A stretch of 44,035 bases of DNA from Bacteroidaceae bacterium (GTDB lineage Bacteria; Bacteroidota; Bacteroidia; Bacteroidales; Bacteroidaceae): assembly GCA_017647225.1 (NCBI GenBank), contig JAGCLA010000005.1, forward strand, positions 1 through 44,035. Reading direction: 5' to 3'. The translations under genes were made by a program, and so were the position numbers. Positions 1-44,035 of this stretch are shown one piece after another. The notes beneath the pieces were generated by a model. It was not told where the DNA came from. It ran no database searches and saw only the letters and a list, made by a program, of their open reading frames with translations. The stretch's first letter is position 1; the number at the start of each line of letters is the position of its first letter.

Positions 1-1
1 A

Positions 2-79
2 AAATTACAATTCAAAGTTACGGATTACGGAAAAGAACTTAATTATATTTATGACTTCCATAACTATAATTTTGAATAA
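2..79 (+). CDS. 3' end of a small secreted-protein paralogue (partial)
   Basis: An open frame runs from the window edge to a TAA at 77-79 and encodes 25 residues. About 15 of the 25 match the C-terminus of the complete gene that follows (shared core GKELNYIY). This is therefore the tail of an upstream tandem paralogue whose start lies outside the window. Function unknown. Confidence 0.75.
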   Translation, partial: KLQFKVTDYGKELNYIYDFHNYNFE

Positions 80-82
80 GGA

Positions 83-103
83 ATGACTACCATTTCAAGT
101 AAC
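83..103 (+). repeat. 21-bp exact direct repeat of the next gene's 3' end
   Basis: Bases 83-103 are identical to bases 650-670, which are the last codons and stop of the complete gene at 109-669. The copy at 83-103 lies between two paralogues and is not in the frame of either. It looks like the residue of a third gene tail left by a deletion or unequal exchange within a tandem array. Confidence 0.85.
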
Positions 104-108
104 AGCCC

Positions 109-669
109 ATGAAAAAGATTTTATTAACCACTCTGTTTCTGCTTTTTGCAAACAGTATTTTTTCACAGACAAGTTTTTACCCAGAAAGTTTTGGTAGTAA
201 GGTATTTTATGAAAATGGATACACCTACAAAGCTGAAAAGCTAGGAGGTGGAATGATTAAAGTATATAACAGTGATAACAGATGGATTGGTATTACTCCT
301 GTAAACAAAAAGACCGGAATATATCCGGGAGAAGGAAGTCCAAAGCTGTTTGACAGTGAAAACTGGAAGACACAAAACGAATTGCTGCATTCAATATTAG
401 AAGAGTCTTATACCGATGAAGAAAAAAGAATAATCAAAGAGACCTGGAGCTGTACTAACTGCACTATCAATCTATTTATTAATACAGAAACAGGAAAAGT
501 CGATGATGTACGTTTCTCTTTTTATGAAGAATCATATTACAAGTACATACCTGTATCAAAATTCAGAGAAATTGAACTGAAAATAAAAGATAGAATGCAA
601 TTCAAAATTACAGATTTTGGAAAGGAACTTAATTACATCTACTATTGGGATGACTACCATTTCAAGTAA
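109..669 (+). CDS. Small secreted protein of unknown function, tandem paralogue
   Basis: Encodes 186 residues. Residues 1-19 form a standard signal peptide (two lysines, a Leu/Phe-rich core, then SIFSQ), so export to the periplasm or beyond is likely. No lipobox is seen. A Cys pair (CTNC, about residues 115-118) may form a disulfide or bind metal. The rest is rich in Lys, Glu and aromatic residues and matches no family I recognise. The preceding partial gene shares its C-terminus, so this belongs to a local tandem family. The ATG at 109 is chosen because it directly precedes the signal peptide. A strong hairpin follows 11 nt after the stop. Certain as a gene, unknown in function. Confidence 0.85.
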   Translation: MKKILLTTLFLLFANSIFSQTSFYPESFGSKVFYENGYTYKAEKLGGGMIKVYNSDNRWIGITPVNKKTGIYPGEGSPKLFDSENWKTQNELLHSILEESYTDEEKRIIKETWSCTNCTINLFINTETGKVDDVRFSFYEESYYKYIPVSKFREIELKIKDRMQFKITDFGKELNYIYYWDDYHFK

Positions 670-680
670 CTTAATTATAA

Positions 681-720
681 TAGAACAAACAAGCGCCCTG
701 TGGGGCGCTTGTTTGTTCTA
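681..720. terminator. Bidirectional intrinsic terminator
   Basis: A perfect 18-bp stem (681-698 with 703-720) with a TGTG loop lies between convergent genes ending at 669 (plus) and 721 (minus). The GC-rich upper half and AT-rich base suit termination in both directions. Confidence 0.9.
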
Positions 721-1071
721 TTATATAACGTCGAGTTGCTCCTTCAATGCAAGTAATTCTTCCTTTATTCCTTTCAGGCGGTCTATGACATCACTGTTGG
801 TTTCGGCAGCCTCCTTTGGTCCTCCATGCTTTAGCTGTTTCTTTGCCCCTTCGAGCGTCAAGCCACGTTCCTTTACAAGATAATAGATTGTACGCAAGGT
901 CTTTATGTCGTCGTTGGTGTAACGACGTGCGCCGTTGGCACCCTTATAGGGCTTTACTTGCGGAAAGACTGTTTCCCAATAACGCAAAGTAGGTTCCGTT
1001 ACCGAAAGCAGTTCCGCCACCTCCTTTATGGAGTAGTACATTTTCAAATCCTTGTTCAAGTTCAGTGCCAT
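721..1071 (-). CDS. MerR-family transcriptional regulator
   Basis: Encodes about 116 residues from the ATG at 1071. The N-terminal part is a MerR-type winged helix-turn-helix (YSIKEVAELL, then TLRYWE, a basic GARRYT segment, then a helix ending in the LTLEGAKKQL region). The C-terminal half is a short coiled coil (DRLKGIKEELLALKEQL) for dimerisation. There is no effector-binding domain or Cys cluster. Such short MerR proteins, with an N-terminus like ALNxNKDLKxYYSIKE, are common in Bacteroidales. The ATG at 1071 lies just past the stop of the upstream M23 gene (1073-1075); a start at 1092 would overlap that gene by 20 bp and add seven residues. It is probably co-transcribed with the M23 gene. 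Target unknown. Confidence 0.9.
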   Translation of the reverse strand: MALNLNKDLKMYYSIKEVAELLSVTEPTLRYWETVFPQVKPYKGANGARRYTNDDIKTLRTIYYLVKERGLTLEGAKKQLKHGGPKEAAETNSDVIDRLKGIKEELLALKEQLDVI

Positions 1072-1072
1072 A

Positions 1073-2047
1073 TCAATCGTATATTTTGCCATGATTCTCG
1101 GCCATCTGCAACATCTGGTCGTAACCGTCGGCATCAAGGTCCATAAAGTAGTAGTTGATAGGGTTCTCATGCTTACCCTTTACAATGACTTCGTAATGAA
1201 GGTGAGGGCCGGTACTCTTGCCCGAATTGCCACTGAGTGCTATCTGTTCGCCACGAACGACCTTCTGTCCTTTTTTCACAAGGAATTTCTTGTCAAGCAG
1301 GTGGGCGTACAATGTCTTGTAGCCATAGCCGTGGTCTATGACAACGGTATAGCCGTAGCCTGACATCCATTTGGCATTCTCCACAACTCCGTCGGCTGTG
1401 GCATATACAGGTGTGCGTCGGTCACACGAGAAGTCCATGCCCTTGTGGAACTTACGCACCTTATACACGGGATCGATACGGTAGCCGTAACCCGACGCTG
1501 TTCGTTTCAAGTCGCGATTGGCTATCGGCTGTATCGCCGGTATGTGACGCAGGCGTTCTTCGGCATCCTTGTCAAGAGCGACAATCTCGTCAAATGATTT
1601 TATCTGCATATAGAGCTGTTTCTCGAGCAGGTCGAGCTTTTGCGCCGTCTCGACAAGCAGTTCGGCATTGTTCATCTCGAGCAGATGGTCGTAACGGTTT
1701 GTTCCGGCATACCCGGCATTGCGTTCGTTCTCGGGAACAGGGTCGGTGTTGAGCATTACACGATAGAGATTATCGTCGCGTTGCTGAATATCCTGAAGCA
1801 CTGTCATAGCCCTGTCAAGACGTGACGAAACAATGCGGTACTGGGCAAGAAGCTGTGAGTTCTCGTTCTCGAACTCCTCTACAGTCGGTTTGTCTATGAA
1901 CAGATAGAAAACGAGGAATGCAAGTCCACCGAAAATGAGAAACATAAACGCCTTACGCACCACACCGAGCACTCTTTGTGCCAATGTGGTATAAACAGGT
2001 TCATAGCTGTTCGTTTCTGGGTTGAATGTATAGTACTTTTTTCGCAT
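1073..2047 (-). CDS. M23-family (LytM) cell-wall metallopeptidase, membrane anchored
   Basis: Encodes 324 residues. A short cytoplasmic segment is followed by one membrane helix at about 34-51, a periplasmic coiled-coil-like region (about 55-165) and a C-terminal LytM domain (about 183-300). The zinc ligands and catalytic His of the family are present: H201 and D205 (HKGMDF), H249 (YAH) and H282/H284 (HLHYE). An intact site predicts an active peptidoglycan endopeptidase acting in the periplasm. The coiled coil before LytM recalls divisome or elongasome M23 proteins, but its partner cannot be told from sequence. First gene of a two-gene operon with the MerR gene, driven by a consensus promoter just upstream; divergent from alaS. 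Confidence 0.93.
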   Translation of the reverse strand: MRKKYYTFNPETNSYEPVYTTLAQRVLGVVRKAFMFLIFGGLAFLVFYLFIDKPTVEEFENENSQLLAQYRIVSSRLDRAMTVLQDIQQRDDNLYRVMLNTDPVPENERNAGYAGTNRYDHLLEMNNAELLVETAQKLDLLEKQLYMQIKSFDEIVALDKDAEERLRHIPAIQPIANRDLKRTASGYGYRIDPVYKVRKFHKGMDFSCDRRTPVYATADGVVENAKWMSGYGYTVVIDHGYGYKTLYAHLLDKKFLVKKGQKVVRGEQIALSGNSGKSTGPHLHYEVIVKGKHENPINYYFMDLDADGYDQMLQMAENHGKIYD

Positions 2048-2067
2048 TTAACGGTAGTCTTACTCTA

Positions 2068-2099
2068 CAAAGGTAAGAAAACATATCATTTTCTGCAAA
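2068..2099 (-). promoter_or_regulatory. Bacteroidetes-type promoter for the M23/merR operon
   Basis: Read on the minus strand: TTTG (2099-2096), 20 bp, then TACCTTTG (2075-2068). Both boxes match the primary sigma consensus of Bacteroidetes. The leader to the ATG at 2047 is about 15 nt. Confidence 0.75.
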
Positions 2100-2191
2100 T
2101 ATCAGAGGGCAAACACTCTTTTATGCAAGAAATAGAGATAAAACATAGCAACTTTATAGAGATACAGCCGACAATATTTCATAAAATATTG

Positions 2192-2199
2192 TACCTTTG
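2192..2199 (+). promoter_or_regulatory. Probable -7 box for alaS
   Basis: TACCTTTG matches TAnnTTTG and lies 63 bp before the alaS ATG. No clear -33 TTTG is seen at the right distance, so confidence is moderate. No T-box or other leader structure was recognised. Confidence 0.5.
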
Positions 2200-2262
2200 C
2201 ATGATTTTACGGACAACTGCTTTTGCAGTATCATGTTTAGAAATAATTAAAACAAAAACAAT

Positions 2263-4878
2263 ATGCTCACTTCAAAAGAAATTAGAGAATCGTTCAAGCA
2301 ATTCTTTGAGCAGAAAGGTCACCTCATTGTACCTTCTGCACCAATGGTCGTTAAAGACGACCCCACACTGATGTTTACCAATGCCGGTATGAACCAGTTC
2401 AAGGATATTATCCTTGGCAACAGCCCTGCCAAAAGCAAACGCGTTGCCGACTCACAGAAGTGTCTTCGCGTAAGCGGAAAGCACAACGACCTTGAGGAGG
2501 TTGGTCACGATACATATCACCACACCATGTTCGAGATGCTCGGTAACTGGTCTTTCGGCGATTACTTCAAGGAAGATGCAATCAACTGGGCTTGGGAATA
2601 CCTTACACAGGTTGTAAAGCTCGACCCGAACCGTATGTACGCTACCGTATTCGAGGGTTGCGAGGCTGAAGGTCTTGCACGCGACAACGAGGCTGCTGCT
2701 ATTTGGGAGAAGCACTTGCCTGCCGACCGCATCATCAACGGTAACCACAAGGACAATTTCTGGGAAATGGGCGACACAGGCCCTTGCGGTCCTTGTTCTG
2801 AGATACACATCGACCTTCGCGACGACGAGGAGAGAGCAAAAATCAACGGACGCGACCTCGTAAACGGCTCACACCCACAGGTTATTGAAATATGGAACCT
2901 TGTATTCATGCAGTTCAACCGCATGGCTGACGGCCACCTTGAGGAGCTCCCGGCAAAGGTTATCGACACCGGTATGGGATTCGAGCGTCTTTGCATGGCA
3001 TTGCAGGGCAAGCAGTCGAACTATGACACAGACGTGTTCCAGCCAATCATCAAGGCTATCGGTGAGATTTCAGGCAAGAAGTATGGCGACGACAGCCACA
3101 CCGACGTTGCAATGCGCGTTATCGCAGACCACATACGTACAATATCATTCTCTATAACCGACGGTCAGTTGCCATCAAACGCAAAGGCCGGTTATGTTAT
3201 CCGTCGTATCTTGCGCCGTGCAGTACGTTACGGCTACACATTCTTGGGACAGAAGCAGGCATTTATGTATAAGCTCGTTCCTACACTCATCGAGAACATG
3301 GGCGACGCTTACCCTGAACTGAAACAGCAGCAGGAGCTTATCACAAAGGTTATGAAAGAGGAGGAGGATTCATTCCTTCGCACACTTGAAACCGGTATGG
3401 GTATGCTCGACAAGATTATGGCTGTAACAAAGGAGAGCGGAAAGAACGAAATCAGCGGTGTTGAGGCATTCACACTTTACGATACATTCGGTTTCCCTAT
3501 CGACTTGACACAGCTTATCCTTCGCGAGAACGGCCTCACAGTAAACATGGAGCAGTTCGACGAGGAGATGCTCAAGCAGAAGACACGCGCACGCAACGCT
3601 GCAGCTGTAGAGAACGGTGACTGGACAACAGTAAACGAGGGCGAGTGTACTTTCGTAGGTTACGACAACACCGAATACGAAACAACTATCCTTCGTTACC
3701 GCCAGACAAAGCAGAAGAACCAGACTTTGTACCAGATTGTATTGAAAGATACTCCTTTCTACGCTGAAAGCGGTGGTCAGGTCGGTGACTGCGGTTTCCT
3801 TGTATGCGGCGACGAGCGCATCGAGGTTATCGACACAAAGAAGGAGAACAACCTTCCTATACACATAACAAAGCAGTTGCCTTCGAACCCTGCAGCTACA
3901 TTCACAGCAGAGGTTGACAAGGCTAAACGTGCAGCATGTGCTGCAAACCACTCTTGCACACACTTGCTCGACCAGGCTTTGCGTCAGGTACTCGGCACAC
4001 ACGTTGAACAGAAGGGTTCACTTGTAACACCCGAGGGTATTCGTTTCGACTTCTCACACTTCCAGAAGGTTACCGACGAGGAGATTGAGCAGGTTGAGCG
4101 CATTGTAAACGCACGCATACGCGAGAACATTGCACTGACAGACTACCGTAACATTCCTATCGAGGAGGCAAAGAAATTGGGTGCTATTGCATTGTTCGGT
4201 GAAAAGTACGGCGACCATGTACGTGTAGTACAGTTCGGCACATCGATAGAGTTCTGCGGCGGTACACACGTATCGGCAACAGGTAATATCGGTATGGTAA
4301 AGATTACAAGCGAAAGTTCAGTTGCCGCAGGTGTACGCCGTATCGAGGCTATCACTGGTGAGGCTCTTGAGAACCACTTGTACAAGACGCAAACACTTTT
4401 GAAGGAAATTCACGTTCTCTTCAACAACGTTCCAAACCTCAAGGCTACAATCGCAAAATCTATCGCCGAGAACGCTGAATTGAAGAAGGAAATTGAGGAG
4501 TATGCAAAGGAAAAAGCAGCAATGACAAAGAACGAATTGCTCAAAGAGATTAAAGAGAAGGGCGGCATGCGTTATATCAGCGCAGTATTACCTGCAGCAC
4601 CAGCTACAGTTAAGGATATAGCATTTATGTTGCGTCAGGAACAGCCAGAAAACCTTCTCATTGTTTTGGGTAGCATATACAACGACAAGCCACAGCTTAC
4701 AATTTCAGTAAGTGCCGACCTCGTTGAACGCGGTATCAATGCCGGCAAGATTGTAGGTCAGGCTGCACGCGAGATGCAAGGTGGCGGTGGTGGTCAGGCC
4801 CACTTCGCACAAGCAGGCGGTAAGAACCCTGCAGGCATAAAGGCTGCTATTGACAAAGTATTCGAAATTATCGGATAA
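2263..4878 (+). CDS. alaS: Alanine--tRNA ligase
   Basis: Encodes 871 residues, the normal length. It charges tRNA-Ala with alanine in the cytoplasm and edits mischarged Ser/Gly. The class II catalytic core is at the N-terminus (starting [21 protein letters not shown] follows). The editing domain has the zinc-binding HxxxH (H563, H567) and the later C665-GGT-H669 motif. The C-terminal domain ends in the Gly-rich [14 protein letters not shown] stretch. All key motifs are intact. It is a single gene, divergent from the M23 operon and convergent with the helicase gene, with a strong terminator just past the stop. Confidence 0.99.
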
Positions 4879-4883
4879 TATAC

Positions 4884-4919
4884 AACATAAGAGGCAACCC
4901 GCGGGTTGCCTCTTATGTT
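4884..4919. terminator. Bidirectional terminator between alaS and helicase
   Basis: A 17-bp perfect inverted repeat (4884-4900 with 4903-4919) centred on CCCGCGGG. It starts 6 nt after the alaS stop and overlaps the stop codon of the minus-strand helicase gene (4918-4920). Confidence 0.9.
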
Positions 4920-6351
4920 ATTCTACCTGTTTGTCACTCCAATTTACCAAATAGAGTTTCTCGCTGGCACGTGTAAAGGCTGTATATAGCCAACGGTAAT
5001 AATCCATGCCGAGCATATCAGGCGAGATGAAGCCTTGGTCGAGAAAGACACGGCGCCACTGTCCGCCCTGCGCTTTATGGCAGGTTACAGCATACCCGTA
5101 TTTCACCTGAATGGCATTATAATAAGGATTGTTGCGCACCTGCTCCATGCGCTTGCGCTTTGAGCGTATCTCGGGATAATCTTCCCATACGGCATTGAAA
5201 AGCCTTTCGTTTTCCTCTTTTGTCAATGAGGGGGATTCGCTGACAAGGGTGTCGAGCATTATCTTCACATCAATCTCGCAATCCTCGTAATCGACAAGGG
5301 AGAGTGTAACATCGGCAAAACGGAAGCCGTACATCTCCTCTACTCCACCCACACGAATGATTTCGGCCATGTCACCGTTGGCTATGAAATCGAGTTTCTC
5401 GAGCAGGCTCTTATCTTCCCTGCCAAGCACCTCACGCCAATAGTAGTTGTTCTTCACAACCATAAGCATATCGCCCCTGTTCAGTTCTTCTTCGCGATAC
5501 AGGATACGACGGCGGATACCCTCGTTATATATGTTGGCACGTTTATTCGAACGGCACAGGATTATGGTGTCGTTCATTCCTGCGTCGCCATACGAGCTTT
5601 CTATTGCTTCGATAAGTTCATCACCCTGCACACGGCACACATCGGTAAAGCCGTCAAGCTTAATTTTAGGAAGAGAATAGCTTTCGCCGTTGCATATTAT
5701 CTCGCGTAGTCTTGTTGCGTTGTAGAGTATTCCCGAACCGTCGAGCTGTCGCATAACCTGTGTCAGTTCAACAGCTGTCACGTCAAGGAACATCGAACGG
5801 AGATAATCCTGTGACAGCGCGGGAGATAACTCCTCGCCCACAGGCGGCAGCTGCGCCATATCGCCAAGCAACAGAAGCGAACAGCCACTGCCCGAATAGA
5901 CAAATTCGACAAGGTCGTCGAGCAACGCACCTGAACCGAAATTCGACACACCGGCATTTGATATCATCGAAGCCTCATCGACAATGAAAAGGGTATTCAC
6001 CGCTCTGTTTTCCATAAGCGAGAATTGCGATGCATCTAGAATGGACTTCTGACGGTATATCCATTTATGGATAGTGTATGCGCTTTTGCCCGAATATGTC
6101 GAAAAAACCTTTGCGGCTCTACCTGTCGGAGCAAGCAGTACCGTTTTACGTCCAAGCTGCTCCATGGTACGTACTAAAGCCGATACAAGGGTCGTCTTTC
6201 CTGTTCCCGCGTAACCGCATAGAAGGAATATCTTTTTGTCATCGCCCGAAATTATGAAATCGGCAAGCAATTCCAACGATTTTTCCTGCTGAGAAGTTGG
6301 ATTGAACGGAAAATTTGTTTTAATTTGCGAAGCTAAATATTTATTTATCAC
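4918..6351 (-). CDS. RecD-like SF1 DNA helicase
   Basis: Encodes 477 residues. Motifs in order: Walker A GYAGTGKT (46-53), Walker B-like FIVDEAS (about 121-127), motif III-like LLLGDMAQLPPV, a late YAVTCHKAQGGQW (motif V/VI region, UvrD_C_2 type) and the terminal YTAFTRASEKLYLV. This is the arrangement of RecD/Dda-type 5'-3' helicases. There is no N-terminal RecD2 extension and no nuclease domain, so it is a compact stand-alone helicase, usually annotated in Bacteroidetes as an AAA-family ATPase or exodeoxyribonuclease V subunit. Expected role: DNA repair or replication-fork processing. It sits alone on the minus strand, divergent from the 6445 operon. Confidence 0.92.
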   Translation of the reverse strand: MINKYLASQIKTNFPFNPTSQQEKSLELLADFIISGDDKKIFLLCGYAGTGKTTLVSALVRTMEQLGRKTVLLAPTGRAAKVFSTYSGKSAYTIHKWIYRQKSILDASQFSLMENRAVNTLFIVDEASMISNAGVSNFGSGALLDDLVEFVYSGSGCSLLLLGDMAQLPPVGEELSPALSQDYLRSMFLDVTAVELTQVMRQLDGSGILYNATRLREIICNGESYSLPKIKLDGFTDVCRVQGDELIEAIESSYGDAGMNDTIILCRSNKRANIYNEGIRRRILYREEELNRGDMLMVVKNNYYWREVLGREDKSLLEKLDFIANGDMAEIIRVGGVEEMYGFRFADVTLSLVDYEDCEIDVKIMLDTLVSESPSLTKEENERLFNAVWEDYPEIRSKRKRMEQVRNNPYYNAIQVKYGYAVTCHKAQGGQWRRVFLDQGFISPDMLGMDYYRWLYTAFTRASEKLYLVNWSDKQVE

Positions 6352-6401
6352 TTGGTATCAATAAAAATTAGTACATAAAACGAATTTTCGTTTTTTTATC
6401 T

Positions 6402-6409
6402 TATTTTTG
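6402..6409 (+). promoter_or_regulatory. Probable -7 box for the 6445-8628 operon
   Basis: TATTTTTG matches TAnnTTTG and lies 35 bp before the ATG at 6445. The -33 region is only weakly TTTTCG-like. Confidence 0.45.
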
Positions 6410-6444
6410 CGTCACGAAAATACATAAATAAAAAATATAGAACA

Positions 6445-7290
6445 ATGAAAAACTTATTAAAAGTAGTTTTGGGTATTCTTGCTGTAATTCTCGTTATAGT
6501 CAATGTGCGCAGCGTAATAAGCCCTATTGAGTTTGAAGAGATCAGATCAAAGCGTGACAGCGCCGTTATCTACCGTTTGATTGATATCAAAAATGCTCAG
6601 GTAGAGTATTACAGAGCTAACGGAAAATACGCAAACGACTTTGACACACTTATCAACTTTGTAAAGACAAACAAGGTTTACACAGTAAAGAAGGCTTTGG
6701 AACTCAACGACCGTCAGCTTGAGAAAGTTGCTGACTTGGAGAAAGAGAGAAGAAAGACAAGAGAGTTGACTTTGTCACCTGACGAAGCTGACCAGATATT
6801 CCTTGAGTTGCTCCGTAATGCAGAGAAGAAGAACGACTGGAAAGTTATTGACGAAATTACCGCAATGAACGCTGAAGGTGGTGACCTCCGCAACTTCCGT
6901 CGTGACACTACATGGGTTGCATTGCTTGACACTCTCTATCACGACTCAAACTACCCTGTTGACTCATTGCCTTACATTCCTTATGGCAAGGGCGAGAAGT
7001 TCACTCTTTTGACAGACAGTATCTCAAAAGCAGGTGGTGGTTACACACAGCTCTTTGAGGCAAGAGCAGACTTCAGCCAGTACTTGGCAGATATCAACCA
7101 GCAGGAGTACGACAACTTTATCCTTGGTGTAAAGAAGAAAGTCACTCAGGTTAGACGCGAGCCTGTACTCGATGCAAATGGCGAGCCTATGTTTGACGAG
7201 AACAATGAAGAGATTGTAAAAATCATACCTTGCCGTCGTGTTGGTAGCGTTAAGGAGGCCAACAACAATGCCGGAAACTGGGAATGGTAA
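6445..7290 (+). CDS. Membrane-anchored protein with pseudopilin-like N-terminal half
   Basis: Encodes 281 residues. One hydrophobic helix (about 5-27) is followed by a long amphipathic helix and a segment DIKNAQVEYYRANGKY (about 48-63), then DFDTLINFV. This order (N-terminal membrane helix, helix ending in YYxxNGKYaxdfdtL) is that of type II/IV pseudopilins such as GspG, although the prepilin G/FTLxE cleavage motif is absent. A charged helical region (about 85-120) and an unassigned C-terminal domain follow. First gene of an operon with a DUF3822 gene (17 nt later) and rsmD. Similarity to pseudopilins is my inference from sequence pattern; function unknown. Confidence 0.8.
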   Translation: MKNLLKVVLGILAVILVIVNVRSVISPIEFEEIRSKRDSAVIYRLIDIKNAQVEYYRANGKYANDFDTLINFVKTNKVYTVKKALELNDRQLEKVADLEKERRKTRELTLSPDEADQIFLELLRNAEKKNDWKVIDEITAMNAEGGDLRNFRRDTTWVALLDTLYHDSNYPVDSLPYIPYGKGEKFTLLTDSISKAGGGYTQLFEARADFSQYLADINQQEYDNFILGVKKKVTQVRREPVLDANGEPMFDENNEEIVKIIPCRRVGSVKEANNNAGNWEW

Positions 7291-7306
7291 TTACAGTTTG
7301 ATATTC

Positions 7307-8107
7307 ATGACAGAGAATAACATAAAGAAAGAAACATTATCCATTCGTATAAGTACGAATGGATTTTGTTTTTGCAGCTATACGCCAGAAGTGCCCGACA
7401 GCCTGAAGGTCTTCAACTACACTCCCGAAGAGGATTGCAGCTTGGCCTCGAATATCCGTACAGCCATTGGGAGATGCCCGCTGATAAAGGAGAAAGGCAT
7501 ATACGACATAAAAGCCATTATAGAAACAGGTGAATACACCTGTATTCCGACAGAGCACGATATCCCCGGCGAGTACAAGCAATACTTCCACTACTGCTTC
7601 CCAAAGAACAAGGATGCGGAGATTATACCGAATAAACTGAATGCGCAGGGATATACAATACTGTTCCCTGTCGAGAACAGCGTTTACGAGGAGATAAACA
7701 AACTCGGCAATGTAACATTCTACACCCCTGCAAGCATCATTTTAGGTTATTTGGGCTACAAGCCAATGCCGGAAGAGAGATATATGTTCGCTTACTTGTA
7801 TAACGAGCTGGCTCTTATCATATCGATGAAGAACGGCAAGGCAGAGATAACAAACATTTTCCGTAAGGACGACTATGCCAACACCCTGTTTTACCTGTTG
7901 AGTATATGGAAGGAGCAGGAGCTGTCACAGACAAACGACACGCTCTACCTCTGCGGTGACAGCAGCATAGAGAATTTTTCGCTTCAAGCGGCACAGTTTA
8001 TCAAGAACATTAAACGTATCAACCCCAACGAATTGTTCATGCCAAGCCTTCTGAACAGAATCGGCGGGATTCCATTTGATTTGCAAGCACTTATATTATG
8101 CGAATAA
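7307..8107 (+). CDS. DUF3822 family protein (probable actin-like fold)
   Basis: Encodes 266 residues from the ATG at 7307. An upstream in-frame ATG at 7238 would overlap the previous gene by 53 bp and is not favoured. The pattern fits DUF3822: an N-terminal strand-rich part (ETLSIRISTNGFCF), a middle FYTPASIILGYLGYK and a second half beginning YMFAYLYNELALIISMKNGK. From memory, a Bacteroides DUF3822 structure was reported with an actin/hexokinase-like ATPase fold, as in PilM and FtsA; I cannot confirm this here. The stop overlaps the rsmD start by 10 bp, so the two are translationally coupled. Biochemical role unknown. Confidence 0.85.
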   Translation: MTENNIKKETLSIRISTNGFCFCSYTPEVPDSLKVFNYTPEEDCSLASNIRTAIGRCPLIKEKGIYDIKAIIETGEYTCIPTEHDIPGEYKQYFHYCFPKNKDAEIIPNKLNAQGYTILFPVENSVYEEINKLGNVTFYTPASIILGYLGYKPMPEERYMFAYLYNELALIISMKNGKAEITNIFRKDDYANTLFYLLSIWKEQELSQTNDTLYLCGDSSIENFSLQAAQFIKNIKRINPNELFMPSLLNRIGGIPFDLQALILCE

Positions 8108-8628
8108 TCAGCGGTAAATATAAAGGAAGACATTTTGACGTTCCACGTAATTTCAAGGCACGTCCTACAACAGATTTCGCAAAGGAGAACCTCTTCAACA
8201 TTCTCAACAACATGGTGGATTTTGAAGAGTGCAAAGCCCTTGACCTCTTTTCGGGAACAGGCAGCATAAGCCTTGAGCTGATATCAAGAGGTTGCCCCGA
8301 GGTCGTATCGGTCGAGATGGACGCGTTGCACTTCAGTTTTCTCAAGAAAAGCCAGGCGGCACTCAACGACAAGGCGTGGAGAATAGTCAGGGACGATGTA
8401 TTCCGTTTCTTACGCCGCAGCGGAGGCAAGTACGATATAATATTTGCCGACCCCCCTTATGCACTGAAGGAGTTGAAGGATATACCCGATATGGTTCTCG
8501 AAGGCGGAATGCTGAATGAAGACGGTCTATTCATTTTCGAACACGGCAAGGACTACGACTTCTCGCAACACCCACGCTTTGTAAGACACATAGCTTACGG
8601 AAGTGTGAATTTCAGTTTCTTTGAATAA
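8098..8628 (+). CDS. rsmD: 16S rRNA (guanine(966)-N2)-methyltransferase
   Basis: Encodes 176 residues. It methylates G966 of 16S rRNA on the assembling small subunit using SAM. It starts with the family signature MRIISGKYKGR, then the RPTTDFAKENLFNIL segment, SAM motif I LDLFSGTGS (48-56), acidic motif II SVEMD and the catalytic DPPY (118-121) of N2-methyltransferases. Length is typical. It starts inside the last codons of the DUF3822 gene (overlap 8098-8107). It ends an operon; a short heptamer repeat follows before the convergent cls gene. Confidence 0.97.
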   Translation: MRIISGKYKGRHFDVPRNFKARPTTDFAKENLFNILNNMVDFEECKALDLFSGTGSISLELISRGCPEVVSVEMDALHFSFLKKSQAALNDKAWRIVRDDVFRFLRRSGGKYDIIFADPPYALKELKDIPDMVLEGGMLNEDGLFIFEHGKDYDFSQHPRFVRHIAYGSVNFSFFE

Positions 8629-8639
8629 AAGAAGCGAAA

Positions 8640-8667
8640 AACTGAGAACGGAGAGTTGAAAACTAAA
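8640..8667. repeat. Degenerate 7-bp tandem repeat (4 units)
   Basis: Four consecutive heptamers, aactgag, aacggag, agttgaa and aactaaa, lie between the convergent 3' ends of rsmD and cls. They resemble the clearer heptamer arrays at 19649-19704 and 25724-25786. Confidence 0.5.
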
Positions 8668-8682
8668 AGATTTCACTTTTCA

Positions 8683-10107
8683 TTACATCAACGGAGAAAG
8701 CAACCTTGCACATGATTCCAATGCACGTTGCTTGATAGAACGTTTATTATAATCGTTCAGCGTCAATTGCCTGCAATGCTTTATATCCTCAAGGAAAAAG
8801 TATTTCAAGTCTTGTGCAACGTTTCTGTCATAGACAAAAGCCGTCACTTCAAAGTTATAGAAGAAACTGCGAAAATCGAGGTTTACCGAACCTACAGAGG
8901 AGAGGAAATCGTCACATACGATAGTTTTGCTATGGATGAATCCGTCTTTATAAAGATAGACCTTGACACCCACTTTCAACAAATCGCCCATATATGACAT
9001 TGAGGCATACCCAGCTATCTTGCTATCACATTTCTCAGGTATCATCAACCTTACATCGGCTCCGGAGAGTGCAGCACCTTTCAGTGCAAGCATAAACGAC
9101 TCATTAGGCATGAAGTAAGGAGTTTGCAGATACACATAGTTCCTTACAGACGACAACAGTTTGACAAAGCCCCCCATAACGGTACGTACCTCACCTACAG
9201 GGTTTGATGAGACGACCTGCATCCATGTACCATTCTCAGACTTTTTCAACTGCGGAAAATACTCTCTACCACTGACAAGCGAGTGGTTTGCAAAATACCA
9301 ATCAACAAGAAAAGAAAATTGCAGACCCTGCACAGCCAAGCCACGTACAAAGAGTACTGTATCGCGCCAATATGGCCATACACCACCCGTCACATACCTG
9401 TTCGCCACATTACAACCGCCTATAAAGCCCGACACACCGTCAATAATGACAAGCTTTCGATGATTACGATAATTGACTTTATTTGAGAAAAGAGGGAAAC
9501 GCACTTTCAAGAAAGACTCAACATACACTCCTGCACTACGCATATCGTCAAAGAAATCCTTCTTTACCTTCCAGCTACCCACGCTGTCATACATGAAACG
9601 CACCTCAACGCCCTGTCGCGCCTTACGCATGAGGATTTCGCGTATTGAATGGCCGTATTCGTCATCCTCAAAAATATAGAACTGCATGTGGATATGCTTT
9701 TCAGCTCTCTCAAGCTCGTGCATCAGCATCAAAGCATACTTTTTTGTATCCGCTATGACATCGACGCAGTCTGCCGGCAAAGCATAAGCCGATGCAGTAT
9801 TACGCAGGAAAGAGTGCAATGCCGAATACTCCTGAGGCAAGTCCGGTATATAACGGCTGACATTAGACGAAAGATTACGTTGGTTAATCTGTGACATCAG
9901 ACGACGTCCTATGAGTTTTTCCTTACGTTTGTCACTTCCAAAGAAGAAATAGAGTAACATGCCAAGCACCGGCAGAAAGAGCAACACCAGAACCCATGCT
10001 AAAGTCTTTACACTATCGCGGTTCTTCAATATCACATTTATTATAAGAAACACCGCAATAATGCTGTATATCCAACCTAGTATTACGCCATAGCTAAATT
10101 CCATCAA
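8683..10107 (-). CDS. cls: Cardiolipin synthase (phospholipase D family)
   Basis: Encodes 474 residues, standard length. It joins two phosphatidylglycerol molecules to cardiolipin at the inner membrane. Two N-terminal membrane helices (about 8-27 and 36-57) precede the catalytic part. Both HKD motifs are complete: H216, K218, D223 (NHRKLVIIDG) and H392, K394, D399 (IHSKTIVCDD), each followed by the G-x-x-N element (GGCNVANRY; GSVNLDFRSF). Two ATGs (10107 and 10104) are adjacent and cannot be told apart. It lies downstream of the outer-membrane barrel gene on the same strand but is separated from it by a hairpin, so it is probably transcribed on its own. Confidence 0.95.
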   Translation of the reverse strand: MMEFSYGVILGWIYSIIAVFLIINVILKNRDSVKTLAWVLVLLFLPVLGMLLYFFFGSDKRKEKLIGRRLMSQINQRNLSSNVSRYIPDLPQEYSALHSFLRNTASAYALPADCVDVIADTKKYALMLMHELERAEKHIHMQFYIFEDDEYGHSIREILMRKARQGVEVRFMYDSVGSWKVKKDFFDDMRSAGVYVESFLKVRFPLFSNKVNYRNHRKLVIIDGVSGFIGGCNVANRYVTGGVWPYWRDTVLFVRGLAVQGLQFSFLVDWYFANHSLVSGREYFPQLKKSENGTWMQVVSSNPVGEVRTVMGGFVKLLSSVRNYVYLQTPYFMPNESFMLALKGAALSGADVRLMIPEKCDSKIAGYASMSYMGDLLKVGVKVYLYKDGFIHSKTIVCDDFLSSVGSVNLDFRSFFYNFEVTAFVYDRNVAQDLKYFFLEDIKHCRQLTLNDYNKRSIKQRALESCARLLSPLM

Positions 10108-10151
10108 ACTCTCATTTTTTGATTTATGCGAAAATAATGATAATTAACAAC

Positions 10152-10187
10152 AAAAGAGGTAAAAACCGATTGATTTTTACCTCTTTT
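10152..10187. terminator. Intrinsic terminator after the barrel gene
   Basis: A perfect 14-bp stem (10152-10165 with 10174-10187) with an 8-nt loop, A-rich on one side and T-rich on the other. It lies 7 bp past the stop of the 10195-13173 gene and upstream of cls. Confidence 0.85.
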
Positions 10188-10194
10188 TTATCTT

Positions 10195-13173
10195 TTAGAA
10201 CGGACGACCGCCTCCCATTCCCGGAGGAGGACCACTTGGCGGTGTGAAACCTGCCGGTGGCATTCCTAACGGCATACCGTATTCACGTGCTGCTTTTCCC
10301 TTGTTTCTGTCGCTCTCACCTGTTTTGTTGAACTTGTATGACAGGTTCAACATGCAATAGCTGTATATCGCATTCGTTTCGGTATCTCTGCGGTAGAGAG
10401 CGTCAACCATGCGGCTTATGTTGCTCTGCTGTTGCAGAATGTCATATACCTGGAACGATACTGTCAATGCATTCTTCGGCAGGAAGCTTGCCGACACCTG
10501 TGCGTTCCACAGGAGTTCGTCGGTATTGGCATTAGGGTCGCTATAACCACGACGGCTGCTCATTGAGAGGTTTGTTGAGAGCTTGATATTCCACCAAGGC
10601 AGGTTATAGTTGACACTTGGACCATAAGAGTAGTTGAACACATTCATTCTGTCTTCGGGCTGCGCAGTAGATTTAGAGTGTGAATAGCGGATAAAACCGT
10701 TCAACGACACATCGAAATTATCGGTACGATAGTTGAATGTAAGGCGTTCGCTTGCGTTTACTGTTCTAGCAATACTCTTTTGACTACCTTTCACATCCTT
10801 TATGCTTATATACGATACGTTGTTCGAATAACCGGCATCGGTGAAAGTGCTGTATGTAAATTTGGTATTCGCAGGAATAGCCGAATTGAATACAAAGCCT
10901 GCATTCGCATTCCAGTTACCGTTTATGTTTTCGGGGGTGGTTGTGGTTGCACCTGTTTTCTCATCATATTCAGCCTTGCGTGTAATGCTGTTCATGGTAT
11001 TGCTGAACCCTACAAAAGCATTTATACCACGCTGCGCATCGCTGTTGAATGTATTGAAGTTCGCATTCAGTCTATGAGTGAACGACGGTTTCAACCCCGG
11101 GTTACCCTTTGTTATCTGCAAAGGATTGGAGTCGTCCTCAATGTCTATAAGGTCGGTCATCGACGGTTGTGATGTACTACCGCGATAGCGGATATTCAAT
11201 GTTGTCTGCTTTGACCACTTATAGCGGAAACGCACATTCGGAGAGAGCGGATATACACGACGTGTAAAGAGTGTGTCCTTACCCATGTATTTATAGTCAA
11301 GCTCTGTCTGCTGAGGAATAATGTTTACACCGGCATTAAGATTCATCTTGCTTGTCACATAGCGCAACATCACACCTGCCTCATGCTTTTGGGTACGATA
11401 GGTTGAATAACGGCTCAAGTCATTATCAAGACAATCGACATAATCGGTCGGCAGGAGAGGGCGTGTAAAGTCAGGACTTACATTCATTATGTAATCGAGC
11501 AGTTCGTCAAATTTGTATGTCGAGCGGTCGTTATTGCTGTAACTGTAGTTATATGTATAGTTCAACTGCAAGAAGAGATTCTTCATCAAAGGCTCGGTAT
11601 AGCTCAAACTGAGGCTATAGTTCCAGTTTGTACCCGGTGTTGTAGAGAAACGGATCTGCTTTGTATTACCCTTTGCAACATCCTGGAAATACTCGACATT
11701 GTTTACCGAGAAGTTTTCGTTCTTACTGTCGGCATATGAAGCATTACCTCTGAAAGTGATGTTACGTCCCGGTTTGCCAAGTTTACGGTTTACCTGCAAC
11801 CTACCGCTGAACGAGAGGTTTTCGCCCATACTCAAAGATTTGTTGCTGTTGCTGTTTATGGCAATTGTATCATCAACAGCCTTGAATTCATCAAACACAT
11901 CGCCATACACGCTCTTTTCGTAATCCGCCTTATAGTCAAACGGATTCTTATTGAATGTAGCCGAACAGCTTTCGGTCCAGGAATCAGAATTTGAATAGCT
12001 GACAGTTGGGGTAAATATGATATTTGTCATGCTGTCGGGTTTCCATTCAACGCGGAAGTTTCCGTTTATGTTGGTTCTGCGACCAAGATTCGTGCTACGG
12101 CTGTTCGAGAACTGATTACGTCCCACCTGTGGCATAAATGTTTCGGTTGCAGTCCATGTTCTCACATCGTTGCTTACATGATTGCCACGCACATTACCGC
12201 CAATCTCCACCTTCTCGTTCTCGTATGCAAAGTTGAAACCTGCAAGTTTTGGTGCTGAAATGCCGTTGTTTCCGCCACCGCCGAAGCCACGTCCGCGACC
12301 GTCAGAGAAGCCCTGGTCACCAACATTGTTTGCAGAGAGGACAAGTGTATATTGGGCATTGTCGTTGTAATAGCTTGTAGTGTTGCGCAAACGGTAGAGG
12401 AAACGGCTTACATAGTCTGTACCGCCACCCGCTTCGCTATTCGAAAAGAAGCCATCATCAACACCCTGTTTCATCTGCAGGTCGAGCACGGTCTCTTCCT
12501 CACCGTCATCGATACCTGTCATACGGGTAAAATCACTCTTCTTGTCATAGAACTTGACCTTATCGACTGCATCGACCGAGATATTCTTCAACGCCACATC
12601 CTTGTCAGTACCGAAGAAGTCCTTACCCTTCATAAGGATACGGTTTACAGTCTTGCCGTTGATTTTTATTGTACCGTCATCGGTTATCTCCACACCCGGA
12701 TATTTTTTTATAAGCTCTTCGAGCATAGAACCTTCGGGCACGCGGAACGCTGCTGTATTATACACAAGAGTATCTTCCGAAGCAACAACAGGGGGTACTT
12801 CGGCTGTTACAATAGCGTTCTCAAGAAGTATATCATCGGAAACAAGTTTTATTATACCGCAGTCGGTATTCTTACCTTTTGTTATAACAACATTCTTTTC
12901 CTGAGAAACACATCCCACAAACGATATGCGCAGGAGATATTTTGCCGGTGGAGCTGTAATAAAGAACTTACCGTCGATGTCACTCGCCGTACCAACCTTA
13001 AAAGCAGAATCGGGTAATGTGAAAAGCTGTAACATCGCCGACTGCAAAGGGTTGTTTTCGCTACCCTCTACCACTACACCGCTAAGCGTACCGTTCTTGG
13101 TCTGCGCACCAAGTGCAAGGGAGCAAAAAAGCATTATAGCCAATAATTTATATTTCATATACTTAAATTTCAT
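10195..13173 (-). CDS. TonB-dependent-receptor-like outer-membrane beta-barrel protein
   Basis: Encodes 992 residues. A signal peptide (about 1-24, ending LALGAQ) is followed by a carboxypeptidase-regulatory-like Ig domain (about 28-110; GTLSGVVVEG, DIDGKFFI), a plug-like domain (about 115-235; LEELIKKYPGVEI, GKTVNRILMKGKDFFGTD) and a long region of alternating aromatic/polar strands typical of a 22-strand-type barrel. The last strand-like segment (YCMLNLSYKF) is followed by a tail of about 45 residues rich in Pro, Gly and Met, ending in RPF. The architecture matches the widespread Bacteroidetes outer membrane beta-barrel family. No SusD partner is adjacent, so a glycan-uptake pair is not supported; substrate unknown. 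A start at 13158 (residue 6) would give a shorter, equally good signal peptide. Confidence 0.9.
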   Translation of the reverse strand: MKFKYMKYKLLAIMLFCSLALGAQTKNGTLSGVVVEGSENNPLQSAMLQLFTLPDSAFKVGTASDIDGKFFITAPPAKYLLRISFVGCVSQEKNVVITKGKNTDCGIIKLVSDDILLENAIVTAEVPPVVASEDTLVYNTAAFRVPEGSMLEELIKKYPGVEITDDGTIKINGKTVNRILMKGKDFFGTDKDVALKNISVDAVDKVKFYDKKSDFTRMTGIDDGEEETVLDLQMKQGVDDGFFSNSEAGGGTDYVSRFLYRLRNTTSYYNDNAQYTLVLSANNVGDQGFSDGRGRGFGGGGNNGISAPKLAGFNFAYENEKVEIGGNVRGNHVSNDVRTWTATETFMPQVGRNQFSNSRSTNLGRRTNINGNFRVEWKPDSMTNIIFTPTVSYSNSDSWTESCSATFNKNPFDYKADYEKSVYGDVFDEFKAVDDTIAINSNSNKSLSMGENLSFSGRLQVNRKLGKPGRNITFRGNASYADSKNENFSVNNVEYFQDVAKGNTKQIRFSTTPGTNWNYSLSLSYTEPLMKNLFLQLNYTYNYSYSNNDRSTYKFDELLDYIMNVSPDFTRPLLPTDYVDCLDNDLSRYSTYRTQKHEAGVMLRYVTSKMNLNAGVNIIPQQTELDYKYMGKDTLFTRRVYPLSPNVRFRYKWSKQTTLNIRYRGSTSQPSMTDLIDIEDDSNPLQITKGNPGLKPSFTHRLNANFNTFNSDAQRGINAFVGFSNTMNSITRKAEYDEKTGATTTTPENINGNWNANAGFVFNSAIPANTKFTYSTFTDAGYSNNVSYISIKDVKGSQKSIARTVNASERLTFNYRTDNFDVSLNGFIRYSHSKSTAQPEDRMNVFNYSYGPSVNYNLPWWNIKLSTNLSMSSRRGYSDPNANTDELLWNAQVSASFLPKNALTVSFQVYDILQQQSNISRMVDALYRRDTETNAIYSYCMLNLSYKFNKTGESDRNKGKAAREYGMPLGMPPAGFTPPSGPPPGMGGGRPF

Positions 13174-13204
13174 TATTTTTGTACCGTCACTTTATTTTGA
13201 CGCG

Positions 13205-13212
13205 CAAAATTA
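13205..13212 (-). promoter_or_regulatory. Probable -7 box for the barrel gene
   Basis: On the minus strand this reads TAATTTTG, matching TAnnTTTG, 31 bp upstream of the ATG at 13173. The -33 box is unclear. Confidence 0.45.
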
Positions 13213-13252
13213 CAAAAAGTTTAATAGTATTATATAATATATTATATCAATT

Positions 13253-13654
13253 ATGGAAAGAGAGGCTCCCGAATATATCAAAGAGCAGTTATGCCATATT
13301 TTATGCATCGAGAAAATCGATGACAATTTTGGCGAGCCATTTATAAAAGCCTTTTCAAAATTCATGCCAAACGAAGAAGAAAAAGTTCTTGCAGCGGCAT
13401 ATACCTGTTCACTATTCCTTTCTGCCATACTGAAAGGATTTCCAACAGCAAAGCTTCACACCTTCGTACACTTCGCAAAAGAACACTCACAACGTTTCTC
13501 GTTCAACTGCAAAATGTACGACAGTATATTCTCGCACATGAAAGAAGATGATTTGGAGCATGTAACATTATTGGGAAAAGAGAACACCTTCATATTCCAT
13601 TCATGCAGCCGACAGGATATATTTGAAGCTTTCGATTTCTACACAAACGGATAA
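13253..13654 (+). CDS. Hypothetical protein, 133 residues
   Basis: Encodes a soluble, mostly helical protein of 133 residues with no signal peptide or membrane segment and several scattered Cys and His (CHILCIEK near the N-terminus, FIFHSCSR near the C-terminus). No domain is recognised. It is divergent from the barrel gene, and the 79-bp gap is very AT-rich. No gene follows within 380 bp, so it is probably monocistronic. Codon use looks like its neighbours, which supports a real gene. No function is proposed. Confidence 0.7.
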   Translation: MEREAPEYIKEQLCHILCIEKIDDNFGEPFIKAFSKFMPNEEEKVLAAAYTCSLFLSAILKGFPTAKLHTFVHFAKEHSQRFSFNCKMYDSIFSHMKEDDLEHVTLLGKENTFIFHSCSRQDIFEAFDFYTNG

Positions 13655-13706
13655 GAAATCACGGAATCCAAATAACATTTTAAACAACAAACATTGCTTA
13701 CAAGTG

Positions 13707-13736
13707 TTGCTTTTTCGACTTTTCTATATATCTTTG
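13707..13736 (+). promoter_or_regulatory. Bacteroidetes-type promoter driving the RNA-like region
   Basis: TTG(C) at 13707-13710, then TATCTTTG at 13729-13736 with 19 bp between TTG and TA. Transcription should begin near 13743, about 290 nt before the next start codon. Confidence 0.7.
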
Positions 13737-13742
13737 CGAGAA

Positions 13743-14011
13743 AGCAGAACTATTTACTGTTTTAATAGCCATTTTTTGGCTATAAATGAACTTTGATGGC
13801 TTTTAGGCTATTGCACCCACGGAAAAACGACCAATTATTTAGACGTACATGCAATAGGCACGAAGAGCCTGCGCCTATGCGCGGGTGTGCTTATGTTCGT
13901 TCGGGTGCTTGGTCGTACCTTCTGTGGATAAGTACGCCCGCGTCATTTTTATATTATAGCGAACTATCACCGGGGCCATATTAAGCCACACCTTTGGATA
14001 CACCCGTTTTT
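13743..14011 (+). ncRNA. Candidate structured RNA or long 5' leader with crossing helices
   Basis: This is the main part of a 380-bp stretch (13655-14034) with no convincing gene. Helix A pairs 13817-13834 with 13909-13927: 8 bp, a 2/3-nt internal loop, then 8 bp. Helix B pairs 13880-13893 with 13929-13942: 14 bp. A and B cross, so they form a pseudoknot or alternate. G-U pairs at 13821/13923, 13886/13936 and 13889/13933 would be C-A mismatches on the other strand, so the plus strand is favoured. A smaller hairpin (13851-13859 with 13872-13879, one bulge) abuts helix B. Another pairs 13765-13770 with 13778-13783. A T-run at 14007-14011 may mark the 3' end. It could be a free RNA, for example of the Bacteroidales-1 type, or the leader of the sigma-factor gene that begins 24 nt later. 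Confidence 0.6.
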
Positions 14012-14034
14012 AATGACTTAGACACTGCTTATTC

Positions 14035-14670
14035 ATGCTACAAAAAAGTAACTATACTCTACTTAGTGACAAGGAGTTGATTGATGGACTTACAGCAGTT
14101 CCACCCAACAACAGGATTCACGAATACTTTTTCAAAGAGAAATGCAAGCATTTTTTGACATATATATCGACCGTCTTATATAACGAGGCCGATTACAATA
14201 TGCTTGTAGGAGAACTGTATGAGTTTCTCTCAAAAGACAACTGGAAGATACTCAAGATGTGGGAAGGCAAGAACGGTTGTTCGCTAAACAGCTACTTGGC
14301 ATCGTGCTCAATACACCACTTCACAAGCAAGGCCAAGACCGAGAAAAAGCGCAACAATATGGAAGCTATTCCATCGTCGCCCGACATAATAGAATATCTT
14401 GACCACTTCACCGCCGAGGAAGAATGCGAGATGCCACCTGTTTGGGAAGCATACAGAATGCTAAAGCAACGTGACCAGGTAATCCTACGTCTGTTAGTTA
14501 TCGAAGAGAAGGATATGATGCTTGCAGCAAGAGATATATGGCCATATATCAACAGCGCCCGCGAGATTCACGAAGTAACACAGAAACATGTTCAAAGCAC
14601 AATAGCCATGGCAAAACACAGAGCATTGCTTGCCCTATTGAACAACCTGAAGAAATTAACAAGCAACTGA
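14035..14670 (+). CDS. Small sigma-70-family RNA polymerase sigma factor
   Basis: Encodes 211 residues. The N-terminal half resembles sigma region 2 of small Bacteroidetes sigma factors: IHEYFFKEKCKHFLTYIS, then ELYEFLSKDNWKILKMWEGK, then SLNSYLASCSIHHF and a basic KAKTEKKRN. The C-terminal half looks like a region 4 helix-turn-helix (QRDQVILRLLVIEEKDM, VTQKHVQSTIAMAKHRALL). The match to region 2.4 is weak, and no anti-sigma gene is adjacent, so it may be an orphan or stress-type factor. The long structured leader candidate lies directly upstream and may regulate it. A hairpin terminator follows 7 nt after the stop. Confidence 0.7.
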   Translation: MLQKSNYTLLSDKELIDGLTAVPPNNRIHEYFFKEKCKHFLTYISTVLYNEADYNMLVGELYEFLSKDNWKILKMWEGKNGCSLNSYLASCSIHHFTSKAKTEKKRNNMEAIPSSPDIIEYLDHFTAEEECEMPPVWEAYRMLKQRDQVILRLLVIEEKDMMLAARDIWPYINSAREIHEVTQKHVQSTIAMAKHRALLALLNNLKKLTSN

Positions 14671-14677
14671 ATATAAG

Positions 14678-14713
14678 AAAAAGAGTTGAAGGGTTACCCC
14701 TTCAACTCTTTTT
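14678..14713. terminator. Bidirectional terminator overlapping the GNAT gene end
   Basis: A perfect 16-bp stem (14678-14693 with 14698-14713), loop TTAC, with A-run and T-run flanks. The stop codon of the minus-strand acetyltransferase gene (14694-14696) lies in the loop, so one arm is coding sequence. Confidence 0.9.
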
Positions 14714-15143
14714 TATACATATTGGTTTCCTTTATCCGAAATTCGCAGGAACGGTAGAGATTGTTTGCTGCAACACGCGAAGGGCGCGATGTAAGCATCA
14801 ACGTTCCGCCACCTATATTCTTGGCAAACGCAATGGCGTGCTCCACAAGCATACGACCAATGGAACGTCCACGCATAGCCTCATCGACCACCACATCCTC
14901 AATCCACATCTTACGTCCCGTAGGGGCAAGATATTCACCTACCGTAAGCATTCCGACAATCACATTCTCACATTCCACGAAAAAGAGATGCGATGAAGGT
15001 GAATCCACAATACCGGCAAGCACATCTGCGGTAAAAGGAGCAGGCGAAGAGGATAGCTGAAGCAACAGACGGTTTACTGCACCGACATATGCCTCATTAA
15101 CCTCAACAACCTCAAAAATTCTCATAGTGTTATCCATCGTCAT
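14694..15143 (-). CDS. GNAT-family N-acetyltransferase
   Basis: Encodes 149 residues. The acetyl-CoA-binding motif A is clear: IEDVVVDEAMRGRSIGRML (the R-G-x-x-I-G-x element), with the later ANNLYRSCEF segment (motif B) where an Asn and Tyr line the site. The substrate cannot be predicted. The start ATG at 15143 overlaps the stop of the upstream lipoprotein gene as ATGA, which argues for that start and for translational coupling; a second ATG at 15125 is the alternative. The two genes form an operon ending in the hairpin at 14678-14713. Confidence 0.9.
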   Translation of the reverse strand: MTMDNTMRIFEVVEVNEAYVGAVNRLLLQLSSSPAPFTADVLAGIVDSPSSHLFFVECENVIVGMLTVGEYLAPTGRKMWIEDVVVDEAMRGRSIGRMLVEHAIAFAKNIGGGTLMLTSRPSRVAANNLYRSCEFRIKETNMYKKELKG

Positions 15144-16642
15144 AGCTTTGCTTTATATTTCACTCCTTTTGACTCATTCTGCAAACGGTCAAGCACCGTT
15201 ACCACAAATTTATATTTTCCACACATCTCTTTAGGAAGTCTGACATACGGTTTGTCCGTTACCGCCATTATATATGCCGGGTTTTCTATATCGACAGCAT
15301 CATGCGCGCCAAAGCAATATACAACAAACCTGTGCGGAGCATTCATACAATCCTTACCTGCCTTCTTATCGACCAACCAAAGCAGCATTGCCCCCTCTTC
15401 GTCTTCGACCACTCTCACGCCCTTGACCTTTGAAGGAGCTTTTTTGTCGATAAACAGGCTCTTCGGCATCAATGCAGGATAGCTGTAATATCCGTTTTCA
15501 AGGAAATCGCGATAACCCTGCATATTATTCGCAGCAGATGCCGCATCCCAGAAACATGAGCCGGACACACCCTTATTGGCGCGTTGTATCTCATATTTAC
15601 GTTGTTGCTGATTACCACATGCCACTGTTGAGTCTTTGGCATTTACCGTACGTACCACGTCCTGACCGATATACAAAGGACGTTTTGATGCATATTTTGC
15701 CCACCAGCCTACAAGTTCCTCATAATCGGCTGCCGAATGGCCTATCTCCCAATATAGTTGCGGAATACAATAATCTACCCAACCCTGTTCAATCCAAAAC
15801 AGCACATCGGCATTAAGTTCGTCATAACACTGCAGACCTTTGGTTTTGCTGCCGAACTCCCAATTTCTCTCGTTGCGGTATATACCAAAAGGAGAAACAC
15901 CGAACTTTACCCAAGGCTTTACCTCGCGGACAGTGCGATGAAGCTGATAGATAAGATGATTTACATTCTCGCGACGCCAAGCACCCTTGTCACTAAAGCC
16001 ACTCTCTCCGAACCACTCGTCATCAGGGAATTCCTTACCCTTTACAGGATAGGGATAGAAATAGTCATCGATATGCAAGCCATCGACATCATAGCGTGTA
16101 AGGATATCACGTACTATTCGGCAGATATGGTCACGATTTGTCTGTAATGCAGGATTGAAATAGAGTTGTCCTTCGTACTCGATAAAGTTCTGCGGATTTC
16201 TCATTGCAGGGTGTTCCAAAGCCAACTCCTTTGTCGTTTTTGTGCGTGCACGATAAGGATTTATCCACGCATGCAGTTCCATATTGCGCTTATGGCACTC
16301 ACCGACCATAAATGCCAAAGGGTCCCACCCCGGCGAGCATCCCTGTTCCCCGGTCAGATAACGGCTCCAAGGCTCGTATGGCGACGGATAGAGCGCATCA
16401 CCCTCGACACGCACCTGAAATATCACTGCATTCACATGTACCTTTTGCAGATTGTCGAGCATCTCAGTGAGATAGTCTTTCATCTGTTCCTCACCCATGC
16501 CGCTGAACTGACCGTTCACGGCCTGTATCCACGCACCTCTGAACTCACGTTTGGGATTTATATTTTTTATCTGCTTTACACTTCCACAAGAGCCGAGAAG
16601 CGCTATCAACAATAAGAAATAGATATATGGTAACTTTTTCAT
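15140..16642 (-). CDS. GH10-like (DUF187/GHL10) glycosyl hydrolase lipoprotein
   Basis: Encodes 500 residues. A lipoprotein signal ends in the lipobox LGSC (Cys19). The sequence after Cys (GSVKQ) lacks the acidic surface-export signal of Bacteroidetes, so a periplasmic location is likely. The catalytic region (about 33-350) has the GHL10 signatures: REFRGAWIQAV, VNAVIFQVRVEGDALY, HAWINPYR and DVDGLHIDDYFYPYP, with conserved acidic residues. A C-terminal Fn3-like domain (about 400-500) follows. Relatives include E. coli DigH (YngK), which cuts glycan strands of peptidoglycan lacking stem peptides, so a cell-wall role is plausible but unproven. Coupled to the GNAT gene by an ATGA overlap. Confidence 0.9.
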   Translation of the reverse strand: MKKLPYIYFLLLIALLGSCGSVKQIKNINPKREFRGAWIQAVNGQFSGMGEEQMKDYLTEMLDNLQKVHVNAVIFQVRVEGDALYPSPYEPWSRYLTGEQGCSPGWDPLAFMVGECHKRNMELHAWINPYRARTKTTKELALEHPAMRNPQNFIEYEGQLYFNPALQTNRDHICRIVRDILTRYDVDGLHIDDYFYPYPVKGKEFPDDEWFGESGFSDKGAWRRENVNHLIYQLHRTVREVKPWVKFGVSPFGIYRNERNWEFGSKTKGLQCYDELNADVLFWIEQGWVDYCIPQLYWEIGHSAADYEELVGWWAKYASKRPLYIGQDVVRTVNAKDSTVACGNQQQRKYEIQRANKGVSGSCFWDAASAANNMQGYRDFLENGYYSYPALMPKSLFIDKKAPSKVKGVRVVEDEEGAMLLWLVDKKAGKDCMNAPHRFVVYCFGAHDAVDIENPAYIMAVTDKPYVRLPKEMCGKYKFVVTVLDRLQNESKGVKYKAKL

Positions 16643-16779
16643 TGTAGTTTTCTTAAATCTCTGCGAAGATAGCTAAAATACAATTATTAAAGAACAATTA
16701 ACTACCACTTTGGCATCTATTTTATGAAGTGGCATACATTATTACCTTTTTTTATGTAAATTCGCGAGTTGATTTTGAT

Positions 16780-19578
16780 ATGAAAGAGTACAACAAGAAC
16801 ATAATCATAAAAGGAGCACGCGTCAACAACCTGAAGAATGTTGATGTGGAAATACCACGTGACAAACTCGTTGTCATTACCGGCCTTTCGGGTTCGGGTA
16901 AGTCATCACTTGCCTTTGACACCCTGTATGCCGAGGGACAACGACGCTATGTAGAATCCCTCTCATCATATGCCCGTCAGTTCTTGGGGCAGATGAACAA
17001 GCCTGAATGTGATTTCATCAAAGGTATTCCTCCCGCCATAGCCATTGAGCAGAAGGTAAACAACCGCAACCCACGCTCAACAGTGGGCACAAGTACCGAA
17101 ATTTACGAATATCTGAAATTACTCTATGCGCGTATAGGAAAGACATTCTCCCCCATAAGCGGTACGTTAGTGAAGAAAGACAACCCGGAAGACCTTGTGA
17201 CCTGCATGAACAGCCGCCCTGAGGGCACACGTTTCCTTTTGCTCGCCCCTATACCAAAGCGTAAAGGGCGTACTCTTGAAGAACAGCTACAGATATACCT
17301 GCAACAGGGTTTCACACGCATTGTCCTTGACAAGGAGATTATACGCATCGAGGAGTACAAGCCCAAGAAACAGGAGAAACCGCTATTGCTCATTGACCGC
17401 CTGACGGTCAACAGCAGCAAGGAAAGTGCAAGCCGCCTGCTCGACTCTGCCGAAACGGCATTCTACGAGGGCAACGGCTGTTGCATGATTCAGTTCATGG
17501 ACGAGGATAAACCGCATAGCTTCAGCATACGCTTTGAAGCTGACGGCATCGAGTTTGAAGAACCTACCGAACAGATGTTCTCTTTCAACTCCCCTATCGG
17601 AGCATGCCCCGACTGCGAAGGTTTCGGACGTATCGTCGGCATTGACGAAGACCTTGTCATTCCCAACAAAGCCCTAAGCATTTACGACGGAGCTGTGTTC
17701 TGTTGGCGTGGCGACAAGATGGGTGAATGGAAAAACGAGTTCTGCCAACGTGCGCCAAAGGACAATTTCCCTATTTTTGAGCCATATTACAATCTGACAC
17801 AGGAACAGAAAGATTATCTGTGGCATAAAGGCCCCTGGATTGAGGAGTACGGCGAAGGCATCTGCATCGACAACTTCTTCAACATGGTCAAAGCAAACCA
17901 ATATAAGATACAATACCGCGTAATGCTGGCACGCTATCGTGGCAAGCCTATTTGCCCTACCTGTCATGGAACAAGGCTAAAGAAGGAGGCTAGTTATGTA
18001 AAGGTAGGTGGCACAAGCATCACTGAACTTATAGAGATGCCCGTTACACGCTTGAAGGAGTTCTTCGACAACCTCGTTCTTGACGAGCATGATACAGCCA
18101 TAGCAAAACGCATACTCACCGAGATACGTAACCGCGTGGATTGCCTGATAGATGTAGGCTTGGGATATCTCACACTCAACCGCTTGAGCAACACATTGTC
18201 GGGCGGTGAGAGCCAGAGAATAAACCTTGTAACATCGCTCGGCAGTGCCCTTGTCGGTTCACTCTATATTCTTGACGAGCCAAGCATTGGCCTGCACAGC
18301 CGCGACACCGACCGCTTGATAAGTGTACTCTACCGTTTGCGCGACCTTGGCAACACCGTTGTCGTTGTTGAGCATGATGAAGAGATAATACGTGCAGCCG
18401 ACTATATCATCGATGTAGGCCCGAAGGCAGGCTCATACGGCGGTAACATCGTTTACAGGGGCGACATGAGCAACCTTGAAAAAGGAAGTGACAGCTACAC
18501 CGTCAAATACCTGCTCGGCGAGGAGGTCATAAGCACCCCGACCCATAGACGCAAATCGAACAATAAGGTGACAATAAAAGGAGCAAGAGAGAACAACCTC
18601 AAAGGCTTTAATGTGGATTTCCCTCTGAATACCTTTACCGTTGTAAGCGGTGTAAGCGGTTCGGGTAAGTCAACCCTTGTACGCAACATTCTATACCGTT
18701 CGCTGATGCGTCACTTCGGCAACGCCTGCGACGCTCCGGGGCAATGCGAAGGTATCGAAGGAGCACTGAAACAACTTTGTGGTGTGGAGTTCATAGACCA
18801 GAACCCGATAGGCAAGTCATCGCGCTCGAACCCCGTCACCTACCTAAAGGTGTATGACGACATCCGTCATCTCTTTGCACAACAGCCGTTGGCAAAACAA
18901 TTAGGTTTTGGCGCCGGCCATTTCTCGTTCAATGCCGACGGTGGACGTTGTGAGGAGTGCAAGGGCGAAGGAACCATAACCGTATCGATGCAGTTCATGG
19001 CAGACCTCAAATTGGAGTGCGAGGCTTGCCATGGCAAACGATTCAAGAAAGAGGTGTTGGAGGTCAAATTCCACGGCAAAAACATACACGATATTCTTGA
19101 AATGACCATAGGCGATGCAATCAACTTCTTTCAGGAACATGGTCAGAGCCGCATAGCAGAGAGTCTGCAGCCGTTACAGGACGTTGGCCTTGCATATATC
19201 AAGATGGGACAATCATCATCAACTCTTTCAGGCGGTGAGAACCAACGCGTGAAACTCGCATATTACCTTAGCCGACAGAGCGACCGCCCGACGATGTTCA
19301 TCTTTGACGAGCCTACAACGGGATTGCATTTCCACGATATAAAGAAACTGTTGAAGTCATTCGAGCGCCTGCTTGCACGCGGACACTCACTTGTAGTCAT
19401 AGAGCACAATATGGACGTCATAAAATGCGCCGACTACCTTATCGACCTTGGCCCCGAAGGTGGCGAACAAGGCGGAAACCTTGTAGCTTGCGGCACACCC
19501 GAAGAGGTTGCCGAATGTAAAGAATCATTTACAGGAAAGTTCCTTAGAGATAAAGTAAAAGCTTGTGCAAGCGAGTGA
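16780..19578 (+). CDS. uvrA: Excinuclease ABC subunit A
   Basis: Encodes 932 residues from the ATG at 16780; an upstream GTG (16729) would add 17 unlikely residues. UvrA finds bulky DNA lesions and loads UvrB in nucleotide excision repair. Both ABC modules are complete: Walker [17 protein letters not shown] near the start and [16 protein letters not shown] in the second half; signatures [11 protein letters not shown] and [12 protein letters not shown]; Walker [12 protein letters not shown] and [11 protein letters not shown]. The zinc module of the second half ([17 protein letters not shown]) is intact. In the first module the usual leading CxxC is replaced by GNGCC, with only CPDC canonical. 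The last codons (ACASE, stop) lie inside a dispersed inverted repeat. Confidence 0.98.
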
Positions 19579-19623
19579 GTGAAAATTTATTTTCACACGC
19601 AACGAGCGCAGCCAAGGTTACAC
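19555..19623 (+). repeat. 69-bp inverted repeat, left copy
   Basis: The reverse complement of 20941-21009 matches this segment at 64 of 69 positions, with an uninterrupted 49-bp identity at 19558-19606. It begins inside uvrA and includes its stop codon. Within it, 19579-19596 forms an 8-bp hairpin (GTGAAAAT, TT, ATTTTCAC) that may act as a weak terminator. Confidence 0.92.
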
Positions 19624-19648
19624 GAAGTGATAGGTGAATATATATAAG

Positions 19649-19704
19649 TTTTCAGATTTCAGATTTCAGTTTTCAGATTTCAGTTCTCAGTTTTCAGATT
19701 TCAG
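19649..19704. repeat. Heptamer tandem array (8 units, tttcag type)
   Basis: Eight uninterrupted 7-bp units: ttttcag or atttcag seven times and one ttctcag. The array ends 3 bp before the stop codon of the convergent chromate-transporter gene. Confidence 0.9.
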
Positions 19705-19707
19705 TTC

Positions 19708-20295
19708 TTACCCCACCATTCCATAGAACACTCCACCGAAGATTCCGGCGAGGAGAAGGATTAGTATAGGGCTTATCTTAAAGAATTTCATTGCTACAAA
19801 AGCAATAACAAAAAGCGCGACGCTCACACCAAATTGCAATGGTGTTTCTGTTGGCGAGCCGAAATTCTCTTTTGTCATAAGCAATAACGCAGCCGATGCA
19901 ATCAAGCCCACCACTGCCGGGCGCAACGCCTTGAATATATCTTCGACACTACGGTGTTTGCTGTATTTCATAAAGAAACGGCTTACAAGCAGCATCAGCA
20001 CTATCGACGGTAACATTACCGCAAAAGAGGCTACAAAAGAGCCTATTACAGCAAGCCATTCCTGCGCACCGCTGTTCAGTACGGCTGTATAACCCACATA
20101 AGTGGCAGAGTTTATTCCTATAGGTCCCGGAGTCATCTGGCTTACGGCAACTATATCGGTAAACTCCGATGCAGAAAGCCACCCATGACGTGTCACCACC
20201 TCACCCTGTATTACCGACAACATGCCATAGCCACCACCAAAAGAGAATAGTCCTATTTTCAGGAAGGTATAGAATAGTTCTATAAATAGTGTCAT
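19708..20295 (-). CDS. Chromate transporter subunit (CHR domain, second gene of pair)
   Basis: Encodes 195 residues with about six membrane helices. The CHR signature is present near the N-terminus: FLKIGLFSFGGGYGML, then GWLSASEFTDIVAVSQMTPGPIGINSATYVGY. Short CHR proteins of this kind are encoded in pairs and act as heteromeric inner-membrane anion exporters; export of chromate with sulfate as a competitor is known for the family, but the natural substrate here is unknown. Its ATG overlaps the stop of the partner gene by 4 bp. The pair is flanked by 69-bp inverted repeats. Confidence 0.93.
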   Translation of the reverse strand: MTLFIELFYTFLKIGLFSFGGGYGMLSVIQGEVVTRHGWLSASEFTDIVAVSQMTPGPIGINSATYVGYTAVLNSGAQEWLAVIGSFVASFAVMLPSIVLMLLVSRFFMKYSKHRSVEDIFKALRPAVVGLIASAALLLMTKENFGSPTETPLQFGVSVALFVIAFVAMKFFKISPILILLLAGIFGGVFYGMVG

Positions 20296-20837
20296 GCCTT
20301 ACCTCCTTTCAGCTTACCGTACAGGAAACCGGCTACACCGGCAACTATTATCACATATATAGGCGATACACCGGCAAACACTATCAGTAATGCCGACAGA
20401 ACAGGAATCCACAATGTAATCCAGCCTAACTTTGCGCTCTTCGCGACATTGAAAACAGGTACGGCTATCAATGCCACCACAACGGGACGCAAGCCCATGA
20501 AGACATTGTTCACAACCTCTATATGCCGGAACTGACGGAAGAAGAGCGCTATAAGCAGTATTATCACCACCGAGGGCAACACACACCCCAAAGCAGCAGC
20601 CAACGCACCCCACACGCCACGTCTGCGATATCCCACAAACACCGACATGTTGACAGCAAACACTCCCGGTGCAGACTGTGCAATGGCAAGAAGGTCGGTA
20701 AACTCGGCAGAGTTCAACCAACCGTTACGCTGCACGATATCGCGTTCCAGAAGCGGTATCATGGCATATCCACCGCCAAAGGTAAAAAGCCCAATGCGGA
20801 AGAATGTTGTAAACAGTTTTAACAGTGAAGTAGGCAT
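20292..20837 (-). CDS. Chromate transporter subunit (CHR domain, first gene of pair)
   Basis: Encodes 181 residues, about six membrane helices. The N-terminal signature FFRIGLFTFGGGYAMIPLLE is followed by GWLNSAEFTDLLAIAQSAPGVFAVNMSVFVGY, parallel to its partner. The two homologous halves are expected to assemble in opposite orientation in the membrane. The gene ends in ATGA overlap with the second subunit. No chrB-type regulator is present nearby. Upstream (20838-20940) are heptamer-like repeats (ctttcac, ttttcac, ctttcag at 20917-20937) and no clear promoter, so how the pair is transcribed is uncertain. Confidence 0.93.
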   Translation of the reverse strand: MPTSLLKLFTTFFRIGLFTFGGGYAMIPLLERDIVQRNGWLNSAEFTDLLAIAQSAPGVFAVNMSVFVGYRRRGVWGALAAALGCVLPSVVIILLIALFFRQFRHIEVVNNVFMGLRPVVVALIAVPVFNVAKSAKLGWITLWIPVLSALLIVFAGVSPIYVIIVAGVAGFLYGKLKGGKA

Positions 20838-20940
20838 CTGTTATTTTTTAATAGTCAGGGACAGACTAATGCCTGCCCCTGATTGTTTATCATTAGTTTT
20901 CACTCGTTTGCACAAGCTTTCACTTTTCACCTTTCAGTTA

Positions 20941-21009
20941 GTGCAAACTTGGCTACACTCGTTGCGTGTGAAAATAAATTTTCACTCACTCGCTTGCACA
21001 AGCTTTCAC
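20941..21009 (-). repeat. 69-bp inverted repeat, right copy
   Basis: Inverted partner of 19555-19623 (64/69 identical). It lies just downstream of purL. A 13-bp word from its family, CACTCGTTTGCAC, occurs again at 20901-20913 and 25910-25922, indicating a dispersed repeat. Heptamers of the ctttcac/ttttcag type continue at 21003-21030 into the purL stop. Confidence 0.92.
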
Positions 21010-21018
21010 TTTTCAGAT

Positions 21019-24000
21019 TTAACCTTTCAGTTTGTCAGAAACCCAATTATACGCGTTGCGGAAAATCTCAATCCATGGTGTCACATCATCTGCCAAGTGA
21101 TTAGCAGGATATGTAGCACACTGCCATGGGAAGATAGCACGCTCTGGATGCGGCATCATTGCAACGTGACGGCCATTTGCACTTGCGAGGGCTGCAACGT
21201 TATAGTCAGAGCCGTTAGGGTTAGCAGGATATCCTTCGTAAGCATACTGAGCTACGATGTTATACTTCTCTGCTTCGTAAGGCAATGAGAACTTACCCTC
21301 ACCGTGAGCAACCCAAACACCAAGACGGCTGTTCGAAAGTGAACCGAACAATACGCTGTTGTTCTGTGGAATGTTCACACCAACAAATGAAGACTCGAAC
21401 TTGTGTGAGTTGTTGTGCAACATACGTCCGCGTTCAGCATATTCGGGGTTGATAAGGTTAAGTTCCATCATCAACTGGCAACCGTTACAGATACCGAGTG
21501 ACAATGTATCTTCACGCTGATAGAAACGGTCGAGAGCAGCTTTTGCCTTTGGATTGAAGAGGAAGCCACCTGCCCATCCCTTGGCAGAGCCAAGAACGTC
21601 AGAGTTAGAGAAACCACCACAGAATACAATGAAGTTCACCTCGTCAAGTGTCTCGCGACCGCTGATAAGGTCGGTCATTGTAACGTCCTTCACATCAAAG
21701 CCTGCGAGGTGCATAGCGTATGCCATTTCGCGTTCGCCGTTTGTACCCTTCTCGCGGATGATTGCCGCACGTACACCCGACTTCTCACGACGGTCAGCCG
21801 ACATTCCATAGCTTGCAAGCATACCGTTGAAACGTGATGGCATGCGGAAACGCAAAGGCTGGTTCTTGTAGTTCTTCAGACGCTCGCTTGCGCAACCGTT
21901 GAAGCTCTGCTTGAGATCCATGAGATATGAGCTGTCGAACCATACATCGCGGTAGTGTTCGATGTCGAACAGGCGTGTACGTTTATCCTTAGCAACAGCA
22001 ATATGACGTTTTTCGCATGGTGTACCAATCTTCACGAAGCAAACACCTGCCTCGTCGAGGATTTCCTGCATACGGCACTTATCCTTGTCGGCTACCTGAA
22101 TAACCAATGCTGGGTTCTCTGCGAACAACAATTTTACAATATCCTGTTCAACAACGCTGTTGAGGTCGATTTCCATACCGCCGGTTGTGTTTGCGAAACA
22201 CATTTCGAGCAATGTTGTGATAAGACCACCGGCAGAGATATCGTGACCCGCCATTACAATACCCTCTTTCACAAGACGCTGTACAGCATCGAAAGCCTCA
22301 GCGAAGTATTCAGGGTTTGCAACGGTTGGAACATCGTCACCGATGCAGTTGCGTGTCTGAGCAAATGCAGAACCACCCAAACGCAAATGGTCAAAGCTGA
22401 AATCGATATGATAGAAAGCACTCTTTGGCTCATTTACCATTACAGGAGAAACCACCTTACGGATATCAGAAACCTCGCCACCTGCCGATACGATAACTGT
22501 ACCCGGGCTGATAACCTTTGTTCCGTCAGGATATTTCTGTGTCATTGAAAGAGAGTCCTTACCTGTAGGAACGTTAATCTTCAATGCGCAGCAGAAGTCG
22601 CTGAGAGCCTCAACACCACGGTAAAGACGTGCGTCCTCACCCTCTTGTGAACGACATGGCCACATCCAGTTCGCACTCAACGAGATACTCTTGATACCGT
22701 TTGCAAGAGGAGCAAGAGCAATGTTTGTCAACGCCTCTGAAACTGCAAGGACAGAACCCTTGGCAGGGTCAGCAAGACCAGCCTGTGGAGCGTGACCGAT
22801 AGATGTTGCGATACCCTTTGTTCCACGATAGTCAAGTGTAACGACACCACAGTCGCTCAAAGGCAACTGGATTTCGCCCTGACACTGCTGACGTGCAATT
22901 TTACCTGTTACCGAACGGTCAACCTTGTTTGTCAACCAGTCCTTACATGCAACAGCCTCAAGACGAAGAACGTCAGTCAAGTATTCTTCGATATTTTCTG
23001 CGTCGTATTCAGCATCCTTATAGTGACGCTCAACGGTCTTGTCAACCATGTATGTCTTTGGTGAAGAACCGAACATCTGGCTTACAGAGAGGTCGAACGG
23101 ACGCTTGCCGTCAGCCTGCTCGAAGGCAAAACGTGCATCGCCTGTTGTTTCACCAACAACGTACATTGGAGCGCGCTCACGCTCAGCAACCTTGCGTACA
23201 TATTCGATAGCGTCTTCCTTGATAAGCAAGCCCATACGCTCCTGTGACTCGTTGGCAATGATTTCCTTTGCCGACAATGTGCTGTCACCGACAGGAAGGT
23301 TTGCCATATTGATAAGACCACCACACTCCTCAACAAGCTCTGACAAACAGTTTACGTGACCTGCTGAACCATGGTCGTGGATTGAAACCACAGGGTTTGT
23401 CTCGTCCTCACAGAGAGCGCGGACAACGTTATAGGCACGTTTCTGCATTTCGGCATTGGCACGCTGAACAGCATTCAACTCGATACCTGAAGAGTAACGA
23501 CCTGTATCAACAGAAGATACAGAACCACCACCAAGACCGATACGGTAGTTGTCACCACCCATAACGATCACCTTGTTGCCCTTTTCGGGAGCACCCTTGA
23601 GGCAGTCGCGACGTGTACCATAACCCACACCACCGGCAAGCATGATTACCTTGTCGTAACCATAAACCTCATCGTTCTCCTTGTGCTCGAATGTAAGCAC
23701 AGAACCACAGATAAGTGGCTGACCGAACTTGTTACCGAAGTCAGAAGCACCGTTTGATGCCTTTGTAAGGATCTGTTCAGGTGTCTGATACAACCATTTG
23801 CGAACAGGAAGCATCTCCTCCCACTTGCGGTCGTTATATGTACGTGGGTATGATGTCATATAGACAGCTGTACCTGCAATAGGCCATGAACCTTTACCAC
23901 CACCCATACGGTCGCGGATTTCACCACCGGTACCTGTTGATGCACCGTTGAAAGGCTCTACTGTTGTCGGGAAGTTATGTGTTTCGGCCTTCAAAGAGAT

Positions 24001-24723
24001 AACGGTTTCGATATCCTTGATTACGAAATAATCGGGGATTGAGTGGTCAGCCGGAGCGAACTGCTCTACAACAGGACCCTGTGCAAAAGCTACGTTATCC
24101 TTATATGCCGAAATTATGCTGTTACGGTTTTCGTTTGTAGTACGCTTGATCATTGCGAAGAGTGATGAAGGCATCTCCTCACCGTCGATGATGAATGTAC
24201 CACCGAAAATTTTGTGACGGCAGTGCTCTGAGTTGATCTGTGCAAAGCCGAACACCTCACTGTCGGTAAGTTTGCGACCGAGCTCGCCCTCAACACGATG
24301 CAGGTAGTCGATTTCCTCTTTTGAAAGAGCAAGACCCTCCTGTTCGTTGTAGCTGTCGAGGTCCTCGATGAACTCGATTGGCTTAGGCTGGATATCCACT
24401 GTAAAGATTGCCTGGTCAAGACCGCAGTACATACGCTGCAGCATTGGGTCATATTCGGCATTCTCATCTTTTACGGGATAGTACTCCTCGATACGTACGA
24501 CACCTTCGATACCCATGTTCTGAGTAATCTCTACGGCGTTGGTACTCCAAGGGGTTATCATTTCGCGACGAGGACCTACAAAATAGCCTTCCATCGCTTC
24601 ACCCTCTACCGGTGTAGCCTCACCATATAGCCAACATAGTTTTTCGATGTCGTTTGCCGACAATACATTATTCACTTGGGTTGCAATAACCGTACGGTTT
24701 GATGTAGTGAAAAAGTAAATCAT
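21019..24723 (-). CDS. purL: Phosphoribosylformylglycinamidine synthase
   Basis: Encodes 1234 residues, the length of the single-chain (large) form. It converts FGAR, glutamine and ATP to FGAM in purine synthesis. Order: N-terminal PurS-like part, linker, two AIRS-type halves (HCRHKIFGG, AETHNFPTTVEPFNGASTG, DHGSAGHVNCLSELVEEC; then GHDISAGGL) and a C-terminal class I glutamine amidotransferase domain with the nucleophile C1079 in GICNGCQLMMEL and the late HPERAIFPWQ. All are intact. It is a single gene with a consensus promoter about 75 bp upstream and no purine riboswitch seen in its short leader. Its last codons lie in heptamer-like repeat sequence. Confidence 0.99.
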   Translation of the reverse strand: MIYFFTTSNRTVIATQVNNVLSANDIEKLCWLYGEATPVEGEAMEGYFVGPRREMITPWSTNAVEITQNMGIEGVVRIEEYYPVKDENAEYDPMLQRMYCGLDQAIFTVDIQPKPIEFIEDLDSYNEQEGLALSKEEIDYLHRVEGELGRKLTDSEVFGFAQINSEHCRHKIFGGTFIIDGEEMPSSLFAMIKRTTNENRNSIISAYKDNVAFAQGPVVEQFAPADHSIPDYFVIKDIETVISLKAETHNFPTTVEPFNGASTGTGGEIRDRMGGGKGSWPIAGTAVYMTSYPRTYNDRKWEEMLPVRKWLYQTPEQILTKASNGASDFGNKFGQPLICGSVLTFEHKENDEVYGYDKVIMLAGGVGYGTRRDCLKGAPEKGNKVIVMGGDNYRIGLGGGSVSSVDTGRYSSGIELNAVQRANAEMQKRAYNVVRALCEDETNPVVSIHDHGSAGHVNCLSELVEECGGLINMANLPVGDSTLSAKEIIANESQERMGLLIKEDAIEYVRKVAERERAPMYVVGETTGDARFAFEQADGKRPFDLSVSQMFGSSPKTYMVDKTVERHYKDAEYDAENIEEYLTDVLRLEAVACKDWLTNKVDRSVTGKIARQQCQGEIQLPLSDCGVVTLDYRGTKGIATSIGHAPQAGLADPAKGSVLAVSEALTNIALAPLANGIKSISLSANWMWPCRSQEGEDARLYRGVEALSDFCCALKINVPTGKDSLSMTQKYPDGTKVISPGTVIVSAGGEVSDIRKVVSPVMVNEPKSAFYHIDFSFDHLRLGGSAFAQTRNCIGDDVPTVANPEYFAEAFDAVQRLVKEGIVMAGHDISAGGLITTLLEMCFANTTGGMEIDLNSVVEQDIVKLLFAENPALVIQVADKDKCRMQEILDEAGVCFVKIGTPCEKRHIAVAKDKRTRLFDIEHYRDVWFDSSYLMDLKQSFNGCASERLKNYKNQPLRFRMPSRFNGMLASYGMSADRREKSGVRAAIIREKGTNGEREMAYAMHLAGFDVKDVTMTDLISGRETLDEVNFIVFCGGFSNSDVLGSAKGWAGGFLFNPKAKAALDRFYQREDTLSLGICNGCQLMMELNLINPEYAERGRMLHNNSHKFESSFVGVNIPQNNSVLFGSLSNSRLGVWVAHGEGKFSLPYEAEKYNIVAQYAYEGYPANPNGSDYNVAALASANGRHVAMMPHPERAIFPWQCATYPANHLADDVTPWIEIFRNAYNWVSDKLKG

Positions 24724-24798
24724 ATTATGTTTTATTTGTTATTTGCATAGTATTACAATAGCACAACAGCTATCGGCGCATACCACATGCACTAATTG

Positions 24799-24827
24799 CA
24801 AAGATAAATATAAAAAATGATATTCAA
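24799..24827 (-). promoter_or_regulatory. Bacteroidetes-type promoter for purL
   Basis: On the minus strand: TTG (24827-24825), 18 bp, TATCTTTG (24806-24799). Predicted leader about 70 nt. Confidence 0.65.
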
Positions 24828-24879
24828 TATATTTTGAAAACTTTTGTTTTTATACAAAATTATTATTGCAGGAAAATAA

Positions 24880-24908
24880 TTGACAGAAATTAGTTTTTCA
24901 TAAATTTG
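24880..24908 (+). promoter_or_regulatory. Bacteroidetes-type promoter for the ZIP gene
   Basis: TTG (24880-24882), 18 bp, TAAATTTG (24901-24908), 38 bp before the ATG at 24947. Confidence 0.65.
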
Positions 24909-24946
24909 CGGACAGGAAAAAGAGATACAATAATACAAAACAGCAT

Positions 24947-25720
24947 ATGGAAACATTCATAGGGTTAATTGTACCGTTTTTAGGAACAGCAACAGGAGCA
25001 GCCATGGTGCTCATGTTGCGCGACAGGATATCGGACCTCACAAACAGAGCCATGCTCGGTTTTGCGTCGGGTGTAATGGTAGCCGCAGCATTCTGGTCCT
25101 TGTTACAGCCTGCATTCGAGCAGGCCGGAGAGGGATTCGGCAATGCATGGCCAATTCTTGCAGGATTCATTGCCGGAATATGTTTTCTATTGTTTCTTGA
25201 CACTATTATCCCGCACCAACACGTCGATGACAACAAACCCGAAGGCCCTGCATCGCGCTTACCGCGTTCAATAAAGATGATTCTTGCCGTAGCATTGCAC
25301 AACATACCCGAAGGTATGGCTGTGGGCGTTGTCTTTGCAGGCGTGATAAACGGCAATGCCAACCTCACCTTGTCGGGAGCGCTTGCGCTGTCCATTGGTA
25401 TGGCTATTCAGAACATACCGGAGGGAGCAATAATTTCCGTTCCGTTACGCAACGAAGGCAAGAGTCGCATAAAATCGTTCTTATGGGGAGCCATGTCGGG
25501 ACTTGTAGAGCCTGTTGCAGCTATCGCAACTATACTATTTTTGGGAGAGAACGCATCGACAATGCCTGTATTGCTTTCCTTTGCCGCGGGAGCGATGCTG
25601 TATGTTGTCGTGGAGGAGCTTATCCCGTCGTCACAAGCCGGCAAGCACAGCAATATAGGTACCATAGGATTTGCCATTGGATTTGTTCTTATGATGACTC
25701 TCGACGTTGTTATAGGATAG
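24947..25720 (+). CDS. ZIP-family divalent metal transporter
   Basis: Encodes 257 residues with about eight membrane helices. The metal-binding helix motifs are present: LHNIPEGMAVG (TM4) and IQNIPEGAII (TM5), plus an acidic/His stretch PHQHVDDNK in the TM3-TM4 loop, usual for ZIP proteins. It is closest in layout to ZupT/GufA-type importers of zinc or other divalent metals into the cytoplasm; the metal cannot be fixed from sequence. It is a single gene with its own promoter, divergent from purL. A heptamer array begins 4 bp after the stop. Confidence 0.93.
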   Translation: METFIGLIVPFLGTATGAAMVLMLRDRISDLTNRAMLGFASGVMVAAAFWSLLQPAFEQAGEGFGNAWPILAGFIAGICFLLFLDTIIPHQHVDDNKPEGPASRLPRSIKMILAVALHNIPEGMAVGVVFAGVINGNANLTLSGALALSIGMAIQNIPEGAIISVPLRNEGKSRIKSFLWGAMSGLVEPVAAIATILFLGENASTMPVLLSFAAGAMLYVVVEELIPSSQAGKHSNIGTIGFAIGFVLMMTLDVVIG

Positions 25721-25723
25721 ATT

Positions 25724-25786
25724 AACGAGGAACGAGGAACGAAGAACGAAGAACGTGGAACGTGGAACGCTAAACGTTAAACGTTA
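25724..25786. repeat. Heptamer tandem array (9 units, aacgNNN type)
   Basis: Nine uninterrupted 7-bp units in an ordered pattern: aacgagg twice, aacgaag twice, aacgtgg twice, aacgcta once, aacgtta twice. Variants occur as adjacent doublets. It lies directly after the ZIP gene. Confidence 0.92.
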
Positions 25787-25807
25787 ATCGTTTTCTCTTT
25801 TCCGTTT

Positions 25808-25930
25808 TCACAAAGGTAATTTCCAGACAAATTCCGGAACCGATAAGATGCTTGGATCAACATCGATATTATTACCTAAATATTTTACAGCAATGTATGC
25901 TACAGACACCACTCGTTTGCACTTCGTTAA
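25808..25930 (-). pseudogene. C-terminal fragment of an unidentified gene
   Basis: The minus strand has a 40-codon open frame ending in TGA at 25808-25810. The peptide looks protein-like (AVKYLGNNIDVDPSILSVPE, then FVWKLPL), but there is no ATG and the frame closes upstream at 25928-25930. Its 5' part coincides with the dispersed 13-bp repeat word (25910-25922). It is probably the tail of a gene cut off by repeat-associated rearrangement. It could also be chance. Confidence 0.35.
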
Positions 25931-25936
25931 TCATTA

Positions 25937-25981
25937 AAACATCAAGAGGGTGACTCAAATCGAGTCACCCTCTTGATGTTT
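25937..25981. terminator. Strong hairpin terminator for the M60/small-peptide operon
   Basis: A perfect 20-bp stem (25937-25956 with 25962-25981), loop AAATC, A-run and T-run at the base. It lies 15 bp past the stop of the small-peptide gene and can serve both directions. Confidence 0.9.
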
Positions 25982-25996
25982 TAGAAGGCTCGTGTG

Positions 25997-26179
25997 TTAC
26001 TTCGCCCAGAGATTACCCCATTGACCACGATCGTTGACAATGGACATATTACCTCCGCCACTGCCGGAGTCACCTCTGTTCTCCTCATCTAATGACAATG
26101 CAAGAACTTCACAATTAACTTTCAAGACCTCTGCGCTTGGTGCGATATATTTCTGTTTCATATTTTCCATTTCCATCAT
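25997..26179 (-). CDS. Small peptide gene following the M60 protease gene
   Basis: Encodes about 60 residues; the start is one of several close ATGs (26179, 26176, 26170, 26161), with an AAAGGA Shine-Dalgarno-like stretch just before 26179. The sequence has KYIAPSAEVLKVNCEVLALS followed by an acidic, then Gly/Ser-rich tail with a late QWGNLW. I recognise the general pattern (K-Y-I/V-x-P, then a hydrophobic segment and a small-residue tail) from many short Bacteroidales proteins of unknown role, but cannot name a family. No signal peptide or membrane helix is seen. It begins 7 nt after the M60 gene stop, so it shares that transcript. Confidence 0.6.
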   Translation of the reverse strand: MMEMENMKQKYIAPSAEVLKVNCEVLALSLDEENRGDSGSGGGNMSIVNDRGQWGNLWAK

Positions 26180-26186
26180 TCCTTTC

Positions 26187-29100
26187 TTACTTAACATACA
26201 CCTTCTTACCATTCACGATATAGAATCCCGGCTGGGTGATTCCTTCCAATTTACGGCCCTGCAGGTCGTAGATTGATTCCACAATTTCTCTCTCACATTC
26301 CACTTCCTCAATATCCATTGCTCCTTCTGCGTCAAAGCGGAGAGAATAATTTGCTACCTGCTGTGCCACTTCTCTATTAATCACAAGATATGCACGGTTC
26401 GCAGAGTTCATCACATAACCGCCCTTGTCGTGGTTGTAGCTGCCGTCTACCTGAACTCGTTCTCCATTGGCATCATAGTTCTCATACATCCAATACATCT
26501 TGACAACATCGTTCTTTGCCTGCATCATGTAAATATCCCTTGCGTCACCGGCTTCAACAACACCTTTGCATAATGTACCCTCAAGCATATTGTTTTCTAT
26601 TGCAGCTGCAGTTTCGGTGGTATATACAAATTCGAGCTGCAGAGCTTCGGCCAAATCCTCTTTACTCTTCAGGATTACCGGAGTATTTGCAGGAAGCACA
26701 TTTTCTATCTCCACCATATTTATAGACACGCCATCAAGACCGGCAGCATAACTTGCTGTTATTTCCTCCGGTATTTTGGCATTGAATCCGAGCATCAATG
26801 TACCATAACCCAAAGCACTCATTGTGTATGGATAATATATTGATTCAACCTCCGCTTCAGACAGTTCTTCGATATACCATGCCGAAGCACTTCCCAAGCC
26901 ACCTGTATAACCGACAAGTTTACTTCCTGAATCTTGAGCATGTAATGGATAACCTCCGGTTGAATTAAGTTTCAACTCGCCTGTAACCTCATCAAGAATT
27001 TCAACAGTATATTTTAATGGTCTTGCACTAAGATTAATCTGAGTTGCCCACTTGGCAGTATCCAGATAACATTGAGTCTGAAGGTTCTTTATATAATAGC
27101 CGTTGTCATTCACTTCGAATTGCCATATATATTCTGCAAGACATTCATTTTCCGGATTAGCAAAATGAGGTTTATTGTCCGAATTGACATATGCAAATTT
27201 GCCATTGCTATAAGCATTAGTGTTGGCAGACTTGATTCTATACAAACCTTTTTCGTTCGGCATCTTGCGGTCAAGTGAATTATAAGCATTGCTCAAAGTC
27301 TCACGCATAGCATCATATTCGCTATCCTCGGCTGTTTTATTATCAAGCAAGGCTGTAGCATTGTTGTAAGCCTCGTTATATGGGGCAACAGAACTTTCAG
27401 AGTATTGGCCAATATTCACACCTCCGACCTTCAAGCCACCACAATCAACATGCTCATTGTAAAGCGCAAAGTATGCATCAGAGAGACTGTAATCGGTTTC
27501 ATCAAGAATAAATTGGAAATTAGAGCCATCATCTGAAGGAGAATTATCTGACGACCAGAAGCCCATTTTGTGACTTGCTCCACCATGATTACTGAAATAT
27601 GTTCCCTTGCCTTCGGGCTGTATATTCCAAAAACCTGTTTTAGTAACGTCTGTTATAGTTTCGTTTCCGGCTTCGTCAGTTACGACATTGGTCTTGAATG
27701 TTATATACCAATTTATCTTATAGCTGTCGTCACTACCGTCAACACCCTTAACTTTGCTATTACCGTCATTAAGATCATTGCTACCAAGTTTCAAAGTCGT
27801 GTTCTGTGCGCCATTATTGCTATATGGCATAATGAGGATATCATCAAACACTTCATCATTTGTACCGCTCATAAAGTACCAAGCCTGATTACGGTTAAGT
27901 TCGTCATCGGCAACAGCAACCATTCCCGAAGCCTCATCGTATTGCAATACAGAAGTTGCACTACGCTTGATTCTTATCTTATAGAGCACCGGCTTTTCTG
28001 CATTTCTTGTCAGTTTGACAGGTATTTTATTCAACAACAAAGCATTTTCAAGAGACTCTTTTGCTGCTTGCAAGTTTGCAACGACTTCATTGTATTCACT
28101 CTCAAGCATATAACGTCCGTTTTCCTCTATTGCAACATTCTTCTCAATATACGCTTCTATTATCGGCTCTGAATACAAGTTAAATGCATACTCATTTCCT
28201 ATAACGACTGTCGGATAAGTTTCAAACCCAAACTCACTGAGAACAAAGAATTTATGAGACACATCATTATATGTTGTCGTTGAATGGTTCTGAGTGTCTG
28301 TAACCATAAGGCGGACATAACGGTAAGCCTCTTCCATATCAATAAGCGGTGATGTATATTTCACGGCATCGCCGTCTGTAGGCAAGCCCGTGAGTGTTCT
28401 CACATTCACCCATTCGCCATCAATCGTATTGCAAGCCTGCACCACAATTGTCGCTGGGTCGTTATTGCTATTGCTATTACGTCCTACATAATTGAACTTG
28501 AATGCTTTTACAGTATTACCTTCACCCATATCGATACGGATATAGTGGTCCAAATCGTCGTCCTGTGCATTACCGCCATAAGTTGTATGCAAGTGAGTGC
28601 CTGTATCACCATCGAACAAAGCTTCAACTCCGCGTTTATCGTCGGCACCGGCACTTGAATTCGTTGAGTTGTCAGCATTACAATATACATTATCGGCACT
28701 CAAAACAGGAGTATTGACATCGGTCACATTCGCAAGACTCGCGATAAGAGTTTCTGTTTCAGCAATCAATGCTTCAAGCCCATCGCGGTTTGACCAATCG
28801 GCATCAACAACAGTTTGCACAGCTGTGTAGCAGCTGTTCAACATATCATATACCGCATTATATTTTTCATTGACGGTATAGTGCCCCACTACATATTCAG
28901 CCGACTGCAACGCAAGATACAATGCTATATAATCGATACCGCCAGCGTTTGCATAATAGCTACTCAATGTCCTATCGGCCAAAACATACAGGTTAAAGTC
29001 GGACATATGGAATGAGTTGACACCCGATTTGACAGCAAAACGTATGTAACGATATAAGCCGCCAAGGTCAAGTGGATTTTCCATAGCCCACTGTTCTCCG

Positions 29101-32100
29101 GCACCGGTTGCAAGACCGCTGTCAATAACGGTTATTTCGGTGAAATTGGTACCATTGTTACTTCCAAGCACCTTTATTGCTGTAGGACGTTCGGTTTCAT
29201 ATCCGCTATTACGGGTTGCATAATCAAACTGCAGTTCATCTATAGCAATGGCAATACCCATATCAACCTCGACAAAATGAGTATAATCGGCTATGGTGCC
29301 ACCCCAAGATGAGCCTACGTAAGTTTCTATATTCGCACTACCGTCATCATTCTTATCCAGGATATTGGCAACATTTCCATCACCAACACCCGAGAGTCTT
29401 ACATAGAACGGTGCGTTGACATCTGATGCCTGCAAAGATATTGCACACTTACCGGCAGTGTCTTCTGTAATTTCCTCCATGAGGCCTTCTCTTATTTCTG
29501 CTATAAGAGTAGAAAGAGCGGTGCGGTCACCTGAATAATCGGCATTTACAATACCCTGTGTTTCATTGTAACAATCATTCAACAAGGAGAGCGCAGTTGT
29601 GTATTGTTCCTCAGTAAGATAGAAACGCTCTACAACATTCTCTGCCTGCTGCAAAGCAAATGACAACTCTGCAATTCCAAGCCCTGTAACTGATGCATAA
29701 TAGTCGTCGCCTTTAGCAACAATCGCTTCAATCAAAGCGTTGGCGTTGGTAATTGCAGTATTCAATTCGCTCTTGTCAATGGTTGTTGCCACATTGGCAT
29801 TCTTTATCAGCAACAAAGCATCATATTGCGCCTGCAAAGCCGTATTTGCATCATCAACCTCGGTTTGCGAATTGCTGTTATCGAGTTTGTCTTTTGCTAC
29901 ATCAATTGCTGTTTTTGCCGTTGCGAGCATTTCATTTGTCAAGTCCGATGGTTTATAATCGGCATTTACATTGCCTTCACTATCAGCCATTTCGTTATAT
30001 AATGCCAGAGCGTTATTGTATAAATTCCGTAATGCATTCTTATCAACAGCAACCTGTGCCACAGCATTTTCCAATTCTGTCTTGGCCTCTTCCATATCGA
30101 CAATCTGCGCATCAAGCATATCAACGCTCAATACTTTATTGTCAGCTCCACACATTGTTTTTGAACCCTCCTTAACAAAGTAGGTAGAAAGCAACATATC
30201 TTCTGTTACAATTTCGGAATAAGCATCATTAACAGCAACGTTATCTGTCACTTTACTGAAACCGAATTCAGAAATTACAAAATATGTCGCAGAGTTGCCA
30301 CCTTCGACACCGGTAACCTTGAAACGTATATAACGGTATGCCGCTGGTGAAGAAATCACACCCGACTCAAACCGTTCAGCCACACCACCATTTGTATTCT
30401 GAGCGGGATTAGGCAAACCGTCAGCTGCACGTGTCAATGTTCTGATAGCCACATATTCTCCGTCAGGTTCATTGCAACCTTCAACCACAATAGTAGTCGG
30501 ACAGTTGTTACCGTTATCGCGGGTTGCATAGTTGAACTTGAAGTTCTTTACCGTTGAGTTTTCGCCCAAATCGACACGCAGATAGTGAGGAGTGGCAACA
30601 GTACCACTATAGTCGGTATGCATAAATGTTTCAACATTGTCATCGGTCAATTTGTCAACATAAGCCGCACTATAATCATCATTGTTCTGTGCTGTGTAAG
30701 GTGCATTACAATAGAGGTTGTCTGTTGTAAGCGTCATTGATTCAACCTTTGACAGTTCTATAGTTCCTACTACAGCTAACAATGTTTCTGTTTCTGCAAC
30801 AAGAGTAGAGAGTGTATCCTTACGGGCATTGATTATTGCATTATATTCTTCAAGCAATGCATTGTATGCATCCTGCAATGTTTTTTTCATAGTTTCAATA
30901 CTCTCCGTTGATGGCGAAGCTGTGTCAACAAGCGAACGGGCCGACATATATGCTTCGTGAGCAGCATCGACTTTAGTGTCAGTTATCTTACCTTTATAAT
31001 AATCACGCAATGTCGATTCAAAAGAAGTTACAGAGTATATATCAAATTCTGCCATGTGCCAATATCCACGATTTGCGTGTACATTGAAACGCAGATATTT
31101 GTATGGAGCCGAAACCATTGCTTCAGTAGATTCCCAATCCGTACCGGCACTCTGTGGCAATTTTTCAACAGAGCCTATAAATTTATAATTGACACCATCG
31201 TGGCTACCATAGACATCAATACTCTTTGGAAAATCACTTGACACACCGCTACGTGTAGTATAACCGAACATAAAACGCTCCAACCCATCAGCATTACCAA
31301 AGTTTACGGTAAGATAGTGCGAACCGGATACAGGTTGCGAAGACCAATCGGAATGGAGGAAGGTATTTTTCTTACCATCAACAAGATTATCAATTTTAGA
31401 GCCCTCGCGTGAGTCTGGTGCATTACATGACAAATAGCAATTACCCGAGGAGGCAGTTGTCTGCAATGTTATTGAATCGCCTCTTGTATAGTTTATTGTG
31501 GCAACCTTATCAACAAGAGCCTTGGTTTTTGTCATAAGTGCCTGCAACTCTGCAAGGTCTTCGACAGTATTGTCTGGTTCAACAGCTGTAAGATACCAAC
31601 CGGAAGCCGCGGCATCAAGTCCCCAACCAATAATTTTGCCGTAGCCGCCTTGCGCATGGATATTTCGGCCATTATCGAGTGGGTCACGTCTGATTGCCCA
31701 AACTCCGTCAGAAATCTCCTGAAGCCTATAAACAGCTGTTGCTGAAGGTTCTGAAGTTGTTGTCAACTGGGCATTGTTAGCTACTTCCGCACAATAATAT
31801 CCACCCATGTTATAGATATTATACACACCACCCGTCGCTGTTTCTTTGAATTGCCAGCGTGATGTATTGGCCTCTGTACCGACACTTGCTGAGTAACATA
31901 CCACAGGAGTTTCTCCACCGGTGTTTACATACATTACATTGCCGGCATAATGTGCATTGGTTATTATGTATGTAAGGTTTGAATTAAACGGAATCTTCGC
32001 ATCGTTGTCGGCAAGGACTTTCTGATATTCGGCATAGAGCATTTCATATGCACCCTCATAACCGACACCACTTTCATAAACTTCTTCTGCCATCTGAACA

Positions 32101-34979
32101 GCTTCGACAAGACCAGACACAGATGCAGCCTTATAAAAACCAACCCTTGTATAGGTGTTATCTACCTTATCAGTGATAGCCTTTGCATCATTAATCAACA
32201 TTGCAAGAATATCACGCTTGATAACAACAAGATCAACCTCAGCCTCTTTAGTTTCGCTTTTATCATCGACAGCGACAATTTCGGCTTTTCCCGACACCAA
32301 AGCATGCAAAGCCTCCTCGCTCAATTCAAAGGTCGATTTGTTGCTGAAAGACATTATCTCACCATTCTCATTGAGAATCAAGAAACCGACACCACCTTCG
32401 CCACCACTCATTGTAACAGAGCCGTCACTGCCAAGTGTTGCAGTATAGGCTGTTGTAATATCGACATCACCATCTATAAAATCGTTTACAGAACCGAACT
32501 CAGCTGTAGGATTATTATCCCATAAACTTCGTTTCGTAGTGCCGTCGTGTCTAAGTGTAGTTTCTGCCGTACCATCATTGATAAACAACACTGCAAGATT
32601 TTGAGGATATCCCTTGTCCTTTACTTCTTTAATTGCAGCATCAATCTGTTCCTGTGTAATATTGTATGTAGCATTGCTGTAGTCACCCACAAGGCGGTTG
32701 TCCATAATTTCGAAGAAACCGTGTGCACGGAAGAACTCGGTCAAATCTTCGCCAGCTGCATTACATGCATGCTGATAGAAACGTAGCAGAGATGTTTCAC
32801 CGCTTATCTGTCCGCCATTTATAAGTGGTTCCTGACGGCAAAGTTCAAAAAGACGAGGCCAGAACTGTGTATTATTACCTGCAAGGTGATAGTAGAGCCA
32901 CAAACGATAGTACAAATGAGTGATTGCCCAGATATTATTTGTATAAAGATCGTTTCCTTTGGTATTGAAAGCCGCAAGAACACTCTCCAAAGAGCCCTCG
33001 CTACCATTTACACGTGATGTACCCATACCCATATACCAGACAGCGACGTTCGAGAAGAAATTGTTGGTAACCTCGGTTTGGCCATTCAGATTGAACACCG
33101 CTTGATGCTGGTGACCTATCTCATGAGCAGGTCCCCATGTCGGTCCGGCCTCGTTGGCTATTTTACCAATTATACTCGGCATTGTATTATAATGATAGTT
33201 ACATACACGCCAGCCACCACTCATATAACCGCTTGGAGCACCGACACCGCAACCATGATGATTGAAGTATTCGCTATAGTCAAGTCCCTGACAGAAGTCG
33301 ATATAACCATCATAGTTGTATATTTCGGCAGGAGTTCCTTCAGCAGTCCAACGTGGATAGAGTTCATTCATCTTGTCCATCGTTGATTTGCTCACAAGAC
33401 CCATACTTGCAAGCTCCGAATACATAATTCTATCCCATGCCTCAAGCATTATATTGATTTTACCATTGTCGGAACTTAGTCCCATACCCGGATAATAGGT
33501 ATCGCTATAGTTACCGAAGCTGTTACCGCTACCGCTATAGCAGTTAGGAGTTTCTTGAACAGAAATATTATCAAGATGATACAACAATCCCTTTTCCATG
33601 ACACTGTCCTCATTGGCCTGGTCTCCCAGAGGAAACAATAATGTCTGACGATGACCGAGCAATGGAAAATCGCGGTTAGGAGCATCTGTTCCGTTCAAAG
33701 GAGCGCGTACCTTATAGTAATCCCAATCTTCGTCGTTATCCACTTCGCCCCAAAGATTCTCTGTTCCCGAATCAGATGCGCGGAAGTCACCGATAGCATT
33801 ATAATAACCATTGATATGACCACCCTCGATATGTATTTTCAAAGGAGCAAACTCACTTAATTTATGTGGGAACTTATCGGCCAGTGTCTCACCGTCCTCG
33901 TCATACGTATGCACCAAGTAATTTATCCACAAGACGCAGCCATCGGCTGTATAAGGAACGATGTTCAAACCTTCATGAAGATGGGTATAAGCTTCATTCG
34001 TATAATACCCGGTAGCTCCAAGACCTGACTGATGAGTGACCAACAGTTCTGCACCTTCAGCAATCTCGCCTTCAACCATGATATATACAGATTCTCCATT
34101 ATTGGCATAGATACCTGTCGGATTATCCATATTACAGTGTGCATTTATACGCAAATAGCTTGTAATTTCACTTTCAATACTATAAGGTTCGTACATCTGT
34201 ACGCGAAATTTCTTGGCATACTCGCTGTCCCAACCCTCTTTTTCGCTGATAGCATTGGCTTCGTCCCAATTATCGTCACGCACTTTCTTGACCATATTCT
34301 TAAGAACTGCAGGCAATGCCTGATAATTGGCATCAAGCAACAATTGCTCATCGGTAATATTGGTATATGCACCTTTGAGTTGAGTACAAGCTTTATCTTC
34401 AAAGATCAGTTCCAACTTCTCTCCTATATTTACTTCATTAGGAAATCTAATTGCAATATCGTCCAAAAGCCTTTCAATATCATCTATTGTGTAATCAACC
34501 TCTGTAACAGTCCATTGTGTTCCACCGGAGCCACTACCCCAACCCTGAATGTTGGTTTGTGAATCATTACCCAAGTGCATATAGCCATTATCGTTGGAAG
34601 AGACAGAAGCACTACGGATTGTATTGTTTGTTCCGCCGGCAACAATGTATTCAAACTTGTTTGAATTGTCTGTACATTTTTCGGTCAAACCCCATGTATT
34701 CTGTGCGGTTTGAGAAAGGTAATAACCGTTGTACATGTTGCGGAAGATGTAACTTTCACCATCTTTTGAAACAAGCCATTGCTGCTTGATGTCATCACTG
34801 TTTGTTTCAGTAGCCTGTACTGCAGTAATTGTACCCTCTATAGCCGTTATTGCACGACTTGTAAAATGAGCATTCCGAAAGTGGTAGATTTTCCCTACCT
34901 CGAGAGTTGTTTGTGCCCATGTTGTCATACTTAACAGCAGAAACGCTGTAAGCAACAAGGTTTTAGATAATTTCTTCAT
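26187..34979 (-). CDS. Giant secreted M60-like (enhancin-type) metalloprotease with lectin-like modules
   Basis: Encodes 2930 residues. A signal peptide (about 1-22) leads to a trefoil/ricin-like module (about 25-165). The peptidase M60-like part follows, with HEIGHQHQ (H619, E620, H623) and the downstream Glu E636, fitting HExxH(8-28)E; zinc ligands and catalytic Glu are present. A second trefoil-like module is at about 1000-1145. Four F5/8 type C (galactose-binding-like) modules lie at about 1164-1316, 1410-1576, 1843-1999 and 2086-2254, separated by helical FIVAR-like spacers. Further trefoil-like stretches follow. The last 40 residues (IYDLQGRKLEG, GFYIVNGKKVYVK) resemble a type IX secretion sorting tail. 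M60-like enzymes of gut Bacteroides cut O-glycosylated mucin-type proteins, so an extracellular glycoprotein target is likely. Confidence 0.92.
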   Translation of the reverse strand: MKKLSKTLLLTAFLLLSMTTWAQTTLEVGKIYHFRNAHFTSRAITAIEGTITAVQATETNSDDIKQQWLVSKDGESYIFRNMYNGYYLSQTAQNTWGLTEKCTDNSNKFEYIVAGGTNNTIRSASVSSNDNGYMHLGNDSQTNIQGWGSGSGGTQWTVTEVDYTIDDIERLLDDIAIRFPNEVNIGEKLELIFEDKACTQLKGAYTNITDEQLLLDANYQALPAVLKNMVKKVRDDNWDEANAISEKEGWDSEYAKKFRVQMYEPYSIESEITSYLRINAHCNMDNPTGIYANNGESVYIMVEGEIAEGAELLVTHQSGLGATGYYTNEAYTHLHEGLNIVPYTADGCVLWINYLVHTYDEDGETLADKFPHKLSEFAPLKIHIEGGHINGYYNAIGDFRASDSGTENLWGEVDNDEDWDYYKVRAPLNGTDAPNRDFPLLGHRQTLLFPLGDQANEDSVMEKGLLYHLDNISVQETPNCYSGSGNSFGNYSDTYYPGMGLSSDNGKINIMLEAWDRIMYSELASMGLVSKSTMDKMNELYPRWTAEGTPAEIYNYDGYIDFCQGLDYSEYFNHHGCGVGAPSGYMSGGWRVCNYHYNTMPSIIGKIANEAGPTWGPAHEIGHQHQAVFNLNGQTEVTNNFFSNVAVWYMGMGTSRVNGSEGSLESVLAAFNTKGNDLYTNNIWAITHLYYRLWLYYHLAGNNTQFWPRLFELCRQEPLINGGQISGETSLLRFYQHACNAAGEDLTEFFRAHGFFEIMDNRLVGDYSNATYNITQEQIDAAIKEVKDKGYPQNLAVLFINDGTAETTLRHDGTTKRSLWDNNPTAEFGSVNDFIDGDVDITTAYTATLGSDGSVTMSGGEGGVGFLILNENGEIMSFSNKSTFELSEEALHALVSGKAEIVAVDDKSETKEAEVDLVVIKRDILAMLINDAKAITDKVDNTYTRVGFYKAASVSGLVEAVQMAEEVYESGVGYEGAYEMLYAEYQKVLADNDAKIPFNSNLTYIITNAHYAGNVMYVNTGGETPVVCYSASVGTEANTSRWQFKETATGGVYNIYNMGGYYCAEVANNAQLTTTSEPSATAVYRLQEISDGVWAIRRDPLDNGRNIHAQGGYGKIIGWGLDAAASGWYLTAVEPDNTVEDLAELQALMTKTKALVDKVATINYTRGDSITLQTTASSGNCYLSCNAPDSREGSKIDNLVDGKKNTFLHSDWSSQPVSGSHYLTVNFGNADGLERFMFGYTTRSGVSSDFPKSIDVYGSHDGVNYKFIGSVEKLPQSAGTDWESTEAMVSAPYKYLRFNVHANRGYWHMAEFDIYSVTSFESTLRDYYKGKITDTKVDAAHEAYMSARSLVDTASPSTESIETMKKTLQDAYNALLEEYNAIINARKDTLSTLVAETETLLAVVGTIELSKVESMTLTTDNLYCNAPYTAQNNDDYSAAYVDKLTDDNVETFMHTDYSGTVATPHYLRVDLGENSTVKNFKFNYATRDNGNNCPTTIVVEGCNEPDGEYVAIRTLTRAADGLPNPAQNTNGGVAERFESGVISSPAAYRYIRFKVTGVEGGNSATYFVISEFGFSKVTDNVAVNDAYSEIVTEDMLLSTYFVKEGSKTMCGADNKVLSVDMLDAQIVDMEEAKTELENAVAQVAVDKNALRNLYNNALALYNEMADSEGNVNADYKPSDLTNEMLATAKTAIDVAKDKLDNSNSQTEVDDANTALQAQYDALLLIKNANVATTIDKSELNTAITNANALIEAIVAKGDDYYASVTGLGIAELSFALQQAENVVERFYLTEEQYTTALSLLNDCYNETQGIVNADYSGDRTALSTLIAEIREGLMEEITEDTAGKCAISLQASDVNAPFYVRLSGVGDGNVANILDKNDDGSANIETYVGSSWGGTIADYTHFVEVDMGIAIAIDELQFDYATRNSGYETERPTAIKVLGSNNGTNFTEITVIDSGLATGAGEQWAMENPLDLGGLYRYIRFAVKSGVNSFHMSDFNLYVLADRTLSSYYANAGGIDYIALYLALQSAEYVVGHYTVNEKYNAVYDMLNSCYTAVQTVVDADWSNRDGLEALIAETETLIASLANVTDVNTPVLSADNVYCNADNSTNSSAGADDKRGVEALFDGDTGTHLHTTYGGNAQDDDLDHYIRIDMGEGNTVKAFKFNYVGRNSNSNNDPATIVVQACNTIDGEWVNVRTLTGLPTDGDAVKYTSPLIDMEEAYRYVRLMVTDTQNHSTTTYNDVSHKFFVLSEFGFETYPTVVIGNEYAFNLYSEPIIEAYIEKNVAIEENGRYMLESEYNEVVANLQAAKESLENALLLNKIPVKLTRNAEKPVLYKIRIKRSATSVLQYDEASGMVAVADDELNRNQAWYFMSGTNDEVFDDILIMPYSNNGAQNTTLKLGSNDLNDGNSKVKGVDGSDDSYKINWYITFKTNVVTDEAGNETITDVTKTGFWNIQPEGKGTYFSNHGGASHKMGFWSSDNSPSDDGSNFQFILDETDYSLSDAYFALYNEHVDCGGLKVGGVNIGQYSESSVAPYNEAYNNATALLDNKTAEDSEYDAMRETLSNAYNSLDRKMPNEKGLYRIKSANTNAYSNGKFAYVNSDNKPHFANPENECLAEYIWQFEVNDNGYYIKNLQTQCYLDTAKWATQINLSARPLKYTVEILDEVTGELKLNSTGGYPLHAQDSGSKLVGYTGGLGSASAWYIEELSEAEVESIYYPYTMSALGYGTLMLGFNAKIPEEITASYAAGLDGVSINMVEIENVLPANTPVILKSKEDLAEALQLEFVYTTETAAAIENNMLEGTLCKGVVEAGDARDIYMMQAKNDVVKMYWMYENYDANGERVQVDGSYNHDKGGYVMNSANRAYLVINREVAQQVANYSLRFDAEGAMDIEEVECEREIVESIYDLQGRKLEGITQPGFYIVNGKKVYVK

Positions 34980-35017
34980 ATTATAAAGTTTGATTTTTCA
35001 TAAATCCAAAATTCTTG

Positions 35018-35025
35018 CAAATTTA
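35018..35025 (-). promoter_or_regulatory. Probable -7 box for the M60 gene
   Basis: On the minus strand this reads TAAATTTG, 38 bp upstream of the ATG at 34979. No clear -33 box was found. The rest of the 266-bp divergent spacer (34980-35245) is AT-rich with no riboswitch fold that I recognise. Confidence 0.5.
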
Positions 35026-35245
35026 ACTTCTTTTTTGCGTTTTTTTATTTAAATAAAAATTTAATCAAATCTAATGGAATAAATAGACAGCAAAACCACG
35101 ATTATGGACAATACCGTTCATTTCAACTTTTCGTAAATGCCAATTTTTGTTTTTTTTACTAAAAAATCAAAAAAGCCAACATCATTTTACAATGAATAGT
35201 ATTATATTCGCAATACTTTGATAAATAAATTTTAATAATAACATT

Positions 35246-36529
35246 ATGACAAAGAAACAAAATATCGGAACTATCTGCATACAGGGCGGATGGCAACCTA
35301 AGAAAGGCGAGGCACGCGTGTTGCCTATTTTCCAAAGTACAACATTCAAGTATGAGACAAGTGAGCAGATGGCACGCTTGTTCGACCTCGAGGACTCAGG
35401 TTATTTCTACAGCCGCTTGCAGAACCCTACAGTTGATGCTGTTGGTGCAAAGATTGCAGCATTGGAAGGCGGTATCGGCGCTGTAATGACATCATCGGGA
35501 CAGGCTGCCAACTTTTATGCGATACTCAACATCTGCCAGAGCGGTGACCACTTTGTTTCGGCAACCACAATCTATGGCGGTACATATAATCTCTTTGCCG
35601 TAACCCTGAAGAAGATGGGTATTGAGGTAACATTCGTCGATGCAGATGCTCCTGCCGAAGAGATTGAAAAGGCATTCCGTCCAAATACAAAGGCATTGTT
35701 CGGAGAAACTATCTCCAACCCGGGTGCAAACGTTCTCGACATTGAGAAATTCGCTGCAATCGCACACAAGAACGGTGTGCCCCTCATTATTGACAACACT
35801 TTCGCAACACCTATCAACTGCCGTCCTATCGAATGGGGTGCTGACATCGTAACCCACTCAACAACAAAATACATGGACGGCCATGCCGTTGCAGTCGGTG
35901 GTGCGGTTATCGACAGCGGTAATTTCGATTGGGAAGCGCAGCACGACAGATTCACATGCCTTACAGAGCCCGACGAGAGCTATCACGGCTTGATATATAC
36001 AAAGAATTTCGGCAAGGCTGCATATATCACAAAGGTAGTGTCACAGGTGATGCGTGACCTTGGTGCAATGATGTCACCACAGAACGCATTCCTCTTGAAC
36101 TTGGGCTTGGAAACTCTGCACTTGCGTATGCCACGCCACTGTTCAAATGCACAGAAGGTTGCTGAGTTCCTAAAGGCACACCCAAAAGTAAAATGGGTAA
36201 ACTACAGCGGTTTGAAAGATGACAAATACTACGAACTTGCACAGAAATACACACCTGATGGCGGTTGCGGTGTAATGGCCTTTGCAGTTGAGGGTAACAA
36301 GGAAGATGCCATACGTTTTATGGACAGCCTTAAATTCATTGCCATTGTCACACACGTTGCCGATGCACGTTCATGCGTTCTTCATCCGGCAAGCCACACA
36401 CACCGTCAGCTGAGCGATGCACAGCTACAAGAGGCAGGCATCAACCCCGACTTGATTCGTCTATCGGTTGGTATAGAGGACGTTGAAGATATCATCGCAG
36501 ACCTTGACCAGGCATTGCAAGTTCTATAA
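35246..36529 (+). CDS. metY: O-acetylhomoserine sulfhydrylase
   Basis: Encodes 427 residues, the length typical of MetY rather than the shorter MetB/MetC. PLP enzyme of the Cys/Met metabolism family that makes homocysteine from O-acetylhomoserine and sulfide. The PLP lysine is K208 in HSTTKYMDGH; YSRLQNPTVD and MTSSGQAANFYAIL supply phosphate and ring contacts; SRL...HPASHTHRQLSDA-type residues near the C-terminus fit the family. Substrate choice (acetyl versus succinyl homoserine) is inferred from length and pattern. The stop overlaps the pgeF start by one base (TAATG), so the two are coupled. A weak -7 box (ATACTTTG, 35213-35220) lies upstream. Confidence 0.93.
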   Translation: MTKKQNIGTICIQGGWQPKKGEARVLPIFQSTTFKYETSEQMARLFDLEDSGYFYSRLQNPTVDAVGAKIAALEGGIGAVMTSSGQAANFYAILNICQSGDHFVSATTIYGGTYNLFAVTLKKMGIEVTFVDADAPAEEIEKAFRPNTKALFGETISNPGANVLDIEKFAAIAHKNGVPLIIDNTFATPINCRPIEWGADIVTHSTTKYMDGHAVAVGGAVIDSGNFDWEAQHDRFTCLTEPDESYHGLIYTKNFGKAAYITKVVSQVMRDLGAMMSPQNAFLLNLGLETLHLRMPRHCSNAQKVAEFLKAHPKVKWVNYSGLKDDKYYELAQKYTPDGGCGVMAFAVEGNKEDAIRFMDSLKFIAIVTHVADARSCVLHPASHTHRQLSDAQLQEAGINPDLIRLSVGIEDVEDIIADLDQALQVL

Positions 36530-37308
36530 TGAAATTACTTGAATACAATACAAATAACAATATCAGAGCCTTCTCCACATATCGTGGGGAAGGCTCCGGT
36601 AATTATGCGGAGTTCAATATCACACACTACTGCGGTGACTCGCCCGAACACGTGGCAGAATGCCGTTTGGAGTTGTGCAAATCACTTGCCATTGAGGACA
36701 ATAGCCTAATCTTGCCAAGACAGACTCATGGCGACAACATAATTTGCATAGACAAGGAGTTCCTTGACAAGCAAAAAAAGCAACAGGAAGAGTTACTCTA
36801 TGGCATAGATGCAATTGTGACAAACCTGCCACACACATGTATTGGCGTTTCAACAGCAGACTGTATTCCTGTTCTATTGTATGACAGCACTAAATGCGTT
36901 ATTGCTGCCGTACATGCCGGTTGGCGAGGAACTGTTGCACGGATTACACAAAAGTGCATTGCAGTAATGAACAAGGAATACGGTTGTGACACCGAAGATA
37001 TAAAGGCGATAATTGCACCGGGAATTTCCAAAGAGGCTTTCGAGATTGGCGAAGAGGTTTACGAGGAGTTTGCCAAAGACGGTTTCCCTATGGAAAGGAT
37101 TGCAAGCCTCTACCCTGCCGAGCAGGGCGAGAAATGGCATATCGACCTATGGGAAGCAAACCGTTTGCAGATGATTGATGCCGGCATAAAAGCCGAGAAC
37201 ATCACCGTTGCGGGGATTTGCACCTACAACGACCACAATGAGTTCTTTTCGGCAAGGCGGTTGGGAATAAATTCAGGCAGGATATTCAACGGAATAATGC
37301 TGTTATAA
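36529..37308 (+). CDS. pgeF: PgeF/YfiH (laccase-domain, LACC1-like) protein
   Basis: Encodes 259 residues. The metal/active-site motifs of the family are present: RQTHGDN, STADCIPVLLYD and AAVHAGWRGTVARI (His, Cys, His). Family members were first called polyphenol oxidases; bacterial and human relatives have purine nucleoside phosphorylase/adenosine deaminase activity, and E. coli YfiH edits peptidoglycan precursors wrongly carrying serine. Which activity applies here cannot be told. It follows metY with a one-base overlap and ends at a strong terminator; the link to methionine synthesis may be only positional. Confidence 0.93.
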   Translation: MKLLEYNTNNNIRAFSTYRGEGSGNYAEFNITHYCGDSPEHVAECRLELCKSLAIEDNSLILPRQTHGDNIICIDKEFLDKQKKQQEELLYGIDAIVTNLPHTCIGVSTADCIPVLLYDSTKCVIAAVHAGWRGTVARITQKCIAVMNKEYGCDTEDIKAIIAPGISKEAFEIGEEVYEEFAKDGFPMERIASLYPAEQGEKWHIDLWEANRLQMIDAGIKAENITVAGICTYNDHNEFFSARRLGINSGRIFNGIMLL

Positions 37309-37310
37309 AC

Positions 37311-37347
37311 ACAAAAAGACCTTGTGCATTGCACAAGGTCTTTTTGT
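37311..37347. terminator. Bidirectional terminator between pgeF and nqrF
   Basis: A perfect 17-bp stem (37311-37327 with 37331-37347), loop ATT, T-run on the 3' side and A-run on the 5' side. It lies between convergent operons. Confidence 0.92.
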
Positions 37348-37362
37348 CTATATTCAAGAGGA

Positions 37363-38631
37363 TTAGCCTCCGAAGTTATCGTACATGATAGACTTCTCCT
37401 CAACGCCAAGGTCAGTAAGCATGTTGACAACAGCCTTAGACATCGGGCCAGGACCACACATGTAGTATTCGATATCCTCAGGAGCCTCGTGATCCTTAAG
37501 ATATGTCTCGTAAATAACCTGGTGTACAAAACCTGCGGTATATTTAACACCTGCTGCATCAGCTGCAGGATCCGGACGGTCAAGCGCAAGGTGGAATGTA
37601 AAGTTGGGGAATTCCTTCTCAAGCTGCAAGAAGTCCTCGAGATAGAACACTTCGTTCAACGCACGCGCACCATAGAAATATGTCATTACGCGGTCTGTTG
37701 TCTTCAATGTCTTTGTCATGTGCATAATCTGAGCACGGAGAGGAGCCATACCGGCACCACCACCTACCCACATCATCTCCTTCTTTGAGTCGAAAATAGG
37801 GTGGAAATCACCATAAGGGCCACTCATGATAACCTTGTCACCTGGTTTCAAAGTAAAGATGTATGAAGATGCAATACCACAAGGTACGTCCATAAAGCCT
37901 GAACGGTCAGCCTTGAAAGGAGGTGTTGCGATACGTACTGTAAGCATGATACGGTCACCCTCGGCAGGATAGTTGGCCATAGAGTAAGCACGGATAGTCT
38001 CTTCGGTATTATTGCACTTCAAGCCGAGCAAACCGAACTTCTCCCATGCCGGCAGATACTCGTCACCGATAAGAGCCTTATCGATATCCTTGTCATAGGT
38101 CATATCGTATGCAGGAATCTTGATCTGTGCGTATGAACCCGGAACAAAGTCCATGTGCTCACCCGGAGGCAATGCAACAATAAACTCCTTGATGAAAGTA
38201 GCAACGTTCTTGTTTGAAATAACCTCGCACTCCCACTCCTTAACGCCCATAACAGACTCGGGCACCTTAATCTCCATATCGTTCTTACACTTAACCTGAC
38301 AGCCCAAGCGCCAATGTGCCTGCTGCTCCTTACGTGTAAAGTGACTTGTCTCAGAAGGAAGGATTTCGCCACCACCTTCAACAACCTGTAGCTTGCACTG
38401 ACCACAAGAGCCCTTACCACCACAAGCTGAAGGCAAGAAGATTCCATTCTCGGCAAGTGTACCCAAAAGAGCACCACCGGCAGCAACCTCTACCTCTTTC
38501 TCACCATTAATCTTAACCTTGATATTTCCACCTGGAAGCAAGAAACGCTTTGCCAACAGAAGGATAATAACCAACAAAAGGATTATTACAAGGAAGACAC
38601 CTATACTCGCTAATATCAACTGTGTATTCAT
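37363..38631 (-). CDS. nqrF: Na+-NQR subunit F (NADH-oxidising)
   Basis: Encodes 422 residues. It is the entry subunit of the Na+-pumping NADH:quinone reductase: it oxidises NADH in the cytoplasm and passes electrons through FAD and a 2Fe-2S cluster. An N-terminal membrane helix (about 5-27) precedes a ferredoxin domain with cluster ligands C70, C76, C79 and C111. The FAD site is RAYSMANYPAE, and the nucleotide site is GGGAGMAPLRAQI with a late YYMCGPGPM. All are intact. Last gene of the nqrABCDEF operon, 12 nt after nqrE. Confidence 0.98.
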   Translation of the reverse strand: MNTQLILASIGVFLVIILLLVIILLLAKRFLLPGGNIKVKINGEKEVEVAAGGALLGTLAENGIFLPSACGGKGSCGQCKLQVVEGGGEILPSETSHFTRKEQQAHWRLGCQVKCKNDMEIKVPESVMGVKEWECEVISNKNVATFIKEFIVALPPGEHMDFVPGSYAQIKIPAYDMTYDKDIDKALIGDEYLPAWEKFGLLGLKCNNTEETIRAYSMANYPAEGDRIMLTVRIATPPFKADRSGFMDVPCGIASSYIFTLKPGDKVIMSGPYGDFHPIFDSKKEMMWVGGGAGMAPLRAQIMHMTKTLKTTDRVMTYFYGARALNEVFYLEDFLQLEKEFPNFTFHLALDRPDPAADAAGVKYTAGFVHQVIYETYLKDHEAPEDIEYYMCGPGPMSKAVVNMLTDLGVEEKSIMYDNFGG

Positions 38632-38643
38632 ATCCTTACATTA

Positions 38644-39267
38644 TTACATTTTAATACCTGAGAAGCACATGAACGCCATAGCCATAAGACCTACTGTGAT
38701 AAAGGCAATACCAAGACCACGCAAAGGCTTTGGAACGTTGCAATACTCCATTTTCTCACGGATTGCAGCAAAAAGCACAATAGCAACCATCCAACCGAAA
38801 CCTGAACCGATAGCAAAAGCTACAGAATCGGCAAAACATGTGATGGCCTGTGAATTGTCTGCAGGAAGACCTATTCTCTGCTGCATGAAGAGTGAACCAC
38901 CCATGATAGCACAGTTCACAGCAATAAGAGGAAGGAATATACCCAACTGATTATAGAGTGCCGGAGCAAAACGCTCAACAACCATTTCGACAAGCTGAAC
39001 AATACCTGCAATAACCGCAATGAAAAGGATAAACGCAAGGAATGTCAAATCAACTCCCAAAATACCGTCTGCAGCAAGAACTTTTGTCTGCAACAAATAG
39101 TTTACAGGAAGTGTGATAACCTGCACAAATACAACGGCAATACCCAATCCGACAGCTGTCTTTACGCTCTTAGATACAGCCAAGAACGAACACATACCTA
39201 AGAAAAAGGCAAATATCATATTGTCCACGAAAACCGAACGGACAAGCAAACTAATAAAATGTTCCAT
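38644..39267 (-). CDS. nqrE: Na+-NQR subunit E
   Basis: Encodes 207 residues with about six membrane helices. With NqrD it forms the inner-membrane core pair that holds an iron centre between half-helices; a conserved Cys is seen in [12 protein letters not shown] near the N-terminus and another in AVNCAIMGG. It is homologous to RnfA. It lies between nqrD (29 nt upstream) and nqrF (12 nt downstream). Length and motifs are standard. Confidence 0.97.
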
Positions 39268-39296
39268 AATTATTTTTCTTTACCGTATCTAAATTA

Positions 39297-39923
39297 TTAT
39301 TCTTGCAAACTCTTGTCTTTTGCTCTCTGGAACCACACGATGCATGCGATAAGAATGAACGCAGCAGGTGTCATAAGCATAAGACCATTATTCAAATATC
39401 CGGCATCGTAAACACTCTGTGGTATTATCTGGATACCGAGAAGTGCACCTGAGCCAAAGAACTCACGGAACAATGCCACAACAACCAATATCATTGCATA
39501 ACCAATACCGTTACCGATACCATCAAGGAACGAAGGCCATGGTTTGTTAGCCATTGCAAATGCCTCAAGACGTCCCATAAGGATACAGTTGGTAATGATA
39601 AGACCGATATAAACCGACAACTGAACGCTGACATCGTATGCAAAAGCCTTAAGAACCTCACTTACCAATGTTACCAACGCAGCTACAACCACAAGCTGTA
39701 CAATAATACGGATACGCATTGGGATTGTATTACGGATAAGAGAGATGATAACGTTAGCCATTGCCACGATAATGGTTACTGAAAGACCCATCACAATAGC
39801 AGGCTCCAATTTACTTGTAACAGCCAATGCCGAACAGATACCGAGCACCTGGACTGTTACAGGATTTTCCTTAAATAGAGGAGTGTTGAGCGCCTCTTTA
39901 TTTTTCTTAGAAAAAAGTCCCAT
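39297..39923 (-). CDS. nqrD: Na+-NQR subunit D
   Basis: Encodes 208 residues with about six membrane helices, homologous to RnfE. Conserved Cys residues occur in LGICSALAVTSKLEPA and LIITNCILMGRLEAFA, matching the iron-coordinating positions shared with NqrE. It lies 17 nt after nqrC in the operon. Nothing unusual. Confidence 0.97.
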   Translation of the reverse strand: MGLFSKKNKEALNTPLFKENPVTVQVLGICSALAVTSKLEPAIVMGLSVTIIVAMANVIISLIRNTIPMRIRIIVQLVVVAALVTLVSEVLKAFAYDVSVQLSVYIGLIITNCILMGRLEAFAMANKPWPSFLDGIGNGIGYAMILVVVALFREFFGSGALLGIQIIPQSVYDAGYLNNGLMLMTPAAFILIACIVWFQRAKDKSLQE

Positions 39924-39940
39924 ATTTATTCCTCCATTAT

Positions 39941-40753
39941 TTATTTTGATTCAACATTTGCATTTGACATAAGATATGCCTTATAAGGAGCAATCTTGCT
40001 TTTAAGCATCGCGTCAACTCCATTACAAGTAATAGTTGCACCAGAGATCGCATTTACCTCAACAGCGTCGTTCTGTACTTTCTTTACAATAGAAAGCGCA
40101 ACCTCACTATTCTCAATTACCTTTTTGCCAGGGAAACGTGACTGGAATTTATCACTTGCAATCTCGGCACCGAGACCCGGTGTCTCACTTGCATGTGAAA
40201 AATATACTCCATAGATAGTGTTGCAGTCGTCGTTAAGTGCGAGATAGCCCCAGATACCGCCCCACAAACCGTTACCGGTCATAGGAATGATATATTTTGT
40301 TTCACCGTTGACCTCTGCTATATAAAGAGGAAGATTTGAATCCGCTACTGCATCGTTAGCAACTTCAAAGCCACCGTTATCCTTAACGACTTCACCTGAA
40401 GCATTGATAACAGGATCGCTTTTGATTACATTATCATATTCTGCTGCTGCATCAGGAACATTCTTGATGTTAAGAGAAGCCAAAATCTGCTTTTTCTTAT
40501 CAAGACGGATATTGTCATCCTGACGCGGTTTCAATAGTGATGAAACTCCTGCCAAAAGGAATGCAACGATAACCACAACTACAGCCGAATAGATAATGGC
40601 ATAAATATCGCTGTTTGTATCAAGGCCCTTCTTTGCCTCTTTCACAGCCTCGAACTCTGAAGCACCTACCTTGCATACAGGGCATACGCTTGGAGCTTCT
40701 TTGCCTTCGTGTACGTATCCGCACACTTTGCATACATATTTCTTTGCTGCCAT
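39941..40753 (-). CDS. nqrC: Na+-NQR subunit C fused to an N-terminal rubredoxin-like domain
   Basis: Encodes 270 residues. Residues 5-37 are a rubredoxin-like iron domain of the rubrerythrin type with two CxxC pairs: C8/C11 (CKVCGYVHEG) and C24/C27 (CPVCKVGASEF). A linker (38-46) joins it to an ordinary NqrC: membrane helix 51-72, periplasmic FMN domain, and FMN-attachment motif SGAT with acceptor T240. The NqrC part begins at about D45-TNSD, equivalent to the usual MNTNS start, and there is no internal ATG there, so the two parts are one protein. By NQR topology the rubredoxin domain would face the cytoplasm, near NqrF. It lies 7 nt after nqrB. Its role in electron transfer is inferred. Confidence 0.95.
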   Translation of the reverse strand: MAAKKYVCKVCGYVHEGKEAPSVCPVCKVGASEFEAVKEAKKGLDTNSDIYAIIYSAVVVVIVAFLLAGVSSLLKPRQDDNIRLDKKKQILASLNIKNVPDAAAEYDNVIKSDPVINASGEVVKDNGGFEVANDAVADSNLPLYIAEVNGETKYIIPMTGNGLWGGIWGYLALNDDCNTIYGVYFSHASETPGLGAEIASDKFQSRFPGKKVIENSEVALSIVKKVQNDAVEVNAISGATITCNGVDAMLKSKIAPYKAYLMSNANVESK

Positions 40754-40760
40754 ATCTTTA

Positions 40761-41939
40761 TTAGTTCTTTTTAGTTAAACGTTTTGCACGTGCATTCACA
40801 TTTGACTGCACTACACAATAATCGATAAATGGAGCTGTCACATTCATAAGAAGAATAGCAAGCATCATACCTTCGGGATAACCCGGGTTAAGAACGCGGA
40901 TAAGTATTGTCATGGCACCGATACCGAAACCATAGATATACTTGCCGACTTCGGTACGAGCCGATGTAACAGGGTCTGTTGCCATGAACACTGCACCAAA
41001 GCAGAAACCGCCAAGGAGAAGATGATGCCAGAATGGAATGCTCTCAGGCAACTTGTCGCCGAATACGAAAAGCATTACAACACCACCGACAAAGACGCTG
41101 AGCATTGTCTTCCAGCTTGCAACACCTGTCCAAAGGAGAAGGATTGCACCAAGAGCAATTGCAACAACACTTGTTTCACCTATTGAACCGGGCATAAAAC
41201 CGAACAACATATCACAAACGCCAAGTTCTGCACCGGCTGCACCAACAGGAGCAACACCATTTGCTACGTGCTGGAGTGCAGTTGCACATGTGTAACCGTC
41301 AACAGTTGCACCCAATCCACATATAGACTCTGTTGCCACCCAAACTGTATCACCAGAAATAACAGATGGATAAGCAAAGAAGATAAATGCACGAGCAATG
41401 AGAGCTACGTTCACGATGTTCATACCTGTACCGCCAAAGACCTCTTTTGCAAAAATTACAGCAAAAGCTGTTGCCAAAGCGAGTATCCACAATGGACAGC
41501 CAACAGGAACAATCATCGGGATAAGAATACCTGATACGAGGAATCCTTCATGTATCTCTTCGTTCTTCCACTGAGCAACGGTAAACTCGATACCAAGACC
41601 AACAATGTAAGAAACAGCAATCTTTGGCAACATTACCAAAAGACCATAGAGGAACATGCTGAACCATGTTGTTGTCTCAACTGTACCTGCAGCAATAGCG
41701 TTCTGAAGACCGATATTATACATACCGACCAACATTGCAGGCATAAGAGCTATAACCACAAGCGACATGATGCGCTTACTGTCAATGGCATCATGAATAT
41801 TCACACCACTCTTCGCTGTATCGTTGGGAACGAACAAGAATGTTTCGAAACCATCGAACAAAGAACGGAAAGCATGCAACTTACCACCCTCTTCGAAGTT
41901 TGGTTTAATTTTATCTATATAATTTCTCAAAAATTTCAT
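40761..41939 (-). CDS. nqrB: Na+-NQR subunit B
   Basis: Encodes 392 residues with about ten membrane helices, the main Na+-translocating and riboflavin/FMN-binding subunit. The covalent FMN site is DGYTCAT (214-220) with acceptor T220; the family motif is usually DGxSGAT, so Thr-Cys replaces Ser-Gly. The N-terminal soluble segment (about 1-55) is typical. It follows nqrA after about 41 bp and precedes nqrC by 7 nt. Confidence 0.98.
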   Translation of the reverse strand: MKFLRNYIDKIKPNFEEGGKLHAFRSLFDGFETFLFVPNDTAKSGVNIHDAIDSKRIMSLVVIALMPAMLVGMYNIGLQNAIAAGTVETTTWFSMFLYGLLVMLPKIAVSYIVGLGIEFTVAQWKNEEIHEGFLVSGILIPMIVPVGCPLWILALATAFAVIFAKEVFGGTGMNIVNVALIARAFIFFAYPSVISGDTVWVATESICGLGATVDGYTCATALQHVANGVAPVGAAGAELGVCDMLFGFMPGSIGETSVVAIALGAILLLWTGVASWKTMLSVFVGGVVMLFVFGDKLPESIPFWHHLLLGGFCFGAVFMATDPVTSARTEVGKYIYGFGIGAMTILIRVLNPGYPEGMMLAILLMNVTAPFIDYCVVQSNVNARAKRLTKKN

Positions 41940-41980
41940 ACGACTATATTTTATTTTGCATTGAAATTAAACTCGTATTG

Positions 41981-43330
41981 TTAGCACATCTCGGCACGGA
42001 GTTTGTCCAAGCCTTCGCGAACTATGCGCTGCAACTCAAGTTTTGATGAGTCAACAAACTCGCAAAGTGCAAAGTCTTCGGGTGCAACCTCGTAGATACC
42101 GAGCTGCTCCATCTTGTCGATATTGCCTGTTATTATAGCCTTGATAAGATATTCGGGATAGATATCCATTGGGAATACCTTGTCGTACTCGTTTGACATG
42201 ATCATGTGGCGTTCACCACCCTTGATACGAGCGTCGATTGTATATTTGCGTTTTGGGAACAACCAGCTGAAATAGCTACGGCTTGTGCTGTACATTCCAA
42301 AACGAGGAGCTGCCCAACCAAGGATATCAGCATCGTTGAGGATTTCAGGGATAACTGTTATCTCTGTTGAGAATGCGCCGAGGAAACCATCAGCTGCAGT
42401 CTTTTTACCTGTCAAAACGTTACCGTCGATTATACGGAGTTCATTCTTGTCCTCAAGACGACCCTCAACAAGTGTTGAAATTTGAGCACCAAGAACAACC
42501 TTGCTGTATGAAGGATTCTTTACCTCGCTACCGGCAAGAGCAACAGTACGTGTGAAATCAACTTTACCCTTATTGAACAGGCGACCGATGAAGATTACCT
42601 CTTCGGCACCGATTGTCCAAACAATTTCGCCCTTGTTTACAGGAGCTGTCTTGTTGATCTGAACACCGACATTACCGGCAGGGTGAGGACCCTTGAAAAT
42701 TGTTGTTGTTACATTCTTTGCAACAAGCAAAGCTGTCGATTTCTGACAAGCGCAGATGCCCAAGTGTACAGGAGCGATGCGAGACAAAGCGTCAAGACCT
42801 GTCTGAAAATCTTCCTCGTTACCCTTGAGAGCTATCTCAAAGTTTACAGCAAGAGGCTTTGAATCGAATGCAGATACATAAATGGCACGAGGTGTATCGC
42901 TTGGATTTGCGATAACATCATAAGGTCTCTGACGCATGAATGCGAACAGACCTGCCTTCAAAAGGTCAGCCTTAACCTCATCCGATGACAACGAAAGAAC
43001 ATCTTTCGCCTTGTACTCTACAGACTCAAACTTGCCGTCTGACTCTACAACTACGCTAAGAACGCGTCTTCTCTCACCGCGGTTCACCGCTACAACCTTT
43101 CCGCTCACCGGCGAAACAAATTGCATTTCAGGGTTAGCTTTGTCAACAAACAAAGGATCGCCGGCTTTCACTGCATCCTCAGGTTTTACAACAACCTTAG
43201 GAGTTACACGTGTAAAATCAGCTGGCATCAAAGCATAAAGCTTAGCTGCCTCAACTGATGTCATTTCAGCAACCGGAGCACCTTTTAGGTTGATATTCAA
43301 CCCCTTAGAAATTTTTACGACTCTGTGCAT
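41981..43330 (-). CDS. nqrA: Na+-NQR subunit A
   Basis: Encodes 449 residues, normal length. This is the cytoplasmic subunit bound to NqrB, homologous to RnfC but without its iron-sulfur clusters. It starts RVVKISKGLNINLKGAP, then has VEDAVKAGDPLF-like (KPEDAVKAGDPLFVDK) and SPVSGKVVAVNRGERR segments typical of the family. First gene of the operon; a -7-like box lies 34 bp upstream. Confidence 0.98.
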   Translation of the reverse strand: MHRVVKISKGLNINLKGAPVAEMTSVEAAKLYALMPADFTRVTPKVVVKPEDAVKAGDPLFVDKANPEMQFVSPVSGKVVAVNRGERRRVLSVVVESDGKFESVEYKAKDVLSLSSDEVKADLLKAGLFAFMRQRPYDVIANPSDTPRAIYVSAFDSKPLAVNFEIALKGNEEDFQTGLDALSRIAPVHLGICACQKSTALLVAKNVTTTIFKGPHPAGNVGVQINKTAPVNKGEIVWTIGAEEVIFIGRLFNKGKVDFTRTVALAGSEVKNPSYSKVVLGAQISTLVEGRLEDKNELRIIDGNVLTGKKTAADGFLGAFSTEITVIPEILNDADILGWAAPRFGMYSTSRSYFSWLFPKRKYTIDARIKGGERHMIMSNEYDKVFPMDIYPEYLIKAIITGNIDKMEQLGIYEVAPEDFALCEFVDSSKLELQRIVREGLDKLRAEMC

Positions 43331-43363
43331 ATAAATTGAGTTACGTTAATACATTATCCGTCA

Positions 43364-43371
43364 CAAATTTA
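43364..43371 (-). promoter_or_regulatory. Probable -7 box for the nqr operon
   Basis: On the minus strand this reads TAAATTTG, 34 bp before the nqrA ATG. The -33 box is not clear. Confidence 0.5.
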
Positions 43372-43434
43372 GAGAAAATTTTCTGTATTTCCACGAATAA
43401 GATTTAATTTATTTTAAGAATCAAACAAAAAAAA

Positions 43435-43462
43435 TGAGAGAGTATCTCACGATACCCTCTCA
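43435..43462 (-). terminator. Terminator after rplQ
   Basis: A 12-bp stem with one A-C mismatch (43435-43446 with 43451-43462), loop TCAC, followed on the minus strand by a run of T. It ends the ribosomal-protein operon before nqrA. Confidence 0.85.
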
Positions 43463-43485
43463 CATCTATTAAGTAAGTAATTCAA

Positions 43486-43965
43486 TTATTCTGCTACTGC
43501 TGGTGTAGATTCTTCTGTTGCAACAGCTGCTTCTGCTACAGGAGCATCAGCTTTTTTTGTTGAACGACGACGACGAGTCTTCTTAGCCTGTGTCTTAGCC
43601 ATGTTCTCGTTGTAATCTACAAGCTCGATGAAGCACATCTCGGCTGCGTCACCCAAACGTGTACCCAACTTGATGATGCGTGTATAACCACCTGGACGCT
43701 CGGCAACCTTTACTGAGATTTCCTTGAACAACTCAGTAACAGCCTCCTTGCTCTGGAGATAGCTAAATACTACGCGACGAGAATTTGTTGTGTCGTCCTT
43801 TGATTTTGTTATAAGTGGCTCAACGAACTTCTTGAGTTCCTTTGCCTTTGCAAGAGTCGTAGTGATTCTTTTGTGCATAATCAACGAAACTGCCATATTT
43901 GAAAGCATTGCGTTTCTGTGAGATGCAGTACGACCCAAATGATTAAAAGATTTCTTATGTCTCAT
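43486..43965 (-). CDS. rplQ: 50S ribosomal protein L17
   Basis: Encodes 159 residues. The conserved L17 core is residues 1-115 ([20 protein letters not shown] at the start; [12 protein letters not shown] and [12 protein letters not shown] near its end). A tail of about 40 residues follows, first basic ([11 protein letters not shown]), then Ala/Glu/Val-rich. Such tails are common in Bacteroidetes L17. It starts 2 nt after the rpoA stop, the standard order of the alpha operon. Confidence 0.98.
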
Positions 43966-43967
43966 AA

Positions 43968-44035
43968 TTATTCTTTGTCTAATTTATATTTTGAAATATC
44001 TGTTCCAAACGAAAGATTCAGACTCTCGAGCAAAT
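43968..44035 (-). CDS. rpoA: RNA polymerase subunit alpha, C-terminal end (partial)
   Basis: The minus-strand frame from the window edge to TAA at 43970-43968 encodes [20 protein letters not shown] plus E. This matches the usual Bacteroidetes RpoA C-terminus, and rpoA precedes rplQ in the alpha operon. The rest of the gene lies beyond the window. Confidence 0.88.

Follow-up and report, generated by a model that had tools for sequence, protein, structure and literature searches.

Rubredoxin Domain of NqrC and Its Operon

The window analyzed here is a stretch of 44,035 nucleotides from a Bacteroidaceae bacterium, and the nqrC gene found in it raises the question of what a rubredoxin may be doing at the beginning of a subunit of a membrane pump, the Na+-NQR. 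An earlier note on this DNA had claimed that about 42 extra N-terminal residues of the rubrerythrin-type rubredoxin, with the pairs C8/C11 and C24/C27, are joined to a normal NqrC. Pfam and NCBIfam searches confirmed this. The gene is a single unbroken frame of 270 aa with an ATG start at 40753, and its parts are the following:

39941..40753, minus strand: nqrC with N-terminal rubredoxin domain, 270 aa (frame, Pfam and NCBIfam)
40649..40738, minus strand: short-type rubredoxin (RUBY_RBDX, residues 6–35; CxxC-12 aa-CxxC; Pfam, 51.2 bits, and fold match)
40721..40732, minus strand: first presumed iron-ligand pair, C8 and C11 (invariant in 18/18 aligned fused proteins)
40673..40684, minus strand: second presumed iron-ligand pair, C24 and C27 (invariant in 18/18 aligned fused proteins)
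40610..40645, minus strand: linker, residues 37–48 (ends at the stretch where unfused NqrC starts; pLDDT below 50 at 40–46)
40520..40609, minus strand: single transmembrane helix, residues 49–78 (predicted helix 49–93; membrane placement by homology, PMC9325719)
39998..40270, minus strand: FMN-binding domain of NqrC (Pfam and match to 3lwx; SGATIT from residue 237, presumed FMN threonine 240)

The Pfam profile PF21349 (RUBY_RBDX) matched residues 6–35 with an E-value of 8.2e-14 (51.2 bits, cut-off 26.5), and the 12 residues between C11 and C24 agree with the RUBY_RBDX pattern of two CxxC pairs about 12 residues apart. At the other end of the protein, FMN_bind matched residues 162–252 (60.8 bits, cut-off 22), and the NCBIfam nqrC model TIGR01938 was passed with 206.4 bits against a cut-off of 144. 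Other NqrC models remained below their own cut-offs, among them NF003750 (294.9 bits, cut-off 352), whose alignment starts only at residue 45, right after the extra part. The flavinylation motif SGAT(I/L)T is present as SGATIT, and attachment of FMN is predicted from it. Besides C8, C11, C24 and C27, there are two cysteines in the NqrC body, C177 and C243.

The AlphaFold model of the fused protein (mean pLDDT 83.8) consists of a rubredoxin, a linker with values below 50 at residues 40–46, a long helix from residue 49 and the FMN domain. Foldseek aligned the NqrC body with the Parabacteroides NqrC 3lwx (TM 0.88 by target length) and the head with rubredoxin domains of rubrerythrin and disulfide-reductase (4tpu, 1b71, 9fj2, and 1ryt), with rmsd of 1.0–1.5 Å over 36–38 columns and modest E-values of 0.008–0.03. 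In the model the head thus has the rubredoxin fold, and it would presumably bind iron.

The fused gene sits inside a complete nqrABCDEF operon with the genes in order. The other subunits are:

41981..43330, minus strand: nqrA (frame and NCBIfam)
40761..41939, minus strand: nqrB, with the flavinylation-like motif DGYTCAT (frame, NCBIfam and motif)
39297..39923, minus strand: nqrD, with C30 and C113 as presumed ligands of the NqrDE cluster (frame, NCBIfam and residue positions)
38644..39267, minus strand: nqrE, with C26 and C119 as presumed ligands of the NqrDE cluster (frame, NCBIfam and residue positions)
37363..38631, minus strand: nqrF, with C70, C76, C79 and C111 as presumed [2Fe-2S] ligands, and FAD and NADH domains (frame, Pfam, NCBIfam and residue positions)

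These ligands were equated by position with those given for Prevotella bryantii, namely C30/C113 in NqrD, C26/C120 in NqrE and C69/C75/C78/C110 in NqrF (PMC10739449). As read from the sequences, the cofactor motifs of the pump are intact, with the expected ligands in NqrD, NqrE and NqrF and flavinylation-like motifs in NqrB and NqrC. The NqrC of the window is therefore like other members of the Na+-NQR family (TIGR01938) in FMN_bind, SGATIT, the single membrane helix, the operon order from A to F and the ligands of NqrD, NqrE and NqrF, and unlike them in the extra residues forming the rubredoxin; the NqrC of P. bryantii, with 210 aa (PMC6560451), is taken as unfused on account of that length. 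Elsewhere in the window, at 26187–34979 of the minus strand, there is a frame of 2930 aa which, as judged by eye, contains repeated stretches and has a start resembling a signal sequence.

Authenticity of the Fusion and Start of Translation

The earlier note would have been overturned by an artefact joining two genes or by a start of translation that lies only inside the NqrC portion. The source is a draft assembly of 56 contigs and 88% completeness, in which an error of assembly or gene calling could be imagined. However, among 44 genomes of the same genus the joined protein is present in 33, an NqrC match without the domain in 5 (beginning at residues 39–42, one of the five being partial), and no NqrC was found in the other 6. 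The same fusion is carried by genomes from 11 of the 30 genera of the family sample described below and by the best 80 of 441 named loci, the carriers among these including the isolates Phocaeicola coprophilus An818 and Paraprevotella clara YIT 11840. Independent genomes have thus already refuted the artefact, whose residual probability is negligible.

Concerning the start, no ATG exists in codons 2–90 of nqrC, where only GTG or TTG occur (codons 10, 37, 60, 67, and 74), and 30/30 aligned sequences of the genus share Met1, Lys5 and all four cysteines. In addition, the changes in the rubredoxin domain are mostly at silent sites, with a median dN of 0.131 and a median dS of 1.016 in the genus sequences; the FMN core gave 0.227 (dN) and 1.580 (dS), and the helix 0.109 (dN) and 1.459 (dS). 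The ratios of these medians are about 0.13, 0.14, and 0.07, respectively, with dS near saturation; the median of pairwise pN/pS is undefined in the case of the domain, as certain pairs lack any silent difference. The missing ATG codons, the invariant residues and the mainly silent changes make a start within the NqrC part unlikely, and the fused protein appears to be translated at full length from its ATG.

Distribution and Modularity of the Domain

The search for NqrC homologs with an N-terminal rubredoxin across Bacteroidales, which the earlier note had proposed as a check, indicated that the domain is a recurrent module and not a one-off. In a family sample of 151 genomes, NqrC was matched in 134, 48 of them fused and 86 counted as unfused, and 17 had no NqrC match. 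The criterion for fusion was a match starting at residue 5 or earlier. Reading letter by letter was added for 30 of the 48 proteins so classed, and reading of the 86 unfused starts showed 85 to be free of CxxC pairs ahead of the helix, the remaining one (G062) being interrupted by a run of N. In the order sample (247 genomes, NqrC match in 204), the fused proteins among the matches listed belong to the own genome and to four others (G412, G203, G226, and G289) from three other families. In the phylum sample (247 genomes, match in 50), only the match of the own genome begins in the rubredoxin part, and a few of the others begin so deep in the protein that the domain would not show. In these two samples the fusion state was read solely from the position at which the match starts, save for the loci that were fetched, and the matches listed for the order sample end before the weakest, so that fused proteins among these would have escaped notice.

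A scan of named sequences with the fused query gave 441 relatives, the best 80 of which all carry two CxxC pairs, as was to be expected because the query held them. The CxxCGY form is present in 70 of these 80 and a CxxCGQ/K variant in 10. Three variants that were tested pass the Pfam cut-off (33.7–38.1 bits), and their chemistry may differ from that of the CxxCGY form. One locus titled Clostridium sp. NALB_7961_31 (L084) has an nqr operon placed among Paraprevotella-like Bacteroidales operons, so that the title of this MAG looks wrong.

For the comparison of loci, 84 fused and 49 unfused ones were used after dropping the copy of the own window (L137). These 133 loci include near-duplicates: L139 equals L172, both being one place in genome G045, and L123, L124 and L138 are identical or almost identical to one another. 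The unfused NqrC proteins start, mostly within a few residues, at an NTNSNxYT-like stretch downstream of the linker of the fused ones. Since they start where the linker ends, the rubredoxin is, at the level of sequence, a clean N-terminal add-on. Across the 18 aligned fused proteins the domain is conserved, and the linker differs both in how long it is and in its residues. Tandem copies also occur, with three rubredoxins in the NqrC of L038 and two in that of L128. The clearest pair is formed by the sister operons L093 and L189, whose subunit identities fall from 99.1% in D and 98.6% in F through 97.7% in E, 97.2% in B and 94.9% in A to 91.6% in C (over 239 aa), the domain being present in L093 only.

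On a FastTree tree of concatenated NqrB, NqrD, NqrE and NqrF (129 rows; 4 of the 133 loci lacked subunits and were omitted), 15 changes of state were counted, of which starred branches force no fewer than 14, against a mean of 38.6 when states were shuffled; this count pools gains, losses and operon transfers. Among the loci fetched, the operon of the unfused ones of the own genus (L157–L160) falls elsewhere in the tree than that of L057–L075, which suggests replacement of the nqr operon by transfer within one genus.

So many changes could mean that a captured rubredoxin start segment is merely tolerated and has little function, and neither a gene nor a residue was found to go robustly with the fusion (see below). 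Against this, the domain is under purifying selection much like that of the FMN core, weaker than that of the helix and measured with dS near saturation; its four cysteines are invariant in the 18 aligned proteins; and it is kept in 33 of the 38 NqrC-bearing genomes of the genus. Mere shuffling is thus very unlikely.

Origin of the Rubredoxin Domain

The origin of the domain was studied by comparing 81 distinct NqrC segments with 15 N-terminal rubredoxins of reverse rubrerythrin and 8 C-terminal ones of rubrerythrin, the labels being set by motif. Five of these 8 come from rubrerythrins with a rubredoxin at both ends, and their 5 N-terminal segments were excluded from the identity count. All 81 NqrC segments were closer to the reverse rubrerythrin type, with identities of up to 85% over 33 residues. 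Judged by sequence identity, the closest relative of the NqrC rubredoxin is therefore the N-terminal rubredoxin of reverse rubrerythrin, in agreement with the link to oxygen or peroxide defense that had been suggested. A tree built on the 33 columns of the domain, with stars on 10 of its 106 branches, is poorly resolved and compatible with one origin as well as with several. Both proteins begin with a short-type CxxC-12-CxxC rubredoxin, but in reverse rubrerythrin it joins a diiron ferritin-like domain and here a membrane pump subunit.

Rubrerythrin frames of about 224–235 aa that carry one rubredoxin at each end were seen at six loci (L161–L166, in G001, G003, G029, G036, G034, and G014), that is, in five genomes of the genus with unfused NqrC and in one in which no NqrC was found. 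None was present among the matches listed for the 33 fused genomes of the genus. This frame is probably a clade marker.

Candidate Partners and Co-variation

The own genome encodes reverse rubrerythrin, in its readable part, and rubrerythrin, and has matches to the families of superoxide reductase, free rubredoxin and ODP (flavodiiron-type) proteins. The readable part of the reverse rubrerythrin adjoins a Fur/PerR-like frame at locus L002, as judged by eye, and the rubrerythrin adjoins the superoxide reductase match at L004. An identical reverse rubrerythrin start of 141 aa ends two contigs (C25 and C30; L001 and L002) with different upstream neighbors, and this doubling is either a repeated gene, a strain mixture or a misassembly. 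No partner gene was recognized adjoining the nqr operon.

Gene co-occurrence was compared in the 134 NqrC-bearing genomes of the family sample, the 17 of 151 without NqrC match being excluded, and no gene tracked the fusion robustly among free rubredoxin, ODP, superoxide reductase, Rubredoxin_C and cytochrome bd. Rubredoxin_C (PF18267) was matched in 0/151 family genomes, the own included, against 4/14 in the control. There was thus nothing to contrast, and the fusion does not visibly replace a lost reductase of that kind. Compensation for a lost free rubredoxin was rejected as well (none found in 9/48 fused and 12/86 unfused genomes; Fisher p 0.47), and so were links to ODP flavodiiron proteins (no match in 5/48 and 3/86; Fisher p 0.13) and to superoxide reductase (no match in 14/48 and 17/86; Fisher p 0.29). 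Superoxide reductase is present in 9/9 fused genomes without free rubredoxin and in 7/12 such unfused ones. Cytochrome bd is present in 21/48 fused and 60/86 unfused genomes (p 0.005, uncorrected for kinship), but this is driven by two genera (0/8 and 0/7) and the trend is the opposite in genera g9 (6/6 vs. 0/1) and g11 (6/6 vs. 1/2), so that this link was also discarded. In the drafts of genus g1, cytochrome bd subunit I was not found in 8/8 fused genomes and was present in G011, which has no NqrC match.

At the residue level, nothing in NqrA, NqrB, NqrD, NqrE or NqrF stood out as tracking the fusion in 12 independent pairs (2528 tests, best residue 6.3 for vs. 0.8 against), and consequently no co-adapted docking site is visible. 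Residue C251 of the NqrF of the window, in the motif VPCGIASSY, is present in 48% of the fused loci and in 3% of the unfused ones when kinship is left uncorrected; it is absent from the 25 strongest residues on independent pairs.

Possible Role of the Rubredoxin Head

The earlier note had placed the iron site on the cytoplasmic face next to NqrF, and this placement follows by homology. In Vibrio cholerae the periplasmic FMN domain of NqrC is carried on one helix that touches helix 3 of NqrD and helix 1 of NqrF (PMC9325719), and by analogy the N-terminus of the fused NqrC should be cytoplasmic and near NqrF.

The reading that we favor, although we hold it as somewhat short of probable, is that the NqrC rubredoxin is a tethered, dispensable and non-pumping electron outlet leading from NADH through NqrF to enzymes of the rubrerythrin or Roo type. 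A one-electron head on a flexible cytoplasmic tether would receive NADH electrons at its FeCys4 center from the FAD and [2Fe-2S] of NqrF and would pass them on to free rubredoxin or to soluble rubredoxin-dependent enzymes, the candidate acceptors being reverse rubrerythrin, rubrerythrin, rubredoxin:oxygen oxidoreductase and superoxide reductase. The NQR could in this way double as an NADH:rubredoxin oxidoreductase once oxygen or peroxide enters. We infer the flow from NqrF, its direction and the partners. The variable linker joined to a conserved domain is as expected of a mobile carrier. Moreover, of the electrons that reach rubredoxin and Roo in Bacteroides thetaiotaomicron, NADH:rubredoxin oxidoreductase (NROR) is one source “but not the sole one” (PMC5210497). 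This calls for a further route in Bacteroidales, although the species studied may be one without the NqrC fusion. In Clostridioides difficile the electron donors of reverse rubrerythrins and FdpA are described as unknown (PMC7482061). In view of these reports, an NADH:rubredoxin outlet borne by the pump is plausible.

Alternatively, the rubredoxin might be an assembly, iron-supply or stability device for the NQR, or an oxygen or redox sensor tuning the pump, without steady electron traffic. The add-on would lie near the NqrDE cluster side and the CxxCGQ/K variants could be zinc-type domains. The membrane-bound rubredoxin RubA, which has a role in photosystem II assembly, may be compared. The NqrM profile (PF04400) had no match in the own genome, but shows little because the control likewise gave 0/14 genomes. 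On the other hand, the unfused relative L189, with subunits 92–99% identical to those of L093, manages without the domain, and tandem copies suit a carrier better than a scaffold. The kinship with the rubredoxin domains of reverse rubrerythrin, which are redox-active in other species, also speaks against such a device, which we consider unlikely; a redox titration is mentioned in PMC7482061.

The opposite direction was considered too, the rubredoxin being an electron inlet or in-line relay through which soluble donors or NqrF would feed the NqrDE cluster and hence the pump. The domain would be on the side where NqrF delivers electrons, and the long gaps between NQR cofactors are thought to be bridged by motion (PMC9325719). 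Nevertheless, the expected NqrF and NqrDE ligands are all present, the sister operon L189 has no such domain and no co-varying residue stands out. Typical rubredoxin potentials, near 0 mV, would in addition make donation to menaquinone unfavorable, and an inlet or relay is quite unlikely.

Returning to the electron outlet, a broader version of it is that swappable rubredoxin heads of one to three copies were acquired by the sodium pump several times and made it a switchable enzyme. It would act as an energy-conserving NADH:menaquinone reductase without oxygen and, once oxygen appears, as an NADH:rubredoxin reductase serving the removal of oxygen and peroxide, and so supply the rubredoxin-dependent defense of these anaerobes by a route other than NROR. 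As a whole this version is possible but doubtful.

Relation to Known Systems and Significance

The proposed reaction, from NADH via a flavin to rubredoxin, is that of NADH:rubredoxin oxidoreductase and rubredoxin. Here the flavoprotein would be NqrF with its [2Fe-2S] center and the rubredoxin is tethered to the pump, and as Rubredoxin_C (PF18267) was matched in none of the 151 family genomes, the fused NQR would at most work like that enzyme. RubA also is a rubredoxin tethered beside a membrane redox complex, but it is a separate protein with a role in photosystem II assembly. In FdpF of C. difficile a short-type rubredoxin is likewise fused into an electron chain with no need for a separate carrier (PMC7482061); FdpF is a soluble oxygen reductase and the NQR an ion pump. 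No title or abstract on an NqrC-rubredoxin fusion was found in the open-licence literature searched, and the word rubredoxin is absent from the main texts of the Prevotella NQR papers PMC6560451 and PMC10739449. Protein databases may well hold this architecture.

In Bacteroidales, which belong to the dominant anaerobes of the gut, the NQR is a main point of entry of NADH into respiration. The supply of NADH electrons to rubredoxin and Roo in these cells is only partly known, with NROR not being the sole source in B. thetaiotaomicron (PMC5210497), and a rubredoxin built into the NQR is a concrete candidate for such a route in the species carrying the fusion. The natural pair with and without the domain (L093/L189) and the isolates of Paraprevotella clara and Phocaeicola coprophilus offer material in which the fusion is carried or contrasted. 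If the proposal is true, the electron-input arm of the pump would also feed the enzymes of oxygen and peroxide defense in anaerobic gut Bacteroidales.
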